64,000 bases of DNA, from assembly GCA_018065565.1 (NCBI GenBank), contig JAGHSZ010000022.1:1-64000 (forward strand), given 5' to 3'. Both the position numbers and the translations under genes were made by a program. Position 1 is the stretch's first letter; each line of letters opens with the position of its first letter. A model generated the notes under the pieces. It did no database searches. It saw only the letters and a list, made by a program, of their open reading frames with translations, and had not been told where the DNA came from. Of the stretch, positions 1 to 64,000 are shown piece after piece. The DNA comes from Candidatus Colivivens caballi. GTDB lineage: Bacteria > Bacteroidota > Bacteroidia > Bacteroidales > Bacteroidaceae.

Positions 1-271
1 GAAAAAGATAAAACGAGGTTTATTGGTTCACGCAGATTGCGCAGATTTCACGGAGTGAACGGATTTCCTTTTATTCTGCGAATTCTGCGTGAGATTTTAG
101 ACACCCGCACTCAGTGTCCTCTCCATGTGCCAACGGCACACTCTGTGAAAAGGTTTGTCAAATAGATAAGTGATAACCTTCTCTGTGTTGAAACAATTTC
201 GTAAATTTCGTGTATTTCGTGTTCGAAGAAAAAACTAAACCTTCTCTGTGCAGAGAGATGTGAATGCTCTA

Positions 272-340
272 AACTCAACCTCTACAATTAGTCCGTAAGG
301 GCGATAGGTAAACTGAGCAAGGACTTGCGAAAGTTGAGTT
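272..340. repeat. Dispersed palindromic element, copy 1 (upstream of htrA)
   Basis: AACTCAAC at 272-279 pairs with GTTGAGTT at 333-340. Between them is the segment 291-340, closely similar to 2240-2287 on the other side of htrA (shared words AAGGGCGAT, AACTGAGCAAG and ACTTGCGAAAGTT). The two copies are in direct orientation and bracket the htrA gene. Confidence 0.6.
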
Positions 341-399
341 AACGAATGTTTAAGGAGCGTTAAATAATGCGAAATATTGATTTAAAAAGTGTGAAATGC

Positions 400-430
400 T
401 TTGCCATGATTAAACTATGTAGTAATTTTG
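400..430 (+). promoter_or_regulatory. Bacteroidota-type promoter of htrA
   Basis: TTTG at 400-403, a 19-bp spacer, then TAATTTTG at 423-430. This matches the Bacteroidota housekeeping promoter (-33 TTTG, -7 TAnnTTTG) with the usual spacing. Transcription would start around 437, leaving a leader of about 60 nt before the ATG at 501. Confidence 0.75.
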
Positions 431-500
431 GCATCAATTTTGATGCATGAGCAAAATGAAAGGTAATGCAAATTAGTAACACTTTAAAGATAATCGAATT

Positions 501-2051
501 ATGAAACAGACAACAAAACGCTTTTATGGAACAGTGCTTGCAGTGGCTCTGGTCTCAGGAGTGACTGGTGCGTTTGCACTGAATTTTGTTAACAACCACA
601 TGGCTTCTCATCGCAACGAAGCTGTGACAGTCAGCAATGACTGGCTCAGGACAAGCGAGACGGCAGAACCTATGCAGGCATCGAATGTCAGCGCTGTGCC
701 TCAACAGCACATCGACCTGACTGGTGCTGCTGAGAAGGCATGCAATTCAGTAGTATATATAAAGGTGACAATTGCCGGACGAGTGGAGACTCGCGAATAC
801 TATGACCCATTCGAGGACTTCTTTGGCGACTTCTTCGGCCGTGGCAATGGTGGCCGTCAGCGTCAGCAGGTCCAGACTCCAAAGAGTCAGGCAAGTGGCA
901 GTGGTGTCATCATATCAAGCGACGGCTACATCGTGACCAACAACCATGTGGTTCAGAATGCCAGCGACATCAACATCACACTCAACGACAACCGTGAATT
1001 CTCTGCCCGTGTCATCGGTCTTGACGAAACTACCGACCTCGCACTTCTCAAGATTGACGCCACCGACCTGCCAGCCCTCGTCATTGGCGACAGCGAAGCC
1101 TTGAAGGTGGGCGAGTGGGTGCTTGCAGTTGGCAATCCGTTCAATCTCACATCGACCGTCACAGCAGGTATTGTCAGTGCAAAGGCGCGTCAGCTGGGTG
1201 CTACACAGAACGGCATTGAGTCGTTCATCCAGACCGATGCAGCCATCAATGCTGGCAATTCGGGCGGCGCACTGGTCAACGCACGCGGTGAACTGGTGGG
1301 CATCAACGCAATGCTCTATTCACAGACTGGCAACTTCACAGGCTATGGTTTTGCCATTCCGACCACTATCATGAAGAAGGTGGTGACCGACCTCAAAGAG
1401 TATGGTACGGTTCAGCGTGCACTCATCGGCATCAGCGGACTCGACCTCAACAAATACATCGACTCTGAGAAGCAGAAGAACGAGAAGTTTGACAAGGACT
1501 TTGGTACAAACGAAGGTGTTTATGTTGCCGAGGTTGCTGAAGGTGGTGCTGCCAAGGAGGCAGGCATCGAGGATGGCGATGTCATCGTGTCGGTTGACGG
1601 CAAGAAGGTAAGCAAGATGTCGGAACTGCAAGAGGCCATCACACAGTACAGACCAGGCGAGAAGGTGGTGATCGGTGTCATCCGCGACAAGAAAAACAAG
1701 TCGTTCGGCGTGACTCTCCGCAACAACCAGGGTAACACCACAGTGCAGAAGGCTGCCAAACTCGACATTCTTGGTGCAGAGTTCAAACCTCTGACTGATG
1801 ACCAGAAGAAGACTCTCAACATGACAAAGGGTGTCCAGGTAGTAAGCATTTCCGACGGTCTGCTCAAAAACGCTGGTGTGCAGAAGGACTTCATCATCAT
1901 GAAGATCAACAATCAGGACATCAAGGATGTGAACGATGTGGAATCTGCCCTCAAGGCTGCTTCACAGTCGGAGATGAACTCACTCTTCATCTGGGGTAAA
2001 TACCCTTCGGGCAAGACTGGCACATACGCCATCGACCTCAGCGAAGAATAA
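501..2051 (+). CDS. htrA: HtrA/DegP-family periplasmic serine protease
   Basis: Predicted Do-type serine protease (S1C) that degrades or refolds damaged envelope proteins. The N-terminus is a signal anchor or signal peptide (MKQTTKRFYGTVLAVALVSG, then a hydrophobic stretch). The catalytic triad is intact: His149 in NNHVV, Asp179 in TTDLALLKI and Ser254 in GNSGGAL. Two PDZ domains follow, roughly residues 300-400 and 415-510, for substrate recognition and oligomerisation. The length of 516 residues is normal for the family. A linker at about 100-130 rich in Phe, Gly and Arg corresponds to the LA loop. The gene stands alone, with its own promoter and a strong terminator downstream at 2299-2346. 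The family assignment is secure; the choice between DegP-, DegQ- and DegS-like roles is not made from sequence. Confidence 0.95.
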   Translation: MKQTTKRFYGTVLAVALVSGVTGAFALNFVNNHMASHRNEAVTVSNDWLRTSETAEPMQASNVSAVPQQHIDLTGAAEKACNSVVYIKVTIAGRVETREYYDPFEDFFGDFFGRGNGGRQRQQVQTPKSQASGSGVIISSDGYIVTNNHVVQNASDINITLNDNREFSARVIGLDETTDLALLKIDATDLPALVIGDSEALKVGEWVLAVGNPFNLTSTVTAGIVSAKARQLGATQNGIESFIQTDAAINAGNSGGALVNARGELVGINAMLYSQTGNFTGYGFAIPTTIMKKVVTDLKEYGTVQRALIGISGLDLNKYIDSEKQKNEKFDKDFGTNEGVYVAEVAEGGAAKEAGIEDGDVIVSVDGKKVSKMSELQEAITQYRPGEKVVIGVIRDKKNKSFGVTLRNNQGNTTVQKAAKLDILGAEFKPLTDDQKKTLNMTKGVQVVSISDGLLKNAGVQKDFIIMKINNQDIKDVNDVESALKAASQSEMNSLFIWGKYPSGKTGTYAIDLSEE

Positions 2052-2074
2052 GTTTCAGGTAAGAAATCATAATT

Positions 2075-2290
2075 ACACAAGTTTCGCAAGCTCCACTTGC
2101 ACGAAAAACGAAAGACGCATCGGGACTTCGTCCCTACGAATCGATATTTCGCGAAGCTCAATATCTACAAAGATACCTTGTAGGTTCTGAGTTTGCGAAG
2201 AACCGATTGGTAGCGAAGCGATTCGTAACGAAGCGATTCGTAGCCCGCAAGGGCGATTCGTCAACTGAGCAAGAACTTGCGAAAGTTAAA
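2075..2290. repeat. Palindromic intergenic element with 15-bp tandem units
   Basis: This 215-bp stretch downstream of htrA is bounded by related inverted segments: TTTCGCAAG plus CTTGC near 2081-2101, and CAAGAACTTGCGAAAG near 2270-2285. Inside are GC-rich short palindromes and a 15-bp tandem unit near 2203-2247 (variants CGATTGGTAGCGAAG, CGATTCGTAACGAAG, CGATTCGTAGCCCGC). The right end (2240-2287) matches 291-340 upstream of htrA. No believable reading frame crosses it. It looks like a small non-coding mobile or REP-type element. Confidence 0.55.
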
Positions 2291-2298
2291 ATAATTAA

Positions 2299-2346
2299 AA
2301 GCAAGACAAGGCAGACGGATTCGTTTGCCTTGTCTTGCTTCTTTTT
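2299..2346 (+). terminator. Rho-independent terminator after htrA
   Basis: A perfect 15-bp stem, AAGCAAGACAAGGCA (2299-2313) with TGCCTTGTCTTGCTT (2326-2340), followed by CTTTTTC. It lies between htrA and the next promoter, so it insulates the M64 peptidase gene. Confidence 0.85.
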
Positions 2347-2357
2347 CAGGCATAGAC

Positions 2358-2388
2358 TTGGTTATATCTTGTTTTTGTACTATATTTG
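2358..2388 (+). promoter_or_regulatory. Promoter of the M64 peptidase gene
   Basis: TTG at 2358-2360, a 20-bp spacer and TATATTTG at 2381-2388 fit the Bacteroidota consensus. The -7 box overlaps the alternative TTG codon at 2386, so translation must begin at a later ATG (2404 or 2410). Confidence 0.7.
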
Positions 2389-2403
2389 CACCCAGATAAA
2401 ACT

Positions 2404-3822
2404 ATGCTTATGACTTTTTCAGGACTCTTCACCCGTATGTTGCCAATAGGTCGCGCATGTGCTGCGATTGCAATGCTGTCGCTGAGCGCAGACACAATGG
2501 CACAGGTGGATTTCAACCAGTATTTTGAAAATGAAACGCTTCGGCTCGACTATGTGTTTGGTGGCGATGCTGCCAAACAATACATTTTCCTTGACCAGAT
2601 GTACCGTCAGGATAAATGGGCTGGACGCAGAGGACGGCTCGACGAGACCTTTCTTGAAGGCAACGGACAACTGACTGTCCGCGACCACGACACACATAAG
2701 ATAATATATGTGTGGACATTCTCCACGCTGTTTCAGGAGTGGCTTCGTGAAAATGAGGCAAAGGAAGGCAACCGCTCGTTTGAGACCTGCTACAACATTC
2801 CGTTTCCGAAACAAAAGGTGGATGTGACCGTAACCCTGACTGACAACCACCGCCGTGTGGTCACCGAGGCTACACATACCATTGACCCGCAGGATGTGCT
2901 GATTCGCCAGAATGGACAGCGCCACTTGCCTTACAAATATGTGTGGAAAGGTGCAGGCATGAATTCAAGGCCAGATGATGAAGTCAACCTTGCCGACTGT
3001 GTTGACATTGCCATCATTGCTGATGGATATACTGCCGACGAGATGGAAAAGTTCTACAAAGACAGTCAGCGTGCTACCGATGCGCTCTTCGAACGCGAAC
3101 CGTTCAGCAGCATGAAACAGCGGTTTAATGTGGTGGCAGTGGCTGCACCTTCGGCTGACAGCGGTCCTTCGGTTCCGCGCAAAGGTATATGGCACGACAC
3201 CGCCATCGGCTGCCATTACGACACGTTCCACATTGACCGCTACCTCACCACCGAGAAGATGCAGAACATCTACAATCAGTTGAGCGGAGTGCCGTTCGAA
3301 CATATTGTGGTACTGGTGAACAGTGACCTGTATGGAGGCGGAGGCATCTACAACCAGGTGACATTCTCCACTTCCGACCATGCCACATTCAAGCAGGTGC
3401 TGGTGCATGAGTTCGGCCATGCTTATGGTGGACTGGCTGACGAATATGCCTACGATGACATGGATTCGGAATGGTATCCCGCAGATGTGGAACCGTGGGA
3501 ACCCAATGTGACTACACTGTGCGACTTTGATTCGAAGTGGAAGGACATGATGCCGAAAGGTCAGCCGATTCCCACTCCCCTTGACCCGTCAGTGCCACAT
3601 TATAAGACTGTTGACCGCAATGACGCAAAGGCTATGGCACGGTTGAATGCCTGTGTGGGGGTGGTCGGCGTGTTTGAGGGCGCGGGCTACCAGACCAAGG
3701 GATGTTACCGTCCTGCACAGGAGTGCCGAATGAAAATCAATGAGGTACTTGACTTCTGTCCGGTGTGTACACGGGCCATCAGGCGAATCACCGAGTTCTA
3801 TGTCAGTAGCTCGGAGAAATAA
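2404..3822 (+). CDS. M64 (IgA peptidase family) secreted metallopeptidase
   Basis: Predicted exported zinc metallopeptidase of family M64, named after the Clostridium ramosum IgA protease. The zinc motif HEFGHAYGGLADEY is complete, with His335, Glu336 and His339 and the downstream Asp-Glu-Tyr expected for this family. The N-terminal third (about 40-180) is an all-beta domain typical of Bacteroidota M64 proteins, and the peptidase domain occupies about 185-460. A signal peptide precedes VDFNQYF. The start was placed at 2404 because the promoter -7 box covers the frame-compatible upstream codon; 2410 is also possible. Several Cys residues near the C-terminus (DFCPVCTRAI) could form disulfides. 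The substrate is unknown: many M64 proteins in commensals are not proven immunoglobulin proteases. The gene is monocistronic, with a terminator at 3922-3957. Confidence 0.88.
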   Translation: MLMTFSGLFTRMLPIGRACAAIAMLSLSADTMAQVDFNQYFENETLRLDYVFGGDAAKQYIFLDQMYRQDKWAGRRGRLDETFLEGNGQLTVRDHDTHKIIYVWTFSTLFQEWLRENEAKEGNRSFETCYNIPFPKQKVDVTVTLTDNHRRVVTEATHTIDPQDVLIRQNGQRHLPYKYVWKGAGMNSRPDDEVNLADCVDIAIIADGYTADEMEKFYKDSQRATDALFEREPFSSMKQRFNVVAVAAPSADSGPSVPRKGIWHDTAIGCHYDTFHIDRYLTTEKMQNIYNQLSGVPFEHIVVLVNSDLYGGGGIYNQVTFSTSDHATFKQVLVHEFGHAYGGLADEYAYDDMDSEWYPADVEPWEPNVTTLCDFDSKWKDMMPKGQPIPTPLDPSVPHYKTVDRNDAKAMARLNACVGVVGVFEGAGYQTKGCYRPAQECRMKINEVLDFCPVCTRAIRRITEFYVSSSEK

Positions 3823-3921
3823 TACGGGTTCATGACTTATGGGGTATGGTTCTTGGCTCATTGCCCATTACCCATGACTCATTACTCTCCACTCGAACCT
3901 CTCCACTCTCAGCAAATAAAT

Positions 3922-3957
3922 AGCCCCATTTCCAATCTTCAACATGGAAATGGGGCT
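3922..3957. terminator. Terminator between M64 gene and rnfA
   Basis: AGCCCCATTTCCA (3922-3934) pairs with TGGAAATGGGGCT (3945-3957) around a 10-nt loop, followed by TTCTGTT. It lies between convergent genes and could serve both strands. Confidence 0.8.
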
Positions 3958-3965
3958 TTCTGTTG

Positions 3966-4050
3966 CATGATGCACTATATGTAAAACACATCATGCACTA
4001 TGTACAACGCATTGTGTGCAATGTACTGCGCACGATGCATAATCAGCAAA
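3966..4050. repeat. Degenerate ~21-bp repeats rich in ATGCAC/TGTAC
   Basis: Between the terminator and the 3' end of rnfA are related segments built on CATGATGCACTATAT, CATCATGCACTATGTAC, GTGCAATGTAC and CACGATGCAT. The CTATGTAC and CAATGTAC cores (3998 and 4019) are 21 bp apart; the preceding step is 23 bp. I treat it as a worn member of the 21-22-bp arrays described elsewhere in the window. Confidence 0.4.
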
Positions 4051-4063
4051 TTTGCTTTTGGCT

Positions 4064-4687
4064 TTATTCGATGCCGAACAGCACTTTGAGTCCGCCGTCA
4101 ACTCCGCTGAATCCCATGAACGACATAGCGAGGAGGCTGGCTGTGATGAGTGCGATTGGCATTCCCTGCATTGCCTTTGGTATGCGGGCAAACAGGAGTT
4201 GCTCACGGAGTCCGGCAAAGATGATCATTGCCAAGGCGAAACCGAGGGCAGTGCTGATGGCATAGACGATGCCTGGCAGGAGTCCGAATTCAAGGCCCTG
4301 GCTGTCGTACTGGTTGCTTGCTACCTGAATGGCAACACCGAGAATACAGCAGTTGGTGGTGATGAGTGGGAGGAACACTCCGAGTGCCTGATAGAGTGAA
4401 GGACTGACCTTTTTCAGAATGATTTCGACCATCTGAACCAATGCTGCAATCACGAGGATGAAGGCAATGGTCTGGAGGTATGCCAGTCCGCAAGGATTGA
4501 GCACATATATCTGAATGAGGTAAGTCACGATGGTGGCGAGTGTGAGCACGAAGGTTACGGCTGCACCCATGCCGGCGGCAGTCTCAATCTTCTTTGACAC
4601 CCCAAGGAATGGGCAGATGCCGAGGAACTGTGACAGGATTACATTGTTAACGAAAATCGCTGTGATGAAAATAAGTATATATTCCAT
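4064..4687 (-). CDS. rnfA: Rnf complex subunit A (integral membrane)
   Basis: RnfA/RsxA is one of two homologous membrane subunits of the ferredoxin:NAD+ oxidoreductase that pumps Na+ or H+. The 207-residue protein has six predicted helices and starts with MEYILIFITAIFVNNVILSQFLGICPFLGVSK. The conserved NNVILSQFLGICPFLG segment, with its membrane-embedded Cys (a cluster ligand in Rnf structures), is present. ATT-CCILG near residues 110-115 is the counterpart segment in the second half. It is the last gene of the operon, 9 bp after rnfE. Family length is normal. Confidence 0.95.
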   Translation of the reverse strand: MEYILIFITAIFVNNVILSQFLGICPFLGVSKKIETAAGMGAAVTFVLTLATIVTYLIQIYVLNPCGLAYLQTIAFILVIAALVQMVEIILKKVSPSLYQALGVFLPLITTNCCILGVAIQVASNQYDSQGLEFGLLPGIVYAISTALGFALAMIIFAGLREQLLFARIPKAMQGMPIALITASLLAMSFMGFSGVDGGLKVLFGIE

Positions 4688-4696
4688 AGTGTCTTT

Positions 4697-5278
4697 TTAC
4701 TTCTTAATCTTGTTCACGATTGCAATGAGATAACCGAGTGTGAGGAACGCTCCTGGTGCGAGTACGAACATGAGCATGCCGTACTGTTCGCCTTGGAGTG
4801 TGAAACCAAACACACCGCCTGTTCCGAGAAATTCGCGGACGGCTCCGAGAAGGGTGAGGGCAAGGGTGAAGCCAATGCCGATGCCGATGCCGTCGAAGAT
4901 GCTTGCCACTGGGTTGTTCTTTGCTGCAAATGCCTCAGCACGGCCGAGGATGATGCAGTTGACCACGATGAGCGGAATGAACAGACCGAGGGTCTCGTAG
5001 ATGTCAGGGACATAAGCCTGCATCAGCATTTGAAGCACGGTCACGAGGGATGCGATGACGACGATGTAGCACGGTATGCGCACCATGTCGGGAACGAGGT
5101 TCTTGATGAGCGAAATGAGGAAGTTGCTGAGGATAAGCACAAACATTGTTGCCAGTCCCATTGACATTCCGTTGATGGCACTTGTGGTAGTGGCGAGTGT
5201 AGGACACATACCGAGCAGGAGCACGAATGTTGGGTTCTCCTTAACTATGCCATTGAATAATACTTTCAGGTTGTTCAT
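4697..5278 (-). CDS. rnfE: Rnf complex subunit E (integral membrane)
   Basis: RnfE/RsxE is the paralogue of RnfA and forms the inverted partner in the membrane core. Residues 10-35 hold the family signature (IVKENPTFVLLLGMCPTLA) with its conserved Cys, and VNCIILGRAEAFAAKN in the second half carries the matching Cys. Six hydrophobic segments fit the 193-residue length. Its ATG overlaps the rnfG stop (4-bp overlap at 5275-5278), consistent with translational coupling. Confidence 0.95.
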   Translation of the reverse strand: MNNLKVLFNGIVKENPTFVLLLGMCPTLATTTSAINGMSMGLATMFVLILSNFLISLIKNLVPDMVRIPCYIVVIASLVTVLQMLMQAYVPDIYETLGLFIPLIVVNCIILGRAEAFAAKNNPVASIFDGIGIGIGFTLALTLLGAVREFLGTGGVFGFTLQGEQYGMLMFVLAPGAFLTLGYLIAIVNKIKK

Positions 5279-5883
5279 TTGTTGCCTCCTTTCTGTGATG
5301 CTGATGTGGTGCCGTCAGTGTTGTTACCAAATGTCTGGTCGTAGGCAGTCTGTACTGCCTTGAGGAATGCGCGTGAAGTGATGGTGGAAGCAGTGATGGC
5401 GTCGATGTCGCCTTCGCCTCCCTTGGTCACACCCATGCGGGTTGTTGCTGGGTTCTTGCCCACGATGCAGCCCTTGCTGCCCTCCTGGAACCATTCAGCA
5501 GCCTTGATGCCGAGGCCTGGAGTCTCGGATGTCTCAAGGATGGAATAGCCGAGGATGTTGCCTTCGCTGTCGAATCCGACAAGGACCTTCAATGGACCTC
5601 CGAAACCGTTCTGTGTGCTTTCGATGGCTACGCCCTTGTCAGTGGTGTGGAGCACAAACACATTGTTTTCGGCATCGGTCACTTCGCTGTCGGTCACTTC
5701 GAGTGGTTCGCTTTCGCTTACTTTGAGCACTTTCTTGATGCTCTTTGCGAGGTTTTCAGCCTTGATGTTCTCAATCTGCTGCTTTGTGGCGCTGTTGACT
5801 GCTGCCAGTGCGCATGCAGCCACGATGCTGATGATGGTCAGCACCAAGACCATGTTGGTTAATGATGACTTCAACTTTTTCAT
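5275..5883 (-). CDS. rnfG: Rnf complex subunit G (covalent FMN)
   Basis: RnfG is the periplasm-facing FMN-binding subunit anchored by one N-terminal helix (residues 9-28). The flavinylation motif is visible as DAITASTIT near residues 160-170; the Thr before IT is the expected attachment site for FMN, added by an ApbE transferase not encoded in this window. The FMN-binding fold spans about 85-190. The C-terminal 15 residues are low-complexity Gly, Thr, Ser and Lys. It overlaps rnfD by 4 bp (5880-5883) and rnfE by 4 bp. Confidence 0.94.
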   Translation of the reverse strand: MKKLKSSLTNMVLVLTIISIVAACALAAVNSATKQQIENIKAENLAKSIKKVLKVSESEPLEVTDSEVTDAENNVFVLHTTDKGVAIESTQNGFGGPLKVLVGFDSEGNILGYSILETSETPGLGIKAAEWFQEGSKGCIVGKNPATTRMGVTKGGEGDIDAITASTITSRAFLKAVQTAYDQTFGNNTDGTTSASQKGGNK

Positions 5884-6899
5884 TTCTTGACTACCTCCCC
5901 GAATCGTGTTGGTTTACAATAGTTGTTGATAAGTGGAGTGAAGGCATTCATGATGAGAATGGCAAATGACATACCTTCTGGGTAGGCACCCCATGTACGG
6001 ATGACGACTGTGAGGAAACCGATTGCCACACCATAGATTAACTGGCCTTTCTTTGACATTGGGCTGGTGACATAGTCTGTTGCCATGAATACGGCACCGA
6101 GCATGAGACCGCCTGAGAGCAACTGCTCAACTGGACCTGCGTAGATAGGGTTTGCCAGATGGAGCAGTCCTGAGAACACGGCAACTGTGGCGAAGATTGC
6201 AACAGGGATGTGCCATGTGATGATTTTACGTGCGAGCATATAGATGAGGCCGATGATGATGGCGAGTGCGCAGACTTCACCAATACATCCGCCGCCCATG
6301 GCACCTTCGCCAAAGACGCTGCTGCTGGTGTTGCCGATGAGCATGTCCCATGCACTTGGGAGGTCTTGCAGCATGCTTGCATCCTTTGCCTTAATGGCTG
6401 CTTTCATCAGTGCCAGTGGTGTGGCGCCTGTTGTTCCGTCGATGGTGGTGAAACCTTGTCCGACAACCGGCCAGCTGGTCATCTGCACAGGGAACGAGAT
6501 GAGCAGGAACGCACGGCCTGCAAGTGCTGGGTTGAAGAGGTTGCAACCGAGTCCGCCGAATGTCATCTTGACAACTCCGATGGCAAACAACGCACCGATG
6601 ACAACAATCCAGAGTGGAATGTTTGACGGCATGTTGAAGGCGAGGAGCATACCTGTGAGGATGGCAGAACCATCAGTCACTGTGGGTTTTGCGTTCTTGA
6701 GCATGTACTTGCCGATGGCCCACTCGAAGAACACACATGAGGCAACAGACACGGCTGTCACCGCAATGGCACCAAGTCCGAAGAACACGAATGAGCATAT
6801 CATTGCAGGCACGAGTGCAATGCACACCCCAAACATGTTGCTCTTAACGGAGTCACCGCTATGGACATGTGGTGATAATGATATTGTGAGTTTGTTCAT
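5880..6899 (-). CDS. rnfD: Rnf complex subunit D (covalent FMN, membrane)
   Basis: RnfD is a polytopic membrane subunit of the NqrB/RnfD family carrying a second covalent FMN. The attachment motif TTGATPLALMKA occurs near residues 155-170. Hydrophobic segments cover most of 20-330, and the length of 339 is typical. The sequence FGGLGCNLFNPALAGRAFLL is a family hallmark. The gene lies 8 bp after rnfC. Two neighbouring flavinylated subunits imply that the host also has ApbE. Confidence 0.95.
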   Translation of the reverse strand: MNKLTISLSPHVHSGDSVKSNMFGVCIALVPAMICSFVFFGLGAIAVTAVSVASCVFFEWAIGKYMLKNAKPTVTDGSAILTGMLLAFNMPSNIPLWIVVIGALFAIGVVKMTFGGLGCNLFNPALAGRAFLLISFPVQMTSWPVVGQGFTTIDGTTGATPLALMKAAIKAKDASMLQDLPSAWDMLIGNTSSSVFGEGAMGGGCIGEVCALAIIIGLIYMLARKIITWHIPVAIFATVAVFSGLLHLANPIYAGPVEQLLSGGLMLGAVFMATDYVTSPMSKKGQLIYGVAIGFLTVVIRTWGAYPEGMSFAILIMNAFTPLINNYCKPTRFGEVVKK

Positions 6900-6907
6900 T
6901 GTCTTGA

Positions 6908-8251
6908 TTATTTAGCGTTTCTACTTCTGATGATTCCCATCACTGTGCTTTTGCCCAGACGGATGTAGTCGAGCAGTGGACGGTGTGAAGGGCAGGTGAA
7001 CTGGCACGAGCCGCACTCGATGCACGATGTGATGTCCTCCTTTTCCAGACGGTCCCACATCTGCTGGTCGGTGCATGCGCTGAGCAGGTATGGTTCGAGC
7101 CCCATAGGACATGCACTGACACACTTGCCACAGCGGATGCATGGGTCGGCTTCGGCACGGCTGGCTTCTTTGTCGTTCATGATGAGCACGCCCGACGAGC
7201 CCTTGCAGATTGGCACATCGGTGTTGAGCAGTGCTTTACCCATCATCGGACCGCCGCCGATGACCTTGCCTGTGTCCTCAGGCAGACCGCCACATGCGTC
7301 GATGAGCTGACTCATTGGTGTTCCCATGCGGGTGAGGAAGTTGCTTGGCTGTTTGAGACTCTTGCCTGTTACGGTGACAATGCGCTCGAACAGTGGCTTG
7401 TTCTTCATGACAGCCTGATAGACGGCGAAGGCTGTGCCTACATTCTGGATGATGGCACCCACGCTTACTGGCAATGCAGGTGGTGCTGGCACCTGACGGC
7501 CTACGACTGCGTCGATGAGTTGTTTTTCGCCGCCCTGTGGATATTTCACTTTGAGCGGAACAACCTCGATTTCGGGATATGCCTTTGCCTTCTCGGTCAT
7601 CAGTGCGATGGCGTCAGGCTTGTTGTTCTCAATGGCAATGTAGCCCTTCTTCACATTGACAGCCTTCATCAGCAGAGTCACACCCACGAGTATTTCGTCG
7701 GCATGTTCGAGCATCAGACGGTGGTCGGCTGTGAGGTATGGTTCACATTCCACTGCATTGATGATGACCCACTCAGGTTTGCTGCCAGGAGGCGGCATCA
7801 GTTTCACATGGCATGGGAAGCATGCACCGCCCATACCGACTACGCCGGCATTCTTTATCTTGTCAATGATTTCTTTGTCTGTGAGTTCAAGACGGTCGTT
7901 CAGTGTCACGAGTGTGTCGGTGCGGTCGATGCTTTCCATCCATTCGTCGCCTTCCACATTGATGAAGATGGCTGGCTTGGCATAGCCGCTTGCCTCGATG
8001 ATGGTGTCAACCTTTGCCACTGTGCCCGACACTGACGAGAAGATTGGGGCGCTGACGAATCCGCCTGCCTCTGCTATCATCTGACCTACTTTCACCTTGT
8101 CACCCTTCTGGACGATTGCCTTTGCAGGAGCACCGATGTGCTGTCCGAGGGGGAACACTGCTACCTTAGGCAGTTCGGCAACCTTGATGGGCTGGGCAGC
8201 CGACAACTTGTTTTCTGCGGGATGTACACCGCCTATTCTGAATGTTTTCAT
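6908..8251 (-). CDS. rnfC: Rnf complex subunit C (NADH-binding, 2x[4Fe-4S])
   Basis: RnfC is the peripheral subunit where NAD+ and FMN react. The N-terminal barrel/hybrid domain starts FRIGGVHPAENKLSA, and the central FMN/NADH-binding Rossmann region includes GVVGMGGACFPCHVKL and INAVECEPYLTADHR. Two ferredoxin motifs lie near the C-terminus: CIRCGKCVSACP and CIECGSCQFTCP. The length of 447 is normal, without the long repeat-rich tail of enterobacterial RsxC. Its ATG overlaps the rnfB stop by 4 bp. Confidence 0.95.
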   Translation of the reverse strand: MKTFRIGGVHPAENKLSAAQPIKVAELPKVAVFPLGQHIGAPAKAIVQKGDKVKVGQMIAEAGGFVSAPIFSSVSGTVAKVDTIIEASGYAKPAIFINVEGDEWMESIDRTDTLVTLNDRLELTDKEIIDKIKNAGVVGMGGACFPCHVKLMPPPGSKPEWVIINAVECEPYLTADHRLMLEHADEILVGVTLLMKAVNVKKGYIAIENNKPDAIALMTEKAKAYPEIEVVPLKVKYPQGGEKQLIDAVVGRQVPAPPALPVSVGAIIQNVGTAFAVYQAVMKNKPLFERIVTVTGKSLKQPSNFLTRMGTPMSQLIDACGGLPEDTGKVIGGGPMMGKALLNTDVPICKGSSGVLIMNDKEASRAEADPCIRCGKCVSACPMGLEPYLLSACTDQQMWDRLEKEDITSCIECGSCQFTCPSHRPLLDYIRLGKSTVMGIIRSRNAK

Positions 8252-9357
8252 AAGCCTAAAAGTATTTGTTGTGATGGAAGTAATGGTGCGTCATAGCTCT
8301 TCTTGACTGCCTCTGCGCTGGCACCTGCCGACTGGGCAGGGGTGAGGTCGATGGTTCCGTGGAGCAGGAACTGCTGTGAAGGGAGCAGTGGCGCGTTGAA
8401 GTCAACTTTCAGTTCGCCTTCGTAAGGCTTGATGTTGGTTGGTTTTGCGGCGCTTGCTGCTGCACTGTCGCTGCCACTTGTTGCAGCTGCCTTAGCAGCA
8501 GGTTTTGCAACAGGCTTTGCCACCACCTTGTGTGGCTGACCGAGCATTACGATGCTGCCCTTCGGACAAGCCTCTTCACACGCACGACACATTGTACATT
8601 TCACTGCGTCGATGTATGCCACATTGTTTTCGACTGTGATGGCGTCGCTGCCGCAGACTTGCTGACACTTGCCGCAGCCGATGCAGGCAACGGCACATGC
8701 CTTCATGGCCTTGGCGCCCTTGTCCTTGTTGACACACTCCACCATCATGCCGACCTTGCTCTCATCTACCTGGCGCACTTCGATGATTGCGCGTGGACAT
8801 GCCTTTGCACATGCGCCGCAGCCGGTACACTTCGAGCGGTCAACCTCTGGCAGACCAGTCTCACGGTTCATCTGGATTGCTCCGAACTGGCATGCTTTGA
8901 CGCAGTCACCGCATCCAAGGCATCCATACTGACACATCGTTTCGCCCTGACAGGTGGTGTTGGCAATCCGACAGTTGATAACTCCGTCGTACTTGACGAC
9001 GCGTGGACGATTCTCGCAGCTGCCGTTACAGCGGACCACTGCCACCTTTGGTGCTGAGGCTTTGACTTCCAGGCCGAGCACTGCGGCAATCTTGGCCATG
9101 CATTCGTTGCCGCCAACCGGACAGGCCAGACCTCCGAGGTCGCCTCCGTCGGCTGCCTTGACGCATGCTGCTGCCATGCCGCCACAACCAGGGAATCCGC
9201 ATCCACCGCAGTTGGCGCCAGGCAACAGTTCTGCCACCTGACCGATGCGAGGATCCTCCTTTACTGCAAACTTCTTGGAGATGAGAAACAGCACGAGTGC
9301 TGATATCAATCCCACGGCTCCAAGCACGAGTACAGCAGTAAGAATTACATTTACCAT
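8248..9357 (-). CDS. rnfB: Rnf complex subunit B (ferredoxin entry), extended C-terminus
   Basis: RnfB accepts electrons from reduced ferredoxin. Residues 1-28 form a membrane anchor. A 4Fe-4S domain follows (CGGCGFPGCGG and downstream Cys, about 45-80), then four CxxCxxCxxxC motifs: CLGCGDCVKAC, CTGCGACAKACP, CIGCGKCQQVC and CTMCRACEEACP. The 369-residue length exceeds the roughly 190-300 of most RnfB proteins. After an Ala/Lys/Pro linker (about 275-310) the last 50 residues contain the same motif twice: NAPLLPSQQFLL (321-332) and DAPLLPSQQILL (356-367). The function of that tail is unknown; a docking peptide is my guess. Confidence 0.93.
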   Translation of the reverse strand: MVNVILTAVLVLGAVGLISALVLFLISKKFAVKEDPRIGQVAELLPGANCGGCGFPGCGGMAAACVKAADGGDLGGLACPVGGNECMAKIAAVLGLEVKASAPKVAVVRCNGSCENRPRVVKYDGVINCRIANTTCQGETMCQYGCLGCGDCVKACQFGAIQMNRETGLPEVDRSKCTGCGACAKACPRAIIEVRQVDESKVGMMVECVNKDKGAKAMKACAVACIGCGKCQQVCGSDAITVENNVAYIDAVKCTMCRACEEACPKGSIVMLGQPHKVVAKPVAKPAAKAAATSGSDSAAASAAKPTNIKPYEGELKVDFNAPLLPSQQFLLHGTIDLTPAQSAGASAEAVKKSYDAPLLPSQQILLGL

Positions 9358-9376
9358 AGTTTGTTTATTTTGTTTA

Positions 9377-9484
9377 TTATTTTTTGTTAGTTAGTTTCAA
9401 TATGAAAATGACTATGAGTGCCAATGCAGACAAGGCGACTACAGCTCCGAGTATTATCAAGACGATTATTGTGATAAATTCCAT
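9377..9484 (-). CDS. 35-residue single-helix membrane peptide in the rnf operon
   Basis: A short frame on the minus strand runs from ATG at 9482-9484 to TAA at 9377-9379. It begins MEFITIIVLIILGAVVALSA, continues LALIVIFILKL and ends TNKK, so it is one long hydrophobic helix with a Lys-rich end. It sits in the 140-bp gap between the rseC-like gene (ends 9500) and rnfB (starts 9357), 15 bp after the former and 19 bp before the latter. That spacing fits an operon member. It is too short for routine gene calling. Its composition and position support a real peptide, perhaps an accessory Rnf subunit, but no homology was tested. Confidence 0.55.
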   Translation of the reverse strand: MEFITIIVLIILGAVVALSALALIVIFILKLTNKK

Positions 9485-9499
9485 CGTGCGATGATTGTG

Positions 9500-10015
9500 T
9501 TATTGTCTGTAACCTTTTATTCTCCACACAAAATTCTTCTGTATACGAGCCCTCTGTGTCCAGAGCGCGAAGTAGTAGGTCGCGAGTGCGAGGAACGCCA
9601 GTCCTATGCTGGCTGGTTCGCTGAGTTCCATGACCTTGATGCCCGAGGCAATCGTTCCGACCATCAGTACCAGTGGCACGACGAATGCCAGCACTACTGC
9701 CGTGTGCCCCATTTCACTAGAACCATAGACGATGACAGAGTCGCCGACTGCGATGCCTTGTTGGTTCTCCGGCTGCTTCTCATCGGTATTTCCTGTGAGG
9801 AAGGAACGGCCGTCGGGATGGTTCCGACGTTCGGCAGCATGGGCAGGATTGCTACTTGTGGCTTCGACCTCCACTATCTTGTCCTTACTTTCTGCTGACT
9901 GACAGAGCGAGCGTGCCGTACAGCCGGCACAAGCCGAGCTTTGAGTGATGCGTACGTGAATGTACCCTCCCTCTATGCTTTCCACAGTTCCGCTATGCTC
10001 TATCTGGCCTTTCAT
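9500..10015 (-). CDS. rseC: RseC/MucC-family membrane protein, first gene of rnf operon
   Basis: SoxR-reducing/RseC family protein. The N-terminal cytoplasmic domain starts with a beta-rich segment (GTVESIEGGYIHVRI) and has the conserved cysteine cluster CAGCTARSLC near residues 29-38, as in RseC. Two membrane helices follow at about 105-125 and 135-155. RseC-like proteins commonly precede rnfB in Bacteroidota and are linked to the Rnf complex and redox sensing. A charged, poorly conserved insert (about 55-85) separates the cysteine region from the helices. The promoter is directly upstream at 10023-10030. Confidence 0.88.
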   Translation of the reverse strand: MKGQIEHSGTVESIEGGYIHVRITQSSACAGCTARSLCQSAESKDKIVEVEATSSNPAHAAERRNHPDGRSFLTGNTDEKQPENQQGIAVGDSVIVYGSSEMGHTAVVLAFVVPLVLMVGTIASGIKVMELSEPASIGLAFLALATYYFALWTQRARIQKNFVWRIKGYRQ

Positions 10016-10022
10016 AATGGTG

Positions 10023-10030
10023 CAAAGGTA
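10023..10030 (-). promoter_or_regulatory. Promoter -7 box of the rseC-rnf operon
   Basis: Reading the minus strand, TACCTTTG lies 8 bp before the first codon of the rseC-like gene and matches TAnnTTTG. A start this close implies an almost leaderless transcript, common in this phylum. No clear -33 element was seen. Confidence 0.55.
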
Positions 10031-10153
10031 ATAAAAAGTTCGGAATTAGGGATTAGGAATTATGAATAATTTGCGAAAAATATGCATTGATACGGCCTTT
10101 TCACCACTATTTATATTTATGAGCAAGCTGAAACGCATGGCTGCCTGATTTCA

Positions 10154-10351
10154 GACTTATTGGTACGTTGCCAAAATCGCTTTGATGTATTTCAAAAAAC
10201 ATATAGGTAACTTGACTAAATCATATAGGTGACTTGCTCGAATCATACGGATGTGTTTGCTTGCGACACCGTACTACTTTGCCCGCGCCACCGTACTACT
10301 TTGTCCGCGCCACCGTATGTTTTTGTCTGTGCCACCGTACGCATTTCGTTC
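10154..10351. repeat. Array C: 22-bp-period intergenic array
   Basis: Seven clear units start at 10198, 10220, 10242, 10264, 10286, 10308 and 10330, every step exactly 22 bp. The first two share CATATAGGT; the third has CATACGGATG; the last four share CACCGTA (starting GACACCGTAC, then GCCACCGTAC twice-type variants). Two further, weaker units may begin at 10154 and 10176. Spacers differ in sequence. The array lies in the 524-bp gap between the divergent rnf operon (minus) and the purine permease (plus). The period, not the sequence, links it to arrays A and B. Confidence 0.75.
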
Positions 10352-10436
10352 TTCATATTGTAACATGGGCAATGGTAAATTAGTGCTTCTTCATACTTTT
10401 TCTCACGATGCGTGTCGTTAAATAAGATTAAATTGC

Positions 10437-10522
10437 TAACTTTGCCATCAAACTACTAATAATCATAAGTCCTTCGTCCACCATGAGTGCTCATTCAGTG
10501 AACCATTCTCCGCGTAGGACTT
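10437..10522 (+). promoter_or_regulatory. azgA promoter box and folded leader
   Basis: TAACTTTG at 10437-10444 matches the -7 consensus. The transcript would begin near 10451 and carry about 90 nt of leader. AAGTCCT (10467-10473) pairs with AGGACTT (10516-10522), enclosing a second small palindrome (ATGAGTGCTCAT) and further pairing potential. The closing stem ends 17 nt before the ATG at 10540. This could be a regulatory leader for a purine transporter, but it does not match the known purine riboswitch core as far as I can judge by eye. Confidence 0.4.
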
Positions 10523-10539
10523 GCTAAATACTTACTGAT

Positions 10540-11865
10540 ATGCTAAAGAAATTATTTGGCTTTGACCATTCGAAGCACAGCGTAAAGACTGAAATCATTG
10601 CGGGCATTACCACATTTGTTACTATGGCATACATCCTTGCCGTCAATCCAAGTATATTTGCCGACCTGGGCAACATTCTCGGTGCGGACAAAGGTATGCC
10701 AGCCGATGCCGTATTCACCGCGACGGCACTTGCTGCGGTTGTGGGTACGATGGTTATGGCGTTCTATGCCAAGAAACCGTTTGGACTGGCTCCCGGCATG
10801 GGACTTAATGCTTTCTTTGTCTATACAGTCTGCGTCAGCATGGGGTACAGTTGGCGTTTCGCATTGACTGCCATACTGATTGAAGGACTGATATTTATAG
10901 TGCTTTCAGCAACCAATGTGCGCAATTTCATCGTCGATGCCTTCCCCGACAGCCTTAAACGAAGCATAGGCGTGGGCATTGGCTTCTTCATCGCACTCAT
11001 CGGATTGAAGAACGCGGGCATTGTCGTGGCAGACGAATCGACTGCTGTGGCACTGGGTAATTTGGGCGACCCTGCCGTAATGCTTGCCCTTGGTTGTTTC
11101 ATTCTGACTGCGGCACTTGTCGTGCTCCGTGTAAAGGGCGGAATGCTGATAGGCATATTGCTCACCACCATCGTTGGCATTCCGCTTGGTGTTACTCAAA
11201 TGAGCGGAATGGTATCGGCACCTCCGTCGGTCGCTCCTATATTCTGTCAGTTCGAGTGGTCGCAGGTGTTTTCATGGGACATGCTCATTGTTGTCTTCAC
11301 ATTCCTCTTCCTCGACATCTTCGACACTATGGGCACGGTGGTAGGTCTGGCTGTGAAGGCAGACATGGTTGACCGGGACGGCAAGATGCCTGGCGCCTCA
11401 CGCGTCTTCATGGCTGATGCCTTGGCAACTACCGCAGGTGCGTGTCTTGGAACTAACACCACAACCACATACATCGAGAGTGCATCGGGCATCGCAAGCG
11501 GCGGACGCACAGGCTTAACCTCGTTTACTATTGCCGTGTGCTTCCTCCTCTCACTCTTCTTCGCCCCTCTGTTCCTTGCCATTCCATCGGCAGCAACTGG
11601 CCCTGTACTCGCTATTGTGGGCGTGATGATGTGTTCGCCCGTCAAGGGCATTGACTGGGAAGACTTCTCCGAATCCATCCCTGCCTTCGTCACCATCTTC
11701 TTCATGCCGTTTGCATACAGCATAAGCGACGGCATCATGCTCGGTGTCATCACTTATGTGCTGCTCAATGTGATTTGTGGCAAGTACCGCAAAATCAATG
11801 CCACGATGGCTGTACTTGCAGTACTTTTCATCCTCAGATATGTCTTCGTCCAGTTTATTGGATGA
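10540..11865 (+). CDS. NCS2-family purine permease (AzgA type)
   Basis: Predicted proton-coupled importer of adenine, guanine or hypoxanthine. The start MLKKLFGFDHSKHSVKTEII and the next motif AGITTFVTMAYILAVNP are hallmarks of the AzgA branch. GLAPGMGLNAFFVYTV is the conserved TM3 segment, and DIFDTMGTVVGLA with GTNTTTTYIESASGIASGGRTGLT are the substrate-site regions in TM8 and TM10. It has about 14 membrane segments and 441 residues, normal length. It is monocistronic and followed by a large hairpin at 11874-11945. Substrate specificity within purines cannot be read from sequence. Confidence 0.93.
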   Translation: MLKKLFGFDHSKHSVKTEIIAGITTFVTMAYILAVNPSIFADLGNILGADKGMPADAVFTATALAAVVGTMVMAFYAKKPFGLAPGMGLNAFFVYTVCVSMGYSWRFALTAILIEGLIFIVLSATNVRNFIVDAFPDSLKRSIGVGIGFFIALIGLKNAGIVVADESTAVALGNLGDPAVMLALGCFILTAALVVLRVKGGMLIGILLTTIVGIPLGVTQMSGMVSAPPSVAPIFCQFEWSQVFSWDMLIVVFTFLFLDIFDTMGTVVGLAVKADMVDRDGKMPGASRVFMADALATTAGACLGTNTTTTYIESASGIASGGRTGLTSFTIAVCFLLSLFFAPLFLAIPSAATGPVLAIVGVMMCSPVKGIDWEDFSESIPAFVTIFFMPFAYSISDGIMLGVITYVLLNVICGKYRKINATMAVLAVLFILRYVFVQFIG

Positions 11866-11873
11866 ATGAACAC

Positions 11874-11945
11874 AGTTAGCGGTTAGTGCTTATAGGTCGG
11901 AGTATTTTCTCATACTCGCAAACCTATATCCACTAACCGCTAACT
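11874..11945. terminator. Long hairpin between azgA and esterase gene
   Basis: The outer stem AGTTAGCGGTTAGTG (11874-11888) pairs with CACTAACCGCTAACT (11931-11945), and an inner stem forms from ATAGGT with ACCTAT and GAGTA with TACTC. It sits between convergent genes, so a bidirectional terminator is likely. It lacks a long T-tract. Confidence 0.6.
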
Positions 11946-11964
11946 GATTAATTACCGTATTTGT

Positions 11965-14235
11965 TTACTTGAACAGCTTCTGTGCGATTGCCTCGAGGTA
12001 GTCGCGGCAGTTCATCCATGTGTGTCCACCTTCTGAATAGTGAGCAGTGTGGGTGATGCCCTTGTCGGTGAGGGCTTTGTCGATGCCCTGGGTGCCGTTG
12101 CACAGGCCATCGGCCTTTCCGCAACTTACCCACAGATACTTCATTTCCTTCTTGATGAGTTCTGGCTTTGCATAGGTGCCGCTATCAAAGTTGCGGTCCC
12201 ATTCGCCGCCGAAGATGGCTGATGAGAAGGCGCATACATAGTGGAAGAGTTCAGGATGTCCGAGTCCTGTGGCAAGTGTCTGGCGGCCGCCGAGTGAGAA
12301 ACCGGCTACGGCGCGGTGGTCGGCATCAGCCTTCACATTGTAGTTCTTCTCGATAAATGGCATCACATTATTGACGATTTCCTTGACTACGATGTCGGTG
12401 TTCATAGGGTCGTAGCGGTCGGTGAGCTTGCGGAGCTGCATCTCAGGGTATGGGTTGGCGTATGGCATCACGACGATCATCTTCTCTGCCTTGCCCTGCG
12501 CAATGAGGTTGTCGAGGATGACATTAGCACGTCCGACCTTCCACCAAGTCTCGTAGGTGTCGGTCATACCGTGGATGAGGTAGAGTACAGGGTACTTCGT
12601 CTTGTCGGCAGGATTGTAGCCGGCTGGGGTATAGACGCACATAGGACGGTCGAAACCGAGGTCGGAGTGGTAGTAACGATATGAAATCTTGCCGTGAGGT
12701 ACATCCTGAATGTCCTGCATGGTAGGTGCCGCAGCACGGACATCAGCAAGGCTGTTCTTGAAACCTTCGTTAGGGAAGATGTACATGTTCTGAGGGTCAG
12801 TCACCTGCATGCCGTCAACGATGAAGCAATAAGGGTAGATGTCTGGTACTTCTGGCTTGACCGTGATGGTCCATGTGCCTTGTTCGTCCTTGGTCATCTG
12901 CTTCCGTTCTCCAAACATCTGGCAGTCGAGCTGTACGCTCTGTGCGTTGTCGGCAAGGAAACGGAATGTAACCGTTCCGTCGGTATTGTATTCAGGAGAT
13001 GTGACACCGCGAGGGAATGTGCGTGCCATGACCTCAGGGGTGAGGAACTGTCCGTTTTCCTTAGCGATGGCAGGTGCTGTCTTCTTCTCTGGGTTGCTCA
13101 GTTCCTTGCGGTCCTTCTTGTCCTGGAAGAGGAGTGGGAGTGACTTGCTGAGGAAGTACTTGGCGTTCATCCATGTGTGTCCGAACTTGTCAGTGGTGAA
13201 CTCCTTGACAGTCTTGATGCCCTTGCTGTCGAGGAAGTCCATATAGTCCTTGGCGTTACCATAGAGGAAGTCGTCGGTGCCGACGCCGAGCCAGAAGAGG
13301 TTGATCTTCTTGTTTGTTTCCTCTGCATTGTCGTAAACGCCAGGGATGTTGGTCTGTGTGAACGAACTGTAAGAGCAGAGCCATGAGAACTTGTCGAGGT
13401 GGCTGAGACCATTTGCCAAGCCTTGGTTACCGCCACGGGAGAAACCGCCGATGGCGCGTGAGTTGCGATCGTTGATGGTGCGGTAGTGACTTTCGACGAA
13501 CGGCATGAGGTCGTCGTTGAGGTCGGTGCTGAACTTGTCCTGGAACATGTTCATCATGCCGCCGGCAGGCGACTTCTGAGGGAGTCCCTTGAAGAGGTTT
13601 GTCGGGTTGCCGTAAGGGAGCACAACAATCATTTCCTTTGCTTTTCCCTCGGCGATGAGGTTGTCGAGGATGAAGTTGACGCGACCCACCTTGTGATACA
13701 CTTCTTCTGTGTCGGTCGTTCCGCTGATGAGGTAGAACACAGGGTACTTCTTGCCTGGGTTCTGGTCGTAGAATGGTGGAGTATATACGATTGCGTTGTT
13801 CCAGCCATTGATTGACTTTGAGAAGTAACTGATGTAGTCAACGCTGCCGTGAGGCACATTTTTCAGAGCATGAATCAGTTCCTTGTCACCGCGGATGTCG
13901 AGAATGCTGTTCTTGAAACCTTCGTTAGGGAACCAGTCAGGATTCTGAGAATCCATCACGCTCACTCCGTCAACGATGAAGCAGTAAGGGTACATGTCGG
14001 GTTCGGCAGGACCGAGAGTTACTGACCACACGCCGTTGTCGCCCTTCTTCATTTGTTTTTCACCAGCAAACTGCACGCTGACCTTCACATCCTTGGCTGT
14101 TGCACTCTGATAGTTGAAAGTCACAGTGTTGTCTGCATTGATTACGGTTGACTTCACTTGTGGACCTCCCCACTGAGCCATAGCTGGGAGGCAGATTGAG
14201 ATGGCAGCCACCGTCATAAGATGCTTAATGTTCAT
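11965..14235 (-). CDS. Secreted tandem-domain esterase (feruloyl/acetyl-xylan esterase type)
   Basis: The 756-residue exported protein contains two copies of the same two-part module: an Ig-like/CBM48-type N-terminal domain followed by an esterase D-like alpha/beta hydrolase. Module 1 spans about 22-385 and module 2 about 405-756. Both copies contain the phrase YPYCFIVDG and the landmark FPNEGFKNS. Nucleophile elbows are GGFSRGG in module 1 and GFSLGG in module 2, and each module has a C-terminal HTWMN catalytic His (FGHTWMN, GGHTWMN). The family (Fae1/IroE-like) removes ferulate or acetate from arabinoxylan. A cleavable signal ends near MAQWGG. GH43 lies divergently next door, which supports a hemicellulose role. 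Because both triads look intact the fusion may be bifunctional, but the exact ester is unproven. Confidence 0.85.
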   Translation of the reverse strand: MNIKHLMTVAAISICLPAMAQWGGPQVKSTVINADNTVTFNYQSATAKDVKVSVQFAGEKQMKKGDNGVWSVTLGPAEPDMYPYCFIVDGVSVMDSQNPDWFPNEGFKNSILDIRGDKELIHALKNVPHGSVDYISYFSKSINGWNNAIVYTPPFYDQNPGKKYPVFYLISGTTDTEEVYHKVGRVNFILDNLIAEGKAKEMIVVLPYGNPTNLFKGLPQKSPAGGMMNMFQDKFSTDLNDDLMPFVESHYRTINDRNSRAIGGFSRGGNQGLANGLSHLDKFSWLCSYSSFTQTNIPGVYDNAEETNKKINLFWLGVGTDDFLYGNAKDYMDFLDSKGIKTVKEFTTDKFGHTWMNAKYFLSKSLPLLFQDKKDRKELSNPEKKTAPAIAKENGQFLTPEVMARTFPRGVTSPEYNTDGTVTFRFLADNAQSVQLDCQMFGERKQMTKDEQGTWTITVKPEVPDIYPYCFIVDGMQVTDPQNMYIFPNEGFKNSLADVRAAAPTMQDIQDVPHGKISYRYYHSDLGFDRPMCVYTPAGYNPADKTKYPVLYLIHGMTDTYETWWKVGRANVILDNLIAQGKAEKMIVVMPYANPYPEMQLRKLTDRYDPMNTDIVVKEIVNNVMPFIEKNYNVKADADHRAVAGFSLGGRQTLATGLGHPELFHYVCAFSSAIFGGEWDRNFDSGTYAKPELIKKEMKYLWVSCGKADGLCNGTQGIDKALTDKGITHTAHYSEGGHTWMNCRDYLEAIAQKLFK

Positions 14236-14688
14236 AATTATTGGTTGTTAATAGGTTTGGTTTAACTTTTAAGCCCTAAATGCTCTATGCCGTTGCAAAA
14301 ATACAAAATAAATGGCAATATGAGTGGAAGTGACGAAGAGAAAATACAAAAAATGGTGATTTTTATGCCCATAAGTGGCGACAGACCTCGTTTTAATATA
14401 TAATATGCCGAAACAATCAAATTTATTTCCTCAATGCCACCATCAATTCCTAATTATTTATTACCTTTGCACGGGCAAGGGACAGAGGCTATGCTTGTAG
14501 TGAAAAGTGAAGAGTGAAAACAAACCCTCCCCATACCTCAGACCTTCTCCCAACCTCTTCCTTTCAGGACGAGGATTGGTTACTTGGCAATCCCACATCC
14601 AGCATCATTCTGCCCCCGCCCTGAAAGGGAGGGCAGGTGGAAGGGCTTCTAACTTTTAATTTTTAACTTTATTATCAACTAACTAATT
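14236..14688. other. Divergent intergenic region esterase/GH43
   Basis: On the minus strand TATTTTTG (14296-14303) is a plausible -7 box for the esterase gene, and on the plus strand TACCTTTG (14462-14469) is one for GH43. The rest is AT-rich, apart from the REP-like element at 14525-14646. No open frame is credible. If the plus promoter is right, the GH43 mRNA has a leader of about 210 nt that includes that hairpin element. Confidence 0.55.
14525..14646. repeat. REP-like palindromic element, copy 1
   Basis: About 120 bp with arms that are near reverse complements: CCTCTTCCTTTCAGGAC on the left and GCCCTGAAAGGGAGGG on the right. The copy at 16099-16223 has the same order and orientation, with near identity over CAACCTCTTCCTTTCAGGAC, TGGTTACTTGGCA and GCATCATTCTGCCCC. 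It lies in the leader of the GH43 gene. Confidence 0.75.
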
Positions 14689-15699
14689 ATGAGACATCAA
14701 TTCCTTTTGTCGCTGTTGATGCTTGGGGCATCGACGGTATGCAATGCACAAAACCCTATCATCAAGGAACATTTCACTCCCGACCCTGCACCTTATGTAC
14801 ATGGTGACAAGGTCTATATGTTTGCTGACCATGACATGGACAAACCTAACGACTATTTCCACATGAAGGAATGGCTGCTGTATGAGTCGAAGGACATGGT
14901 CAACTGGAAACCTCTCGGCAACGACGGCGTCATCTTCGACCTCACCATCTTTAAGTGGGCAAAGCAGGGTGATGATGCCTGGGCAGGTCAACTCATCGAG
15001 CGCAACGGCAAGTGGTACGCTTATGTCACTGCAACCGATCAGGCACGCAAGATTCAGGGCATTGGCGTGGCTGTTGCCGACAAACCCGAAGGTCCTTATG
15101 TTGATCCGCTGGGCAAACCGCTCGTTCCTGGTTCGTGGGGATACATCGACCCTACCGTATTCCTTGACGACGACGGTCAGGCTTACCTCTTCTGGGGAAA
15201 CAACGCCCTGTGGTATGCAAAACTGAATGAGGACATGATTTCGCTTGGCAGTGAAATCACAGAGGTCAACACAAAGGACGAAGATGCGTTTGGACCTCGT
15301 AAACGCAAGTACGACTGGCAGGTACGCGACACCATCTGGAAGACCAACTACGAAGAGGGACCATGGGTGTATAAGCGCAAGGGACTGTACTACATCGTGT
15401 ATGCCGCCGGAGGCGTACCTGAACACATGGCTTACTCTACTGCCACCAGCATCAATGGCCCTTGGAAATATGGCGGACGCATTCTGAATGAGGCTGAAAA
15501 CAGTTTTACAATCCACGGCGGTATCATCAACTTCAAGGGACACGACTTCATCTTCTACCACAACGGCAAGTTGCCTGGTGGCGGAGGATTCAACCGCTCG
15601 GCTTGCATCGAGGAATTTGAATATAATGAAGACGGGTCGATTCCTCTCATCAAGTTCTCCGAAGGAATCACTAAACCTATCAAGAAAAAGAAGAAGTAG
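14689..15699 (+). CDS. GH43-family glycoside hydrolase
   Basis: Predicted secreted beta-xylosidase or alpha-L-arabinofuranosidase with the five-bladed GH43 fold. The signal peptide MRHQFLLSLLMLGASTVCNA precedes the mature chain. FTPDPAPYVHGDKVYMFADHD carries the catalytic-base Asp region, YIDPTVFLDDDGQAYLFWG the pKa-modulator Asp region, and NYEEGPWVYKR the general-acid Glu. The length of 336 fits a single catalytic domain without an accessory module. The C-terminus ends in a run of Lys (PIKKKKK). Its 3' end overlaps the convergent DUF2752 gene by 20 bp. The subfamily and exact substrate are not determined. Confidence 0.9.
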   Translation: MRHQFLLSLLMLGASTVCNAQNPIIKEHFTPDPAPYVHGDKVYMFADHDMDKPNDYFHMKEWLLYESKDMVNWKPLGNDGVIFDLTIFKWAKQGDDAWAGQLIERNGKWYAYVTATDQARKIQGIGVAVADKPEGPYVDPLGKPLVPGSWGYIDPTVFLDDDGQAYLFWGNNALWYAKLNEDMISLGSEITEVNTKDEDAFGPRKRKYDWQVRDTIWKTNYEEGPWVYKRKGLYYIVYAAGGVPEHMAYSTATSINGPWKYGGRILNEAENSFTIHGGIINFKGHDFIFYHNGKLPGGGGFNRSACIEEFEYNEDGSIPLIKFSEGITKPIKKKKK

Positions 15700-16081
15700 G
15701 GATGTTTCTGACTATCCACCACATGAAATAAAGGATGATGTAGGCAATCAGCACATAGCGGTTGCACAGCATACGGTTCAGACGGTCGAACCTGTGGTTG
15801 AAGTTGTACCATGATGCCAACACCACCAGCAGTGCAAAGGGCAGCGAAATGACCATGAACAGGTTATAATGTAAGGCTGTGAGGATGTCACCGTGAAGGA
15901 GACTGTGGAATGCCCGCTGTGTTCCACATGACGGACAGTCCCAACCTGTCAGCAGTTTCAACGGACACCGTGGTGCCCATGTGTTTGGCTGTGTGGGGTC
16001 AAGCACATAATAAACTATTCCTGCCACCACAAGGATGACAGGAAATAGCCATGACATTATTTTGTTCGCCTTTGACAACAT
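15680..16081 (-). CDS. DUF2752 membrane protein
   Basis: A 133-residue protein with the DUF2752 signature CPLKLLTGWDCPSCGTQRAFHSLLHGD, including its paired cysteines. There are three hydrophobic segments: 9-28 (SWLFPVILVVAGIVYYVL), about 75-97 and 108-127. The function of the family is unknown. It converges on GH43 and the two stop regions overlap by 20 bp. A REP-like element lies just upstream. Confidence 0.8.
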   Translation of the reverse strand: MLSKANKIMSWLFPVILVVAGIVYYVLDPTQPNTWAPRCPLKLLTGWDCPSCGTQRAFHSLLHGDILTALHYNLFMVISLPFALLVVLASWYNFNHRFDRLNRMLCNRYVLIAYIILYFMWWIVRNIPTSSFS

Positions 16082-16098
16082 GGGGTGCTATTAGACCA

Positions 16099-16223
16099 GA
16101 CCTTCTCCATACCTATGACCTCCTCCCAACCTCTTCCTTTCAGGACGAGGAGTGGTTACTTGGCACTCCTCCATCCTGCATCATTCTGCCCCTGCCCTGA
16201 AAGGGAGGGATGTGGAGGGCCTG
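16099..16223. repeat. REP-like palindromic element, copy 2
   Basis: Same organisation as copy 1 at 14525-14646. The outer arms around CTTCCTTTCAGGAC and GCCCTGAAAGGGAGGG can pair into a long imperfect hairpin. It occupies the gap between the 3' end of the RNA methyltransferase gene and the start of the DUF2752 gene, both on the minus strand. Confidence 0.75.
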
Positions 16224-16235
16224 TTTTCACTTTAA

Positions 16236-17987
16236 TTAGAGAATTGGATTGCCTTCGCTGTCGAACGACAGACGGCCACCACCGCGTTGAGTCTTGTTGC
16301 TCTTTTCGCGCTTCTTGTCGAATGGCTTGTCGGAATGCTTACGATCGTATGGCTTGTCAGAGCGCTTCTTGTCGAATGGCTTGTCAGAACGCTTGTGGTC
16401 GGATGGACGGTCGGAGCGTTTGCGGTCGAATGGACGGTCGGAGCGCTTGTGGTCGGATGGACGGTCAGAGCGCTTGCGGTCGGATGGACGGTCGGAGCGT
16501 TTGTGGTCGTATGTACGGTCGGAGCGCTTGTGGTCGTATGTACGGTCGGAGCGCTTGTGGTCGGATGATCGTTCTTCGTTGTCTTCGCGTTCGTGGCGGT
16601 TTTCCTTCTTGAATGGGCGTGCCTTGAAGTAGTGCTCGTCATCATCGCCAAAGTCAGGACGGCGGTCACCCCATTTGAAGTTGCGGCGTCCGAGTCCACT
16701 CTTGAATACAGCAGATGGCTGTGTGAGCAGTTCCTCGTCAGTCAGTTCGCGTTCCTCTTCGCCCTTGGTGTCTTCTTTCTTTTGCTTGTGACCTTTGAAC
16801 TTTAAGTTGCGTTCACGGTCTTCGGCCGACTTGATGTCGAGTCCTTCCTGTCGGCGGTCGCTCAACTTACCTTCGAACATCTGGTATTTGCGCAGTTCGC
16901 ATTCCAGTGAACCGTTGTAGAGGATGATGCGTGTGGAAGGGCGGAAACCGATCTTGTCGAAGCATTCCTCATGAAGACTGAAAATCCATGCGTCACCACC
17001 TGCGAATGAGTGTTTGAGAGTCTTTCCCAGGTCGGCGTAGAGTCCGAGAATGTCTTCGGTTGTGATTCGTTCGCCGTATGGTGGGTTGGTTACCATGATG
17101 GACGGCATCTGCTGTGGTTCAAGGTCGCGTACATCCTGCTGGGCAATAGTGACGATGTCGCTCACACCTGCCGACTTTGCATTTTCCTGTGCGATGGCAA
17201 CTGCCTGGCGGTTGATGTCGTATCCGTAAATCTTATGATTGAACTTGCGTTCCTGTGAGTCGTCATTGTAAATTTCATCGAAGAGGTCGGCATCGAAGTC
17301 GTTCCACTTCTCGAATGCAAACTCCTTGCGGAATACTCCCGGGTAGATGTTGCGTGCGATGAGTGCTGCTTCAATCAGGATGGTTCCTGAACCGCACATA
17401 GGATCGATGAAGTCGCTTTGTCCGTCCCAGCCGGTTGTCATGACGATGCCAGCTGCAAGAACTTCATTGAGTGGTGCTGCCACTGTGCCGACACGGTAGC
17501 CACGGTGGTGGAGGCTTTCGCCGCTACTGTCAAGAGATATGCATACATCGTGCTCTGCAATATGGAGGTTGATGCGTAGGTCAGGGTTGCTGATGCCTAC
17601 ATTTGGGCGCTTACCTGTCTTTTCGCGGAAATAGTCGGCAATTGCGTCCTTGACGCGGTAGGCTGCAAAGCGCGAATGGCGGAACTCTTCGCTGAACACG
17701 ACTGCGTCAACGAGGAATGTGCTGTTCACATTGAGGTATTTCTCCCATTCTACTTTTGTCTTTACTGCTTCGTAAACTTCGTCGGCATTGCTTGCCTTGA
17801 ATTCAAGAATAGGAACAAGGACTTTCACTGCTGTACGGAGACAGAAGTTCGCTTTGTAAAGCATTGCCTTGTCGCCTGTGAACGACACCATGCGGATGCC
17901 TTTTTCTACATCGTCGGCACCCAGTTCAATCAGTTCTTTTGCCAGCAGGTCTTCAAGGCCTGCAAATGTCTTTGCTATCAGTTTCAT
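16236..17987 (-). CDS. rlmL: THUMP-domain 23S rRNA (guanine-N2) methyltransferase with repeat tail
   Basis: Resembles the RlmL N-terminal module that makes m2G2445 in 23S rRNA. The start was set at MKLIAKTFAGLEDLLAKEL, where family similarity begins; an upstream ATG at 18038 would add 17 unlikely residues. The THUMP domain spans about 45-155. The Rossmann methyltransferase follows, with DPMCGSGTILIEAA and the catalytic NPPYGER motif (VTNPPYGER). After about residue 385 comes a charged linker and then a tail (about 475-570) of nine or ten nonapeptide copies of the form DHKRSDRPS. The tail is very basic and probably RNA-binding. Such tails are seen on some Bacteroidota RNA enzymes, but the length here is notable. 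The second RlmL domain (RlmK) is absent. Confidence 0.88.
   Translation of the reverse strand: MKLIAKTFAGLEDLLAKELIELGADDVEKGIRMVSFTGDKAMLYKANFCLRTAVKVLVPILEFKASNADEVYEAVKTKVEWEKYLNVNSTFLVDAVVFSEEFRHSRFAAYRVKDAIADYFREKTGKRPNVGISNPDLRINLHIAEHDVCISLDSSGESLHHRGYRVGTVAAPLNEVLAAGIVMTTGWDGQSDFIDPMCGSGTILIEAALIARNIYPGVFRKEFAFEKWNDFDADLFDEIYNDDSQERKFNHKIYGYDINRQAVAIAQENAKSAGVSDIVTIAQQDVRDLEPQQMPSIMVTNPPYGERITTEDILGLYADLGKTLKHSFAGGDAWIFSLHEECFDKIGFRPSTRIILYNGSLECELRKYQMFEGKLSDRRQEGLDIKSAEDRERNLKFKGHKQKKEDTKGEEERELTDEELLTQPSAVFKSGLGRRNFKWGDRRPDFGDDDEHYFKARPFKKENRHEREDNEERSSDHKRSDRTYDHKRSDRTYDHKRSDRPSDRKRSDRPSDHKRSDRPFDRKRSDRPSDHKRSDKPFDKKRSDKPYDRKHSDKPFDKKREKSNKTQRGGGRLSFDSEGNPIL
16300..16575. repeat. 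27-bp coding tandem repeat (nonapeptide tail)
   Basis: In-frame 27-bp units encode D-[HRK]-K-[RH]-S-D-[RK]-[TP]-[YSF]. Units alternate between DHK and DRK openings, giving a secondary 54-bp similarity. The repeat is purely coding and could expand or contract by slippage without a frameshift. Confidence 0.85.
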
Positions 17988-18048
17988 ATGTGGTGGTTTG
18001 GTGGTTTTAGTTGTTAAGTTGTTTTGTGCCAATGGCAAATTTCTGGTC

Positions 18049-18765
18049 TTATCCCTTGTATTGTGTAACCTTTTCGCCAGGAGCGATGTCGCGGGTTACC
18101 CACACATTGCCTCCGATGACTGCGTTTTTGCCGATGGTGATTCTGCCGAGAATGGTGGAGTTGGCATAGACGATGACTCCGTCTTCGAGGATAGGGTGGC
18201 GTGGGATGCCCTTGATGGGGTTGCCGTTGTCGTCGAGTGGGAAACTTTTTGCACCGAGTGTCACTCCCTGATAGAGTTTCACATTGTTGCCGATGATGGT
18301 GGTCTCGCCAATGACTACGCCAGTACCGTGGTCGATTGTGAAATAGTCGCCAATCTGTGCTCCTGGGTGAATGTCGATGCCGGTTTCGGAATGTGCCATT
18401 TCTGTGAGCAGGCGTGGAATCAGGTCAACTCCCATCTTGTAGAATTCATGTGCCACACGGTAGTTCATCAGTGCTTTCATCACTGGGTAGCAGCAGATGA
18501 TTTCGTCGAAACTGCTGGCAGCAGGGTCGCCGTTGTAGGCTGCTTCGACATCGGTGCTGAGACTCTTGCGTATGTCGTCAAGGCTCTTGATGAATTTGTC
18601 GGCGTCGTCTTCGTTCAGGATTTTGCCTTTGACGATGGTGTCGTGCAGCAGGCACTCTTCGGTTGCGAGTGTCAGTGCATCATCGCCATAGTATTCGTGA
18701 AACAGAACTGCTCGCGACAGACGGGCAATCTCTTTTGTGGAGTTTATGAGGCTGGAATATTTCAT
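18049..18765 (-). CDS. cysE: Serine O-acetyltransferase
   Basis: Converts serine and acetyl-CoA to O-acetylserine for cysteine synthesis. The C-terminal left-handed beta-helix is clear from hexapeptide repeats: ETGIDIHPGAQIGDYFTIDHGTGVVIGET and the catalytic-site segment GVTLGAKSF. The alpha-helical N-terminal domain is about 120 residues. I start at MKYSSLINSTKE (18765), which gives 238 residues. The frame stays open upstream to 19017, but that part is compositionally odd and overlaps the 3' end of the next gene, so it is not used. It is probably co-transcribed with its minus-strand neighbours. Confidence 0.92.
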   Translation of the reverse strand: MKYSSLINSTKEIARLSRAVLFHEYYGDDALTLATEECLLHDTIVKGKILNEDDADKFIKSLDDIRKSLSTDVEAAYNGDPAASSFDEIICCYPVMKALMNYRVAHEFYKMGVDLIPRLLTEMAHSETGIDIHPGAQIGDYFTIDHGTGVVIGETTIIGNNVKLYQGVTLGAKSFPLDDNGNPIKGIPRHPILEDGVIVYANSTILGRITIGKNAVIGGNVWVTRDIAPGEKVTQYKG

Positions 18766-18836
18766 ATTTGGCGTCTTTATGCTCTTTGGCGTCTGTAATT
18801 GTGCTCTTGGAGACTGTGATTGTGCTCTTGGGGCAT

Positions 18837-20528
18837 TTATTTGTTGTAATTGTTCAACAGTTCTTTTGCTGCTTCGTCGCCCATGTCGATGGCGCGTTGC
18901 AGATTTGCCTTGCCGTTGACTTTGTCGCCGACTACGAGTTGTGCATAGCCCAGTATGCGGTAGGCATCGTATGACTGTGGATTGAGTTGCATTGCCTTCT
19001 TTGCTGACTCGATGCATTCTTTGTTCATGCCGACTCGCAACTGGAGTGCGGCGAGTTCGAGCAGATAGAGTGGCTCGCCAGGTGCCTGGCTTGTGGCTGT
19101 GGTGAGGTCGTCGAGTGCCTGCTGATACATCTTGGAGTTGATTTCGAGCAGTGCACGGTCGAAATAGAACTTGTGGTTGACGCTGCTGTTGCTGAGATAA
19201 CTGTACTTGTTGTAGTCGGCAACTGCATCACGGTATCTGCCGACGCGTGTGAGCAACAGTGCGTGGCGCATGATGTAGGTGGCGGCTTCGGCAGGCATTG
19301 GAGTCGGCATCATGGCGATGGCGCTGTCGAGCAGTTCTATCTGTACAGCGGTGCTGTCGCCACGGTTCTCGCTTGCGATGCTTGCTGCATAGAGGGTGGC
19401 AGGTGAGCGTTCTTCCGACTTGTTCATCTGGTCGTAGATGTCGTATGCTCCGTCGAAGTCCTGCTTTGCCATCAGTATCTTTGCTTTGAGCGCACGGTAC
19501 TCGTACTTTGGTGAGGCTTCGATGGCCTTGTTGACATAATCAACGGCTACATCGTAGTTCCATTTCGCATAGGCAGAGTCGGGTTGATAAGTGAGTTTCG
19601 CCTGTATGATTTCTGCAATCTTTGCGTTGGCGTCAGCCTTGTCGGCAGCCAGTTCGTAGTAGTGTTGGAGGTCTTTGTCTGCTTCTTCGAACTTGTAGGT
19701 GTCGATGAGTGGGGTGGCACGGCGCAGATAGCCTTCTGCATTGTCGGGGTATGTGTCGATGAAAAGGTTGAGCAGGTCGATGTATTCGTCGTTGTCAGCA
19801 GTGTTGCTCTTAAAATAGAGGTACACCAGGCTCTCTTCCTTTGTCTCAGGCAATCCCTTCTTGATGTTGATGTTGTTGAGTGCGTAGTTGTCAACCTTTG
19901 TTGAGATGGCACCGATTGACAAGTTCTTTGCAAAGTCAATGCCAATGGCGTAGCCTTTGTTTGTGAGCGGTTGTTGCAAGGTGGCAACCACTTCGCCCTC
20001 AGTGTTGAACACGGGACATCCTGCATATTTTGCATCGATAGGGTAGTCGAGTGTGTAGTAAGGGATGCTGTCGTTGACAGTCTCAATGCTTTTCACATTG
20101 GCGGCAGGACAGGTGGCTGGTTTGCTCTTGGAGTATGGGAGTATCATCAGTTTGCTGCCTTCTGCCAGTTTTTCCTTGGAGAGTGTCAGCGGAGTGGACT
20201 TGTTGACATCGGTGCTGAATTTCACCAGTCCGTAGGTGTCGTTGGCTCCGAGTATGCGCACTACATTGCTCTTGTTGCCCGCCTGGTCGATGATGACTGC
20301 GCTGTAAGCATTGCGGAACAGATCGTAGTCAGCAACAGCGATGCCGTTGCCTGTGACATAGAATCCTGTGCCGGAGTGCAGCAGATTCTGCTCCTGGTCG
20401 TATGTGTTGACTGAGATGATGGATTTCAGTGCCTTTTTTGCCCATCCCTGTGTCGGTGCTTCCTGTGCCATGCCTATGAGGCATTGTGCGAAGATTGCTG
20501 CGAGTGTGATTATCCTTTTCATTGTCAT
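18837..20528 (-). CDS. Exported TPR protein with a degenerate trypsin-like (pseudoprotease) domain
   Basis: A signal peptide (MKRIITLAAIFAQCLIGMAQ) is followed by a chymotrypsin-like domain, about 30-220, with the HtrA layout: HSGTGFYVTGNGIAVADYD, ILGANDTYGLVKF, KYAGCPVFNTEGEVVATLQQ. The three catalytic positions are lost. Where HtrA has NHV this protein has ADYD, where it has TDLALLK this has TYGLVK, and GNSGG is replaced by KYAGC. TPR repeats fill about 250-560 (for example ASPKYEYRALKAKILMAKQDFDGAYDIYDQ and LNPQSYDAYRILGYAQLVVGDKVNGKANLQ). It is probably a scaffold or binding protein in the periplasm. The start is ATG at 20528 or two codons later. The neighbours cysE and recN do not suggest its partner. 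Confidence 0.8.
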   Translation of the reverse strand: MTMKRIITLAAIFAQCLIGMAQEAPTQGWAKKALKSIISVNTYDQEQNLLHSGTGFYVTGNGIAVADYDLFRNAYSAVIIDQAGNKSNVVRILGANDTYGLVKFSTDVNKSTPLTLSKEKLAEGSKLMILPYSKSKPATCPAANVKSIETVNDSIPYYTLDYPIDAKYAGCPVFNTEGEVVATLQQPLTNKGYAIGIDFAKNLSIGAISTKVDNYALNNINIKKGLPETKEESLVYLYFKSNTADNDEYIDLLNLFIDTYPDNAEGYLRRATPLIDTYKFEEADKDLQHYYELAADKADANAKIAEIIQAKLTYQPDSAYAKWNYDVAVDYVNKAIEASPKYEYRALKAKILMAKQDFDGAYDIYDQMNKSEERSPATLYAASIASENRGDSTAVQIELLDSAIAMMPTPMPAEAATYIMRHALLLTRVGRYRDAVADYNKYSYLSNSSVNHKFYFDRALLEINSKMYQQALDDLTTATSQAPGEPLYLLELAALQLRVGMNKECIESAKKAMQLNPQSYDAYRILGYAQLVVGDKVNGKANLQRAIDMGDEAAKELLNNYNK

Positions 20529-20580
20529 ATTATTGGTTGTTGAAGTTCGTGTGATGAAAGTGGTGCTGTCAGCAATGCGC

Positions 20581-22254
20581 TTACTGCTTGATTCGCAGCA
20601 GTTCTTTGGCATTGTCGATGGCTGCCTGCGTGAGTGTCGAACCGCTGAGCATGTGTGCTATTTCCTCGATGCGCTGCTGCTTGTTGAGTTCTGATATGTG
20701 TGTGGTGGTGAAGAACATGTTGTCGTCCTTGAACACCTTGTAGTGGTGCTTGCCCATTGCTGCAATCTGTGGCAGGTGGGTGATGCTTATGACTTGTCGG
20801 TCGGCATTGGCAATGTCTGCCATGATGTTTGCCATCTTTTCTGCGATGTTGCCCGACACGCCTGTGTCGATTTCGTCGAAGATGATTGTCGGCAGTTTCT
20901 CTGCATCGGCAATGAGGGCTTTCAGTGCGAGCATTACACGGGCGATCTCGCCTCCTGATGCAATCTGTGTGAGGTTCTGCACCGGTACATTCTTGTTGGC
21001 TGAGAACATGAAGGCGATGTGGTCCATGCCGTCGGCTTCGGGTTCTGCCTTTGGGGTGATGCTGACTTCAAACTGTACATTAGGCATACCAAGCAACACC
21101 AGTGTGTCGGTAATCCGTGCCTTGATGTCCTGTGCTGCGAGTGTACGGGTATGAGTCAGTGCTGCTGCCTGTTCGAGCAACTTTGTGCGCTTTGCTGCCT
21201 GTTCGCGGCTTAGTTCCTCAATTCGTTCGTCGAAGTTGTCGATGGCATCGAGCCGTGTTGCCAGTTCGTCCTGAATGGTGAGGAGTTCTGCAATGGTGCT
21301 GACATGGTGCTTCTGTTGCAGCGTGTAAATCAGGTTGAGCCGGTCGTTCACATATTGCAGCCGTGACGGGTCGCACTCGATGCTGTCAGTCTGTGACGCC
21401 AGTTCCTCGGCTATGTCTTTCAGTTCGATGTAGCTGCTGTTGAGCCGTTCGTAGAGTTCAGTGGCAGGCGTGAACACCGACGATATGTTGTTGAGGGCGT
21501 TTATGCCTTGTTTAAGTGCAGAAAGGGTGTCGGCCTCGTCGTCAGCAGTGATGCTGCTGCGGGCTGTGAACAGTGCCTCCTTGATGTCCTCGGCGTGGCT
21601 GAGCATCTCTGCCTCTGCTTCGAGTTCATCTTGTTCGTCAGCAGAGAGACTTGCTTCGGTGAGTTGCTGCAACTGGAAACGCATATAGTCCTCGTCGTCG
21701 CGGTTTTTGTTGGCACTGGCGATGAGTGTGTCGAGTTGGCGGCACACTTGCTTGTAGTCGTCAAAGAGTTGGCGGTAGATGTTGCGTTCGTCGGTGTTGC
21801 CGGCGATGGTATCGACGATGCCTTGCTGGAAGTCTTCGTGTCCGAGCAACAGGTTCTTGTGCTGTGAGTGAATGTCGATGAGTTGGTCGCCTATCTCTTT
21901 CAGTTGTGCGAGTGCTACTGGTGTGTCGTTGATGAATGCACGGCTCTTGCCAGTTGCGGTGAGTTCACGGCGGATGATGCACTCGTGTCCGTCGTTGTCG
22001 AGGTCGTTGTCAGCAAAGAACTGGTTGAGACTGTTGCAGTCGGTGACATCGAATGTGGCTTCGATGGTGCATCGCTGTTCACCCGTCTTGATGGACTTGG
22101 AGTCTGCGCGTTGTCCGAGCAGCAGTCCGATAGCCCCGAGAATGATGGACTTTCCAGCACCGGTCTCGCCTGTGATGACAGAGAAACCATTGTGGAACTC
22201 AATCGACAGTTGGTCGATGAGTGCGTAGTGTTCAATGCTGATGGACTTTATCAT
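20581..22254 (-). CDS. recN: DNA repair protein RecN
   Basis: SMC-like ATPase acting early in double-strand break repair. The N-terminus carries Walker A (GETGAGKSIILGAIGLLLG, near residues 29-47), and the C-terminal half carries the signature ASGGEIARVMLALK with Walker B IIFDEIDTGVSG. Antiparallel coiled coil occupies about 155-390, interrupted by a hinge. The length of 557 is typical. The ends of the coding region match well to the family (MIKSISIEHYALID start). It lies in a minus-strand run with 16 bp to the MBOAT gene upstream. Confidence 0.96.
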   Translation of the reverse strand: MIKSISIEHYALIDQLSIEFHNGFSVITGETGAGKSIILGAIGLLLGQRADSKSIKTGEQRCTIEATFDVTDCNSLNQFFADNDLDNDGHECIIRRELTATGKSRAFINDTPVALAQLKEIGDQLIDIHSQHKNLLLGHEDFQQGIVDTIAGNTDERNIYRQLFDDYKQVCRQLDTLIASANKNRDDEDYMRFQLQQLTEASLSADEQDELEAEAEMLSHAEDIKEALFTARSSITADDEADTLSALKQGINALNNISSVFTPATELYERLNSSYIELKDIAEELASQTDSIECDPSRLQYVNDRLNLIYTLQQKHHVSTIAELLTIQDELATRLDAIDNFDERIEELSREQAAKRTKLLEQAAALTHTRTLAAQDIKARITDTLVLLGMPNVQFEVSITPKAEPEADGMDHIAFMFSANKNVPVQNLTQIASGGEIARVMLALKALIADAEKLPTIIFDEIDTGVSGNIAEKMANIMADIANADRQVISITHLPQIAAMGKHHYKVFKDDNMFFTTTHISELNKQQRIEEIAHMLSGSTLTQAAIDNAKELLRIKQ

Positions 22255-22270
22255 TGTGAGAAAATTTGTT

Positions 22271-23749
22271 TTAGAACTGGAAATAGATGAATGGCTGGAT
22301 GTCGGACGACTTCACCTGAATGACGATGTAGATGATGACGATGATGAGCAGCGCCTGTACCGGCAGTGGCATCCGTGTCACCATTCGCCGCATCCAGTCG
22401 GAAGTGCGTGTCGGCAGGAAATGGAGTATGAATCCGAGTGCCATCAGTGCTGCAACCTCCCAGTAACCCTCAATCCATTGCATTGCCAGTTGTGGGTTGA
22501 ACCGAGTGCCAATCTGGTGCAGAATGGCGGTGGCGCTGTCGAAGTCGCTTTGACGGAAGAAAATCCATGCAAGGCATACGATGTGGAAGGTGATGATGAT
22601 GCCGATGACTCGCATCACTCCCTTGCTCTGATAGTTCTTTGGACGGTGGAGCAGCGAATTCTTCATCTTGTCGAGAGCCAGTGCCACTCCGTGCATTCCG
22701 CCCCAGACGATGAAGTTGAGGTTTGCTCCGTGCCACATGCCGCCGAGCAGCATTGTGACTATGAGGTTGAGATACTGACGCAACTTGCCGTGGCGGTTGC
22801 CTCCGAGTGATATGTAGAGGTAGTCTTTCAGCCATGACGACAGACTGATGTGCCAGCGGCGCCAGAACTCTGTGATGGATGCCGACTTGTAAGGTGCATT
22901 GAAGTTGAGTGGGAACCTGTATCCGAGCAGCAGCGCAATACCGATTGCCATGTCGCTGTAACCTGAAAAGTCGCAGTAGATCTGCAATGCATAGCCATAG
23001 ACAGCCATGAGGTTCTCGAATCCGCTATAAAGTGCTGGCTGGTCGAACACTCGTTCCACGAAGTTCAGACTGATGTAGTCGCTGATGACTGCCTTCTTAA
23101 ACAGACCACCGGCTATGTAGAACACGCCTGCACCAAACATTTCGCGTGTCACTTCGAGTGGACGGCGAATCTGCGGGATGAAGTCGCGGGCACGGATGAT
23201 TGGGCCTGCCACCAGTGTCGGGAAGAAACTGACGAAGAAGGCATAGTCGAGCAGACTGTTGAGTGGCTTGAACTGTCCGCGGTAGATGTCGATGGTGTAA
23301 CTAAGTGACTGGAAGGTGAAGAAACTGATGCCCACTGGCAGGAATATGTCGAGTGCAGTGAATGTCCCTCCTGCCACGCTGGCATAGAGTTCGCCGAAGA
23401 AGTTGGTGTATTTGAAGTAGGCGAGCAGTCCCAGGTCAATCAGCAGACTGAGCGACACCAGCCAGCGTTTGCCCCCCTTGCTCTGCACCTTGTCGATGCC
23501 ACGGGCAATGAAGTAGTCGCTGACGGTCACCACTGCCAGGAGGAAGAAGTAGAAACCGCTGCTTTTGTAGTAGAAATAATATGAGAATGCTGTGACAAAG
23601 AGCAGACGCAGTGTTGTGGTCTTGCCCATCAGCATGTATAAGAAAGAGAATACGAGGAACATCCACAGGAATAATCCTGAGGAGAAAATCATTGGTGACG
23701 ACGGGTCGTAAGTCAGTTGTTCCAGTATGTTATCTATTTCAAAATGCAT
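22271..23749 (-). CDS. MBOAT-family O-acyltransferase (AlgI-like)
   Basis: Polytopic membrane acyltransferase of 492 residues with about 11 helices. The active-site His lies in GGMWHGANLNFIVWGGMHG, and TEFWRRWHISLSSWLKDYLYI is the AlgI/DltB hallmark. AlgI-type proteins move acyl groups, usually acetyl, across the membrane for transfer to a polysaccharide. The SGNH protein encoded 66 bp upstream on the same strand is the expected extracytoplasmic partner. The acceptor glycan is unknown, because no capsule locus is in the window. Confidence 0.92.
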   Translation of the reverse strand: MHFEIDNILEQLTYDPSSPMIFSSGLFLWMFLVFSFLYMLMGKTTTLRLLFVTAFSYYFYYKSSGFYFFLLAVVTVSDYFIARGIDKVQSKGGKRWLVSLSLLIDLGLLAYFKYTNFFGELYASVAGGTFTALDIFLPVGISFFTFQSLSYTIDIYRGQFKPLNSLLDYAFFVSFFPTLVAGPIIRARDFIPQIRRPLEVTREMFGAGVFYIAGGLFKKAVISDYISLNFVERVFDQPALYSGFENLMAVYGYALQIYCDFSGYSDMAIGIALLLGYRFPLNFNAPYKSASITEFWRRWHISLSSWLKDYLYISLGGNRHGKLRQYLNLIVTMLLGGMWHGANLNFIVWGGMHGVALALDKMKNSLLHRPKNYQSKGVMRVIGIIITFHIVCLAWIFFRQSDFDSATAILHQIGTRFNPQLAMQWIEGYWEVAALMALGFILHFLPTRTSDWMRRMVTRMPLPVQALLIIVIIYIVIQVKSSDIQPFIYFQF

Positions 23750-23815
23750 ATTCTGTCGTTAAGAAGCGAACGGGGCGAACGATGTGTGGCGGTTCATGGC
23801 GGTTTGTCTGCCAGG

Positions 23816-25246
23816 CTACTGGTCGGCTGCCTGTTGCTTGCCGCTGCTGTGTTTCGGGGAATGTCGCCGTTCGTAGTTCCATTTGCCGTTTTGCAGCACA
23901 TCGTAGAATATCTGTCCGATGACACTGCCACCCTTGAAGTTGATGTGGGTGTAGTCGCGGTTGGCCTGTCCTGCCTGCTGCATACGGTATGTGCTGCCGC
24001 TTCCGCCCATTGCCTTTTGCAAGTTCCAGAATGCAATGTGCTCGTCCTGTGCCATCTGGCGTTGTGCCTCAACCAGGGTGGTGATGCCCCTCATGGTCTC
24101 GAACTTGCCGTTGGCGTTGCGTTGGTCGCGGTTGCTGACGCTGATGATGAGCATGCTGGTCTCTGGGAATGCTTTGCGGAAGTTGTTGATGCTCTTCTTG
24201 AATTTCTCACAATATGCGGCATAACCACTTTCGGATGTCACCATGTTCAGGCCATAGTGCATGATGATGAGGTCGTAGTGGCGCAGTCGTGCGAAGGCTT
24301 TCAGCGTCTCGGCAGGAATCGTTGCCAAATGCCAGCCGATGCTGCCTCGCATCGAGAAGTTATCGACGATGATGCCGTTTTTGCCTTCCAGTGCCAGTCC
24401 GTAGAATCTGCCCTTGCCGTTCACATTGATTGCTAATCGTCCGATTTTGCCTTGAACCACAGCCTTGCGGATGTCGGTGTATTCGGGTGCCGGTGCCATG
24501 CTGTCGGTGGTGTCGGCAGGCTCTACCAGTGCTCTGGAATATGTCAGTTGTGCCTCTTCGTCATTGACCATTGCCGTCATCTTCAAACCGTTGTCGGGAG
24601 TGAAGTAGATGATGGCGGTGCTGACTGTGTCGAGGTGTTCAGGAAACACGCGGTTCTGTCCCTTTGCCTTGATTGTGGCTGACCCACATGGCACATAGTA
24701 GCGTGAGTTGATGCCCTGCAACTGTGGATTGAACCCCTTGCCGCGCTCGTTGGCATTGTAGTCCTGCCAACCGGTGCTGTTCTCGACGATGGTGGTGCGG
24801 AACCCTGCCACTTGCGAGTGTATGTCAATGAATCCCACGCCATTGCCTCCGTATCGCTCTTGCAGCAGTTCGCGCAGGTTGGCAGTGAAGATGTCGCCTT
24901 CGATGAATGAGTCGCCGAAATATGCGATGCGCACCACACGCTTCTTCACGCTTCGCAACGCCTTGTAGAACTGGTCCATCTCACGGTCGATATTGAGTGA
25001 GTCGCGGAAGTCCTCAATCGGAGTCATGCCCTCGGGGATGCTGTCGCTGATGGCGAGCGCCTGTCTGATGCGCTGTGCCTCCTCCTGGCTTTCAGTCACA
25101 GTAGAGTCGGCAGCCTCCTCTGTTTTGAGTTCGCTGAGCAGGTCAACAGGACGAAGATTTACTCCGAACAGACTGATCTGTGGCAACCAGTACATACCTA
25201 CGAGCACCACAACAATAATCAATGTCAGTAAAAAAGTTCGTTTCAT
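23816..25246 (-). CDS. SGNH/GDSL hydrolase-like partner of the MBOAT acyltransferase
   Basis: Membrane-anchored (residues 4-22) periplasmic SGNH-fold protein. Block I is FGDSFIEGD with the nucleophile Ser, block III is IIMHYGLNM, and the C-terminal DYTHINFKG carries the catalytic Asp and His. Such proteins accept the acyl group exported by AlgI-type MBOAT proteins and place it on a glycan, as in AlgX/AlgJ or PatB systems. Length is 476. The last residues are basic and Gln-rich. Transcription likely starts at the minus-strand promoter 25292-25299, and downstream genes (MBOAT, recN) may belong to the same transcript. Confidence 0.87.
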   Translation of the reverse strand: MKRTFLLTLIIVVVLVGMYWLPQISLFGVNLRPVDLLSELKTEEAADSTVTESQEEAQRIRQALAISDSIPEGMTPIEDFRDSLNIDREMDQFYKALRSVKKRVVRIAYFGDSFIEGDIFTANLRELLQERYGGNGVGFIDIHSQVAGFRTTIVENSTGWQDYNANERGKGFNPQLQGINSRYYVPCGSATIKAKGQNRVFPEHLDTVSTAIIYFTPDNGLKMTAMVNDEEAQLTYSRALVEPADTTDSMAPAPEYTDIRKAVVQGKIGRLAINVNGKGRFYGLALEGKNGIIVDNFSMRGSIGWHLATIPAETLKAFARLRHYDLIIMHYGLNMVTSESGYAAYCEKFKKSINNFRKAFPETSMLIISVSNRDQRNANGKFETMRGITTLVEAQRQMAQDEHIAFWNLQKAMGGSGSTYRMQQAGQANRDYTHINFKGGSVIGQIFYDVLQNGKWNYERRHSPKHSSGKQQAADQ

Positions 25247-25291
25247 TTTCTTTATACCTGCTTATGCTAACTCTTATGGACAATTATTTTG

Positions 25292-25299
25292 CAAAGATA
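25292..25299 (-). promoter_or_regulatory. Promoter -7 box for the SGNH-MBOAT genes
   Basis: The minus strand reads TATCTTTG, 45 bp upstream of the ATG at 25246, matching TAnnTTTG. Confidence 0.6.
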
Positions 25300-25483
25300 C
25301 GAAGTTTTTTGCTAATAGCGGGTCTGCCAAGCGGAAAAATGTGTAACAAAGCTTTGCTTTTGGTGCGTTTGTTGTTGTTTTGACTTTTTGTGTCGTGTAC
25401 ATGCTGTTTGGGCAGTTGACTTCTATGCTTCGTCGGTGTTCTTTGTAGGGCAACTGCAATGTGGCTTTTGGGCTTTTGTCTTG

Positions 25484-25703
25484 CGAGCGCTCATGTTTTC
25501 CTTCACGACCGCTCATGTTTTCCTTCACGAGCGCTCGAAGATTGAAAAAGGTGTACACCTTCTTGGATTTTGGTGTACACCTTTCTGCCGTTTGCTGTAC
25601 ACCTTTTTTCAGGAAGGTGTACACCTTTTTCAATTATCCTATGCACGATTTGACATTTATGAGCGCTCGTGAGGGAAAACATGAGCGCACGAAAGGGAAT
25701 TTA
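25484..25703. repeat. Array A: ten 22-bp units with palindromic 10-bp cores
   Basis: Units start at 25484, 25506, 25528, 25550, 25572, 25594, 25616, 25638, 25660 and 25682, every step exactly 22 bp. Cores in order: CGAGCGCTCA, CGACCGCTCA, CGAGCGCTCG, GGTGTACACC, GGTGTACACC, GCTGTACACC, GGTGTACACC, CCTATGCACG, TGAGCGCTCG, TGAGCGCACG. The 12-bp spacers are mostly AT-rich and differ, except that the first two are identical. CGAGCGCTCG and GGTGTACACC are perfect palindromes. The array sits between divergent promoters, about 185 bp from one and 80 bp from the other. Confidence 0.9.
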
Positions 25704-25781
25704 ATTGTTTGGCATATTGGTTGTTTTAGATTAAATGTATGATATTTTGATGAATTAGTTGCTTGTATTCGGAAAAAACCT

Positions 25782-25789
25782 TAACTTTG
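25782..25789 (+). promoter_or_regulatory. Promoter -7 box for the HExxH lipoprotein gene
   Basis: TAACTTTG at 25782-25789, with TTG 20 bp upstream (25759-25761), fits the Bacteroidota consensus. The ATG is at 25853. Confidence 0.65.
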
Positions 25790-25852
25790 CACGCAAAGTA
25801 ACATTGAGGTGGGGCGTATGAATTCACCGTGGAAATTAAAACATTATTGAGT

Positions 25853-27142
25853 ATGAAAAAACTCTTGAATGCGATGGCTGTGGCTGTTGCCGCAATTATT
25901 GGCATAATGTTCGTGTCGTGCAGCGATGATGCTGTCGATGAAGTGTTGCCGACTGTCACCCGCTCGGAATATGGCAATGTGAATGTCATTGAGATGTCTG
26001 CTCCGACTGTCACCGGACGCAGTGTGACATTTAATGCAAAGGTGCTGAACATCTGCGATGCGGGTGTGAAGAAGGTAGGATTTACTTATTCCAACAAGAA
26101 TCCGCTGCCCGAACCAAAGTCGGGCACTAACAGCCTGCGCACGACTGCAAAGTTAGCAGCTGACAGCACATTCTCTTCGACAGTCAACAGCTTGACCGAG
26201 GAAGTGACCTACTATGTCCGTGCCTTTGCCGTGTCAAACAATGCCGACACTGTTTATAGCGACATCTATTGTTTCGAGGCTGAGGTGGTGTTGCCATCTG
26301 TCACCACGATGCCAGTGGTCAATCGTGCCCGTCTCGGTGCTGTGGTGTTTGGCAAGTTTAATGTACAAGGAACTAAACCTCTGAAATCGTGGGGCGTGTG
26401 TATGGCAACAACTCCGCTGCCAACCATCAACGACATGAAGGAAGTGGCGCGTGACACCTGCAAAATTAGTGGCTTTGAAGGTGAGTTTGGCGTGTTCTTC
26501 CAGCAGCTCACACCCGATGAACTCTATTTTGTCCGCTCTTATGTGGAAACTACCGACGGACGGGTGTTCTACGGCGAGAACCGGATGTTCCGCACCACTC
26601 GTGGTGGCCAGTACTCATGGCAATGGGCATCGAATGTTGAGGGCGCAAAAGCAGCAGGGGCATACGACCGCATAACCGAGGCTATGGATTCTGCCTCCTA
26701 TTATTATAATAACTATTCCAACCTCTACCTTTCAGCTCATGTGGAGTACAACACAGGGGTGCCGACTGCCGACTGCTCATGGGGCGGATGGATTCGTTTC
26801 GGATCGAATGCCCGTTATCAGTGGGTGGGCACTGCACAGCACGAGACATCGCACGGACTTGGTGTTGGCACTGCCGGAAACTGGTCGAGCCTGTGTGTCA
26901 ACGGCAAGTGGGTGAAGCCAATCGCCAACCGCACTCTGCGTGCCGTGATGCGCGACCAGTCGCTGTCCATCAGCGGCGACTCACAACACTTCTGGCCAGG
27001 CGGTATCAACCAGCGTGAAGAGGTGACTAACGGTACACAGAATTCGTATGGCGAATCCATACAGAACGAACGGATGCTCCGTGCCAATGCCATGATTCTG
27101 AATGCAATGAGCCTTGACGGACTCGGAGGCCCACGGCCATAG
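25853..27142 (+). CDS. Lipoprotein with Fn3-like repeats and a HExxH domain
   Basis: The signal ends in a lipobox (IMFVSC followed by SDD), so the protein is probably surface or periplasmic and lipid-anchored. Two beta-sandwich repeats follow, about 50-145 and 147-245 (each with VTYYVRAFAVSN or LYFVRSYVETT-like strands). The C-terminal domain (about 255-429) contains HETSHGLGVG with His330, Glu331 and His334, a HExxH zinc motif lacking the usual third ligand of metzincins, and ends near NERMLRANAMILNAMSL. I do not recognise a characterised family. A metallopeptidase is possible; a HExxH carbohydrate-binding or structural domain is the alternative. The start is the ATG at 25853, because the upstream GTG (25829) would precede the signal peptide needlessly. 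Confidence 0.7.
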   Translation: MKKLLNAMAVAVAAIIGIMFVSCSDDAVDEVLPTVTRSEYGNVNVIEMSAPTVTGRSVTFNAKVLNICDAGVKKVGFTYSNKNPLPEPKSGTNSLRTTAKLAADSTFSSTVNSLTEEVTYYVRAFAVSNNADTVYSDIYCFEAEVVLPSVTTMPVVNRARLGAVVFGKFNVQGTKPLKSWGVCMATTPLPTINDMKEVARDTCKISGFEGEFGVFFQQLTPDELYFVRSYVETTDGRVFYGENRMFRTTRGGQYSWQWASNVEGAKAAGAYDRITEAMDSASYYYNNYSNLYLSAHVEYNTGVPTADCSWGGWIRFGSNARYQWVGTAQHETSHGLGVGTAGNWSSLCVNGKWVKPIANRTLRAVMRDQSLSISGDSQHFWPGGINQREEVTNGTQNSYGESIQNERMLRANAMILNAMSLDGLGGPRP

Positions 27143-27202
27143 TTGTGTGATTTGCAAAACCTTCATAACTGAAACCCTCAACATCCAGTATAATATAAAG
27201 AA

Positions 27203-27904
27203 ATGAGACGACTAACATTTGTGATAATGATAATGACTTCGGTGGCATGCCTTGCTGTAACGAAGTCAACCACCAAGACTGTGAAAGGTTCCGCCATGTA
27301 CTCAATGTATTTCCCGTGGGACCTCGACAAGGTGACTGTCAGTGGCATCATTGACGGAAAGACATACACCAATCTCGAACTGTTTCATGGCGTGGATTTC
27401 ATCTGTCAGCGCTTCCTCGGCGGGACGCTGGGCAGCAATCCGTTGCCTTTCTGCTATCTTGACGAAAGCACACCGCTGCTTTCTGGCGGTTACATCATCC
27501 AGTTTGCCGACAACTATGACGGGCAGACGGTGACATTCACTTTTAAGCCGGAAGCGACAGGCGAGTTGCCTGCACCGGGCGAAGCCGTGCTGACAGGTGA
27601 CCCCGACGGACGCTTGCGCAGCCTGAAAACTCCACTCTATAAGTTTGACACTGACGAACAGCGATTTGAATTCTGCCCCGAAGGTAAAATCATCAGTGCA
27701 TACGAGGCATATATCAGTGTGGAGGATTCGGTGTGGATGAGTCACAACCCATACATCGTGCCACAAGGCAGTGTGGGCATCGAACGCATCAATGCGGCAC
27801 AGGTGCTCCACCGTCGCGGCATATTCAACCTGAACGGACAGCAACTTGCTGCACCAATACGAGGACTGAACATCATTAATGGAAAGAAAGTATTTATAAA
27901 ATGA
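27203..27904 (+). CDS. Secreted protein of unknown function with C-terminal GKKVFIK tail
   Basis: A 233-residue exported protein (hydrophobic residues 5-18). Most of the chain is beta-rich without a domain I can name. The final 30 residues, GIFNLNGQQLAAPIRGLNII plus NGKKVFIK, resemble the end of the clan GH-A enzyme at 55543 and of the PL11 lyase at 60091. This tail type is common on secreted Prevotella proteins and is thought to be a sorting or anchoring signal; I infer that role. Its stop codon overlaps the ATG of the cyclophilin gene (27901-27904), so the two are translationally coupled. Confidence 0.7.
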   Translation: MRRLTFVIMIMTSVACLAVTKSTTKTVKGSAMYSMYFPWDLDKVTVSGIIDGKTYTNLELFHGVDFICQRFLGGTLGSNPLPFCYLDESTPLLSGGYIIQFADNYDGQTVTFTFKPEATGELPAPGEAVLTGDPDGRLRSLKTPLYKFDTDEQRFEFCPEGKIISAYEAYISVEDSVWMSHNPYIVPQGSVGIERINAAQVLHRRGIFNLNGQQLAAPIRGLNIINGKKVFIK

Positions 27905-28716
27905 AACTGAACATTATCAGCACTTTGATTATTTCGTTTCTGACACTGACTGCATGCAACGGACAGAACGAAAACAAGGAGACGGAAGTGATGCTCGAAA
28001 CCAATTTCGGTGACATACGCATCAAACTTTACAATGACACACCAATTCACCGTGACGCATTCATTAAGAATGTGAAGGAGGGACGGTACGACGAGTGTAC
28101 ATGGCACCGCATCATTCGCAACTTCATGATTCAGACGGGTGAACAACCAAGCCAGGCACACCGTGACACCTCTGTAGTTGATACCACCGGATGGATCCCT
28201 GCCGAAATCCGCTTCCCGCTCCACTTCCACCGTCGTGGAGCTGTGGCTGCCGCACGCGAAGGCGACGATGTCAATCCTGAAAAGAAGTCAGATCCGTTCC
28301 AGTTCTACATTGTCACCGGACGCACATACACCGATGACGGTCTGCGTGAACTCTACAACGCAGTGGAACAAACCATGGCAGAGCAACTCTACAATAAGAA
28401 AGTGGCAGCAAACAGTGAGCAACTGGAACAGTTGCGCCGCAACCGCGACCATCAGGGCGTGAGCGACCTGCTGGAAAAACTCCTTGACGAAGCAAAGTAT
28501 GAGGTGGGCAACAATCCTCCTGCTGAATACACCAGCGAGCAGAAGCGTGCCTACCGTACACATGGTGGTGCTCCTTGGCTCGACCGCGAATACACTGTGT
28601 TTGGCGAAGTGGTGGAAGGCATGAAGACCGTGCTCGAGATAGAAAAAGTGAAGACCGCTGAAAACGAACGACCACTTGGCGATGTGAAAATCATCAAGGC
28701 GTATGTCGTTGAATAG
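27901..28716 (+). CDS. Cyclophilin-type peptidyl-prolyl isomerase lipoprotein
   Basis: Periplasmic or outer-membrane cyclophilin that catalyses proline cis-trans isomerisation. The lipobox is LTAC before NGQ. The family opening VMLETNFGDIRIKLYNDTPIHRDAF, the active-site region WHRIIRNFMIQTGE, and the closing YTVFGEVVEGMKTVLEIE are clear. A long insert of about 80 residues (roughly 130-220), helical and charged, splits the domain; similar inserts occur in Bacteroidota cyclophilin lipoproteins. It is the middle gene of a three-gene plus-strand run with 27203 and 28728. Confidence 0.88.
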   Translation: MKLNIISTLIISFLTLTACNGQNENKETEVMLETNFGDIRIKLYNDTPIHRDAFIKNVKEGRYDECTWHRIIRNFMIQTGEQPSQAHRDTSVVDTTGWIPAEIRFPLHFHRRGAVAAAREGDDVNPEKKSDPFQFYIVTGRTYTDDGLRELYNAVEQTMAEQLYNKKVAANSEQLEQLRRNRDHQGVSDLLEKLLDEAKYEVGNNPPAEYTSEQKRAYRTHGGAPWLDREYTVFGEVVEGMKTVLEIEKVKTAENERPLGDVKIIKAYVVE

Positions 28717-28727
28717 CAGAAAAGACT

Positions 28728-29372
28728 ATGACCGTAAGATACGAAGACAACCACATAATCATTGTTGACAAGGACAGCTCGGAGATTGTACAAGGTGACA
28801 AGACGGGCGACCGTCCGCTGTCGGAAACGGTGAAACAATATATTAAGGAGGCGTATGCCAAGCCCGGCGAGGTGTTTCTGGGGGTGGTGCATCGACTCGA
28901 CCGGCCTGTCAGTGGCTTGGTGGTGTTTGCCCGTACCAGTAAGGCTTTGTCGCGACTGAACAAGATGTTTCAGGAAGGACAGGTACACAAGACATATCGT
29001 GCCATGGTGAAGGAACAGCCACCGAAGGACGAAGACGAACTGACACACTGGCTTGTGCGCAACGAAAAACAAAACAAGTCGTATGCCTACGACCATGAGG
29101 TGCCCAATTCAAAGAAAGCCATACTCCACTATCGTGTGATAGAGAAACTGGACAACTACTATCTGCTCGAAATCGACTTGAAGACTGGTCGCCATCATCA
29201 GATTCGCTGCCAGCTTGCCAAGATTGGATGCCCAATCAAGGGCGACTTGAAGTATGGCGCCAAGCGAAGCAATCCCGACGGAAGCATCAGCCTTCAATCT
29301 TATTCCATCAATTTCATCCATCCGGTTTCGAAAAAGAATATCGATGTGGTCAGCGAAAAGTCGTTGTACTGA
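28728..29372 (+). CDS. RluA-family pseudouridine synthase
   Basis: Converts uridine to pseudouridine in rRNA or tRNA. The catalytic Asp lies in HRLDRPVSGLVVFARTSKAL (near residue 51). The rest of the fold includes KTYRAMVKE and the RNA-binding GRHHQIRCQLAKIG segment. The length of 214 means no S4 domain, like the short RluA/TruC-type enzymes. It starts 11 bp after the cyclophilin gene and ends at a strong terminator (29422-29458). The exact target base is not deducible. Confidence 0.9.
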   Translation: MTVRYEDNHIIIVDKDSSEIVQGDKTGDRPLSETVKQYIKEAYAKPGEVFLGVVHRLDRPVSGLVVFARTSKALSRLNKMFQEGQVHKTYRAMVKEQPPKDEDELTHWLVRNEKQNKSYAYDHEVPNSKKAILHYRVIEKLDNYYLLEIDLKTGRHHQIRCQLAKIGCPIKGDLKYGAKRSNPDGSISLQSYSINFIHPVSKKNIDVVSEKSLY

Positions 29373-29421
29373 TTCGCGAATCGCCCGACTTCTAATAATA
29401 CCCCACTGCGATATATACAAA

Positions 29422-29458
29422 AACAAGTGCAGCAAACCATGAATTTGCTGCACTTGTT
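29422..29458. terminator. Terminator between pseudouridine synthase gene and fabG
   Basis: AACAAGTGCAGCAAA (29422-29436) pairs with TTTGCTGCACTTGTT (29444-29458), a 15-bp perfect stem with a 7-nt loop, between convergent genes. Confidence 0.8.
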
Positions 29459-29565
29459 GTGTAATAGATATACGGAGTTGCTTAATATGTCAGAACGAGT
29501 GTGTTTATAGAACTCGCCTTTAATATATAAAGGAGGAAATATATAAAGGAGGAATGGAGTCGGTA

Positions 29566-30312
29566 TTACATGTTCATGCCACCGTCAATCTGGATTACCT
29601 GGCCAGTGACATAACTTGACATATCGCTTGCAAGGAATGTGGCAACATTGGCAATGTCTTCCACTGTGCCGCCACGACGGAGAGGAATGCGCTTCACCCA
29701 TTCGTCGCGGATTTCCTGTGGCAGCGCTGCTGTCATTGCAGTCTCGATGAAACCAGGTGCGATGGCGTTGGCACGGATGCCGCGGCTTCCAAGTTCCTGG
29801 GCGATGGACTTTGCCAGTGCAATCAGACCTGCCTTTGAAGCGGCATAGTTGCACTGACCTGCGTTGCCGTGAACTCCCACCACGCTCGCCATGTTGATGA
29901 TGGAACCCTTGCGCTGGCGCATCATGATAGGGGCACATGCGTGGATGAAGTTGAATGCCGATTTGAGGTTGACAGCGATGACTGCGTCCCACTGTGCCTC
30001 GCTCATGCGCAGCATCAGTCCGTCCTTGGTGATGCCTGCGTTGTTGACAAGGATGTCGATGCTTCCAAATTCTTCCTTTATCTTGTTGACGACATCTTCG
30101 GTCTGCGCAAAGTCGGCTGCATTGCTGGCATAACCTTTTGCCTTGACACCTAATGCCTGAATTTCACGCTCTGTCTGTTCACCGTTCTCGTCAATAGCAA
30201 GGTCGGTGAATGCAATGTTTGCTCCTTCCTGGGCAAACTTCAAGGCGATGGCTTTGCCAATGCCTCGCGCCGCACCTGTGATTAGTGCGGTCTTTCCTTC
30301 TAATAGTTTCAT
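29566..30312 (-). CDS. fabG: 3-oxoacyl-[acyl-carrier-protein] reductase
   Basis: NADPH-dependent short-chain dehydrogenase of fatty-acid elongation. The nucleotide motif is TGAARGIGKAIA (residues 12-23), NNAG is at about 90-93, and the catalytic Ser-Tyr-Lys set is NMASVVG with YAASKAG. GFIETAMT and the closing VTGQVIQIDGGMNM are typical of FabG. 248 residues is the standard length. It lies downstream of a TetR regulator on the same strand, separated by 150 bp of 9-bp repeats. Assigned as FabG rather than another SDR because of the high overall match. Confidence 0.93.
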   Translation of the reverse strand: MKLLEGKTALITGAARGIGKAIALKFAQEGANIAFTDLAIDENGEQTEREIQALGVKAKGYASNAADFAQTEDVVNKIKEEFGSIDILVNNAGITKDGLMLRMSEAQWDAVIAVNLKSAFNFIHACAPIMMRQRKGSIINMASVVGVHGNAGQCNYAASKAGLIALAKSIAQELGSRGIRANAIAPGFIETAMTAALPQEIRDEWVKRIPLRRGGTVEDIANVATFLASDMSSYVTGQVIQIDGGMNM

Positions 30313-30344
30313 ATCTGGTTGTTTGGGATTATCGGATTTGTGGG

Positions 30345-30458
30345 GATGATGGGGGGATGGGACTAATGAGGCTTGATGGGACTCATAGGCCTAATAGGAC
30401 TCATAGGTCTAATAGGCCTAATGGGGCTTATTGGTCTTATTAGCCCCATTCGCCCCAT
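30345..30458. repeat. 9-bp tandem repeat (AGGNCTNAT family), locus 1
   Basis: Between the fabG and TetR genes. Successive 9-bp words from 30378: GGGACTCAT, AGGCCTAAT, AGGACTCAT, AGGTCTAAT, AGGCCTAAT, GGGGCTTAT, TGGTCTTAT, TAGCCCCAT, TCGCCCCAT. A related GGGACTAAT lies at 30359. The right part is partly the reverse complement of the left, so GGGGCT/AGCCCC can form a stem. Confidence 0.75.
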
Positions 30459-30463
30459 ACCAT

Positions 30464-31063
30464 TTAGTACATAAAGTGCTCCTTGTCGCGGTCTGCTCCA
30501 TACATCTTGGTCACCATGCGGAAGATGTAAGGGTAGAGTTCCTCGGGTGAGCTGACTCCGAATCGGCCGAAGATGTATGGCACTTCGCAGCCTTTGAGGC
30601 AGTAGTGTGTTATGCGTGCCATGAGTTTCACATTGCGGATGTCAAACACTCCACGGTCGTTGCCTTCGTTCATCACTCGGCGGAACAGAATCATCTCGTT
30701 GCGGTCGAAGTTCTTGCGGACACTTTCCACCTTCCAGATGTCACGGAAAAATTCTGCGCGAAGGTTTCCGTTGCGATAGACAGTCTCCTTTACAAATTCG
30801 AGGTGGGCAAAAAACAACTTTGCCATCTTCTTTTCAGGCGACATCTCCTGGCGTGCCACTTCTTCCATGCGGTCGGACAGGCGTTCCAGTTCGCTTTCGA
30901 TTACTGCAACATAGATTTCCTCCTTGCTGCTGAAATATGTGTAGAGGGTACGACGACCTTTGCCGGATGCTGCTGCTATGTCGTTCATTGTGGTTGCATC
31001 GAATCCGTTCTTTGCAAACAGAATTCGTGCAGTGTCCACCATTAAGTTTCGAGTCTTAATCAT
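30464..31063 (-). CDS. TetR-family transcriptional regulator
   Basis: A 199-residue repressor-type regulator. The N-terminal HTH is clear: ARILFAKNGFDATTMNDIAAASGKGRRTLYTYFSSKEEIYVAVIE (residues 10-55). The C-terminal helical ligand domain is not identifiable to a subgroup. Its position upstream of fabG suggests control of lipid metabolism, as with FabR or FadR-like TetR proteins, but that is inference. A -7 box on the minus strand (31161-31168) precedes it by about 100 bp. Confidence 0.88.
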   Translation of the reverse strand: MIKTRNLMVDTARILFAKNGFDATTMNDIAAASGKGRRTLYTYFSSKEEIYVAVIESELERLSDRMEEVARQEMSPEKKMAKLFFAHLEFVKETVYRNGNLRAEFFRDIWKVESVRKNFDRNEMILFRRVMNEGNDRGVFDIRNVKLMARITHYCLKGCEVPYIFGRFGVSSPEELYPYIFRMVTKMYGADRDKEHFMY

Positions 31064-31554
31064 ATGGTTCTTATAGTTTGTTTTGAATAATGAATACTGT
31101 TGCCCTCACATGAGGGTGTGAGCAATCTCGTTCTTATTCGTCATCCATCATTTTCGTCTGCAAAAGTAGTGCAATTTGTTGAAACTACCAAATAAATGTG
31201 CACTCTTTTCTGTAAACATATGTTAAAATGTATATAATCAGTCGAATAGGAATTGCACAATAGGGCGTATGGCTGCGCATGATTGCATGTGAATGCATGG
31301 TGGTGTGCAAAAAATGCTGTGGCATATGTGCAGCACTTGGCTGCGTTGTTTCTGCAACTGTTTTTTTGCCGAATAGAAATGCAAATTGATAGCAAAAAGA
31401 CATGAATTGCAGATAAATATGCACAAATGTGAAAAAAAATGAATAAATGTATTAATGTGTGTACATTTTTTTCTTACCTTTGCGCAGATTTTCCGCCTTG
31501 ATTGCAGATGGGCGGGCGTCAAGATGTTTAATTAAAGTTCCATTTTTATGCTAA
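31064..31554. other. Divergent intergenic region TetR/porin
   Basis: The minus strand reads TACTTTTG (31161-31168), a plausible promoter box for the TetR gene. On the plus strand TACCTTTG (31475-31482) is the -7 box of the porin-pot operon, giving a leader of about 65 nt with CCGCC/GGCGG and CTTGA/TCAAG pairing. Between 31200 and 31440 the sequence is AT-rich with many short palindromic words (ATGCAT, GCGCAT, CATATG) at roughly 10-bp steps, but no strict period. No gene was seen. Confidence 0.5.
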
Positions 31555-32628
31555 ATGAAAAGAACCACTCTTATTGCACTTTGCGCATGGCTTTCGGCTA
31601 TGGCGCTGCAGGCGCAGTCTGATGCTTCTTCCCATGAACAGGAGAGCGACGACGAGGGTCTGCAATTAACTATTATTCCGCGAGTTGATATTAACCCGTC
31701 GTTCTCTACAGGAAATGGCGAAAGTGCGGATAACAATCTGTTTACACCAACTCTGTACACAGTCTTCGAGGGAAACATCGGCAAACATGTTTCTTTCTAT
31801 TTGAGCAACCACTGGCTCACTTATCATCCAGAGGATCTTTATCACAACACATTCCACAGCGACCTGCCATCGTGGGTTGACCAGGCAAATGTGAACTACA
31901 ATTTCGACTGCGGACTCTCCGTCGGTCTGGGTAAGTATGCCACTGCATATGGTATCTACGAGGAAGATGCTGACGACTGGGATGCACATTCCATCATCGG
32001 TGGCGGTGGTTCTATCCTTGCTTCTGGTTTCTGGAACAGTATGATGGTCTATGAATGGGGACTTAATGTCGGCTATGATTTAGACGACAACACATCACTG
32101 ACTGGGCAGGTTCTTGCATCACCTTATGGTGAGAAACCTTTCGACAGCAAGATGTACAGTTACGGACTGCAATTGAGTTCAGAGTACGAAACTGGTGGCT
32201 CAATGCTCGCTGGTCAACTGCTTGAAATGCCAAGTGGTAAGTTTGCAAAGGTGCTGAGTGCTGGTACTCAGTATTTGTTTAACAATAATTTTGACTTGAC
32301 TATTGATGCCTTGGCATACTGGGAACCAAACGAGGACAAGACCCATAAATTCTATCAGGCACAGGCATCATTGACTTACACACCAAGCGACAAATTCAGC
32401 ATCATGGGCCGACTCGGCTATGAAAATGGTTTTGCTCCTGAGTATGGAATCGGCTACGATGAAGAGGCAGGTTGCAAAAAGAATACAATATATGGTGGCG
32501 TAAGTGCTAATTACTATCCATTGAACAATCAAGACCTCCGCATTCACGGCACTGCTGCACTCCACAACCAGTGGGACGAGGCATGGCTGTCATTCGGAGC
32601 TACTTATTTCTTCAATCTTTTCAAATAA
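31555..32628 (+). CDS. Outer-membrane porin-like beta-barrel
   Basis: A 357-residue exported protein (signal ends at about ALQAQ). The mature chain alternates short amphipathic strands, from TLYTVFEGNIGKHVSFYLSN to the closing strand LSFGATYFFNLFK, which ends in Phe as outer-membrane barrels do. Acidic residues are frequent, including a signal-proximal stretch (SSHEQESDDEG) and many loop Asp/Glu, which would suit cationic substrates. It is the first gene before potABCD, 6 bp from potA, so I infer a polyamine-uptake porin. No named family is claimed. Confidence 0.7.
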   Translation: MKRTTLIALCAWLSAMALQAQSDASSHEQESDDEGLQLTIIPRVDINPSFSTGNGESADNNLFTPTLYTVFEGNIGKHVSFYLSNHWLTYHPEDLYHNTFHSDLPSWVDQANVNYNFDCGLSVGLGKYATAYGIYEEDADDWDAHSIIGGGGSILASGFWNSMMVYEWGLNVGYDLDDNTSLTGQVLASPYGEKPFDSKMYSYGLQLSSEYETGGSMLAGQLLEMPSGKFAKVLSAGTQYLFNNNFDLTIDALAYWEPNEDKTHKFYQAQASLTYTPSDKFSIMGRLGYENGFAPEYGIGYDEEAGCKKNTIYGGVSANYYPLNNQDLRIHGTAALHNQWDEAWLSFGATYFFNLFK

Positions 32629-32634
32629 TTGCCG

Positions 32635-34014
32635 ATGAGCGACTGCATTATCCGCGTCAAGGACTTGACAAAGTCTTTTGGCGACAAGGTTGTGCTCAAA
32701 AACATTAACCTTGAAGTGAAGAAGGGCGAGTTTGTCACAATTCTCGGTCCTTCGGGATGTGGTAAAACTACTTTGTTGCGACTGATTGCAGGTTTTCATG
32801 TTGCTGACGAAGGCGTTATCGAAATGAATGGTCAGGACCTCACTGGCATGCCTCCGCACAAGCGTGCGCTCAACACCGTGTTCCAACGATATGCCTTGTT
32901 CCCACATCTTGATGTGTTCAATAATGTGGCATTCGGCCTGAAACTGAAAAATGTGCCAAAGGAGGAGATTGAGAAACGTGTGCGCAAGGTACTGAAAATG
33001 GTGTGCATGACTGACTATGAAGACCGTGATGTCAATTCACTCTCTGGTGGTCAGCAGCAGCGCATTGCCATTGCACGCGCTCTGATCAATCAGCCAGAGG
33101 TGCTTCTGCTCGACGAACCGTTGGCTGCTCTTGACCTCAAAATGCGCAAGGACATGCAGATAGAATTGAAGGAGATGCACCAGAAACTGGGCATCACCTT
33201 CATCTATGTAACTCACGACCAGGAGGAGGCTCTGACTCTGTCCGACACTATTGTTGTAATGAACGAGGGCGTCATCCAGCAGATAGGTTCTCCAATTGAC
33301 ATATACAATGAACCTCAGAACTCATTCGTTGCCGACTTCATCGGAGAAAGCAACATCCTGAATGCAACGATGATTAAGGACCACCGTGTGTCGTTCATCA
33401 ATAAGGAATTCGACTGCGTAGATGAAGGCTTTGGCGAAAATGTTCCAGTTGATGTAGTAGTCCGTCCAGAGGACATTCACATTCAGGACGACAAGTCAAA
33501 GGCTGTGTTCTTTGGCAAGGTCACATCGTGCATCTTCAAGGGCGTACACTATGAAATGCTGGTTACAACCAACGAAGGCTTTGAACTCCTTGTACAGGAC
33601 TACCGCTATTATCCTGTTGACTCTGAAATCGGAATGTCAATCCGACCAGAGGACATCCAGGTCATGAAGAAGGAGCGTATATGCAACACATTTGAAGGCA
33701 CAATGGTGTCGGCAAATGAAGTCGAGATGCTCGACGGTGCACGATTCACTTGTAACGACACTGGGCTCAGTGCCGGAACAAAGGTGAAGGTGGAAGTCGA
33801 TTTCGACAAGATCGATATGCTCGACGACAAGGATGCCGGTGCAACATCGGCACAGGTGACGGCAATTCTCTACAAGGGCGACCACTACCATCTGACCATA
33901 TCAACATACGAAGGCGACAAACTCTATGTTGACACACAGGATGTATGGGACAAGAACGACATTGTGGGTGTGGCCATCAAACCAGAGGACCTGAGAGTGA
34001 TAAAGGCTGAATAA
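32635..34014 (+). CDS. potA: Spermidine/putrescine ABC transporter ATPase, extended
   Basis: ATPase of a polyamine importer. Walker A is GPSGCGKTT, the signature LSGGQQQR, Walker [13 protein letters not shown] and the switch His VTHDQEEA. The usual length is about 370 residues; here it is 459. The C-terminal part holds three copies of the RPEDI-type TOBE landmark: [22 protein letters not shown] and [12 protein letters not shown] second TOBE-like domain therefore appears to have been added. The start is ATG 32635, since the frame-compatible TTG at 32629 is less likely. Confidence 0.93.
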
Positions 34015-34043
34015 AATCATTTTGTAATTGTTATTATAGAGAA

Positions 34044-34817
34044 ATGAGACGCTCCAATTGGGCAATTCCCTATTTTATTTTCCTTCTGTTGTTCGTGCTG
34101 CTGCCACTCGTGATGGTAGCAATCTATGCATTTCAGGACAATAGTGGGGCATTTACCTTTGATCAGTTCGTAAAGTTTGCGAATGAGCCTGAGTCAATCA
34201 ACACTTTCACTTATTCGCTCGAGATTGCAATGATCACGACTGTGCTCTGCCTCTTGCTGGGCTATCCTGCTGCATGGATTCTCAGCAACAAGGAACTGAA
34301 CAAGTCGAGCGTTGCCATCATCCTGTTCATTCTCCCGATGTGGATTAACATGCTGATTCGTACCCTTGCCACTGTCGCACTGTTCGACTTTGCCCGTCTG
34401 CCACTTGGCGAAGGGGCACTCATATTTGGTATGGTGTACAACTTCCTGCCGTTCATGATATATCCTATCTATAACACGATGCAGAAGATGGATCACTCTT
34501 ATGTTGAAGCAGCGCAGGACCTCGGTGCCACTCCGTTGCAGGTGTTTCGCAAGGTGACATTGCCTCTCAGTATGCCCGGAGTGGGAAGTGGTGTGTTGAT
34601 GGTGTTCATGCCGACAATCTCCACATTCGCCATTTCAGAACTTCTTACTATGAATAAGGTGAAACTCTTTGGTACAACCATTCAGGAGAACATCAACAAC
34701 GGACTGTGGAACTATGGTTCGTGCCTGGCACTTATCATGCTTGTAATCATTGGCGTGTCACAGATGTTTGTTAGTCAGGATGATCTTGACAGTGATGAGA
34801 AAGGAGGTCTGATATGA
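34044..34817 (+). CDS. potB: Spermidine/putrescine ABC transporter permease
   Basis: Inner-membrane permease with six helices. The EAA loop that contacts PotA is YVEAAQDLGATPLQVFRKVTLPLSMPG. Length is 257, slightly short for PotB but complete. It starts 29 bp after potA and overlaps potC by 4 bp (34814-34817). Confidence 0.94.
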   Translation: MRRSNWAIPYFIFLLLFVLLPLVMVAIYAFQDNSGAFTFDQFVKFANEPESINTFTYSLEIAMITTVLCLLLGYPAAWILSNKELNKSSVAIILFILPMWINMLIRTLATVALFDFARLPLGEGALIFGMVYNFLPFMIYPIYNTMQKMDHSYVEAAQDLGATPLQVFRKVTLPLSMPGVGSGVLMVFMPTISTFAISELLTMNKVKLFGTTIQENINNGLWNYGSCLALIMLVIIGVSQMFVSQDDLDSDEKGGLI

Positions 34818-35608
34818 TAAAGAAAATGCTTGCACAGGCATACATCTGGCTGCTGCTGATTATACTCTATGCACCGATAATTATCATTGCAATCTTCTCG
34901 TTCACCAACTCGAAGGTGCTTGGCAACTGGACCGGTTTTTCAACCGACCTCTATGTCAACCTCTTCACGGGTGGTGTCAACAACTCGCTCATACGGGCAA
35001 TCCAGAGTACTTTGTTCATTGCCGTTGTGGCTGCGACCATTTCCACTTTCCTCGGTACGGTGGCTGCCATTGGCATCACAAAGTGGCATGGAACGAAGAA
35101 GAAAATCATCACTTTCCTGAACGACATACCGATGCTCAACCCTGACATCATCACCGGTATTTCGCTTTTCATCCTGTTTGTTGCAGTCGGTCTTTCACAG
35201 GGCTACACCACTGTGATCCTGTCGCATATCGCATTCTGCACACCTTATGTTGTGCTGAGTGTCATGCCACGACTGACACAGATGAATCCTAACATCTATG
35301 AGGCGGCTCTCGACCTTGGCGCTACACCATGGCAGGCTTTCCGCAAGGTTTTGATTCCAGAACTGAAAGGTGGTATGGTAAGTGGATGGATTCTGTCGCT
35401 GACCCTCTCTATCGACGACTTTGCTGTGACTCTGTTCACAAAAGGCAACGAAGGACTGGAAACACTCTCGACTTATATCTATGCTGATGCACGCAAGGGA
35501 GGTCTGACTCCGGAACTCCGTGCACTGATGACCATCATCTTTGTTACGGTCCTTGTGCTGCTGATTATTATCAACATACGGGCTAACAAGGCTGCGAAAA
35601 AGAACTAA
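34814..35608 (+). CDS. potC: Spermidine/putrescine ABC transporter permease
   Basis: Second permease of the pair (264 residues). Its EAA loop is YEAALDLGATPWQAFRKVLIPELKGG, and SIDDFAVTLFTKGN is the PotC-typical segment. The C-terminus is basic (NIRANKAAKKN). It overlaps potB and is separated from potD by 151 bp containing short AT-rich repeats. Confidence 0.94.
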   Translation: MIKKMLAQAYIWLLLIILYAPIIIIAIFSFTNSKVLGNWTGFSTDLYVNLFTGGVNNSLIRAIQSTLFIAVVAATISTFLGTVAAIGITKWHGTKKKIITFLNDIPMLNPDIITGISLFILFVAVGLSQGYTTVILSHIAFCTPYVVLSVMPRLTQMNPNIYEAALDLGATPWQAFRKVLIPELKGGMVSGWILSLTLSIDDFAVTLFTKGNEGLETLSTYIYADARKGGLTPELRALMTIIFVTVLVLLIIINIRANKAAKKN

Positions 35609-35660
35609 TGGAGTGAAAACATTAGAACCTCTACATGCTCCTAATCCCATAATCTCCGAT

Positions 35661-35706
35661 ACCACTAAATAACTAAACCACCAAATAACTAAACCACTAA
35701 ACAACC
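35661..35706. repeat. 8-bp tandem repeat between potC and potD
   Basis: Words in order: ACCACTAA, ATAACTAA, ACCACCAA, ATAACTAA, ACCACTAA, ACAACC. The alternation makes a 16-bp higher unit. It lies in the 150-bp gap before potD and probably has no coding role. Confidence 0.6.
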
Positions 35707-35759
35707 ATTTCATCTTTCATCGTTGCAGGTGATGGGTGATAGATTTCAAAACAAGAAAA

Positions 35760-37082
35760 ATGAAAAAGAACATTTTGTTATTATTTGCACTGATTTGTTC
35801 AGTGGCATTCACTTTCACTTCTTGTGAAAATGATGAACAGCGTGCTCATGTGCTGAAAATCTACAACTGGGGTGATTACATCGACGAGACCATCCTCGAT
35901 GAGTTCACAGAATGGTACAAACAAGAGACTGGCGAAGATGTTCAGATCATATATCAGACATTCGACATCAACGAAGTGATGCTTTCAAAGATTGAGAAGG
36001 GTCACGAGGACTACGATGTGGTATGTCCTTCTGAGTACATCATCGAGCGTATGCTCCGCAATGACCTCCTTCTGCCTATTGACAAGGACTTCGGAAACAC
36101 TCCTAACTACATCGACTCAAATGTGTCGCCTTACATCAAGGACTGCTTCGACAAAATTGACGGCAGTGGTAAGAATGCAAACGACTATGCAGTAGGTTAC
36201 ATGTGGGGAACCACCGGCTTCCTCTATAACACAAAGTATGTCAATGCAGAGGATGTTGACTCATGGCGTGCCATCGAAAATCCAAAGTTGAAGGGCAAAC
36301 TGTTCATGAAGGATGCCTTCCGCGATATTTACAGCACTCTGCTTACAATGCTTCGTGAGGACGACCTCAATTCGGGCCGCATCACTCGTGACGAACTGAT
36401 GTATGATGCAAGCGACGAGTCAATCGAACTGGTAGAGAACTACCTTAAACGCGACGAGGTGCGCAACAACATCGCTGGTTGGGAAGCTGACTTTGGTAAA
36501 GAGGAGATGACCAAGGAGAAGGCCTGGGTCAACTACACTTGGAGCGGCGATGCTGCATGGGCAATCGACGAGGCTGCCGAAGTGGGTGTTGACCTCGCAT
36601 ATATCGTTCCAAAGGAAGGTACAAATGTATGGTTTGATGGTTGGGTAATCCCTAAGTATGCCAAGAATGTAAAGGCAGCCCGCTACTTCATCAACTTCCT
36701 TTGCCGTAGCGACATTGCTGTACGCAATATGGATGAAATCGGCTATGTCAGTGCCATCGGTACTCCTGAGGTACTTGAAGAAATGCAGGATTCAACCGAG
36801 TTCGCGCCAATCGATGCTTCATTCTTCTTTGGTGAAGATGCTGACAGCGTTTGCCTCAACCCTGTGATGTATTTTGGTTCAGATGTCATCAAGCGTGCTG
36901 CAATGATGCACGACTCAGGCGACCGTACCGAGCAGATGCTTGATATGTGGAGCCGTGTCAAGGGCGACAATGCCAATGCCATGACCTATGTCATCATCGG
37001 TGTTGTTGCAGTGGCAGTCATTGTTGCTGCCGTCATGAGTATGCTGAAAAAGCGTAAGAAGCAAAGCCGCAAGAAGTGGTAA
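35760..37082 (+). CDS. potD: Spermidine/putrescine-binding lipoprotein with C-terminal helix
   Basis: Periplasmic binding protein of the importer, anchored by a lipobox (TFTSC before ENDE). The binding-protein fold opens with LKIYNWGDYIDETILDEF, matching PotD/PotF. Typical PotD is near 350 residues; here it is 440. The extra end is a hydrophobic helix (TYVIIGVVAVAVIVAAVMSM, about 408-428) followed by a polybasic tail (LKKRKKQSRKKW). A lipid anchor plus a second membrane anchor is unusual for a binding protein. The start is ATG 35760; the upstream frame has no signal peptide. A terminator-like inverted repeat follows at 37134-37207. Confidence 0.92.
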   Translation: MKKNILLLFALICSVAFTFTSCENDEQRAHVLKIYNWGDYIDETILDEFTEWYKQETGEDVQIIYQTFDINEVMLSKIEKGHEDYDVVCPSEYIIERMLRNDLLLPIDKDFGNTPNYIDSNVSPYIKDCFDKIDGSGKNANDYAVGYMWGTTGFLYNTKYVNAEDVDSWRAIENPKLKGKLFMKDAFRDIYSTLLTMLREDDLNSGRITRDELMYDASDESIELVENYLKRDEVRNNIAGWEADFGKEEMTKEKAWVNYTWSGDAAWAIDEAAEVGVDLAYIVPKEGTNVWFDGWVIPKYAKNVKAARYFINFLCRSDIAVRNMDEIGYVSAIGTPEVLEEMQDSTEFAPIDASFFFGEDADSVCLNPVMYFGSDVIKRAAMMHDSGDRTEQMLDMWSRVKGDNANAMTYVIIGVVAVAVIVAAVMSMLKKRKKQSRKKW

Positions 37083-37133
37083 CCGGCATATACCTCTGCT
37101 GATTCCCTGTGGGGAATGACCACGGCAGACTGA

Positions 37134-37210
37134 ACGGCCTCAATCTTAACCTCACTGTATGGACTGACTGTTCATTGGTGGTACAAGGTCAGAAGATTGA
37201 GGCCGTTTTT
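37134..37210 (+). terminator. Terminator-like inverted repeat after potD
   Basis: AACGGCCTCAATCTT (37134-37148) pairs with AAGATTGAGGCCGTT (37194-37208), followed by TTT. The 45-nt loop is long for a simple terminator but could fold internally. Confidence 0.6.
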
Positions 37211-37275
37211 GATGCTTTTCGGTCCTATTGTGTAGTTTTTCAACAATTGTGTGTAGTTTTTCAGCATTTGATGCG
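37209..37275. repeat. Short 21-bp-period repeat upstream of the sigma factor gene
   Basis: GTGTAGTTTTTCA occurs at 37231 and 37252, 21 bp apart. Flanking segments TGATGCTTTTCGG and GATGCGTCTAATG keep roughly the same step. It resembles a two-to-four-unit member of the 21-22-bp arrays. Confidence 0.4.
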
Positions 37276-37310
37276 TCTAATGAAGTGAAACGGATAAAGA
37301 GTTTGTAATA

Positions 37311-37790
37311 ATGGAAAGTAATGAAAACAGGGCGTTTGCCAAATTGGTGCGTGAGCAGCGGAGCAACATCTACACCGTCTGCTACATGTTCTCGAACGAT
37401 GAGGACGAGGTGAACGACCTATTTCAGGAGGTGCTCATTCATCTGTGGAATGGATTCAGTTCGTTCCAGGGCAAGAGCAGCATCGGAACATGGGTGTATC
37501 GTGTGGCTCTCAACACATGCATTTCGGTTGACCGAAAGAAAAAGAAAATGGGTAAGAAGGTGGAACTCGACATGAACCTCAACTTGTTCGAGGACAACGA
37601 CAGCGACACCCGCCAGATTAAGCAACTTTATGACCGCATTCATCAGCTTGGTCCGATTGACCGTGCCATTGTGCTGCTGTGGCTTGACAACCTCAGTTAT
37701 GAGGAAATTGGTGCCATCATCGGCATTTCAACAAAGAATGTGTCAGTGAAACTCGTTAGAATCCGTGAACAATTAAAGAATACCAAATAA
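37311..37790 (+). CDS. ECF-type RNA polymerase sigma factor
   Basis: 159-residue sigma-70 family protein with region 2 (DEDEVNDLFQEVLIHLWNGFSSFQG, then TWVYRVALNTCIS) and region 4 (LDNLSYEEIGAIIGISTKNVSVKLVRIREQL). There is no region 3 or 1.1, so it is extracytoplasmic-function type. The next gene, 15 bp downstream, encodes a four-helix membrane protein, the position where an anti-sigma factor is usually found. Its targets are unknown; no matching promoter set was looked for. Confidence 0.92.
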   Translation: MESNENRAFAKLVREQRSNIYTVCYMFSNDEDEVNDLFQEVLIHLWNGFSSFQGKSSIGTWVYRVALNTCISVDRKKKKMGKKVELDMNLNLFEDNDSDTRQIKQLYDRIHQLGPIDRAIVLLWLDNLSYEEIGAIIGISTKNVSVKLVRIREQLKNTK

Positions 37791-37804
37791 TCAAGTCGTC
37801 GAAT

Positions 37805-38374
37805 ATGGAAGAAATGAATACACTCGAAGAGATGCGCCAACAGATCGCGCTCTTGAAGGAAAAGCTGGATAGAGAGGCAATTGTCAGTGACAAGCTGCTG
37901 CGCAACAGTATGCACCAGCGTCTGGGAGTCATCCGTCGCCAGCAGGTTATTGAATACTGTGCAGGTGCTTATGTTATTCTATTTGGCTCGTTTGCTTTTT
38001 ACCGGATGGGCTTGTCAATGTGGTTTATAATTGGCACAGCATTGTTTATGATTGCTGCAATGGCAGTCAACTACTACGAGCATCGTGAGTTCAACCGACA
38101 GAATCTTTACAACGATGACTTGCTGACAGTGGCACAGACAATGAAGCAACTGAAACAACGCTATGTGCGCCACATCCTCTGGGCTATTCCTGTTCTGCTG
38201 CTGTGGGCATGTTTCTTTGGCTATAATCTGTTAGAGGTATATGACGCAGAAGGGGCATGTTTCATGATTGGCGGTATGGTCGTGGGACTGCTGGTTGGTG
38301 CATTTATTGGTGTGGTGATGTTCAGGCGTAGCTGTTGTGCCTGTGACGACATCATTTCACAGATTAAACAATAG
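37805..38374 (+). CDS. Four-helix membrane protein, likely sigma-factor partner
   Basis: A 189-residue protein starting with a helical cytoplasmic segment (TLEEMRQQIALLKEKLDREAIVSDKLLRNSMHQR), then helices near 55-75, 78-98, 123-143 and 150-172. No anti-sigma domain such as ZAS or FecR is recognisable. The gene follows the ECF sigma gene by 15 bp, which by genomic context makes an anti-sigma or signalling role plausible. The last residues are cysteine-rich (RRSCCACDD), a possible metal or redox site. Confidence 0.65.
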   Translation: MEEMNTLEEMRQQIALLKEKLDREAIVSDKLLRNSMHQRLGVIRRQQVIEYCAGAYVILFGSFAFYRMGLSMWFIIGTALFMIAAMAVNYYEHREFNRQNLYNDDLLTVAQTMKQLKQRYVRHILWAIPVLLLWACFFGYNLLEVYDAEGACFMIGGMVVGLLVGAFIGVVMFRRSCCACDDIISQIKQ

Positions 38375-38377
38375 TGG

Positions 38378-38432
38378 GGGACCGATGGGTCAATAGGACC
38401 AATGAGGCCAATAGGGCTTAAGACTAATAGGA
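38378..38432. repeat. 9-bp tandem repeat (AGGNCYAAT family), locus 2
   Basis: Words GGGACCGAT, GGGTCAAT (8 bp), AGGACCAAT, GAGGCCAAT, AGGGCTTA (8 bp), AGACTAAT, AGGAC. The same family, in the same orientation, as 30345-30458. It lies immediately before a terminator. Confidence 0.65.
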
Positions 38433-38433
38433 C

Positions 38434-38483
38434 AAAAAAGGCGAAAGAGATGCACGGTGATGTGCATCTCTTTCGTCTTTTTG
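38434..38483. terminator. Bidirectional terminator before ackA 3' end
   Basis: GCGAAAGAGATGCAC (38441-38455) pairs with GTGCATCTCTTTCGT (38462-38476), flanked by A-rich and T-rich tracts. It lies between convergent genes. Confidence 0.8.
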
Positions 38484-38528
38484 GTGGGGGTGATTCGTTC
38501 ACCCGGTGACATTCTGCGATTTCGTTGC

Positions 38529-39725
38529 TTATTTCACGAGGTTGAGTGTGTCGGTTGCAATCATCAGTTCCTCGTCGGTAGGGATGACGCAGACTGTAAC
38601 CTTTGAGTCGTCGGCAGAGATAATCTGCTCTGTGGCGCGGCATGCGTGGTTCTTTTCAGCATCGACCTTGACACCGAGAAATTCCAGACCGTTGGTTGCA
38701 CCTTCGCGCACTTCCCACTGGTTCTCACCAGCACCGCCTGTGAAGAGGATGATGTCAACACCACCCATGGCTGCTGCATATTCACCAATGTATTTCTTGA
38801 TGCGGTATGTGTACATCTCTTTTGCAAGGCGAGCCTGGTCGTTGCCGTCGGCAATCTGTGCAAGGATGTCGCGGAAGTCGCTGTAACCGCCACTGACACC
38901 GAGCAGACCCGACTTCTTGTTGAGAAGGGTGGAAATGCCTGCTGTGTCGAGTCCGAGTTTGTCCATGAGGAATGTCACTGCACCTGCATCGATGTCACCG
39001 CTGCGGGTACCCATAATGAGTCCTTCGAGTGGAGTAAGTCCCATGCTGGTGTCAACACATTTGCCATCCTTCACTGCTGCGATTGATGCACCGTTGCCGA
39101 TGTGACAAGTGATGATTTTCTTGCCTTCTGCCTTGCAACCAAGGAACTCGCATACACGCTGACTGACATAACGGTGGCTGGTTCCGTGGAAACCGTATCG
39201 GCGTACGCCATACTGCTTGTAGAGTTCGTATGGCAATGCATACATGAATGCATAGTCGGGCATAGTCTGGTGGAAGGCTGTGTCGAACACTCCAACTTGT
39301 GGCACATTTGGCAGACATGCCTTTACGGCATTGACACCCTTGATGTTAGCGGGATTGTGGAGAGGGGCAAGGTCGTTGCACTGAGCAAATGCCTCCATCA
39401 CTTCGTCTGTGAGGAGCACACTCTGGTTGAAACGCTCACCTCCGTGCACCATGCGGTGACCCACTGCATCAATTTCGTTCAGACTGTTCAGCACTGCGTT
39501 TTCACCTTGTGTGAGGCATTCGAAGATGAACTGCACACCTGCTGTGTGTTCCGGTATTTCGCGTTCAATCTTTACTTTGTTGCCGTCTGCAGCTTTGAGT
39601 TTGATGAATGAATCGGGCAGACCGATTTTCTCGATTCCGCCGCTTGTGATGACGCTCTGGTCATCCATATTGTAGAGTGCATACTTGATAGATGAACTTC
39701 CACAGTTGAGTACTAAAATATTCAT
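38529..39725 (-). CDS. ackA: Acetate kinase
   Basis: Converts acetyl phosphate and ADP to acetate and ATP. The conserved opening MNILVLNCGSSSIKYALY, the central GVRRYGFHGTSHRYV with its catalytic His, and FTGGAGENQWEVRE are present. 398 residues is standard. It lies 100 bp downstream of pta on the same strand, the usual pairing for substrate-level ATP formation. Confidence 0.97.
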   Translation of the reverse strand: MNILVLNCGSSSIKYALYNMDDQSVITSGGIEKIGLPDSFIKLKAADGNKVKIEREIPEHTAGVQFIFECLTQGENAVLNSLNEIDAVGHRMVHGGERFNQSVLLTDEVMEAFAQCNDLAPLHNPANIKGVNAVKACLPNVPQVGVFDTAFHQTMPDYAFMYALPYELYKQYGVRRYGFHGTSHRYVSQRVCEFLGCKAEGKKIITCHIGNGASIAAVKDGKCVDTSMGLTPLEGLIMGTRSGDIDAGAVTFLMDKLGLDTAGISTLLNKKSGLLGVSGGYSDFRDILAQIADGNDQARLAKEMYTYRIKKYIGEYAAAMGGVDIILFTGGAGENQWEVREGATNGLEFLGVKVDAEKNHACRATEQIISADDSKVTVCVIPTDEELMIATDTLNLVK

Positions 39726-39825
39726 AATGGATGGTTTTGTGAAACGCCCCGGTGCTTGCGAAAAAAGACCGGGGACTATTCACTTGATTCTTGATTAAGT
39801 TGTTCTTGTCTGTGATAAATACTCC

Positions 39826-40827
39826 TTATTTAGCCTGGCTCTGGCATGCTGTGATGGCAATCATCTTGTAGATGTCGTCAACTGAACAGCCGCGGCTGAG
39901 GTCGTTGACCGGACGGGCGATACCTTGGAGGATTGGGCCGATGGCATCTGCACCACCGAGTCGCTGTACCAGTTTGTAGGCGATGTTGCCCACTTCGAGG
40001 CATGGCACTACGAGCACATTTGCCTTTCCTGCTATGTCGCTGCCTGGTGCTTTCTTCTGGCCGACAGAAGGCACGAGGGCTGCATCAGCCTGGAGTTCAC
40101 CGTCAATTTTGAGCGATGGGTCGAGTTCTTTTGCGAGACGGGTTGCTTCGACCACCTTATCTACTACTTCGTGCTTTGCACTTCCCTTTGTCGAGAAACT
40201 CAGCATTGCCACGCGTGGGTCGTCAAATCCGCCAACACTCTTTGCTGTCTCTGCTGTGCACACTGCAATCTGTGCCAATTGACTGGCATCAGGCATAGGT
40301 GTCACAGCAACATCACCGATGACGAGCACACCTTCTTCTCCATATTCAGGTGCTTTGGTAATCATGAGCATAGCACCGCTGACACACGAGATGCCTGGCT
40401 TGCACTTGATGATTTGGAGTGCAGGACGGAGTGTGTCGCCAGTTGTTGAGAGTGCACCCGAAATCTGACCGTCGGCATCACCGTTCTTGATGATGAGGCA
40501 TCCGAAGTAGAGTGGGTTCTGTGTCAACTTGCGAGCCTCTTCGATGGTCATGCCCTTCTTCTTGCGGAGTTCGCAGAGCAGTTGTGCGTATTCCTCTGTC
40601 TTCTCAGAAGTGGCAGGGTCGATGATTGTGGCTTTATCGATGTGGCTGAGTCCCAGTTTCTGGGCGAGTGCCATGATTTCCTCTTTGTTACCGATCAGGA
40701 TGATGTCGGCAAGGTCGTCGGCAAGGGCACGGTCGGCAGCGGTGATGGTGCGCTCTTCCAGACTCTCTGGGAGCACGATGCGCTGCTTGTTGCTCTTGGC
40801 GCGAGCAATGATTTGGTCTATTAACAT
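39826..40827 (-). CDS. pta: Phosphate acetyltransferase
   Basis: Transfers the acetyl group from CoA to phosphate. The short single-domain form (333 residues) has no regulatory P-loop domain. Conserved segments include LPESLEERTITAADRAL, NPLYFGCLIIKNGDADGQISGA, and GIARPVNDLSRGCSVDDIYKMIAITA. With ackA it forms the acetate branch of fermentation. ProC is 99 bp upstream on the same strand. Confidence 0.96.
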   Translation of the reverse strand: MLIDQIIARAKSNKQRIVLPESLEERTITAADRALADDLADIILIGNKEEIMALAQKLGLSHIDKATIIDPATSEKTEEYAQLLCELRKKKGMTIEEARKLTQNPLYFGCLIIKNGDADGQISGALSTTGDTLRPALQIIKCKPGISCVSGAMLMITKAPEYGEEGVLVIGDVAVTPMPDASQLAQIAVCTAETAKSVGGFDDPRVAMLSFSTKGSAKHEVVDKVVEATRLAKELDPSLKIDGELQADAALVPSVGQKKAPGSDIAGKANVLVVPCLEVGNIAYKLVQRLGGADAIGPILQGIARPVNDLSRGCSVDDIYKMIAITACQSQAK

Positions 40828-40926
40828 ATGCTGTACAGTTGTTTTGTAAATTAGTTGTTTTGTTGTTTGGGGAAAATGGTTGTTCGGTTATTTGCTAAAA
40901 GCCAATGGCCAATGGCTAATGGCAAA

Positions 40927-41733
40927 CTATAATCCTGTCTTGAATGCCTTGATGATGCCGCTGGCAACACCTGAGTGGTCGAGTTCGTTCAGTCCCTTGA
41001 TGGTATAACCGCCAGGAGTGGTGACACGGTCGATGGCAACCTCTGGATGTTCGCCTGTGCCACGGAGGAGTGACACCGCACCTTGCATGGTTTGCATGGC
41101 AATGTCGAGTGCGTCCTTCGGATAGAATCCCATTTCCACACCTGCCTGTGCCTGTGCCCTAAGCATTCGCATCACATAGGCAATGCCGCACGATGCCATC
41201 AGCATTCCTGGGACCAGCAATTTCTCTTCGCAGACGATGGCTCCACCGTCGAGTTTGAACAGTGCTTCCACCTTGTCGATGGCCTCTTGTTTTGTGCCGG
41301 GCAGCGGACTGATGAATGTCATGCTTGCTCCGAACTCAGCGGCAATGTTTGGAATGACGAGGAATGTCTGTGGCATGTCGCCTCCAGCGAGCATCGCTGC
41401 CATTTTCTCAGATGTGATACCTGCTGCAACCGACACAAAGATGGTGTCGGCTTTCAAGTTTGGTCTGATTTCGCTGATAAGGCCTTCCACCTGCCATGGC
41501 TTCACGGCAATGATGATGATGTCGGCTCCCTCAGTCGCTGTCTTGTTGTCGGTCGAGATGTTGAGCATTGGGTGACTTGCTTTCAGAGCCTCCAGTTTCT
41601 TCTCGTCGCGTTCTGCAACTGTGATACAGAGTTGTTCACTTCCGATGTTTGCTTCGCCTTGTTCTGCTTTCTTGCACCAGCCTTTCACCATGGCACTGCC
41701 GATGTTGCCGGTACCTATCAATGTTACATTCAT
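40927..41733 (-). CDS. proC: Pyrroline-5-carboxylate reductase
   Basis: Final step of proline synthesis (P5C plus NAD(P)H to proline). The N-terminal Rossmann motif is GTGNIGSAMVKGWC, and the C-terminal signature TTPGGYTIKGLNELDHSGV is complete. 268 residues is typical. A -7 box on the minus strand (41769-41776) precedes it, so proC, pta and ackA may share a transcript. Confidence 0.95.
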   Translation of the reverse strand: MNVTLIGTGNIGSAMVKGWCKKAEQGEANIGSEQLCITVAERDEKKLEALKASHPMLNISTDNKTATEGADIIIIAVKPWQVEGLISEIRPNLKADTIFVSVAAGITSEKMAAMLAGGDMPQTFLVIPNIAAEFGASMTFISPLPGTKQEAIDKVEALFKLDGGAIVCEEKLLVPGMLMASCGIAYVMRMLRAQAQAGVEMGFYPKDALDIAMQTMQGAVSLLRGTGEHPEVAIDRVTTPGGYTIKGLNELDHSGVASGIIKAFKTGL

Positions 41734-41768
41734 GTTTACTTGGTCGTTTGGTTGTTTGTTCTACGGTG

Positions 41769-41776
41769 CAAAGTTA
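41769..41776 (-). promoter_or_regulatory. Promoter -7 box of the proC-pta-ackA run
   Basis: The minus strand reads TAACTTTG, 36 bp before the proC start. Confidence 0.55.
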
Positions 41777-41882
41777 CAAAAAACAACGGTAATAACTGCC
41801 CCTCTCTGTCATAATTTGTGTTAATCATGCCGCCAATGATGAAAAAAACATCGATAATGAATTACGGATTATGAATTATTTC

Positions 41883-41890
41883 GTATCTTT
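41883..41890 (+). promoter_or_regulatory. Promoter -7 box of the ferredoxin gene
   Basis: TATCTTTG matches TAnnTTTG. The ATG at 41946 is preceded by an A-rich leader with AGGAG at 41931-41935. Confidence 0.65.
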
Positions 41891-41945
41891 GCACCCGAAA
41901 CAAATATTTTTTACTTCACAATTAAACAAAAGGAGACAGAAGACT

Positions 41946-42119
41946 ATGGCTTATGTAATTACAGACGACTGCGTAATGTGTGGAACATGCGCAGGTGAAT
42001 GTCCTTCAGAAGCAATCGCTGAAGGCGACGGCAAGTATGTTATCAACGCTGATGTATGTGTGGATTGTGGCACTTGTGCTGACGCATGTCCTTCAGGCGC
42101 AATCGTACCAGGTGAATAA
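41946..42119 (+). CDS. 2[4Fe-4S] ferredoxin
   Basis: A 57-residue clostridial-type ferredoxin with two CxxCxxCxxxCP motifs, CVMCGTCAGECP and CVDCGTCADACP. It is a likely electron carrier between pyruvate:ferredoxin oxidoreductase and the Rnf complex encoded at 4-10 kb. The start at 41946 removes an upstream extension present in the longer frame and matches the family length. The gene has its own promoter and terminator. Confidence 0.93.
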   Translation: MAYVITDDCVMCGTCAGECPSEAIAEGDGKYVINADVCVDCGTCADACPSGAIVPGE

Positions 42120-42183
42120 TCTCGCCAGTATCATTGCCTTGCCGTGAATCCTCTGATTGAGGTTTTCACATAACTGACAATAG

Positions 42184-42216
42184 AGCGATGTCGCATTGTG
42201 TGGCATCGCTTTTTTG
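42184..42216 (+). terminator. Terminator after ferredoxin
   Basis: AGCGATG (42184-42190) pairs with CATCGCT (42204-42210), followed by a T-run. Confidence 0.75.
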
Positions 42217-42230
42217 TGCGGACTACACTT

Positions 42231-42332
42231 TCATGAAAAATCATGGTATTGCATCATAAAATGGTCGTATCATGCCGCAATACCATCGTTTCATGCCATG
42301 ATACCATCATTTCATGCTGCGATGCACTTACA
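42231..42332. repeat. Array D: 21-bp repeats starting TCATG
   Basis: Clear units at 42270, 42291 and 42312 (TCATGCCGCAATACCATCG, TCATGCCATGATACCATCA, TCATGCTGCGATGCAC) step by exactly 21 bp. An earlier TCATG at 42231 and a later one at 42351 are each 39 bp away from the nearest unit. It is a weaker relative of arrays A-C. Confidence 0.55.
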
Positions 42333-42429
42333 ACCTGTGCAGTAAAAGCATCATGATGTATGTACGATTGAGCAATAACGACTGCTGATACATAGTAAAA
42401 CTTACCCACACAACATCGGGTAACACCTA

Positions 42430-42487
42430 CAAATCAAAAAGAACTGCGACACTACTGAACCTTCATGTGGTCGGTAGTGTCGCAGTT
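42430..42487 (-). terminator. Terminator of the FimB/Mfa2-like gene
   Basis: AACTGCGACACTAC (42442-42455) pairs with GTAGTGTCGCAGTT (42474-42487). On the minus strand the stem is followed by a T-run (AAAAA at 42436-42440 on the plus strand). Confidence 0.75.
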
Positions 42488-42574
42488 GTGGTTTTGCGGT
42501 GTTGCCCGTTATTCACGCTGATGCCCGTCGTTTGCTTTGCCTCTTCTCGTTGCAGACGGTATGCGATGCGCTGA

Positions 42575-43441
42575 TTAGAATGTGTAGTTGAAAGTGTTGT
42601 CGTATTTGTTGTTGACGGTGAAAGTCGGTGCGTAACTGCCGCTTGGTTCAACGAACAATGCTCCGGTGTAGATGGTCTGGCAGTTGACTTTCATCTTGAC
42701 CGATGGGAGTGAATAACTGTAGCGGACTGTGCCGTTGTCATGGAGTGAGGCAACAATGCTCAGGTTGGCTTCGTTTGCTGGCAGGAAAGTGTTGAAACTG
42801 CGGCTTATTCGCTTCCCTGTAAATTCTTTTAGGTCGCTGACTACATCGCGAGCAGTGATGTCGGCAGTTGGGGCGAGTCCGGTCTTTGGACTGAAACTGG
42901 TGCTGCCGCCGGTCACTTGAAAGTGGATGGTGTCAATGCCTTCTGGTTTAGTGTCTGTGCTTATGAGCTGGAACATGCTTGTGATTCGTGCCATGTCCAT
43001 CTGCTGCGTAATCTGTGTCTCGCTGTTGACCGTCAGTTCCAGATACTTGCAGAATGTGTCGGGCACTTTGCCCCCAAAGTCTGCCTGTTCGGGTGAATAA
43101 ATGTTGGCATGTGTGTTGCTTTTAGAGTCTGAGGCAATGGCAACAACAGAATATGTGCCGTAAGGAATATCGGTGACGCTGATTTGTCCGAACTGCTTGC
43201 TCGTGGAGTCTTGCTGAACGGAGTAGAAACGGTTTCCCTGTTCGTCAAATATCACAAAGTCGAGTGTCGCGCATTTAGCGCCGGTCAGTGATGCACGGGT
43301 GTCGTAGTCGGTGATTGATGTTGCGAATGCTGAGAATTCCAGCCTTGACATGGTCTTTCGCTGCGATTCACCACCAATCTCTGCTTTCTCGCATGATGCG
43401 AGGCAGAGAATTGCCAGAATGGAGAGTATAACCTGTTTCAT
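42575..43441 (-). CDS. FimB/Mfa2-like fimbrial-type lipoprotein
   Basis: A 288-residue lipoprotein (lipobox CLASC before EKAE) with a two-domain transthyretin-like beta fold: LDFVIFDEQGNRFYSVQQ and DIPYGTYSVVAIASDSK are typical of FimB/Mfa2 anchor proteins of Bacteroidales type V fimbriae. The second domain ends GSYAPTFTVNNKYDNTFNYTF. No fimbrillin or usher gene is nearby, so it is an orphan anchor or a surface protein of similar fold. It is transcribed toward the ferredoxin gene. Confidence 0.72.
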   Translation of the reverse strand: MKQVILSILAILCLASCEKAEIGGESQRKTMSRLEFSAFATSITDYDTRASLTGAKCATLDFVIFDEQGNRFYSVQQDSTSKQFGQISVTDIPYGTYSVVAIASDSKSNTHANIYSPEQADFGGKVPDTFCKYLELTVNSETQITQQMDMARITSMFQLISTDTKPEGIDTIHFQVTGGSTSFSPKTGLAPTADITARDVVSDLKEFTGKRISRSFNTFLPANEANLSIVASLHDNGTVRYSYSLPSVKMKVNCQTIYTGALFVEPSGSYAPTFTVNNKYDNTFNYTF

Positions 43442-43543
43442 AGATAAGCGGTAATTTTTTGTTTATGAATTAAGACTTTAAGATGCAGTACTGTTGAACT
43501 GTGAACTGAAAACTTAAAGAGTTGTGAGCAGGTACAGTAGTAA

Positions 43544-44902
43544 CTATCCGAGGCGCTCGATGACTTCTTCGACGGTGAGGAGTGCCTGCTCGCCAGTTGT
43601 CATGTCTTTGAGTGTGACCTTGCCTTCTGCCAGTTCAGTCTCGCCGACGATGGCAACGAATGGAATGTTCTTGGCATTGGCATAACTCATCTGTTTCTTC
43701 ATCTTGGCTGCCTCTGGGAATATCTCGGCGCTGATGCCTGCACGACGGAGCTGTGACATGGCGCGGAGACATGCCATTGACTCGGCTTCGCCAAAGTTGA
43801 CAAACAGCACTCGGGTTGCGCTGACTGCCTCGCTTGGATAGAGGTTGAGCTGGTTGAGCACATCGAATATGCGGTCGGCTCCGAACGAGATGCCCACGCC
43901 TGACAGTCCTGGCATTCCGAAAATGCCGGTGAGGTTGTCGTAGCGTCCACCACCTGTGATGCTTCCGATTTCTACATCGAGAGCCTTGACTTCGAAGATG
44001 GCGCCGGTGTAGTAGTTGAGTCCGCGGGCAAGGGTGAGGTCGAGTTCGATGGTGTTGTTCAGGCCAATCTGTTCGAGTGTACGAAGGATGAACTCGGTCT
44101 CTTCGATGCCTTTCATGCCGATTTCGCTCTGACCAAGTACTTCGCGCATTGTTTGCAGTTTCTCAGCATTTGTGCCTGTGAGGTTGATGATTGGTTGCAG
44201 GCGCTCGATGGCGTCAGCAGGTATGCCGTCGGCTGCGAGTTCGGCGTTGACATTGTCGATGCCAATCTTGTCGAGTTTGTCGATGGCAACAGTGATGTCA
44301 ACAATCTTGTCGGCTTGTCCGATGATTTCTGCGATACCGGTGAGAATCTTGCGGTTGTTGATCTTGATGCAGACGCGTGTGCCGAAGCGTGTGAAGACTG
44401 TATCGACAATCTGCATGAGCTCCACTTCGTTGAGCAGTGAGTCAGAGCCTACGACATCGGCATCGCACTGATAAAACTCGCGGTAGCGGCCTTTCTGTGG
44501 ACGGTCGGCACGCCATACGGGCTGAATCTGATAGCGCTTGAACGGGAGTGCCAGTTCTTCGCGGTGCATCACGACATAGCGGGCAAATGGTACGGTGAGG
44601 TCGTAGCGCAGACCTTTTTCGCAGAATTTGCTTGCGAGGTGAGCGGCGTTGCGGCTGAGCAGTTCTTCGTCGGTCAGTCCCTTGAAGTAGTCGCCTGAGT
44701 TCTGAATCTTGAACAGGAGTTTGTCGCCTTCTTCTCCGTATTTGCCCATCAGGGTGCTGAGGTTCTCCATTGCAGGGGTCTCAATCTGCTGGAATCCGTA
44801 GAGTGCATAAACTTCCTTTATTGTATTGAATATGTAGTTGCGCTTTGCCATCTCAACTGGTGAGAAGTCGCGTGTGCCTTTGGGAATTGATGGTTTTGCC
44901 AT
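43544..44902 (-). CDS. hisS: Histidyl-tRNA synthetase
   Basis: Class II aminoacyl-tRNA synthetase. Motif 1 region [19 protein letters not shown], motif 2 region [23 protein letters not shown], histidine motif [15 protein letters not shown] and motif 3 GGGRYDNL are present. 452 residues, with the C-terminal anticodon-binding domain after about 340. A promoter box lies at 44926-44933. Confidence 0.97.
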
Positions 44903-44925
44903 TGTTGTGTATTCTTAATTTTCTG

Positions 44926-44933
44926 CAAAGGTA
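44926..44933 (-). promoter_or_regulatory. Promoter -7 box of hisS
   Basis: The minus strand reads TACCTTTG, 24 bp before the ATG at 44902. Confidence 0.65.
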
Positions 44934-44975
44934 CGAATTTATTGGGAATAAGGCGGTAGGTAAAGACACTTTTTT

Positions 44976-45929
44976 TCATAATCCCCATTCGGTCAGTGTG
45001 TGTACTTCTGCGAATGGCGATGCTGACAGCTCTTCTGGTGTGAGTTCGTTGCGCCCACACAGGGCGATGCATGGCACACCGAAGTGCTTCGTCCGCTGGG
45101 CAATGACGAACGGAGCCTTGCCGAGAAGGGTTTGGCGGTCAAGGCATCCTTCGCCGGTGATGACAATGTCGGCATGTGGCACCAACTGGTCGAAGCGCTG
45201 CCAGTTGAGCATCAGGTCGATGCCTGGTGTGATGGTAGTGTGTGGCAGTGAGAGCAGTGCTGCTCCTGTGCCTCCTGCTGCTCCTGCCCCTGGTGTGTTG
45301 ATGATGCTGCGCCCAGTCTGCTCTTCGAGGCGTCTGCCGAATTCCATGTTGCGCTGTTCGAGCAATGGGAGCATTGACTCGTCGGCACCTTTCTGACTGG
45401 CAAAGACATAGGTGGCACCGAGTGGCCCGCAGAGTGGACTGGTGACATCGGATGCAATGGTGATGTGGCAGTCGTGGAGAAGGTAGCGCGTGTCGGCAAG
45501 TGCATCAAGCAGTCCGCTGCCGCAGTCGTTGGTGGCTGAACCGCCAAGACCGACAACTATCTGCCTGTGACCGTGAAGGATGGCATGGCGGATGAGTTCG
45601 CCTGTGCCGTAAGTTGAAGTGAGTAGGGGATTGCGTTCGGATGGTGAAAGGAGCGTTAACCCTGACGCTTGGGCCATCTCGACAATGGCAATGCCGGATG
45701 AGGCAATGCAGTAACGGGCTTCGATGGGGCGCATGAGTGGGTCGTGGACTGTCAGGCTGACTGGTGTGCCGCCCAGTGCATGGCATGCAGCATCGCAGAA
45801 ACCTTCGCCTCCATCGGATATGGCAATGACATGAACCGTGTCGTTTGCGAACTTACGACGAACCATCTCGCCTATTTCCATCGAGGAAAAGGTGCCCTTG
45901 AACGAGTCGGATGCTACGAGGATGTTCAT
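44976..45929 (-). CDS. Glycerate kinase
   Basis: ATP-dependent glycerate 2- or 3-kinase of the GarK/GlxK family (317 residues). Family segments: VASDSFKGTFSSMEIGE, VIAISDGGEGFCDA, GLGGSATNDCGSG and DIVITGEGCLDRQTL. The start overlaps the S41 protease stop by 4 bp (45926-45929). It links glycerate to lower glycolysis. Confidence 0.9.
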   Translation of the reverse strand: MNILVASDSFKGTFSSMEIGEMVRRKFANDTVHVIAISDGGEGFCDAACHALGGTPVSLTVHDPLMRPIEARYCIASSGIAIVEMAQASGLTLLSPSERNPLLTSTYGTGELIRHAILHGHRQIVVGLGGSATNDCGSGLLDALADTRYLLHDCHITIASDVTSPLCGPLGATYVFASQKGADESMLPLLEQRNMEFGRRLEEQTGRSIINTPGAGAAGGTGAALLSLPHTTITPGIDLMLNWQRFDQLVPHADIVITGEGCLDRQTLLGKAPFVIAQRTKHFGVPCIALCGRNELTPEELSASPFAEVHTLTEWGL

Positions 45930-46951
45930 TTCATCAACTGCCTTGCTGCCTCGATGAGGGTGTCCTTGCGCCGTTGTAGGTCGGAAGGGGAAAATGATAC
46001 AACGGTGTCGGGCTGAATACCGAATTCAGTGTGCTGACGGTTGGCATCGAGCGAGACAACGGCTGAATAGCGTACACTCCATCCGTTTGGAATTTCCTGT
46101 GTGAAAGGCATGCCTGAACCGCCTCCTGTCTGGTCACCGAGCAGAGTGGCATTTGGGACGGTGTGCATACATTTCACAAAGTCGTTTGTGGCAGAATAGC
46201 ACTGGCGGTTGGTGATGACAACCACGGGTTTCTGCCAGATGATGCCATTGGCGGGTTCGAGGTACTCTGGTTCAGGTGTGCTGAAATCGTTGTGCCCCTT
46301 TCCTGTCTTGTGATAATTGTAACCGATGAGGGTACGCTGGCTGATGAAATGGCTTGCAAGGTTGTGTGCATTGGTGAGCTGTCCTCCTCCGTTGTTGCGT
46401 ACATCGATGATGAGACCACGGCATGCGAGCAACTGGTGAAGCATGTCGCTGACATTGCCACTGCCTGGCCCGTTGTCAAATGAGGATATGCGCACATATC
46501 CGATGTTGTCGTCAAGCACCTTGTAATGAAGGGCTGATGCAATGTAGTAGTCGCGGCCGAGGTAACTGCGGGCAATGCTGTCGTAGTAGTTCTCTGGATA
46601 GTCTTCCCACCAGCTCCAGTTGCGTCCATAGTTGAATGATGCACCGAGGTTGACATGCCCGTCGCGCAGTTCGCCGAGCATGCCTGTGAGCACTTCGAAC
46701 AGTTGCTCGTTGTTCATGTTTGGCGATATCTTCTGGCGGTATCGTGTGTGTATCTCGTTCCAGTCAGCACTGAGAGTCTGCTGCTTGTAGTCGAAGAAAC
46801 AGTAGTGTTCGTCCATCAGTCGCCACAGTGCCTCGAAGTTTCCTTCTGGGGTGTTGTCTGCGGGGTACTCCTCGTCGATGCATGATGCAAGGGTGAAGAG
46901 GCTGAACAGGATGGTGATGATGCAGTGTACTGATGCTATTCTGTGATTCAT
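45926..46951 (-). CDS. S41-family peptidase lipoprotein
   Basis: A 341-residue protein with a lipobox (TLASC before IDEEY), so a periplasmic lipoprotein. The family core includes DNIGYVRISSFDNG, LLACRGLIIDVRNNGGG and the nucleophile region NRQCYSATNDFVKCMHTVPN, followed by LGDQTGGGSG. No PDZ domain is evident. S41 enzymes of this type are often called tricorn-like or C-terminal processing peptidases; its substrate is unknown. The downstream glycerate kinase gene is translationally coupled. Confidence 0.85.
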   Translation of the reverse strand: MNHRIASVHCIITILFSLFTLASCIDEEYPADNTPEGNFEALWRLMDEHYCFFDYKQQTLSADWNEIHTRYRQKISPNMNNEQLFEVLTGMLGELRDGHVNLGASFNYGRNWSWWEDYPENYYDSIARSYLGRDYYIASALHYKVLDDNIGYVRISSFDNGPGSGNVSDMLHQLLACRGLIIDVRNNGGGQLTNAHNLASHFISQRTLIGYNYHKTGKGHNDFSTPEPEYLEPANGIIWQKPVVVITNRQCYSATNDFVKCMHTVPNATLLGDQTGGGSGMPFTQEIPNGWSVRYSAVVSLDANRQHTEFGIQPDTVVSFSPSDLQRRKDTLIEAARQLMK

Positions 46952-47000
46952 AATGAAGTCGAAATGAAGTGGGGAAAATGGTGTGAGATAATCGCTGTCA

Positions 47001-47732
47001 CTACATTGTCAGTCCGATGACAAACTGATGTGAATAACTGTGATAGCGAAGGTTGTTGTATGACGACTGGTCGTATTGTCCAAGGTAGCCTACGCGCAAC
47101 TGGTGTTTGCCGGCTGGGAACGCAACTGTCAGTCGCTGACGGAGTGACGGGGTGTTGCCGGTGTAGGCAAATACGATGTTGTGGTCGGAGTTGCCGAGGA
47201 CGAATTCTTCGTAGTATGCCTGACCATAGTTGGGTGAATAGGCGATGCCGATAAGTGGAAAGTCGATGACATATTGCAGTGGGAACGACCGTCCACAGAT
47301 GTGCAGGTCGTAGTCGATGCGTGCTGATGCTCCTGCCATAAGTGAAGAGTGGACATTTGCGGGGTTGTTGCCGTTGCGGGTGTTGTAGGCGCATCCAAGC
47401 ATCATGGTGCCCATCGGTCCTGCTTTCACTGTGAGGTTGTCGGCCTGGTAGATGTCGAACTGGTGTGCTATGCCGTAGCGTATGTCGCCCGAATAAGCAT
47501 CGACATTGCCAGCCTTGTTCTCGATTGAAGAGGCTGAGAGCGACAGGGTGTGCAGTGTGTGGCTGTACTGCACTTCGCGTGTGACGCTCATGCCGAATCC
47601 TTTGTAACTGTATGGTGAAAGGTATGTGTCCATCACATTGGCAGAACCGATGCCAAGGTAATATGTCTTTTCCTGTGCATAGGTGATGAACGGGAAAAGA
47701 ATGAGACACAATGTGATGATGGCTTTTGACAT
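47001..47732 (-). CDS. Outer-membrane barrel-like protein (DUF3316 type)
   Basis: A 243-residue exported protein, signal ending at TYAQ. Strand-rich throughout and ending LRYHSYSHQFVIGLTM. Similar Bacteroidota proteins are grouped as DUF3316. It starts 2 bp after the topoisomerase IV subunit A gene and shares its direction. Function unknown. Confidence 0.6.
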   Translation of the reverse strand: MSKAIITLCLILFPFITYAQEKTYYLGIGSANVMDTYLSPYSYKGFGMSVTREVQYSHTLHTLSLSASSIENKAGNVDAYSGDIRYGIAHQFDIYQADNLTVKAGPMGTMMLGCAYNTRNGNNPANVHSSLMAGASARIDYDLHICGRSFPLQYVIDFPLIGIAYSPNYGQAYYEEFVLGNSDHNIVFAYTGNTPSLRQRLTVAFPAGKHQLRVGYLGQYDQSSYNNLRYHSYSHQFVIGLTM

Positions 47733-47734
47733 AA

Positions 47735-50689
47735 TCAGAAGAGTGTTAGTTGGATTGGACCTTCATCGTGATAGTGAGGTGTGTCGGAGTCAGGGGTATC
47801 AGAGTCGTCGCTGGTGTCGCTGGTGTCAGGGGAGGCTGGGGCAGTGGTAGAACCTTCGGATGAATCCGAAGGCACAGTGGCGGCTTCTGATTGGGCGGCT
47901 TCTGATTGGGCGGCGCTGTTAGGGGCAGCACTTGTAGGGGCACTGTCGCTGGTTTGTGCGTCATTACTGCCTATCGGGGCGTTGGCTGGCGCGTCGTCAC
48001 TGCTTGCTGGTGTGCTTGCCGGTGCGTCATCACTGCCAACTGGGGTGTCAGTTGGCTCGCCGTTGTTGTCGGTGGGGGTGTCGTTGTTGTCATTGGAATC
48101 GGACTCTGGGTCCTTGATTTCGGTGACGGTGTCGAGGGCATAGGTGGTGAGACGCTTGCCTTTGGCCTTGAAACCTTTGACTGCAATGAATTCATCGACT
48201 CCAATCTCCATGGGACCACGGAAGGTGTCGGGTTCGAGGAATGTCAGTTCGAGGCGTGGTCGGGCTGTGTCGGTGAGGAAGATGAGGCTGGAACCTGCAT
48301 TGTCGCCAAGGAAGTTCTGGTGCTTTGATGCCACCTCAATGCAGAAACGCTTGATGTATGGCATGTTCTGGTTGTCGGCATCCCACAGCACTGCTGTCCA
48401 CACCTTTTCTGCATCGAACTTTTCAATGCGCAGGATGTTCTGCTCGTAGTGGTTGTTGAGGTCGAAGTTGGAGGTGTAGAATTCACCGTTGTCGAGAATG
48501 ACAAGTACGAGGTCTTCGCCGAGGAATTCACCAAGATACTTGCCGTGTCCTTCGTAGTTGAGGCGCTTCACGTCGTTGTCGAACCACACTTTGCGTCCGC
48601 CGAGGGTTGAACCTCCGTGTGATTTGAGACCGATGCGGAACACTTCGTACTTGGTCAGCACATTGCCTCGTGAGGCACGGCCCTTGACTGCAATCTCGCT
48701 GAAATCCTTGTCGTATGCCAGTTTCTTCAAGCTGAGTTGAGGTTTGAGTGTCACCTTGATGACTTCTGCCTCGCCGTTGGCATTTGATGTGAAATAGGTC
48801 ACGCGTGACTTTGGAGTGCCCATCGTGAGGTCGTATTCGCGGTCGCGTGAAATTGATGTGACATTGAATCGCTTGATGTATGTCACTCCGCTCTTTCCGT
48901 CCTTGTAGCAGACATTGTAGATGGTGCGTGTGTCGTTTTTCTTAAACACGGCAACATGTATGATTTCGGTCTTGCGCTTTTCTGCCTTCGACTTCTCGGT
49001 CTCGCCGACGAACACTTTTTCGGCTACTTTGACCACCTTGTATGTTCCGTCCTTGTAGAAGATGATTACATCGTCGATGTCGGAACAGATGCTGACGAAC
49101 TCGTCCTTTTTCAGACCTGTGCCGATGAAACCATCGGTGCGGTTGATGTAGAGTTTCTGGTTGGCCTCTGCCACTGTGGCAGCCTCGATGGTGTCGAAGT
49201 TGCGTATCTCGGTGAGTCGTGGGTGTTCTGCTCCGTATTTGCTTTTGAGGTGTAAGAACCACTGTGCGGTGACTTCCACCAGGTTGTTGAGGTCGCGGTT
49301 GATGCGGTCGATGTCCTCACGGATGCGCACGATGAGTGCTTCGTTCTCTTCCTTGTTGAATTTCAGGATGCGTTTCATCCGGAGTTCAAGCAGGCGCAGA
49401 ATGTCATCGTGAGTCACCTCGCGCACCATCTTTGGATAGAATGGTGCAAGGCGTTCGTCGATGTATGCGCAGGCAGCCTCGGTGCTTTCTGCGTTTTCGT
49501 ATTGCTTTGCCTTGTAGATGCGTTCTTCGATGAAAATCTGTTCGAGCGAAGCAAAGTGCAGTTGCTCGAGCAGTTCGTCACGCTGAATTTCCAGTTCGCG
49601 CTGAATGAGGTGCTTTGTGTAGTCAACCGAGCGGCGGAGTACATCGCTGACTGTAAGGAACTGCGGCATGTCGTTGTCGATGACGCAGCAGTTTGGCGAA
49701 ATGCTGATTTCGCAGTCGGTGAATGCGTAGAGAGCGTCGATGGTCTTGTCGGACGATACTCCCGGGGTGAGATGTACGAGGATTTCCACTTGGGCAGCGG
49801 TGTTGTCATCGACCTTTCTTGCCTTGATTTTACCTTTCTCAATGGCTTTGAGTATGGTGTCGATGAGGGTGGTTGCCGTCTTGCCGAATGGAATCTCACG
49901 GATGGCGAGTGTCTTGTTGTCGAGTTTCTCAATCTTGGCTCTGACGCGAATTGAACCTCCACGCTGTCCGTCGTTGTATTTTGCCACATCGACCGAGCCG
50001 CCAGTCTGGAAGTCGGGGTAGAGCACAAATGGCTCGTTGTGCAGATAGCTGACTGCGGCATCGCAGAGCTCGTTGAAGTTGTGTGGCAGTATCTTTGAAC
50101 TCAGACCGACGGCAATGCCCTCGACTCCCTGTGCAAGGAGCAGAGGAAACTTCACTGGCAGCACGATTGGCTCCTTGTTGCGCCCGTCGTACGACAGTTT
50201 CCATTCCGTGGTCTTCGGGTTGAACACCACCTCGTTGGCGAATTTTGACAAACGAGCCTCGATGTAACGGGCAGCAGCGGCATCGTCACCCGTCAGTATG
50301 TTTCCCCAGTTACCCTGGCAGTCGATGAGCAGGTCCTTCTGTCCGAGCTGCACCAATGCATCCTTGATGCTGGCATCGCCGTGTGGGTGGAACTGCATGG
50401 TGTGACCGACGATGTTTGCCACCTTGTTGTAGCGTCCGTCGTCCATTCGTTTCATGGAATGCAGAATGCGTCGCTGCACCGGTTTGAGTCCGTCCATGAT
50501 GTGAGGGACGGCACGCTCCAATATCACATAAGAGGCATAGTCCAGAAACCAGTTCTGATACATGCCGCTGAGGTGATGCGTGATGCCGTCGGTCATGGTG
50601 GCTGGGTTGTAGTCGGAATGGGGAGCACCGAAGTCGCTTCCCCCCTCGATGTTCTCTTCAATAGGTTCGTTTATGTCTTTTTCGTCCAT
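47735..50689 (-). CDS. parC: DNA topoisomerase IV subunit A, with long acidic tail
   Basis: Type IIA topoisomerase breakage-rejoining subunit. The active-site Tyr142 lies in AAARYIEARL. The start is ATG 50689 (MDEKDINEP), and the open frame upstream adds 7 improbable residues. The core extends to about residue 850 and includes beta-propeller-type repeats in its C-terminal domain. Then comes a roughly 125-residue low-complexity tail of Asp, Ser, Thr, Ala and Pro, ending HYHDEGPIQLTLF. The final QLTLF matches the sliding-clamp-binding consensus QL[SD]LF at four of five positions. No parE is in the window. Assigned as ParC rather than GyrA because the sequence is closer to Bacteroidota ParC-type proteins; a GyrA assignment cannot be fully excluded. 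Confidence 0.88.
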   Translation of the reverse strand: MDEKDINEPIEENIEGGSDFGAPHSDYNPATMTDGITHHLSGMYQNWFLDYASYVILERAVPHIMDGLKPVQRRILHSMKRMDDGRYNKVANIVGHTMQFHPHGDASIKDALVQLGQKDLLIDCQGNWGNILTGDDAAAARYIEARLSKFANEVVFNPKTTEWKLSYDGRNKEPIVLPVKFPLLLAQGVEGIAVGLSSKILPHNFNELCDAAVSYLHNEPFVLYPDFQTGGSVDVAKYNDGQRGGSIRVRAKIEKLDNKTLAIREIPFGKTATTLIDTILKAIEKGKIKARKVDDNTAAQVEILVHLTPGVSSDKTIDALYAFTDCEISISPNCCVIDNDMPQFLTVSDVLRRSVDYTKHLIQRELEIQRDELLEQLHFASLEQIFIEERIYKAKQYENAESTEAACAYIDERLAPFYPKMVREVTHDDILRLLELRMKRILKFNKEENEALIVRIREDIDRINRDLNNLVEVTAQWFLHLKSKYGAEHPRLTEIRNFDTIEAATVAEANQKLYINRTDGFIGTGLKKDEFVSICSDIDDVIIFYKDGTYKVVKVAEKVFVGETEKSKAEKRKTEIIHVAVFKKNDTRTIYNVCYKDGKSGVTYIKRFNVTSISRDREYDLTMGTPKSRVTYFTSNANGEAEVIKVTLKPQLSLKKLAYDKDFSEIAVKGRASRGNVLTKYEVFRIGLKSHGGSTLGGRKVWFDNDVKRLNYEGHGKYLGEFLGEDLVLVILDNGEFYTSNFDLNNHYEQNILRIEKFDAEKVWTAVLWDADNQNMPYIKRFCIEVASKHQNFLGDNAGSSLIFLTDTARPRLELTFLEPDTFRGPMEIGVDEFIAVKGFKAKGKRLTTYALDTVTEIKDPESDSNDNNDTPTDNNGEPTDTPVGSDDAPASTPASSDDAPANAPIGSNDAQTSDSAPTSAAPNSAAQSEAAQSEAATVPSDSSEGSTTAPASPDTSDTSDDSDTPDSDTPHYHDEGPIQLTLF

Positions 50690-50707
50690 ATTTATGCAAT
50701 TTGCTGA

Positions 50708-50715
50708 CAAAGGTA
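50708..50715 (-). promoter_or_regulatory. Promoter -7 box of the topoisomerase gene
   Basis: The minus strand reads TACCTTTG, 19 bp upstream of the ATG at 50689. Confidence 0.6.
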
Positions 50716-50811
50716 CAAAAAAAACGGATAATTCCCAATTGTTTATGCGATAATTAGCAACTTACACACCGATTATGCCGGCACTTGACGGCTTTTATAA
50801 ATAATTTTTCT

Positions 50812-50980
50812 TACCTTTGCGCATCTAACATTAGAGATTAGGGCTTGGAGTTGAGAGCTTAGAGCTTAGAGTTGAGAGATTAGTGTTTAGAGTTCAGAGG
50901 TTGGAGTCCTCTCCACTGTCATCTCTCCACTTTTCACTCTCATATCTCATATCTCCACTAATAGAAATACAGTAAACCAA
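50812..50980 (+). promoter_or_regulatory. Promoter and leader of the GH28 gene
   Basis: TACCTTTG at 50812-50819 fits the -7 consensus. The leader from about 50826 contains irregular repeats of GAGCTTAGAGTTGAGAG-type words and later TCTCCAC/ATATCTC words. The role of those repeats is unknown. Confidence 0.5.
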
Positions 50981-52333
50981 ATGTTTGTTATGACAAGACT
51001 TCTATTCCTGCTTATGCCATTGCTTATGGCATTTCAGATGGTTAATGCCAAAGCCAAGGCTGACTGCTGGCCTGACGGCACACCGATTGATCAGTGGTTC
51101 AGCGACATCACACCGGTCGATGTGGCTTCGCTCGGAAAGCAGTATCGTGTGACCGACTACGGAGTACTCAACGACGGGAAGGTGCACACCCGGGAATTGC
51201 AGACACTTATCGACCGTGTGGCATCCGAGGGTGGCGGCGTGATAGTTGTGCCGGGAGGTACATACATCACCGGAGCCGTCTTTTTCCGCCAGGGCACTCA
51301 CCTGCACCTTGAGGCTGGTGCAGTGCTGATGGGCAGCAACAACATTGCCGACTACCCCGTGATGAAGACACGCATCGAGGGGGAGACCTGCAAATACTAT
51401 CCTGCCACTGTAAATGCCGACGGACTTGATGGGTTCACCATCACTGGACGGGGGACGATTGATGGCAATGGACTGAACTACTGGCGTGCATTCTGGCAGC
51501 GTCGTGAATGGAATCCGCAGTGTACGAACAAGGACGAGCAGCGTCCACGCCTGCTCTACATCTCCAACTCGAAGAACATCCGTGTGGAGGGAGTGACCAT
51601 ACAGAACAGCCCGTTCTGGTCAACACATATTTATAACAGTTCGAATGTGAAGTTTCTCCGTCTCCGCATCTATGCTCCCGCAAAGCCTGTCAAGGCTCCG
51701 AGCAGCGATGCAGTTGACATTGATGCCTGTCACGATGTGCTGGTCAAGGACTGCTATATGTCGGTCAACGATGATGCCGTGGCATTGAAGGGCGGTAAGG
51801 GACCGTGGGCTGACGACCCCTCAAAGACTGAGGGAAACGGTGGCAACGAGCGCATCATCATTGAGGACTGTGAATACGGATTCTGCCATTCATGCCTCAC
51901 ATGTGGCAGCGAATCAATCTACGACCACAATATCGTGCTGCGCCGAATCCGGGTGACTGATGCCACCAACATCCTCTGGCTCAAAATGCGTCCCGACACT
52001 CCGCAGCACTATGAGTACATCACGGTGGAGGACATCACTGGCAACGGCAAGAACTTCCTGCTGGTACGCCCATGGACACAGTTCTATGACTTGAAAGACC
52101 GCAAAGACCCACCGATGTCGTACAGCAACAACATCGTGATGCGCCGCATCAACTTCGACTGTGATGTGTTCTTCAATGTTGCCCCTCAGCCCGACCAGTA
52201 TCGTCTCAGCGACTTCACTTTCCAGGACCTCGTAATCACTACGCGCCGCCCCGACTTCCATCCTGAATATGTTGATGGATTCAAGGTGGAAAAGGTCTCG
52301 GTCAATGGGGAATTGCTGAACGAGCGGAGATAA
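50981..52333 (+). CDS. GH28 polygalacturonase/rhamnogalacturonase
   Basis: Secreted right-handed beta-helix glycosidase of 450 residues (signal MFVMTRLLFLLMPLLMAFQM). The family repeat DGFTITGRGTIDGNG occurs in the N-terminal part. The catalytic Asp set is SSDAVDID and VNDDAVALKGGK, and TNILWLKMRP occupies the RIK-like position. The segment FCHSCLTCGSESI aligns with the GHG region. The adjacent PL11 and GH78 genes suggest it acts on rhamnogalacturonan-I or polygalacturonate ends. The array-B region separates it from the opposing GH78 gene. Confidence 0.9.
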   Translation: MFVMTRLLFLLMPLLMAFQMVNAKAKADCWPDGTPIDQWFSDITPVDVASLGKQYRVTDYGVLNDGKVHTRELQTLIDRVASEGGGVIVVPGGTYITGAVFFRQGTHLHLEAGAVLMGSNNIADYPVMKTRIEGETCKYYPATVNADGLDGFTITGRGTIDGNGLNYWRAFWQRREWNPQCTNKDEQRPRLLYISNSKNIRVEGVTIQNSPFWSTHIYNSSNVKFLRLRIYAPAKPVKAPSSDAVDIDACHDVLVKDCYMSVNDDAVALKGGKGPWADDPSKTEGNGGNERIIIEDCEYGFCHSCLTCGSESIYDHNIVLRRIRVTDATNILWLKMRPDTPQHYEYITVEDITGNGKNFLLVRPWTQFYDLKDRKDPPMSYSNNIVMRRINFDCDVFFNVAPQPDQYRLSDFTFQDLVITTRRPDFHPEYVDGFKVEKVSVNGELLNERR

Positions 52334-52342
52334 ATACCTTAA

Positions 52343-52652
52343 CGAGCGCTCGTAAATGTTCTCACGAGCGCTCGATAATTATAAAAAGGTGTACACCTTT
52401 TCTGATTTAGGTGTACACCTTCTTTCGGTTTGGTGTACACCTTTTTGAATTTTGGTGTACACCTTTTATATATTATCCACCGCACGATTGACAATTATCG
52501 ACCGTACGATAAAGAATTTATGACCGCACGATGATGTATTCATCACTGCATGACGATGCATTTCGTTGCTGTTTGACAATGATTTAACACAGTATGTCAG
52601 GCTTTTCATTACACTATGCCAAGCATTTCATTGCCGTGAGTCAGTGCTTTGG
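52343..52652. repeat. Array B: ~22-bp-period array with palindromic cores
   Basis: Fills the 325-bp convergent gap between GH28 and GH78. Cores: CGAGCGCTCG at 52343 and 52365; GGTGTACACC at 52388, 52410, 52432 and 52454; CCACCGCACG at 52477; CGACCGTACG at 52499; TGACCGCACG at 52521; then degraded units near 52543, 52565, 52587, 52609 and 52631. All steps are 22 bp except two of 23 bp, at the changes between core families. The order (CGAGCGCTCG, then four GGTGTACACC-type, then a GCACG-type core) matches array A. The last unit runs to within a few bases of the GH78 stop codon at 52659. Confidence 0.88.
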
Positions 52653-52658
52653 TGCGTG

Positions 52659-55430
52659 TTATTCAAATGTCCAGTGTCCACAGGTCAGTTCCACTTCTTT
52701 TGTGGAGCCGTCGGGCTGTGGGTGGTAGAATGTGGCAGTGGCATTGAACGGAACGATGATGTCGTAGGTGAGTTTGTCGTTCTTGTCGCGCCTCCATTCC
52801 ATGCTGACGCGCCCGTATGGAGTGATTGTTGCAGCGCTTGCCCAGTCGATGCGGTGCTGTCCTTCTGGGAACGAGGTACGGGTGTCGGGCTGTGGACGCA
52901 GAAGGATGTGGCTGAAACCTGGACGGGTGTAGTCGATGTCGATGCCGAGCATGTTGCGGTACATCCATTCGCCTACAACTCCGTAGGCATAGTGGTTGAA
53001 GGAATTCATGCTTCCTCCGTGCTGGTTGAAACCGCCCTCCTTCGTGTATGAATCCCAGCGTTCCCACATGGTGGTAGCACCGAGGTCAACGCTGTAAAGC
53101 CACGACGGATTGCTGCGCTGTTGAAGCAGGTCGTATGCAAGGTCGGCCATGTCGTATTCGCTGAGAGTCTGCATCAGTATGGCAGTACCGACAAATCCGG
53201 TGCTGAGTCTGTAACCGTTGCTGACAATCTTGTCGCGAAGCATCTGTTTCACTTCGTTGTATTGTTCGTCCGTTTCCAGCATGTTGTAGTGCAGTGCCAT
53301 GAGGCATGCTGTCTGTGTGGTGATGGTGAGGTGCCCGTCAGGCATGAAACGGCGACGGAACTCTTTGCGTATTTCGCTGGCGAGGGTGCTGTACTGGTCA
53401 GGCTCGTTCTCTTTTCCGAGTGCGATTGATATCTGTGACATGAGGTCTGCCACATGGGCATAATAGCAGACGCTGATGTATCGGGCTTCGGTGTCTTCGT
53501 ATGCAAGCCAGTCGCCATACTTTGTTCCCGAACCATTGTAGTACCATTGCTCGTCGTTGAGCGATTGGAGGTAGGACATGTAGAGTTGCATGGATTCGTA
53601 GTTCTGGTCGAGGATGTCGGTGTTGCCGTACATCTGATAGACAATCCACGGAACGATGATACCTGCATCGCCCCATGCTGCGTTGGCATGGTCGGATGCA
53701 TAGTGGGCAAATGGGGCTGTGTCGGGATAGCCTCCGTCCTCAAACTGACTGTTGCGCAGGTCGGTCATCCACTTCTCATAGAAAGCCCGCATGTCGGCGT
53801 TGTAGCACGCTGTGCGGCTGAATATCTGTGCGTCGCCAGTCCATCCCATGCGCTCGTCGCGTTGTGGACAGTCGGTCGGCACACTGAGGAAGTTGCCTCG
53901 CTGACTCCATCGGATGTTGTTGTAGAGTGCGTTGATGGATGAGTCGCTACACTGGAATTCACCATATTCGTTGATGTCGGAACCCACGACAGTTCCATTG
54001 ACGGAGTTGAGGGTGATGTCGGCGTCGGCATACATCTTCACATAGCGGAATCCCATAAAGGTGGATGATGGATGATACTGCTCACCCTTTGCGCTGCCGG
54101 CAAGGGTATAGCGGACTGTGGCCTTTGCACTTCGCAGATTCTGGAAATATGGACTTCCGGCAGGTCCGTCGTTCAGTCGGCTGGCATCACCATTGTCGTT
54201 GAGCATTTCGGCAAAACGGCATGTGACATGGGTGCCTCTGTCGCCTATGATGTTGAGGTCAATCCATCCCACCATGTTCTGCCCCATGTCGATAATCAGT
54301 GTGTCGCCCTTGTCGATGTGCATCTGGCGCAGACTGGTCACAGTTTTCAGCGTGTCGATGGCTCCGTATGTCGTGCCGGTATGCTTTATTTTGTTGTAGA
54401 TGACTGCTGTGCGTGGCTGACGCTCGTACTGAGGCTTCACCCTGACTGCTGGACCTTGCATCGCAATGACATTGCCATGATAGTCGTTGCAGATGCTGAC
54501 GGGATGCCAACGCCACAGGTTCTGGTTGGTGCGTGTTGCGTCGTATTCTTCTCCATTGTAGATGTCGGCAGAGCGCAGTGGTCCGTCGGTGGTGTATTGC
54601 CATGTGCGGTCGGTCACAATGCTGTCGAGAGTGCTGTCATTGTACATGACCATGACCTTCATCATGACTTCCTTCTGTGTCTTTCCGTAGATGTCGCGGG
54701 CAATGCTGCCGTTCCACCATCCGCTCGACATCTGTATGTCGATGCTGTTGTCGCCTTTGCGGATATAGTCAGTGAGGTCGAATGTCATGTATGGCACCTC
54801 TTTGCGAAATTCAGTCCATCCGGCTTTGAGTTCATCATACACTGTCTGTCCGTCGGTGCCTTCGGTGCCCACACGCTTGCCATTGACATTGAGGTCGAAT
54901 GTGCCGAGAGCACTGACATAGCCACGGGCATTGAGTATCTTCTTCTTTGCCACCTTGAACGACTTGTGGAAAAGTGGGGCTTCGGAACTTTTTACTGTTG
55001 GTTCAGCACCAATCCACTGGGCGTTGCTCCATCCTGTGCCGTTGAGGCCCGTGATGAACCATGCCGGCTTGGATATGACCATACGGCCTTTGTTGTCGCG
55101 AATCTCGACTCTCCAATAGTATTTTGTTCCAACACCTTCGAGCATTGGTGCGTTGATTTCCGACAAGTTTGACTTTTGCTGCTTTGAGTTCCACACGCGT
55201 TTGCTGCACAGGGCGTTGGTGTAGATCTGTACACGGAATGTGGTCTGTTCCACATCTTTCATGTCGCCGTCCGACACCGTCCAACTGAACAGTGGCTGCT
55301 CATTGTCCACACCGATTGGATTGACAAGACCATTGACGCGCAGGTTGGTTACCTTCAATGCTGAGAATGCTGGTGCTGCCACGATGAGCATCAGCATGAG
55401 ATAGATAGTTTTAATAGTTTTTGTTTTCAT
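52659..55430 (-). CDS. GH78 alpha-L-rhamnosidase
   Basis: Secreted 923-residue rhamnosidase. An N-terminal beta domain leads into the (alpha/alpha)6 barrel with the hallmark PTDCPQRDERMGWTGDAQ (acid region) near residue 490. Later, GSMNSFNHYAYGVVGEWMYR marks the second catalytic part. The signal is MKTKTIKTIYLMLMLIVAAPAFS. It would release rhamnose from the RG-I backbone or from oligomers made by the PL11 lyase. It is 112 bp downstream of the clan GH-A enzyme gene. Confidence 0.93.
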   Translation of the reverse strand: MKTKTIKTIYLMLMLIVAAPAFSALKVTNLRVNGLVNPIGVDNEQPLFSWTVSDGDMKDVEQTTFRVQIYTNALCSKRVWNSKQQKSNLSEINAPMLEGVGTKYYWRVEIRDNKGRMVISKPAWFITGLNGTGWSNAQWIGAEPTVKSSEAPLFHKSFKVAKKKILNARGYVSALGTFDLNVNGKRVGTEGTDGQTVYDELKAGWTEFRKEVPYMTFDLTDYIRKGDNSIDIQMSSGWWNGSIARDIYGKTQKEVMMKVMVMYNDSTLDSIVTDRTWQYTTDGPLRSADIYNGEEYDATRTNQNLWRWHPVSICNDYHGNVIAMQGPAVRVKPQYERQPRTAVIYNKIKHTGTTYGAIDTLKTVTSLRQMHIDKGDTLIIDMGQNMVGWIDLNIIGDRGTHVTCRFAEMLNDNGDASRLNDGPAGSPYFQNLRSAKATVRYTLAGSAKGEQYHPSSTFMGFRYVKMYADADITLNSVNGTVVGSDINEYGEFQCSDSSINALYNNIRWSQRGNFLSVPTDCPQRDERMGWTGDAQIFSRTACYNADMRAFYEKWMTDLRNSQFEDGGYPDTAPFAHYASDHANAAWGDAGIIVPWIVYQMYGNTDILDQNYESMQLYMSYLQSLNDEQWYYNGSGTKYGDWLAYEDTEARYISVCYYAHVADLMSQISIALGKENEPDQYSTLASEIRKEFRRRFMPDGHLTITTQTACLMALHYNMLETDEQYNEVKQMLRDKIVSNGYRLSTGFVGTAILMQTLSEYDMADLAYDLLQQRSNPSWLYSVDLGATTMWERWDSYTKEGGFNQHGGSMNSFNHYAYGVVGEWMYRNMLGIDIDYTRPGFSHILLRPQPDTRTSFPEGQHRIDWASAATITPYGRVSMEWRRDKNDKLTYDIIVPFNATATFYHPQPDGSTKEVELTCGHWTFE

Positions 55431-55542
55431 TGATTTAGTTTGTATTTCCGTATAATGGAATTGGTGTGTTAGATAGATTCATTTTATGTTATGCTTCTTA
55501 TTCGGCTTTTTGACTGTCTGCCTGATAAGCATCAAGTGCTGG

Positions 55543-58266
55543 TCAGTATATCAGCACCTTCTTGCCGTTGACCACATTGATGCCTCGTTGAGGTGCTGCA
55601 ATGCGCTGACCATTGATGCTGAATGTGCCGATAAGGTGTTTTCCCTTTGTCTGGTCATCTGATGACTGCTGTGGAACTACGATGCCGCTGGCAACCTCGC
55701 CAAGGTCGCTGGTCACTGCTGCAACTTCTTCCTGGGTCAGGGCATAGTTGTAAACGCGGAAGTCGTCGATGTAGGCTTTCAGCAGAGGGTCGTTGACTGA
55801 TTGACTGCGGCCCAGGAAACACATGGTAGGGCAGATGTCGGATGGACGCAGACTGATGTCGGCACTTGATGCCACTTTCTCACCATTGACATAAATGCTC
55901 ACGGAGTCGGACGAGAAGGTGATGGCAATGTGTCGCCATACTGTCGAGGTCATCTTTGCTGCTGACACTGACTGCTCGTCGTCCTTGTCCTTGATGACTA
56001 ACTTTGCGTCATTGCCTGTGCTTGGAGTGAAGTAAATGCACTGGTCGGTGCCGTTGCCAAAGTCGAACAGACGCACGCCGTTGCTGTTGCCTGTTTTGAG
56101 TTTCATCCAGCAGCAGATGGTCATTTCGTTCATGTCGGCAATGGAGTAGGGCAGCTGTACGAAGCGTGTGCCATCGAGGTTGAGGGCTGTGATGCCCGAC
56201 TTGTGCATTGATGCCACAGCCGTAGAGGCATACGAGATTTCGGCTGCTGCCTTGGCATCAAACTGGTTGACCGTTATGTCGTTCAAACTGTTGTCAAACT
56301 GCAACTGGCATATCATTCGCTTGTCCGTCAGTGTGCTTGCAGTGATTTCTTGTGATGGATCGGATGTGTTGACTGACTTATCGACTGCCTTGACCTTGTA
56401 GATGTAGGCTGTACCCTTATGGCAGGTGTTGTCGATGAAGTCGGTCGATGGGATGTTGCGGGCAATGGTGTTCCATTCTGCATCGGTGCCGGTCATGTCA
56501 TCGGTGGCTTTGCGACGGAGGATGGTGTAGCCTGTGACATCAGCTTCCGGGTTGGCTTGCCAGTGCAGACGGATGCTTGCCGGCTGTGGTGTGGCAGTGA
56601 GTCCCTGTGGGGCAGATGGTGGCACAAGTTCACATTCGGCATCATCCGGTATGAGTCGCCACAGTTGACGGTTCTTGGCAGCCGTGGTCGTTGCCTTTGT
56701 CTGTGTGATGACCTGTGACCCCTGAGTGGAGTTTTCCACTCCGAGCACCATGTTGCTGTGCTTGTTGTGTATGTAGTAGCAACCATTGCCGGCATATTCA
56801 AACCAGTAGAGTTCGTTGTTGCCTTCATCACCCGAGAAGAGGTTGATTGATGCCCCTGCACCGATGTTCCAGTTCCAGAGGTCTGCCTGCTTCCCCGACT
56901 TCGTGTGTTTCAGTGTGTAGTAACTGAAATCGCCTCCATGGGCGGAGTCAATGGGCTGAACCGTCCACTGCATATAGTCGCGGTGAGTGTTTGCCACTTG
57001 AACGATGGATGCACCGTTGCTGCTTGAACCACCGGCGGGTGCCATAATCAACTTTGTGCCGTAATTCATCAAGAGGTATGTGCCGTTGATTGGTGATGGT
57101 TGCACATCTTCACCCCATGTGATGTTGACCACTCGCTCGGCATTGGTCTGCCCCGTCTGGTACTGTGAACTTCCTGGTGTCTGAATCATAAATGCTCGCT
57201 GCGGACCATAGCCGTCGAAATAGACATCACGGGCAGTGCTGACAAACAGATGGCTCGACTTGTTGGCCTGGCGCTCACTTGTGCCGACAAATGCTTCGAT
57301 GCGGTTGTCGAGGGTGTTGCGGTAAACGGCTCCGACGGTCCAGTTGTTGCGGTCTTCGCCATATGCCAGTCGTTTGCCGAATGTGGCGCGGCACAGTTCG
57401 CCTCGTGCCAGTCCGTCAAATCCCCACCAGATGCCCTGTGTCATGCCATATTCCATGCCGATGATGGCTTCGCCAATGTTATGAAGTTCGTCGGCAGTAC
57501 CAATCTTACCATCAGCGGTGACTTGCTTGAAGAAGTTGGCATAGTTGGCAAATGAACCTGCCAACTGGTGAGTGTTGCCCTCTTCGAGGTATTCTTTTAG
57601 ATAGTTGTACCATTCGAGTGCCCGGTCGTCATTGAGAGTGTTGCCGCCACACAGACGGATGTCGTCGAGTTGCGGGAAACTGCCCGACCGTATTGCTTTG
57701 CAGATGTTCAGAAAGTCGGCTTTGTCACCCTGTCCCCATCCATAGTCGGGCTCGTTGTAGGGTGCAATGCTGACCACGGTGAAACCATGGTCACGGGTGT
57801 ATTCCACTGTCTTGTTGATGAGCCGTGCCCAGTTCATTGGGTCGGTCTTGTACATCTGGTTCACGATTCCGTCAGAGCCTCCCGGGTCATCGTTGAGCAG
57901 AATCTGCACATGCTTGCCGATGAGGTTTATGTGGTTGAGTCGGCTTTGCAGTTTGTTGCGTTGCTGGGTGCTCAGTTCTCCGCTGGCGGTGAGGTCGTAG
58001 TTAGGAGTGAACGATGCTCGTGCCAGTTCAATCTGCTGCTTGCCGATGAACGCAATGCCGCGGCGTATGTTGGTCTCGTCGTCCCATGCCGTGTCCATTC
58101 CCCATTTTACATGAAACTCCTTGCCTTCGGCATTCACATCGAACGGAATGACGCTGTTTGTCACTTTGTAGGCATCAATCCAGTCGTTGCCCGTAGGTAT
58201 GCGTTGTGCTGCAACCTCAGTGACTGCGGCAATTGAAATCAGTGTTGAAAGAAGCGTAGTTTTCAT
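55543..58266 (-). CDS. Multidomain secreted clan GH-A glycosidase (GH30-like) with RICIN, Fn3 and LamG modules
   Basis: A 907-residue exported enzyme. The N-terminal TIM barrel (about 25-395) has IAPYNEPDYGWGQGD with an Asn-Glu pair typical of the clan GH-A acid/base, and DELHNIGEAIIGMEYG as a candidate nucleophile region. A beta-trefoil/RICIN-like domain follows (about 400-550, with YYTLKHTKSGKQADLWNWN), then Fn3 (about 555-650, SAPQGLTATPQPASIRLHW), then a LamG concanavalin-like domain (about 655-840) and a tail ending NGQRIAAPQRG then INVVNGKKVLIY. The precise GH family (30, 39 or relative) is uncertain. The cluster suggests action on galactan or arabinan side chains of RG-I, but that is inference. 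Confidence 0.75.
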   Translation of the reverse strand: MKTTLLSTLISIAAVTEVAAQRIPTGNDWIDAYKVTNSVIPFDVNAEGKEFHVKWGMDTAWDDETNIRRGIAFIGKQQIELARASFTPNYDLTASGELSTQQRNKLQSRLNHINLIGKHVQILLNDDPGGSDGIVNQMYKTDPMNWARLINKTVEYTRDHGFTVVSIAPYNEPDYGWGQGDKADFLNICKAIRSGSFPQLDDIRLCGGNTLNDDRALEWYNYLKEYLEEGNTHQLAGSFANYANFFKQVTADGKIGTADELHNIGEAIIGMEYGMTQGIWWGFDGLARGELCRATFGKRLAYGEDRNNWTVGAVYRNTLDNRIEAFVGTSERQANKSSHLFVSTARDVYFDGYGPQRAFMIQTPGSSQYQTGQTNAERVVNITWGEDVQPSPINGTYLLMNYGTKLIMAPAGGSSSNGASIVQVANTHRDYMQWTVQPIDSAHGGDFSYYTLKHTKSGKQADLWNWNIGAGASINLFSGDEGNNELYWFEYAGNGCYYIHNKHSNMVLGVENSTQGSQVITQTKATTTAAKNRQLWRLIPDDAECELVPPSAPQGLTATPQPASIRLHWQANPEADVTGYTILRRKATDDMTGTDAEWNTIARNIPSTDFIDNTCHKGTAYIYKVKAVDKSVNTSDPSQEITASTLTDKRMICQLQFDNSLNDITVNQFDAKAAAEISYASTAVASMHKSGITALNLDGTRFVQLPYSIADMNEMTICCWMKLKTGNSNGVRLFDFGNGTDQCIYFTPSTGNDAKLVIKDKDDEQSVSAAKMTSTVWRHIAITFSSDSVSIYVNGEKVASSADISLRPSDICPTMCFLGRSQSVNDPLLKAYIDDFRVYNYALTQEEVAAVTSDLGEVASGIVVPQQSSDDQTKGKHLIGTFSINGQRIAAPQRGINVVNGKKVLIY

Positions 58267-58281
58267 TACTGTATTATCTCT

Positions 58282-60078
58282 TTATTCCTCGTCCTCGATG
58301 GTTTTTGCGATTTTCTCAATGTTGAGGCTGCGTGCCGATGCATCGAATATCTCCTTGTAGATGCCACCCTGATGATAGACCTCATCGGGAGTACCGCCTT
58401 GTTCCACTCGTCCATTTTGAAGTGCATAAATCTGGTCGGAGTCGATAATCTGACTGATGCTGTGTGAGATGATGATGACGGTGCGGTCGCGCTTGATGGC
58501 ATCGATGGAGTTCTTGATTTGTTCGGTGGCAATGGCATCGAGTGAAGCCGTTGGTTCGTCGAGGAAGATGATTGGTGGGTTCTTGATGAACATGCGGGCA
58601 ATGGCGATGCGCTGCTGCTGACCGCCCGACAGTTGCAGAGCCTTTGTCTCAAACTGGTTAGGCAAAGCCATGATCTGGTCATAGATGTAAGCGCGGCGAG
58701 CGGCATCGACGACATCTTCATGGGTGGCAGCAGGGTTGCCATACATGATGTTTTCCTCGATTGTGCCGTCGAAGATATGGTTCTTTTGCAGCACCAGTCC
58801 GATGTTGTCGCGCAGATACTGTGTGTCCCACTCGTTGAGTGGCACTCCGTCAAGCATAACCTCTCCGCAGTCGGGGGCATAGAACTTGTCGAGCAGATTG
58901 ACGATGGTGCTCTTTCCTGCACCCGACAGTCCGACGAATGCCGTAATCTTTCCCGGTCGGATGTCCATGTTGATGCCGTGCAGTGCCTTTGTGCCGTTAG
59001 GGTAGGTGAAGTCAACATTCTTGATGGTGAAGTGACCTTCGACTTTCTCTGGATGGTATTTGCCTGTCTGTTCCACTTCGCCATTTGCATCGAGTATGTC
59101 GAAGAAACCTTCTGCATAGATGAGTGCATCGTTCATGTCGTCATAGATGCGGTGCAACTGGCGTATCGGTGCACTGACATTTGAGAACAGCATGACATGA
59201 TACATAATCTTACCGATGGTCATTCCTGGATAGTCAGAAAGCACGAGGTAGGCAGTGAGGATGATGATGAGCACAGTGCCAATTTGCTCAACGAAACTTT
59301 TCAGACCGTCATACAGATAACTGAGTTTGCGTGTCTGCATCTGGTTGTCGGTCAGCTGATGTTGCAGAGCCAGTTGCTTGTCGCCTTCGATGCGCTCGCG
59401 GTTGAACGACTTGATGACTGTGATGCTCTCGATGATGTTCATGATGCCGTGGCTTTTTGCCTCACGGAATGCCCGTCGGTCGCGGCGCCATCCCGACAGA
59501 CGCTTTGCCTCTCGGTAGGTTATCCAGAAATAGATGGGGACGATGACCAGTGCCACAAGTCCCACATAGACATTTGCCATGAACATCAGCACGAGTGCAA
59601 AGATGGCACTGGTGAAGAGTGGCAGAATGTCGATGAAGAAGTTTTTCACAGTGGCAGACAGACTCTCGACACCTCTGTCGATTCGTGTCTGCAACTTGCC
59701 CGGTTCGTTGTCGTCCTTCGAGAAATAAGCCACGCGGAATGTCAGCATACGCTCAATGACTGCCTGCGCAAGGTCCTGCGACACGAATATGCGCATCTTT
59801 TCGCCATAGTATTTCTGCGCAAACGAGATGAGTGCGGCTAAAAGTTCCTTGCCTAACAGCACGATGCTGATTATCATTAGCAACCGTCCTGCCTTGCTCC
59901 ATTGTGCAGGGTCGAGTGGTATGAGGGCATTGATGCTGTCAACAGTCTTGTCGAGTACGATGGCATTGACCTGAGAGGCGAGTGCTCCTATCAGTGTCAT
60001 GGTGAGTGTACCGACTATCAGCCACTTGTATGGCTTAACAAATGGATTTATCTTCTTGAAAAGTTGAAAGATGCTCAT
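58282..60078 (-). CDS. ABC exporter, fused permease-ATPase
   Basis: 598-residue half-transporter. Six helices in about 20-320, then ATPase: Walker A GLSGAGKST, signature LSGGQQQR, Walker B IIFLDEPTASLD. Its start is 12 bp downstream of the PL11 gene stop and its stop is 15 bp before the clan GH-A gene, so it is embedded in the pectin operon. Exporters of this class move lipids, peptides or drugs; a role in the cluster is not known. It may be homodimeric. Confidence 0.9.
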   Translation of the reverse strand: MSIFQLFKKINPFVKPYKWLIVGTLTMTLIGALASQVNAIVLDKTVDSINALIPLDPAQWSKAGRLLMIISIVLLGKELLAALISFAQKYYGEKMRIFVSQDLAQAVIERMLTFRVAYFSKDDNEPGKLQTRIDRGVESLSATVKNFFIDILPLFTSAIFALVLMFMANVYVGLVALVIVPIYFWITYREAKRLSGWRRDRRAFREAKSHGIMNIIESITVIKSFNRERIEGDKQLALQHQLTDNQMQTRKLSYLYDGLKSFVEQIGTVLIIILTAYLVLSDYPGMTIGKIMYHVMLFSNVSAPIRQLHRIYDDMNDALIYAEGFFDILDANGEVEQTGKYHPEKVEGHFTIKNVDFTYPNGTKALHGINMDIRPGKITAFVGLSGAGKSTIVNLLDKFYAPDCGEVMLDGVPLNEWDTQYLRDNIGLVLQKNHIFDGTIEENIMYGNPAATHEDVVDAARRAYIYDQIMALPNQFETKALQLSGGQQQRIAIARMFIKNPPIIFLDEPTASLDAIATEQIKNSIDAIKRDRTVIIISHSISQIIDSDQIYALQNGRVEQGGTPDEVYHQGGIYKEIFDASARSLNIEKIAKTIEDEE

Positions 60079-60090
60079 ATCGTGATGGTT

Positions 60091-63000
60091 TTATTTGATG
60101 AATTGTTTCTTACCGTTGATGATGTACATGCCAGGGCTTAACTTGTCTGTGCTGTGTCCGATGCGGCGTCCGCTGATGTCGAACACACCGCTGTGCTGTT
60201 GATGTGCAGAAGGAGCCACCAGACTGTTGATGCCATCGACCATCGTCACGACGAGGATTCCATTGCTGATGTTGCTTGTGTCGAAGTTGACACCAGCAGG
60301 GAACTCAAATTTAGGAGTTCCGGTGAACGACTGTGCTTCCCATATCTGGATTTCGTCGCCAGGTTGAAGGTTTGTCAATGCCTTGGTGCCGAGGTAAATC
60401 TTGATGGTGCCGTTCATTGTGAGCTTGCCGATGTTCTTGATTTGAGTCTTTGCCACCTTGGCTGTGGCGCTGGTCTTGTTGATGCCGACCATGAGTGTCG
60501 AACCTTCGTTGAATGTCACATTCTTGCCACCGAACTGCATGATGCCAGTTGTTGCAGTAGCAGTGCTGCCCACCTGAACTGTACCGTTGATGGTGAAGCT
60601 GCTGTTTTTGAGGTTGCCGGAAGAGTTGGTCAGTCCACTCAGTGTTGCCCCCGAAGCAACTGTCAGTGCACCGGTACCAAGGACACATCCCGATGAGATG
60701 TGGAGTTCGCCTCCGTTGACCTTGACGGTTCCGGTGTTGTCCCATGCTCCTGTAACAGACATCTTGCATGTGCCTGCCTTCACGAAGTTCGACTTGTTGC
60801 TGCCACCGGCATCAGTGATTTTTCCCTTGAATGTGAATGACGCAGAGTCGTTACCCACTTGCCATGTGTTGCTGCCGGAAATGCCACTTTGGTTCTGGAA
60901 GTTGGCAATAGGATGAGCCAGATTGCCCGAACCGGTCAATGTACCAATCTTAAATGTCTTTGCCGTGTTGGTCACAGTGACGCCAGCAGGTATGTTGAGT
61001 GTGCCTTTTGGCAGTCCGTTGCTGTTGTCCAATGGCAGCCAGATGTCGGCTGTGGTTGGTTCGATAGTTCCGGTGAATGCACTCCAATTGCCTGTGATTC
61101 TTACTCGGCTCACTGTGTTGCGTGGAGTGATTTTCAGAGTTCCTGCACCTGTGAGTTTGTTAGCGTATGCTGTGTAGTAGGTGTTGGTGAGCACCCATGT
61201 TGCGGTCTTTCCCTCAGGCACATGAATGCTGTGGTTGACAGCCTGTCCGTCGTCTTGGAGTGTACCTCCTTGCAGTTCAACTTGACTTGCCGGCGATGTG
61301 CAACTGCTGAGTTCGACTGTGCCGGTGGTGATGACAAGGCGTGACAGAGAATTGCTTGTGAAGAATTTGAGCCATCCGGCACCCTTCTTGGTCAGTGTGG
61401 TGCCTGAGAATGCCTTGTTCATGTTGAAGTCGGCAGAGTTGTTGATGACGCCACCTTCGGCACCGACCAACTTGATAGGTGAACCGCATGTGACTGGTGC
61501 TGTGGTGAGCAGTGTGCCACCGTCTTCAATTGTGAATTTTGCAGCAGTGGTAGTCACTCCGCCAAGGTTACCCTTTGCCTGATTGGCATTGGCGAGTGAA
61601 CTGACTGACACTGTTCCTCCGAGAATGTGGTTGCCGCCGGTGTAGGTGTTGTCGGTTGATATGGTCAGTTTTCCCGTGTTCTTCTTTATCAGTGTGGCAT
61701 TGCCTGTGATTGCACCTGAACCCGAGAATGAATACGACTTGGTGTTATCCACCGTAATGGTGTCGGCAGGCAGGTCGCCAGTGAGGTTCACATTGAATTC
61801 TGATGCATCGTCGTTGAAGGTTACATCGTCACCCTGCACGAAGATGTCGTTGTCACCGTTGTCATTGAGGAAGTTTTCTGTGCTGGCAAAATTCCAGATG
61901 TTGCTTGCATTGCCTGCCCAGATTATGCTGGATGGGTCGCGGATGCCTTCTACCACAAGGCAGATTACGCCGTCCTCGTATTGAAGCGATGCTTTCTGAC
62001 CAGAGATTCCCTTTATGAGGATGTTGCCGAGGTCGCCTACGATTTCAGCCACCTCCATCAGTTTGTAGTTGCCTTCTTCCAACAGTGTCTTGCCTTCCAG
62101 ACAGTGACAGGTGATGTCGAACACTGGTGTAAGGAATTCAGGACCATATTTCCAGTTCTTGGTGTTGATGACCAGTGTGTTTGCCTTGATGACATCGCTC
62201 TGCGTTCCGTCGCTGTAAAGATCGAATGCAATGTGCGAACCAAACTGCATGATGAGTGAGTCGCAACTGGTTGTGCCCTTCTGGTCTTTGCCACCTGGAC
62301 GCAGTACGGATGCATACTCCATCTCGATGCTCTTGCCGTATGTGGCGCTGGTGTTGAGTTCTGCAAAGCGGTTGAGCCAAACTCGTGAGTTAGGCATCTG
62401 TCCGTCGAAATTCAGTGTTCCCGCCCAGATGTCGGTGTTGCCGCTGTAAGTCTCGTTGACAGCAGGCAGACAGAGTGTTCCGTCGCCTTGCTTCACCAGA
62501 CGCATGTTGCCGGCAAATGCGCCGCCTGTCACATTGCAGGTGTAGTAAGTGTAGTTGATCTTTGGAGAAGCGGCTGTGGTGTTGCTGCTTGCAGTTCCCT
62601 GCACCCATGACGGAACATTGAATGTGGTGATGTAAGGTGCGGCACCGTCTTCGACTGACACTTCCGAGTCGGATGTCTCGCACACGATGAAATGTTTGTC
62701 TTCGTTGGTGATGACACCTCCGTTCTTGATTTCAGTGCGTCCTGTCAGTGTGAGTGGTGGTGGCGCCATAGTGATGCCCTCCATCTCGCCGAGGAAATAA
62801 CTCTTGTGAGGTGGCTGGTTGTAGCCTAACGGTTGCCATACCATGGCCTGACGGTACTGGTGGTCGTGCCAGAGTGAATAGATGCCGTAGCTGGTCGGTG
62901 TGTTCGAGATGTAGATGCGCAGATACTTGTTGTCGTCTGTGCGCAGCACCAGTTCCTCGCGCCAGTCACCGAGAATGTCAGCCTGTGCCCCCGGATTGTT

Positions 63001-64000
63001 CTTCGACCAGTTGTTCATCTTGCAGCCAGAGGATGTGAAGAGGCGGCCTGTGCCTGGCTTGATGACGGCTGCTTCGCGTTCGGTTCCTGGCGAATTGAGT
63101 ACCTCGTCGCAGAGGTCACCGTCCCAGTAGATGCGGTTGTTCAGGTCGCTCCATGCGATGAAGTCGCCAAGTTCGCTGATGACTTTGTCGGCAACGCTCG
63201 ACACCATTCCCGTGCCAGTGCTGCGTCCGACGCTTCCAGGATAACTATTTGTGAAATTGCCGCAAAGGGCGCGTCCGTCATCATTCGAACCGACGCTGCG
63301 GTAATAAATCTTTGAAGTGGTAGCGTTGCGATAGTTCATGTTTGGCGCATTCTCGTTGCAGGCAAACTGTTCCTGACCATGTCGGTAGGGGTCTAAATCG
63401 CTGCAATGTTGTGCGTCGCCATGACCAAGACCTGTGGTTGACAGACCTTTGCCGTTGTCGTCGATGACCATCGAACCATATACAATTTCATCGCGGCCAT
63501 CCCAGTCAACATCGGCAATGGCATAGTTGTGGTAACCTTGTCCCCACCACACACCGCTGGCATTGTTGTCCCATCTCCACCGCTGTGTGAGTTTGTGGGT
63601 GTTGGGATCGACATCGTATGCCACCATGGCATGCTTGGTGTAGATGCCTCGTGCGATGAATATGCTTGCTTTTCTTCCATCAAGGAATGGAGCGCCAAAG
63701 AAGTGTTTTGTCGAGCGGTGACCAATGATGCCGCTGCCCCAGTCCGAGTCATTGCCACGGGCAAGAGGGTAGGCGATGTTGACATACGGCACAGCCGTTT
63801 CGCCATCGGCATATATCAGGTATTCGTTGCCGCTGCTGGTGTATTCCATTCCGCTCCATCGTGTGTCGGCAGTCGAACCAATCTGTGTGGTGGTTCCGTC
63901 CTTATGGTGGATGCGCATGTTGTCGGCACCACGGAACAGAATTTCAGCCCGTCCGTCCATATCCCAGTCGTAGGCAATGATGTCCCACTGTTCATCGGCT
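60091..64000 (-). CDS. PL11 rhamnogalacturonan lyase fused to autotransporter-type repeats (5' end off window)
   Basis: The frame is open through base 64000, so the N-terminus is missing; at least 1,302 residues are visible. The first ~410 visible residues are the PL11 propeller-like catalytic domain (DVDWDGRDEIVYGS, LDPYRHGQEQFACNENAPNMNYR, ILGDWREELVLRT). Then come about 800 residues of autotransporter-associated beta-helix repeats with phrases such as GNTDIWAGTLNFDG, LIKKNTGKLTISTDNTYTGG and LTKKGAGWLKFFTSN. The chain ends SPGMYIINGKKQFIK, the same tail type as the proteins at 27203 and 55543. PL11 cleaves the RG-I backbone by beta-elimination. Fusion to such repeats is unusual for a lyase. 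Confidence 0.85.
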   Translation of the reverse strand, partial: ADEQWDIIAYDWDMDGRAEILFRGADNMRIHHKDGTTTQIGSTADTRWSGMEYTSSGNEYLIYADGETAVPYVNIAYPLARGNDSDWGSGIIGHRSTKHFFGAPFLDGRKASIFIARGIYTKHAMVAYDVDPNTHKLTQRWRWDNNASGVWWGQGYHNYAIADVDWDGRDEIVYGSMVIDDNGKGLSTTGLGHGDAQHCSDLDPYRHGQEQFACNENAPNMNYRNATTSKIYYRSVGSNDDGRALCGNFTNSYPGSVGRSTGTGMVSSVADKVISELGDFIAWSDLNNRIYWDGDLCDEVLNSPGTEREAAVIKPGTGRLFTSSGCKMNNWSKNNPGAQADILGDWREELVLRTDDNKYLRIYISNTPTSYGIYSLWHDHQYRQAMVWQPLGYNQPPHKSYFLGEMEGITMAPPPLTLTGRTEIKNGGVITNEDKHFIVCETSDSEVSVEDGAAPYITTFNVPSWVQGTASSNTTAASPKINYTYYTCNVTGGAFAGNMRLVKQGDGTLCLPAVNETYSGNTDIWAGTLNFDGQMPNSRVWLNRFAELNTSATYGKSIEMEYASVLRPGGKDQKGTTSCDSLIMQFGSHIAFDLYSDGTQSDVIKANTLVINTKNWKYGPEFLTPVFDITCHCLEGKTLLEEGNYKLMEVAEIVGDLGNILIKGISGQKASLQYEDGVICLVVEGIRDPSSIIWAGNASNIWNFASTENFLNDNGDNDIFVQGDDVTFNDDASEFNVNLTGDLPADTITVDNTKSYSFSGSGAITGNATLIKKNTGKLTISTDNTYTGGNHILGGTVSVSSLANANQAKGNLGGVTTTAAKFTIEDGGTLLTTAPVTCGSPIKLVGAEGGVINNSADFNMNKAFSGTTLTKKGAGWLKFFTSNSLSRLVITTGTVELSSCTSPASQVELQGGTLQDDGQAVNHSIHVPEGKTATWVLTNTYYTAYANKLTGAGTLKITPRNTVSRVRITGNWSAFTGTIEPTTADIWLPLDNSNGLPKGTLNIPAGVTVTNTAKTFKIGTLTGSGNLAHPIANFQNQSGISGSNTWQVGNDSASFTFKGKITDAGGSNKSNFVKAGTCKMSVTGAWDNTGTVKVNGGELHISSGCVLGTGALTVASGATLSGLTNSSGNLKNSSFTINGTVQVGSTATATTGIMQFGGKNVTFNEGSTLMVGINKTSATAKVAKTQIKNIGKLTMNGTIKIYLGTKALTNLQPGDEIQIWEAQSFTGTPKFEFPAGVNFDTSNISNGILVVTMVDGINSLVAPSAHQQHSGVFDISGRRIGHSTDKLSPGMYIINGKKQFIK

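Follow-up and report, generated by a model that had tools for sequence, protein, structure and literature searches.

The array at positions 25484-25703 of the window (the 64,000-nucleotide stretch of Candidatus Colivivens caballi DNA analysed here) belongs to a family of intergenic arrays dispersed through the genome, in which dyad-symmetric cores recur at a pitch of 22 bp, four strong cores are preferred at the centre, and the core is conserved. Related species keep the pitch with other cores. At a probability of roughly 0.45, slightly short of even odds, we read the window array as a single copy of a non-coding element dispersed between genes, the phased dyads of which would be held by a putative dimeric, oligomerising DNA-binding protein.

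Results

Direct reading of positions 25484-25703 bore out the ten consecutive 22-bp units, with cores changing block by block, that had been proposed in the preliminary description; every step is exactly 22 bp. The left flank block (25484-25549) holds three units with GAGCGCTC-type dyads, starting at 25484 (CGAGCGCTCA), 25506 (CGACCGCTCA) and 25528 (CGAGCGCTCG). Four units with GGTGTACACC-type dyads make up the central block (25550-25637), starting at 25550 (GGTGTACACC), 25572 (GGTGTACACC), 25594 (GCTGTACACC) and 25616 (GGTGTACACC), and three degenerate units form the right flank block (25638-25703), at 25638 (CCTATGCACG), 25660 (TGAGCGCTCG) and 25682 (TGAGCGCACG); none of the blocks is assigned a strand. 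Both flank blocks are like the corresponding blocks of other copies, and by per-column conservation the central block is the invariant part of the family. TRF gave period 22 for both blocks of the array. Only four of the ten cores (units 3, 4, 5 and 7) are perfect palindromes, the remainder having at least one mismatched position, and most can be read as variants of a single dyad, roughly GnGYRCnC. Two further arrays with a 22-bp pitch, also unstranded, lie in the window. The one at 52343-52551 is a second copy of the TGTACA family, in which two GAGCGCTC units precede four TGTACA units, the first at 52388, and decaying units follow; the one at 10201-10354 has ATATAGGTGACTTGCTCGAATC-like units followed by CACCGTACTACTTTGCCCGCGC units and is unrelated to that family in sequence.

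The Colivivens genome is represented by a 2.55-Mb metagenome assembly of 168 contigs, 85% complete. A DNA search of this assembly picked up copies on many contigs, dozens in all, that were 80-90% identical, with matches to both strands; the array is one of about 100 dispersed copies, a point that the first reading had missed. The pattern TGTACACC-N14-TGTACACC had 172 occurrences on one strand and 160 on the other, a reversed control pattern had 0, and the tandem-period signal was absent at every lag in shuffled genome sequence, which together exclude chance. A four-core pattern gave 90 rows, which a hand count reduced to about 80 arrays once opposite-strand and shifted-register duplicates were merged; with 99-110 candidates from other searches, the family is put at about 80-110 intergenic copies. 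Each consists of four central GGTGTACACC dyads flanked on both sides by degenerate GAGCGCTC-like dyads, which vary in number, all in a 22-bp register. The copies fall into common spacer subfamilies, indicating that the arrays spread by copying. The two-core pattern had no match in 16 other genomes of the genus, where a DNA search gave weak fragments only, and the array had no match in plasmid and phage collections. At one copy (C142:17717, L018), decayed 22-bp units of the form GGTTA...ATCATGCATA run into the array from the left, as if old units kept to the register even once their letters had changed.

Conservation was assessed with a profile search that did not require intact cores, run over 906 kb of the genome partly picked for holding copies. 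Exactly four TGTACA were present in 57 of the 60 full copies recovered, six in two and two in one, the last of which seems to have lost exactly two units; no mutated core was found within the central four of any of the 60. From one TGTACA to the next, distances within arrays were 22 bp in 180 cases and 44 bp, with the register kept, in two, with no others, and steps between flank units were 22 bp in 155 of 155. Slippage was limited to the block junctions, 32 of which were at 22 bp and 21 at 23 bp on the left, with corresponding counts of 32 and 2 on the right. The constraint on pitch suggested in the preliminary description is supported by these steps and by the retention of the pitch in relatives whose core and spacers have changed. 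Its further claim that the array is not just a slipped satellite also held, the steps of the central block being regular and the 22-23 bp slippage being found only at junctions. A neutral minisatellite without function is very improbable indeed; relatives do have certain further 22-bp arrays that repeat almost perfectly in tandem, but here the cores are conserved while the spacers differ, the central count is steady at four and no drift of the period was seen.

Difference from the consensus in 58 arrays was 23.7% for spacers, 3.7% for outer core bases and 0 for TGTACA, the last figure being fixed by the selection of these arrays as exact. Private substitutions numbered 0 in 24 core columns versus 6 in 36 spacer columns, a marginal result (about P 0.05), and the invariance of the core could partly stem from selection on source copies, from which selection in place is not cleanly separable. 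Per-column conservation dropped to background beyond the units, the number of which varies, and no fixed ends were found.

Changes in flank units affected one half-site in 186 cases and were compensated in 2, a one-sidedness such as protein half-sites would give. It counts against an RNA or single-strand DNA hairpin, acting as a bidirectional terminator, an attenuator or a cruciform, which we consider improbable. The window array folds strongly (-116 kcal/mol, z -14), Parabacteroides arrays fold well too, and convergent sites look over-represented (13/32 copies versus 30/124 long intergenic regions), but any palindromic repeat folds whatever its role, divergent gene starts also host arrays, and no Rfam family matched in the window. 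Complementarity between mirror positions within a copy was not above the between-copy level in the Colivivens genome, in a congeneric genome (G015) or in the four-core block of Parabacteroides; for the Parabacteroides flank units alone, within-copy pairing was raised (0.59 versus 0.45). A folded RNA or cruciform was rejected because, despite the strong fold, copy-by-copy covariation of the core block was absent in three lineages.

Called genes flanked 32 copies on both sides, and every one of these copies is intergenic. Thirteen lie in convergent, 13 in co-directional and 6 in divergent settings, against 30, 66 and 28 for intergenic regions of at least 300 bp (crude gene calls). No neighbouring gene family recurred at these 32 copies beyond two weak pairs, and array orientation showed no clear bias with respect to GC skew (20/16/13/9). 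The window array lies in a divergent intergenic region, between a GDSL gene on the minus strand and an uncharacterised gene on the plus strand. The former (23816-25246) encodes a GDSL-like acylhydrolase (Pfam PF13472, E 1.3e-6, 29.4 bits, under the curated cut-off) and is followed downstream by an MBOAT acyltransferase gene, also on the minus strand (22271-23749; Pfam PF03062, E 7e-33); the right neighbour (25853-27142, plus strand) has no Pfam family. A TAnnTTTG-type motif, judged by eye against the Bacteroidota promoter consensus, lies on each side of the array (25292-25299, minus; 25782-25789, plus). The location between divergent promoters originally reported stands as regards the divergent region, whereas as a setting it is atypical of the family.

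This location, and the presence of arrays upstream of GDSL-MBOAT genes in G015, in G018 (another genus of the family) and in Candidatus Bacteroides pullicola, would suit an operator array through which a transcription factor controls the flanking genes. Such a role is nonetheless distinctly improbable: the roughly 100 copies occur in every gene orientation, mostly away from divergent starts, their neighbours share no common function, an array was present at only 2 of the 11 same-genus or same-family orthologues read, and in G015 an array occurs about every 10 kb anyway. Single-promoter control fails to account for this copy number and variety of settings.

In two species the arrays follow one another along contigs at more regular distances than random placement would give (P about 0.001), in small samples of 11 and 15 gaps taken from metagenome assemblies in draft state, with genes called crudely. 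On long Colivivens contigs, neighbouring copies were separated by 7.5 to 28.6 kb with a CV of 0.34 (P 0.0004 versus uniform placement, 0.0008-0.0016 versus random intergenic regions), and no gap was shorter than 7 kb, the expectation being about 3.5 such gaps (P about 0.005). In G015, with arrays of different sequence families pooled, the CV was 0.32 (P 0.0008) and one gap fell under 5 kb where 6.8 were expected.

Comparison with other species showed the geometry to be kept while the letters change. The GDSL orthologue of G015 (protein 49% identical) is preceded by four GAGTGCGCACTC-type units at 22 bp, and that of G018 by CATATATG-type units, mostly at 22 bp. Loci with a best period of 22 or 44 numbered 40 per 400 kb sampled in G015, where they belong to several unrelated sequence families, and 13 in the 400 kb sampled in G018. 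Three were found in 256 kb of a close relative, G011, and 0 in 89 kb of G012, which implies a function that is not essential across the genus. There were also 0 in 200 kb of E. coli K-12, so that the idea of a spacing constraint withstands the first challenge named in the preliminary description, an occurrence of the 22-bp spacing at chance rates in unrelated genomes. A GTGCGCAC pair pattern occurred 128 times in G015 and 15 times in G009 and was absent from the rest of the genus, the Colivivens genome included; 13 of the 20 GTGCGCAC-type arrays of G015 have four units. Many more 22-bp array families were seen in G015 (L271-L290), some of them near-perfect tandem repeats (e.g. AGTCCGAACGGTGTAAACTGTC, GCAGATATCTATGCAAGCTGTT). 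That its many families all have units of 22 bp suggests a preference for this length whatever the sequence. A perfect 22-bp satellite (AGGAGATGGCAAGGTGTTGGCA) was observed near a RAYT-like gene in G007 (L298).

A scan of 84,980 species found three TGTACACC at 22 bp in 18 places. In three Parabacteroides genomes, 12 of the 16 arrays had four intact TGTACA spaced by 22 bp; the spacers are unrelated, and flank units of the AACTAA/TTAGTT type take the place of GAGCGCTC. One array occupies the same convergent position in P. gordonii and P. goldsteinii, where the surrounding DNA is 84-85% identical. Outside TGTACA just 16-21 of 52 positions of this array are identical; the arrays having been found via the core pattern, the identity of their cores reflects ascertainment and their common position does not. 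Genomes of Atopobiaceae (L122, L128 and L129) carry 37-63 TGTACA pairs at 22 bp each, frequently arranged as two pairs in inverted orientation some 100 bp from each other; this would be a dispersed element of its own, in a different phylum. TGTACACC also recurs as a direct repeat at 22 bp, next to a TTAAACTCTTAAA-like motif, in one viral contig and in two distantly related bacteria (L062, L121 and L125), and these repeats may be transposon ends of the Tn7/Mu-type kind. The Atopobiaceae, Draconibacterium and viral-contig matches may be different things.

The main rival to a protein-bound element is a non-autonomous mobile element (MITE- or REP-like) whose dyads serve as recognition sites for a transposase or HUH nuclease; we regard it as possible, if on balance doubtful. 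Core conservation would then follow from the spread of intact copies only, and even spacing from target immunity or the loss of close copies. The family is non-coding, intergenic and of high copy number, as MITEs generally are, and its roughly 100 copies with common spacer subfamilies, the species-specific character of such families and the quasi-inverted repeat formed by the whole array (both-strand matches, strong fold) all fit such an origin. So does the presence in the Colivivens genome of five RAYT-like relatives of Y1 transposases, at L114:8589-9731, L191:4839-6350 and three more places, with long C-terminal extensions and a weak match to NF047646; similar proteins occur in G002, G007, G013, G015, G016 and G064. 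Weighing against mobility, conservation fades outside the units without fixed ends, unit number varies, and plasmids and phages gave no match. The evenness in G015 spans different sequence families, which sequence-specific immunity would not yield. No transposase was found adjoining the arrays, and no family array lay beside the two of the five RAYT-like genes whose flanks were read. A RAYT transposase is an unlikely mobiliser in view of these two sets of flanks and of the lack of a RAYT-like match in the array-bearing G018 and P. gordonii. If the array is a mobile element, it represents a class without fixed ends, in which inner geometry rather than termini is conserved.

Discussion

Binding of the phased dyads by a dimeric, oligomerising protein is the explanation that we favour. 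The working part of the element would be four dyad-symmetric protein-binding sites, one per 22 bp, or about two helical turns, which would place them all on the same side of the helix, with weaker sites in the same register usually extending this block both ways. A homodimeric DNA-binding protein may sit on each dyad, adjacent dimers making side-by-side contacts at the fixed pitch; a cooperative nucleoprotein filament or patch would start from the four strong sites and could then grow along the degenerate dyads of the flanks. Were the geometry fixed by protein-protein contacts, DNA specificity could drift between species, and a core that varies by species while the pitch and often the count of four are kept would be expected. 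A putative dyad reader of duplex DNA explains the conservation of loopless palindromes, the uncompensated flank changes, the two-turn pitch and the preferred number of strong sites.

Because the arrays lie between genes, about 10-20 kb apart, a genome-wide job is likelier than single-promoter control, and the most likely such job would be nucleoid or domain organisation, or control of topology. A wider proposal, speculative and unlikely in its full extent, is that Bacteroidales chromosomes carry evenly distributed 22-bp four-dyad arrays as nucleation or boundary sites of domains of about 10-20 kb, with fast-evolving oligomerising readers, a geometry kept from family to family and code words particular to each species. 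It is rare among dispersed bacterial repeats for geometry and sequence to have come apart naturally as they do here, with the pitch staying constant and four units being preferred as the letters change. Should the arrays prove to be regularly placed nucleation points of a nucleoprotein structure, they would provide a concrete, testable handle on chromosome organisation in Bacteroidota, as well as a DNA tag for fishing out a putative family of nucleoid proteins.

Several known systems share part of this architecture. Iteron arrays, among them the four O-protein sites of the lambda origin and the iterons of plasmids, have dyads at about a two-turn pitch that bind dimers cooperatively, and the likeness of the present arrays lies in several dyads at about this pitch, with the same number of sites as lambda. 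Iteron origins occur once per replicon and adjoin their initiator gene, whereas the arrays have about 100 chromosomal copies, no linked initiator and no recurrent neighbour family. Tn7/Mu-type ends contain several tandem transposase sites of about 22 bp beside transposition genes; the arrays, in contrast, are symmetric and stand alone.

REP/BIME families likewise comprise many intergenic palindromic repeats per genome, are species-specific and have proposed roles in topology or protein binding, REPs being hairpins of 20-40 bp that are tagged GTAG or CGTC and often flank a RAYT gene (PMC3733652, PMC6006769). The dyads of the arrays, by contrast, are loopless and keep to a 22-bp register; fixed tags are absent, and no RAYT gene flanks the arrays in the cases read. 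Neither GTAG nor CGTC occurs in the window array, and both are sporadic in 58 copies (1-8 copies each); with 186 one-sided changes to 2 compensated and no within-copy covariation, no looped hairpin of the REP style is kept by compensation.

A literature search, conducted largely outside subscription papers, found no description of 22-bp four-dyad arrays in Bacteroidota, and the only near relative was BrickBuilt of Porphyromonas gingivalis, which has 19 dispersed intergenic copies with 1 to about 23 tandem units of 23 nt per element (PMC4596501). The two are alike in the order of their hosts and in being intergenic, dispersed and built of short tandem units near two helical turns (PMC4596501). 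BrickBuilt elements contain internal indels; their leader and tail are conserved, and their terminal repeats are IS5-like (PMC4596501). In the arrays nothing is conserved outside the units, and the 8-mer of the GAGACCTT-type terminal inverted repeats was present in only 1 of 58 copies. BrickBuilt also lacks the four-dyad core, and its unit is a 23-nt direct repeat, as opposed to 22 bp in all within-block steps here. The array family is a new variety of dispersed intergenic repeat, with an unusual conservation of geometry over sequence.
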